A stretch of DNA of 5,292 bases from Pseudomonadota bacterium. Lineage in GTDB: Bacteria; Pseudomonadota; Gammaproteobacteria; Burkholderiales; Sulfuricellaceae. This document shows positions 1-5,292 of this stretch, in pieces; the stretch's first letter is position 1; every line of letters starts with the position of its first letter. The notes below the pieces were generated by a model. That model saw nothing but the letters and a program-made list of their open reading frames with translations. It ran no database searches and was not told where the DNA came from. The DNA lies in contig JAJXTJ010000121.1 in NCBI GenBank assembly GCA_021783895.1, positions 1 through 5,292 of the forward strand. The letters are read 5' to 3'. The position numbers and the translations under genes are program-made.

Positions 1-632
1 TCGAGTGCGGCGACACCAAGGTAATCTGCACCGCCAGCATCGACGAAAAAGTGCCACCCTTCCTGCGCGGCAAGGCTCAAGGGTGGACCACCGCCGAATA
101 CGGCATGCTGCCGCGCTCCACCAATACCCGCATCGACCGCGAGGCGGCCAGGGGAAAGCAGACCGGGCGCACCCAGGAAATCCAGCGCCTGATCGGACGT
201 TCCCTGCGCGCGGTGGTGGACTTGAAGGCGCTCGGCGAGCGCACTATCCAGATCGATTGCGATGTCATCCAGGCTGACGGCGGCACCCGTACCGCCAGCA
301 TCACCGGCGCTTATGTGGCGCTGCACGATGCCGTTTCCTTCCTGCTGAAGGCGGGCAAGCTGACGGCATCGCCGCTACGCGATTTCGTCGCCGCGGTTTC
401 GGTCGGAGTTTATCGGGGCGTGCCGGTGCTGGACCTGGACTATGCCGAGGATTCCGATTGCGACACCGACATGAACATCGTCATGACCGGCAGCGGCGGC
501 TTCGTCGAAGTGCAGGGGACGGCGGAAGGCGCGCCGTTCTCGCGTACTGAAATGGATGCCATGCTCGATCTTGGCCAGAGCGGGATCGCGCAACTGGTGG
601 CCAAGCAGAAGGCGGCGTTGGGAGTTGTTTGA
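1..632 (+). CDS. rph: Ribonuclease PH, 5'-truncated by window edge
   Basis: RNase PH is a phosphate-dependent 3'-to-5' exoribonuclease that trims the 3' ends of tRNA precursors in the cytoplasm. The frame is open from base 3 (bases 1-2 finish an earlier codon) to TGA at 630-632, giving 209 visible residues. The family is about 238 residues long, and alignment from memory to the E. coli protein puts the first visible Glu at about residue 31, so roughly 30 N-terminal residues lie outside the window. Family hallmarks are visible in order: [15 protein letters not shown], the phosphate-binding ADGGTRTAS segment, the acidic [10 protein letters not shown] metal-site region and the [12 protein letters not shown] block near the C-terminus. 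Nothing is missing or frameshifted. The GTG at position 51 could be taken for a start but lies inside the conserved domain. The gene faces the MDH-lyase fusion tail to tail across an inverted repeat; rdgB, often next to rph in related bacteria, is not here. Confidence 0.97.
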
Positions 633-640
633 GATAACGG

Positions 641-793
641 AAAAAAGTTAACCACGGGGCACACGGGGATCACGGGGTAAAAAACCAAGTTAAGTCGGTT
701 CCGTCCAAGCGCCCGCAGGGGAGCGAGTCGAGGCCCCCAGTGGTTATCGCCTGTTTTGGGTTTCCCCGTGATCCCCGTGTGCCCCGTGGTTAA
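641..793 (-). terminator. Likely intrinsic terminator of the MDH-lyase gene
   Basis: Read on the minus strand, the inverted repeat begins 15 nt after the fusion gene's stop and would form a 30-bp GC-rich stem. The stem's last bases, TTAAC, are followed at once by six T residues (complement of the A run at 641-646), the arrangement of a rho-independent terminator. The 86-nt loop is far longer than usual, so folding may be slow. On the plus strand no U-tract follows the second arm (aaatgtcg), so termination of rph here would have to rely on the stem alone or on Rho. Confidence 0.5.
648..793. repeat. Perfect 30-bp inverted repeat made of 9-bp CACGGGG units
   Basis: Bases 648-677 and 764-793 are exact reverse complements over 30 bp, separated by 86 bp. 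Each arm begins or ends with TTAA and contains three tandem 9-bp units (accacgggg, cacacgggg, atcacgggg at 651-677). The central 86 bp show only short complementarity, such as GGGG/CCCC, and no coding potential. The arms lie exactly 15 bp from the rph stop and 15 bp from the stop of the opposing gene. Similar CACGGGG/CACGGAG-type short tandem arms facing each other are, to my knowledge, dispersed in many bacterial genomes and give spurious HG-rich ORFs. The terminal TTAA could be part of the repeat or a target-site duplication of a small non-autonomous element; neither can be decided from one copy. Confidence 0.93.
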
Positions 794-808
794 AATGTCG
801 TTTCAAAT

Positions 809-2821
809 TCAGGAAAAAAACCGCTGGAGCGCATCGGCCGGAATGTTCATTCCCGTCGAGCGTGCGCGTTGCAGAAGTTCCCAAAAGTAGCGGTAAGAGG
901 CGCGATCGTGCAGCTTGCCTCCCCACTGGATCGGTCCCCAATCTGCGTTCTGGGCGACGATGAGGAGGGTGGCGGCCTCGTTGACCTCGGTAAAGTTCGG
1001 GCGCATGGCTTCGACGATGGGCTGGATCTGGTTCGGATGGATGCTCCACATGCGCAGGAAGCCGAACTCAAGCTTGGCGCGGCGGGCATCTTCCCGCACC
1101 ACGTCAATGTCGCGTATTTCGGTGGTGACGTTGTGGCTGGGCACAACGCCGTTGCCCAGCGCGGCGGCAACGATATCGCACTTGGCGCGCACGATCAGCA
1201 AATGGCTGAACTGGTCGGGCGAACGCATGGCGGTGGCGGGAATGGCGCCATGATGTTCGGCGACGAAATCCATGATGCCGAAATTGAGGTTCTCGACATG
1301 CGGCAGGCGGGCGATCTCCCATGCCTGATGAAGCGCGCCGGGGGTCTCGATCATCACATGGACGGGTATCTCGCGGGCAATGCCGTGGCGGTTTCTCAGT
1401 TCGTCGAGCATGGTGATCTGCGTCAGGGCGTCATCGGCGCATTCCGGCTTGGGAAATACGATATAGGCCACGCGCTGCCCGGCCCGGCTGATGATGATTT
1501 CCAGTTCGTCGCGCCAGAACGGATGGCCGACATCATGGATACGGACACCGACACGATCGAAAGCATTCTCGCCGGACAGGATCAGGTCGGCGATCATGGC
1601 CGCATGTTCCTTCTCTTTGCCCGCGGAAGCTCCGTCCTCGCAATCGGCGGTGATGTCGAAAATGGGCCGCTCGTTGGTCAGCAGTTCGGTTTGAATCTTG
1701 AGAGCTTTTTTCAGCAGCTTTTCGCTGCCGGCATAGTGTTCGCAGGCTACCAGCAGGGGAAATGGCCGGCTGCCCGCATAGAGCACCTCGGCCGGGTGGA
1801 TCAAATTTTCGATGTCTTGAGTCGAGATAGCGGGCGAGCAGAGGGTTGAAGCGATCGTATACTCTTCCTGAAGTTCTTTCAGCGAGATGTCCATCTTCTC
1901 GCGCGAGAAAGCGTCGATTTCCAGGTTTTTGACGATTTCCCACTTGCCGTTGGCGGTGGTGCAGGGGAAGCCGTAGATCATGCCCTCCGGGATGCCGTAG
2001 GATCCATCGGAAACCACGCCCATGGTGACCCAGTGGCCGTTGGAGCCCAGGTTCCAGTCGCGCATGTGATCGATGGCGGCGACAGCGGCGGAGGCGGCGG
2101 AGGAAAGGCCGCGCGCCGCGATGATAGCCGCGCCGCGATTGCCGACCTTGCTGATGTATTCGTCCCGGTTCCAGGCTTCGTCGCTCACCAGATCCGGGTT
2201 GTGCCGGCCATCGATGGTGGCGAAGCGGATGTCCGGGTACATGGAGGGAGAGTGATTGCCCCACACCACCATCTTTTCAATGCTGGTGATCGGTGTGCTG
2301 GTGCAGCGTGCGAGTTTGGCGATGGCGCGGTTGTGGTCCAGCCGCATCATTGAGGTAAAGTTGGCTCTGGGCAGGCTCCTGGCCGTGTTCATGGTGATCA
2401 GCGCGTTGGTGTTGGACGGGTTGCCAAGCACGAGCACCTTGATGTCGCGGGAGGCCACTTCGTCGAGGGCTTTCCCCTGTTCGATGAAAATCCGGGCGTT
2501 TTCCAGCAGTAGTTCCTTGCGTTCCATGCCGGGACCACGGGGTTTGGAGCCCACCAGCAGCGCTTGCTGGGCATCCTTGAAGGCAATCCGGGGATCGGAG
2601 GTGCCGATCATGTCGATCAGCATCGGAAAGGCGCCGTCCGCCAGTTCCATCATTACGCCCTTCAATGCCTGCTGCGCCTTTTCGGTGGGCAATTCCAGCA
2701 ATTGCAGGATGACGGGCTGGTCCTTGCCGAGCATCTCGCCGCTGGCAATGCGAAACAGCAGCGCATAACCGATCTGTCCGGCAGCGCCAGTCACTGCGAC
2801 ACGAACGGGGGCTTTGGCCAT
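809..2821 (-). CDS. mdh: Malate dehydrogenase fused to CitE-like HpcH/HpaI lyase
   Basis: One 670-residue protein with two enzyme domains. Residues 1 to about 325 are an NAD-dependent malate dehydrogenase (malate to oxaloacetate, TCA cycle, cytoplasm). It shows the dinucleotide motif G12-AA-G15-QI-G18, the mobile loop [12 protein letters not shown] (R95, R101), N134-P-S-N137-T-N139, R160-L-D162 and the catalytic His of WGNHSP (H190). Residues about 342-670 form an HpcH/HpaI aldolase/citrate-lyase beta (CitE-like) TIM-barrel domain: [15 protein letters not shown] (393-398), R427 in VRIHD, metal-ligand candidates E492 (MIETPG) and D518 (GIMDF), then SIHPNQI (593-599). Each half has about its normal stand-alone length, with only about 15 linker residues between. 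No in-frame Met occurs from M310 to M409, so the lyase cannot be made from its own ATG. The ATG start is backed by AAGGAGG four bases upstream. The lyase substrate is not identifiable; malyl-CoA, citramalyl-CoA or citryl thioester are options. Confidence 0.95.
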
Positions 2822-2825
2822 GAGG

Positions 2826-2832
2826 CCTCCTT
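2826..2832 (-). promoter_or_regulatory. Strong Shine-Dalgarno site of the MDH-lyase gene
   Basis: The minus strand reads AAGGAGG here, a full anti-16S match, with a four-base spacer (cctc) before the ATG at 2821-2819. The spacer is slightly short, but the site fixes the start, since the encoded N-terminus ([15 protein letters not shown]) matches that of family members. Confidence 0.85.
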
Positions 2833-2858
2833 AAAAATAGTCGGGTAAAGTTGCAATA

Positions 2859-2882
2859 TCGATGCGATCATGACAGCATCGA
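2859..2882. promoter_or_regulatory. 24-bp near-perfect dyad, candidate operator
   Basis: TCGATGC and GCATCGA face each other across ten bases whose core, TCATGA, is itself palindromic. In all, 20 of 24 positions are two-fold symmetric about the 2870/2871 junction. It lies 38 bp before the MDH-lyase start codon and just downstream of the proposed minus-strand -10 box. This position would suit a dimeric repressor or, in RNA, a small leader hairpin. No regulator gene lies in the window. I do not recognise the motif as a known family box. Confidence 0.5.
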
Positions 2883-2897
2883 GAATAATGAGCCGCA

Positions 2898-2927
2898 ATG
2901 ATAGATGGTATTGTTGTGGGGTGTAAA
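2898..2927 (-). promoter_or_regulatory. Candidate sigma-70 promoter for the MDH-lyase gene
   Basis: On the minus strand TTTACA (2927-2922; five of six consensus bases) is followed after 18 bp by TATCAT (2903-2898; five of six). The start point would fall near 2890, giving a leader of about 70 nt that contains the 24-bp dyad. The match is good, but the region is AT-rich, so chance resemblance is possible. Confidence 0.4.
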
Positions 2928-3011
2928 TATCTGCAACCGGTTAACCCACATGTTTTGCTCCTTGCCGCTATAATGTTCTCCGGCGCTAAACGGGAAATCT
3001 GGAGAATGCGT

Positions 3012-3044
3012 GGTCAATAAGCTCTTTTTATGACCCTATTTTTT
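3012..3044 (+). terminator. Weak terminator-like hairpin with T-tract
   Basis: GGTCAATAA (3012-3020) can pair with TTATGACC (3028-3035), leaving one bulged A, and six T residues follow at 3039-3044. The stem is AU-rich and no gene on the plus strand ends just before it. It sits just upstream of the best rightward promoter, so it could shield that promoter from upstream transcription, or be a chance structure. Confidence 0.25.
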
Positions 3045-3052
3045 AAACTATA

Positions 3053-3080
3053 TTGTCAATCTTTCGAACTTCTTTATAAT
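3053..3080 (+). promoter_or_regulatory. Sigma-70 promoter for the Fe-S/flavoprotein operon
   Basis: TTGTCA (3053-3058; five of six) and a perfect TATAAT (3075-3080) are separated by 16 bp. Transcription would start near 3086-3088, leaving a leader of about 117 nt before the ATG at 3204. This is the best promoter match in the intergenic region and points at the correct operon. Confidence 0.6.
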
Positions 3081-3107
3081 CAGATCGCTTTGTCTTGAGT
3101 TAAATGG

Positions 3108-3157
3108 GCGACTGAGCCGGTTGGTTTCCCCCGCTTAAAGATGTTGGCTCCAGTCGC
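3108..3157 (+). promoter_or_regulatory. Strong hairpin in the leader of the Fe-S/flavoprotein operon
   Basis: GCGACTGAGCC (3108-3118) pairs with GGCTCCAGTCGC (3146-3157) to give an 11-bp stem with a single bulged base and a 27-nt loop. No T-run follows, so it is not an intrinsic terminator. It lies inside the predicted leader, 46 nt before the start codon. The loop sequence CCCGC could pair with GCGGG at 3179-3183, just before the ribosome site, as a pseudoknot; this part is speculative. It matches no riboswitch class that I recognise. Confidence 0.45.
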
Positions 3158-3203
3158 TGTGCGGCATAGTATCTGATTGCGGGAATTAAATAAGGGTTTT
3201 CAT

Positions 3204-3947
3204 ATGGCTAGCGTGCCGGCAGGAACAACGAATAGTCTGTCTGTTTCACAGATTAACGAGAAGCTCGATGCGGCGGGGGAGCGCCTGATCACGGTTTACA
3301 TCATGGGCAAGGCCTACGAGGTGCCAGCCGAGGCGACCATCATGGGCGCCATCGAATATGCTGGCCACCAGATCATCCGCGGCGCCGGTTGCCGCGAGGG
3401 CTATTGCGGCGCCTGCGCCACCATCTACCGCTTGCCCGGCGACTACAAGATCCGCACCGGACTGGCCTGCATGACTCTGGTCGAAGAGGGCATGACGCTG
3501 GCCCAGATCCCCTCGGTTCCTGCCGAGAAGGCGATCTACGACATCGAGAAACTCAAGCCCAACGTCAGCGCCATCCAGCAGATGTACCCGTCGGTGTTCC
3601 GTTGCGTCGCGTGCGGAACCTGCACCAAGTCCTGTCCGCAAGGACTCCAGGTCATGGATTATGTCCAGGCCGCCAAGCGGGGCGATATTGCCGCAGTGAT
3701 GGACCTGTCCTTCGACTGCGTCGTCTGCGGGCTGTGCATGCTGCGCTGCCCGGCCGAAATCACTCAGCCCCTGATGGGCATCATGGCGAAGCGCCTTTAC
3801 GGCCGCTATCTGCGCAAGGACAGCCCGGAACTGGCGGAGCGCGTCAAGGCGGTGGAAGAAGGTGTCTACGAGGCCGAATACGCTGAAATGATGTCGATGA
3901 GCCGCGAAGCTTTATCCGAGCGTTACTACGCTCGGGACACGGAATAA
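3204..3947 (+). CDS. Succinate dehydrogenase/fumarate reductase-type Fe-S subunit, non-classical
   Basis: A 247-residue electron-transfer subunit expected to carry electrons between the flavoprotein encoded next and a quinone, thiol or other partner. The N-terminal half is a plant-type 2Fe-2S domain: C63, C68, C71 and C89 (GCREGYCGAC, then TGLAC). E. coli SdhB has Asp at the third position; here it is Cys. The C-terminal half holds two complete Cx2Cx2Cx3CP motifs, C134/137/140/144 and C172/175/178/182, predicting two 4Fe-4S clusters. Classical SdhB has a 3Fe-4S site with Cx5Cx3CP in the second position. The charged C-terminal tail is probably helical. No signal peptide or membrane segment is seen, so a cytoplasmic location is expected. 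ATG 3204 is chosen over TTG 3177 because AAGGG lies seven bases before it and the TTG has no ribosome site. It precedes the flavoprotein by 12 bp, so the two are one operon. An HdrC-like or dicluster ferredoxin role is the alternative reading. Confidence 0.9.
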   Translation: MASVPAGTTNSLSVSQINEKLDAAGERLITVYIMGKAYEVPAEATIMGAIEYAGHQIIRGAGCREGYCGACATIYRLPGDYKIRTGLACMTLVEEGMTLAQIPSVPAEKAIYDIEKLKPNVSAIQQMYPSVFRCVACGTCTKSCPQGLQVMDYVQAAKRGDIAAVMDLSFDCVVCGLCMLRCPAEITQPLMGIMAKRLYGRYLRKDSPELAERVKAVEEGVYEAEYAEMMSMSREALSERYYARDTE

Positions 3948-3959
3948 GAGGGGAATCAG

Positions 3960-5292
3960 ATGTATCCAGAGTACATGGAAGAATCGTTGCGCAAGGTGGT
4001 CCAGACGCGGCCCGCTCGCCTGGAATTGGCCAGGAAGACCGCCCCCGTTTACCCGCCCATGAATGCCGATGAGCGGCGCAAGGTTCTGGAGGATTTTCAT
4101 CCCGATTTCAAACCTGACGCCCTGCGTCCGGTAAGCATCGGCCCCAACCGGGGCGAGACGCTGACCACCGAAGTCGCCGACCTGCTGGAATCCCATTCCT
4201 GGCTGCGCAGCGAGCAGGTGAATCTCGACAAGCCGGATTTTGAAACCGATCTTCTGATCATCGGCGGCGGCGGCGCCGGCTGCAATGCCGCGCTGGTCGC
4301 CATGCAGCAACACGGCATCCGTTCGTTGATCGCCACCAAGCTGCGCATGGGCGACGCCAACACCATGATGTCCCAGGGCGGCATGCAGGCGGCCGTGTCG
4401 CGCACCGATTCGCCGACCAAGCACTATCTGGACGCCATCGGCGGCGGCCATTTCGAGAACAAGCCCGAGCTGGTCAAGGCGCTCACCGAAGACGGCCCCG
4501 GCGTGGTCAAATGGCTCGAAGATCTGGGCGTGGTGTGGGACAAGGAAGAAGACGGCTCCATCCAGGTGCGGCATGGCGGCGGCACCATGCGCAAGCGCAT
4601 GGTGTCCTGCCGCGACTACACCGGCGCGATGATCATGCGCACCCTGATGGACGAGGTGCGCAACCACCCCGACATGATCGACATCAAGGAATTCATGCCG
4701 GCGGTGGAATTGATCATGGACGACGAAGGCCGTTGCGCCGGCGCCATCCTTTACGACATGGACAGCGAGGAATTTTTCACCGTCAAGGCGAAATCGACCC
4801 TGATCGCCACCGGCGGCTACGGTCGCCTGCACATTCGCGGCTTCGACACCACCAACCATTACGGCGCCACCGGCGACGGGCTGGTGATGGCCTACCGCGC
4901 TGGTGCCAAGCTGATGTACATGGACTCCGTCCAGTACCACCCGACCGGTGTTTCGTTCCCCGAGCAGATCGCCGGCTTCCTGGTCACCGAGGCGATCCGC
5001 GGCGCCGGCGGCCAGCCGCTCAACAAGGACGGCGAGCTGTTCGTGTTCCCGCGCGAGCCGCGCGACATCGAGGCCTCGGCCATCATCCGCGAATGCGTGC
5101 AGAACGGCGGCGGCGTCGAAACCCCGTCGGGACGTTTTGGCGTGTGGCTGGATTCGCCGCTGATCGACATGCTGCACGGCGAGGGATACACCGAGAAGCA
5201 CTTCCCGGCGATGTATCGCCAGTTCATCCGCTACGGCATCGACATCACGAAGCTGCCGATGCTGATCTACCCGTCATTGCACTACCAGAATG
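3960..5292 (+). CDS. Succinate dehydrogenase/fumarate reductase-type flavoprotein subunit, 3'-truncated
   Basis: The FAD-containing catalytic subunit, interconverting succinate and fumarate or a similar dicarboxylate pair. It is open for 444 codons to the window edge; relatives are near 550-600 residues. ATG 3960 follows GAGGGG with a six-base spacer. An N-terminal extension of about 95 residues, lacking a signal peptide or Tat motif, precedes the Rossmann motif DLLIIGGGGAG (97-107), which normally lies near the start. SQGGMQAA (138-145) matches the family AQGG block, but the position of the FAD-linking His holds Asn134, so FAD is probably bound non-covalently. Further family motifs are ATGGYGR, QYHPTG (H327), TEAIRGAGG, Arg377 in SAIIRE (possible proton-shuttle Arg) and H441 in LHYQN, matching the CHYMMGG His of SdhA. 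The retained active-site residues favour dicarboxylate chemistry over L-aspartate oxidase or adenylylsulfate reductase. The preferred direction is unknown. Confidence 0.9.
   Translation, partial: MYPEYMEESLRKVVQTRPARLELARKTAPVYPPMNADERRKVLEDFHPDFKPDALRPVSIGPNRGETLTTEVADLLESHSWLRSEQVNLDKPDFETDLLIIGGGGAGCNAALVAMQQHGIRSLIATKLRMGDANTMMSQGGMQAAVSRTDSPTKHYLDAIGGGHFENKPELVKALTEDGPGVVKWLEDLGVVWDKEEDGSIQVRHGGGTMRKRMVSCRDYTGAMIMRTLMDEVRNHPDMIDIKEFMPAVELIMDDEGRCAGAILYDMDSEEFFTVKAKSTLIATGGYGRLHIRGFDTTNHYGATGDGLVMAYRAGAKLMYMDSVQYHPTGVSFPEQIAGFLVTEAIRGAGGQPLNKDGELFVFPREPRDIEASAIIRECVQNGGGVETPSGRFGVWLDSPLIDMLHGEGYTEKHFPAMYRQFIRYGIDITKLPMLIYPSLHYQN

Follow-up and report, generated by a model that had tools for sequence, protein, structure and literature searches.

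The DNA analysed here (the window) is 5,292 nucleotides long. On the forward strand it begins with the 3′ end of an RNase PH gene (positions 3–632). A gene on the reverse strand (809–2,821), assigned from its open reading frame (ORF) and from domain and family matches, encodes a 670-aa fusion of malate dehydrogenase (about residues 1–330) with a CitE-like HpcH/HpaI lyase domain (about residues 336–670). Two further genes, resembling frdB/tfrB and frdA/tfrA, follow on the forward strand. The frdB gene for an iron-sulfur subunit (3,204–3,947), identified from its ORF, Pfam, NCBIfam and motifs, encodes 247 aa counted from the ATG at 3,204; the mechanical ORF opens at a TTG at 3,177. The frdA gene for an FAD_binding_2 flavoprotein (3,960 to beyond 5,292), identified from its ORF, Pfam, NCBIfam, residues and a tree, supplies its first 444 aa before the ORF (3,960 to >5,291) runs off the window end; the full-length protein of the related locus L001 has 571 aa. 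The divergent intergenic region between the fusion gene and frdB, set by the ORF coordinates at 2,822–3,203, would hold the promoter.

A scan of genome contigs gave 116 related loci, the best 80 of which (about 59–92% identity) were compared with the window. Both genes are present in 78 of these 81 stretches, frdB preceding frdA in 78/78; frdA was not found in L058, L069 and L072. The gap between the two genes is −60 to 400 bp in 71 of the 78, the mechanical frdA ORF begins too early in 6, and frdA of L034 is split into two pieces. With the best 80 of 116 related loci at such identities, the frdB-frdA pairing is real and far beyond chance. The B-A order given in the preliminary description therefore stands, as does its statement that anchor genes are absent upstream: in the window, no membrane-anchor gene lies upstream of frdB, only the fusion gene and RNase PH. 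The fusion of mdh to a CitE-like domain occurs in the window, L002 and L014, and several relatives have mdh and/or citE-like genes at the same divergent spot. Its position beside frdB is an addition to the published picture of the cluster discussed below.

The two subunits

In FrdB, the Pfam matches are a 2Fe-2S and a 4Fe-4S dicluster domain. All 81 FrdB sequences (window and best 80 of 116 loci) have a CX4CX2CX17C motif and two CX2CX2CX3C motifs, both of the latter ending in CP in 78/81; L031, L047 and L051 are without the proline in one of them. E. coli SdhB and FrdB have one CX2CX2CX3C motif and one with the second cysteine replaced, which we take to be the [3Fe-4S] type. Judged by these motifs, FrdB carries one [2Fe-2S] and two [4Fe-4S] motifs and is without a [3Fe-4S] motif, and the pair of CX2CX2CX3C motifs in 81/81 rules out a classical SdhB/FrdB. 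Methanogen Tfr has the same set, one [2Fe-2S] and two [4Fe-4S] clusters, and TfrA is also the best NCBIfam match of FrdA. FrdB differs from its methanogen counterpart in that Pfam matches no CCG domain in the 247-aa chain, relatives having a separate HdrB; the TfrB model gives the window FrdB 39 bits against a cut-off of 385. An AlphaFold model of FrdB (mean pLDDT 74, pTM 0.53, 23-row alignment) had top PDB matches with TM of only about 0.2–0.3 by query length, which were uninformative.

Residues of the flavoprotein were surveyed in 75 FrdA sequences of at least 400 aa, window included; L011, L034 and L068 were dropped from the 78 as shorter. The position of E. coli FrdA His44, presumably the covalent-FAD histidine, is asparagine in 75/75. 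E. coli FrdA H232, E245, R287 and H355 are kept in 75/75, and R390 in the 73/73 that reach that position (the window sequence stops before it); we take these five to be fumarate/succinate active-site residues. The preliminary description had also proposed that both subunits depart from classical SdhAB in their cofactor motifs, and the iron-sulfur motifs (81/81) and the asparagine in place of the FAD-histidine (75/75) agree with this. PMC9557727 describes related soluble enzymes whose FAD is non-covalent, fumarate reductases and aspartate oxidases alike, as capable of fumarate reduction only. By analogy, the missing histidine points to FrdAB as an enzyme of fumarate reduction only.

The best NCBIfam match of the window FrdA is TfrA (NF004900), at 265 bits for the cut protein against a cut-off of 718. 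Full-length FrdA proteins also stay under that cut-off (L001 340, L064 351, L078 301 bits), and the 340 of 718 bits separates the L001 protein from methanogen TfrA itself. The MFR flavoprotein model gives L001 FrdA 205 bits (cut-off 1100).

The FrdA tree has 41 rows, 25 of them chosen from the 78 Tfr-like flavoproteins of the window and the best 80 of 116 loci; L121, which is the SdhA place of G002 and contains in-frame stops, was left out. The 25 Tfr-like rows group together (support 100/100), at a point where, as the tool warned, long branches meet. Classical SdhA together with E. coli FrdA, in 7 rows, and NadB, in a further 7, each group apart, and the more distant paralogues L113 and L114 are sister rows to the Tfr-like group. 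Placement inside ordinary SdhAB, the outcome named beforehand as the refutation of a non-classical enzyme, is thus not what the tree gives. The tree and the asparagine at the FAD-histidine position together rule out a classical SdhA/FrdA, and the separate grouping of NadB rules out L-aspartate oxidase. Nearest to the window are L014 (94% identity) and L002, both from Hydrogenophilales/Hydrogenophilaceae MAGs, in keeping with the betaproteobacterial setting first supposed. On these sequence grounds FrdBA is non-classical, and it is probably a soluble fumarate reductase.

Gene order in relatives and the published cluster

Since the window ends inside frdA, every statement beyond base 5,292 comes from relatives. 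The order in L001 is frdB frdA rbr hdrC hdrB korD korA korB korC hdrA flxD flxC. Among L001–L027 (25 betaproteobacterial labels and 2 labelled Gammaproteobacteria but equally close), rbr, hdrC and hdrB follow frdA in 26/27, and L011 ends inside frdA. L001–L026, at 79–92% identity, come from Nitrosomonadales, Gallionella, Sideroxydans and Hydrogenophilales MAGs. The CCG-domain gene expected to the right of frdA is thus found in relatives as hdrB, and none of the relatives examined has sdhC/sdhD anchors, the other refuting possibility named, right after frdA.

Further downstream, all five betaproteobacterial-type stretches (L099–L101, L103 and L104) continue with flxC-flxB-flxA and then genes of 426 and 900 aa, which are aclA and aclB as named from L099 and from Citrate_bind matches at those places. 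flxB and flxC are named by their place and size and from general knowledge. In L100, L103 and L104 the next genes, of 648–649 and 741–742 aa, are acn and idh by size (named from L103); after aclB, L101 has an idh-sized gene, and L099 has neither an acn- nor an idh-sized gene. Two more proteobacterial stretches, L102 (G026) and L105 (G027), keep the same order up to aclA, L105 with a 916-aa aclB-like gene as well, and L106 (G024) has its acl genes upstream of frdB. We infer that a reverse tricarboxylic acid (TCA) cluster has its left end in the window, whose own contig would continue like those of its relatives.

In 78 of the best 80 of 116 loci, Hdr, Flx or Kor is represented by at least one same-strand gene within 11.5 kb, and in 46 of the 80 all three are represented. 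In L011 and L034, which have none, the gene pair sits at a contig end, and many loci without the full set are short or one-sided contigs. Loci of about 20 kb with an incomplete set are L037, L039 and L075, which lack Flx, L055, which has Flx only, and L060, which lacks Kor. L055, a chromosome-level record, has flxBA-frdBA, and within 20 kb neither Hdr nor Kor is matched; L030 and L060 have hdrC after frdA with no hdrB match in the following 7–8 kb. These three departures from the full gene set speak against direct coupling.

HdrA scores 800 bits with the HdrA2 model (cut-off 1100), and the separate FlxD matches the C-terminal part of HdrA2 (165 bits, cut-off 1100). Two 4Fe-4S motifs are present in HdrC of 58/58 relatives' loci and two CCG motifs in HdrB of 55/58, the exceptions being L025, whose protein is cut, L049, with a piece of 207 aa, and L050, where a third overlapping pattern match occurs. 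An NAD-binding domain was found in FlxA. Relatives thus appear to hold the gene set of a bifurcating HdrABC-Flx, with model scores under the curated cut-offs. A characterised bifurcating enzyme of this kind is HdrA2B2C2 of Methanosarcina (PMC5296606). The HdrA2-like HdrA, the FlxD equivalent to the HdrA2 C-terminal part, the two CCG motifs of HdrB and the NAD-binding FlxA all recall it and the Desulfovibrio FlxABCD-HdrABC; here, in contrast, Frd and Kor genes are interspersed and the acceptor is presumably fumarate, not heterodisulfide. Kor alpha passes the general 2-oxoacid:acceptor model (543, cut-off 411) and lies under the cut-off of the 2-oxoglutarate-specific model (372 against 579); the best model for KorD is the 2-oxoglutarate enzyme delta subunit (57 bits, cut-off 125). 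The Kor substrate is probably 2-oxoglutarate/succinyl-CoA.

A type E-like succinate/quinone enzyme, in which HdrB would be an SdhE-type peripheral anchor exchanging electrons with quinone, has to be considered at this point. With the MFR SdhE model HdrB reaches 173 bits and with the HdrB model 171, both under cut-off, and SdhB of type E likewise has a second [4Fe-4S] in place of the [3Fe-4S], as stated in PMC2680327. This likeness to type E enzymes and 8-methylmenaquinol:fumarate reductase (SdhABE), which extends to a CCG partner, is outweighed by the FrdA without the covalent-FAD histidine, by its 205 bits with the MFR model against 340 with TfrA (L001), and by the presence in relatives of HdrC, HdrA, Flx and Kor genes within one gene run. 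SdhABE has the CCG anchor SdhE without an HdrA/HdrC set, and SdhC/D-type genes are already present in 24/27 genomes. We consider such an enzyme most improbable; residues, model scores (TfrA and MFR being compared through HMM scores) and gene context all set type E apart. The preliminary description had assigned the pair to the branch that uses CCG subunits: TfrA as nearest named family and hdrB downstream in relatives support that part, and its example of type E succinate:quinone reductases does not fit the context. Because HdrB sits with HdrA, HdrC and Flx beside Kor and ATP-citrate lyase, we read the pair as the fumarate reductase of a reductive TCA cycle.

Such a system is already published for Gammaproteobacteria: PMC6315080 describes a korABCD-tfrAB-flxABCD-hdrABC cluster of the reverse TCA cycle in the Escarpia and Riftia symbionts, Thioflavicoccus mobilis and MAG RIFOXYD12_FULL_61_37. 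The last of these holds our locus L032. The likeness covers rbr, aclAB, acn, idh and mdh, the interspersed frd, hdr, kor and flx genes, and RuBisCO in the same genomes; published clusters also include pntAB and rnf genes. The relatives match this description, hdr, flx and kor all being present in 46 of the best 80 of 116 loci, and the window ends in frdA. They differ from it in their Betaproteobacteria-type hosts (Gallionellaceae/Hydrogenophilales) and, in the window, L002 and L014, in the mdh~CitE-like fusion. What is added here is the betaproteobacterial spread, the presence of the module outside Proteobacteria with no ATP-citrate lyase of this type, and a [NiFe]-hydrogenase variant, along with the missing covalent-FAD histidine, the lack of a [3Fe-4S] motif and the variation of the donor module. 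No report of betaproteobacterial occurrence was found in one open-access literature library, a weak indication of novelty.

Proposed electron flow and its alternatives

The gene identities, residues, family placement and synteny in relatives are best explained, and we think probably so, by a reverse TCA cluster in which soluble FrdB-FrdA is fed by NADH-driven Hdr-Flx bifurcation coupled to Kor. From these observations we infer the continuation of the window contig, the direction of the reactions, the Kor substrate, the physical complex and bifurcation. FlxA/B/C/D would pass electrons from NADH to HdrA, which would split each pair between a high- and a low-potential branch. The former would run through HdrC/HdrB to FrdB, FrdA and fumarate, giving succinate, and the latter through ferredoxin sites to KorABCD, which would convert succinyl-CoA and CO2 to 2-oxoglutarate. 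The coupling would be stoichiometric because each turn of the cycle needs fumarate to be reduced once and Kor to act once. With about −520 mV for 2-oxoglutarate synthesis, a value taken from general background, and with +33 mV for fumarate and −320 mV for NADH, the coupled reaction comes to roughly −30 kJ per 4 electrons. The two latter potentials are those given in PMC5861303. Splitting of NADH electrons between fumarate and 2-oxoglutarate synthesis was proposed in PMC6315080, and PMC11636981 restates the proposal and adds a DsrC alternative.

In the Aquifex/Hydrogenobacter FrdABCDE, fumarate reduction has an NADH link; the likeness, compared by description only, lies in reverse TCA fumarate reduction with extra partner subunits. 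These FrdA-E are tabulated in PMC10052474, where the source of low-potential ferredoxin in reverse TCA bacteria is also called unresolved. A complex that links the two reactions, fumarate reduction and 2-oxoglutarate synthesis, would, if it exists, answer that question in part.

Coupling may instead be indirect: Hdr-Flx would then bifurcate to ferredoxin and to a dithiol carrier, DsrC-like or other, and the fumarate reductase FrdAB would be a separate thiol- or ferredoxin-linked enzyme. Both CCG motifs are present in HdrB (55/58), and in methanogens HdrB CCG motifs act on a disulfide. In methanogen Tfr, on the other hand, the CCG domain is in the same chain as the iron-sulfur subunit, which would fit direct HdrB-FrdB contact. 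DsrC-family genes occur in 38/44 genomes with the system, in agreement with a DsrC route; the six without a match (G015, G018, G019, G033, G043 and G044) count against it, within the limits of MAGs that may be incomplete. With 38/44 positive, DsrC distribution failed to discriminate between direct and DsrC-dependent transfer. PMC11636981, which names this alternative, reports for Endoriftia that the reverse TCA, Hdr-Flx and Kor genes respond alike except tfrAB. This difference in expression from the rest of the operon weakens an obligate FrdAB-Hdr complex. We regard indirect coupling as rather unlikely; Frd-Hdr coupling is more probably direct.

Twenty-seven genomes were surveyed for other enzymes: 20 with betaproteobacterial labels, 2 labelled Gammaproteobacteria but equally close to the window (those of L004 and L013) and 5 others. 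Absences in such a survey are weak evidence because MAGs may be incomplete. Sdh_cyt (SdhC/D) matches were found in 24/27, with at least two matches in 21 of those 24, so the Frd system looks like an addition to classical Sdh in most relatives. The preliminary description had left a choice between a replacement and an added system; the Sdh_cyt matches favour addition, and the reductive TCA context argues against replacement of Sdh. Citrate_bind, the marker of ATP-citrate lyase, is present in 24/27 and missing in G010, G021 and G022, in which the 900-aa aclB was likewise not found. RuBisCO is present in 25/27. These markers suggest that two carbon-fixation cycles co-occur in most relatives' genomes, and the cluster points to a second carbon-fixation cycle in RuBisCO-bearing relatives of iron and sulfur oxidisers.

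A match to 2-oxoglutarate dehydrogenase E1 was found in 21/27 genomes. The six without one include G002 and G013, whose genomes are the closest to the window; within the 22 betaproteobacterial-type genomes, those without one are G002, G009, G013 and G019. This pattern would suit reverse operation, in which oxidation of 2-oxoglutarate, giving reduced ferredoxin, and oxidation of succinate would together be confurcated to NADH as part of an oxidative TCA cycle, and HdrA-type bifurcation is reversible in principle. That direction would, however, cost about 30 kJ per 4 electrons as calculated from standard potentials, ATP-citrate lyase genes adjoin the cluster, SdhC/D-type genes occur in most genomes, and related enzymes whose FAD is non-covalent cannot, according to PMC9557727, oxidise succinate. 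Reverse operation is accordingly, in our judgement, highly unlikely.

Other phyla and donor variants

More distant loci among the best 80 of 116 come from Rhodocyclaceae, Thiotrichales and Rhodospirillales, and non-proteobacterial ones, at about 57–70% identity, from Aminicenantes, Acidobacteriota, Bacteroidota, Coatesbacteria, Rokubacteria, Neomarinimicrobiota and Cloacimonadota. The usual order in Aminicenantes is hdrCB-korDABC-hdrA-flxDCBA-frdBA. A broader reading, which we hold tentatively and at rather less than even chances, is that of a modular bifurcating fumarate reductase with FrdBA as the dedicated high-potential acceptor of an HdrA-type complex. The fumarate and Hdr parts would be constant and the donor exchanged, the module would not be tied to the reverse TCA cycle of the ATP-citrate lyase type, and in autotrophs it would supply low-potential electrons for 2-oxoglutarate synthase 1:1, which would explain the reduction of ferredoxin in some reverse TCA bacteria. 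Its standing rests mainly on operon content and donor variants.

Of 58 FlxD/MvhD proteins, 14 were compared: seven from loci without adjacent flxCBA (L037, L039, L048, L063, L065, L075 and L078) and seven chosen Flx-linked ones. The first seven are 66–95% identical to one another and 48–60% to the Flx-linked seven. In L078 (Neomarinimicrobiota) a [NiFe]-hydrogenase large subunit opens the gene run. The donor part may thus be exchanged, NADH/Flx in most loci and [NiFe]-hydrogenase in L078; the hydrogenase donor is suggestive only, because L078-like hydrogenase occurs also in Flx-type genomes. Such modular variants are natural controls for testing the coupling.

An AclB search found no 900-aa AclB in 17/17 non-proteobacterial genomes with the module, so the module is not tied to this type of ATP-citrate lyase. 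The AclB query gave SucD-like matches in 16/17, the best over about 260–290 residues at 29–34% identity. Citrate_bind matched part of the domain at 26–33 bits in 11/17, ten of them over the curated cut-off, and in 10 of those 11 genomes the weak Citrate_bind place adjoins the SucD-like place on one contig. The pair may be a succinyl-CoA or citryl-CoA synthetase-type enzyme; since the two adjoin, a different citrate-cleaving or succinyl-CoA enzyme is possible outside Proteobacteria.

Malate dehydrogenase and CitE-like genes divergent from frdB

On the reverse strand at 809-2821 of the window, upstream of frdB, lies a gene whose product joins a malate dehydrogenase to a CitE-like lyase. Full-length versions of this fusion were found at 76-100% identity in at least eight sequence clusters (P0001-P0008; best 120 of 929 matches), and it is present in two close relatives of the window, the loci L002 and L014. 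At the corresponding divergent position, mdh stands alone in L001 and L011, and a citE-like gene stands alone in L004, L006, L007, L013 and L023. The solved proteins closest to the CitE part of the fusion carry the title "putative citrate lyase". Our guess would be that oxaloacetate is channelled to malate by the fusion.

In Aminicenantes-type and other genomes (G028, G029, G032-G034, G036, G038 and G040-G042), a SucD-like gene adjoins a frame that is 516-573 aa long and weakly matches Citrate_bind, the marker domain of ATP-citrate lyase. This pair may represent a succinyl-CoA or citryl-CoA synthetase-like enzyme.

KorB length and variant gene runs

In L001 (15822-17066), KorB was seen by eye to end in a long Lys/Ala/Pro-rich tail. 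Among L002-L026, 19 loci have KorB frames of 383-433 aa, whereas those in many Aminicenantes loci are about 290 aa long.

Two loci present different gene runs. In a Neomarinimicrobiota MAG (L078, 3-8339), a [NiFe]-hydrogenase large subunit gene, hdrCBA, mvhD, a putative hydrogenase maturation protease gene (named by eye) and frdBA form a single run, and no match to kor or flx was found in the 9.8-kb contig. In a Cloacimonadota MAG (L080, 2756-10729), a single run comprises kor genes, frdBA and, by eye, putative succinyl-CoA synthetase genes, corresponding to three consecutive steps of the reverse TCA (rTCA) cycle; no Hdr match was found in its 10.7-kb contig.

Flavoprotein paralogues and other flanking genes

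The nearest paralogue of the window flavoprotein, at 44-47% identity, occurs in L113 and L114. It lies within a frdB-frdA-nuoF-like run in L114 (genome G027) and is followed by a nuoF-like gene in L113 (genome G026), and may be another type of soluble fumarate reductase linked to NADH.

In RIFOXYD12_FULL_61_37, the rTCA cluster is followed by antisense frames in which a peptide recurs at regular intervals (L102, 12641-19001); this stretch resembles a CRISPR array. Beside the L001 cluster, at 952-8024, lie genes recognized by eye as pyruvate:ferredoxin oxidoreductase-like, ApbE-like and Rnf-like, together with one for a LysR-type regulator, also identified by eye.
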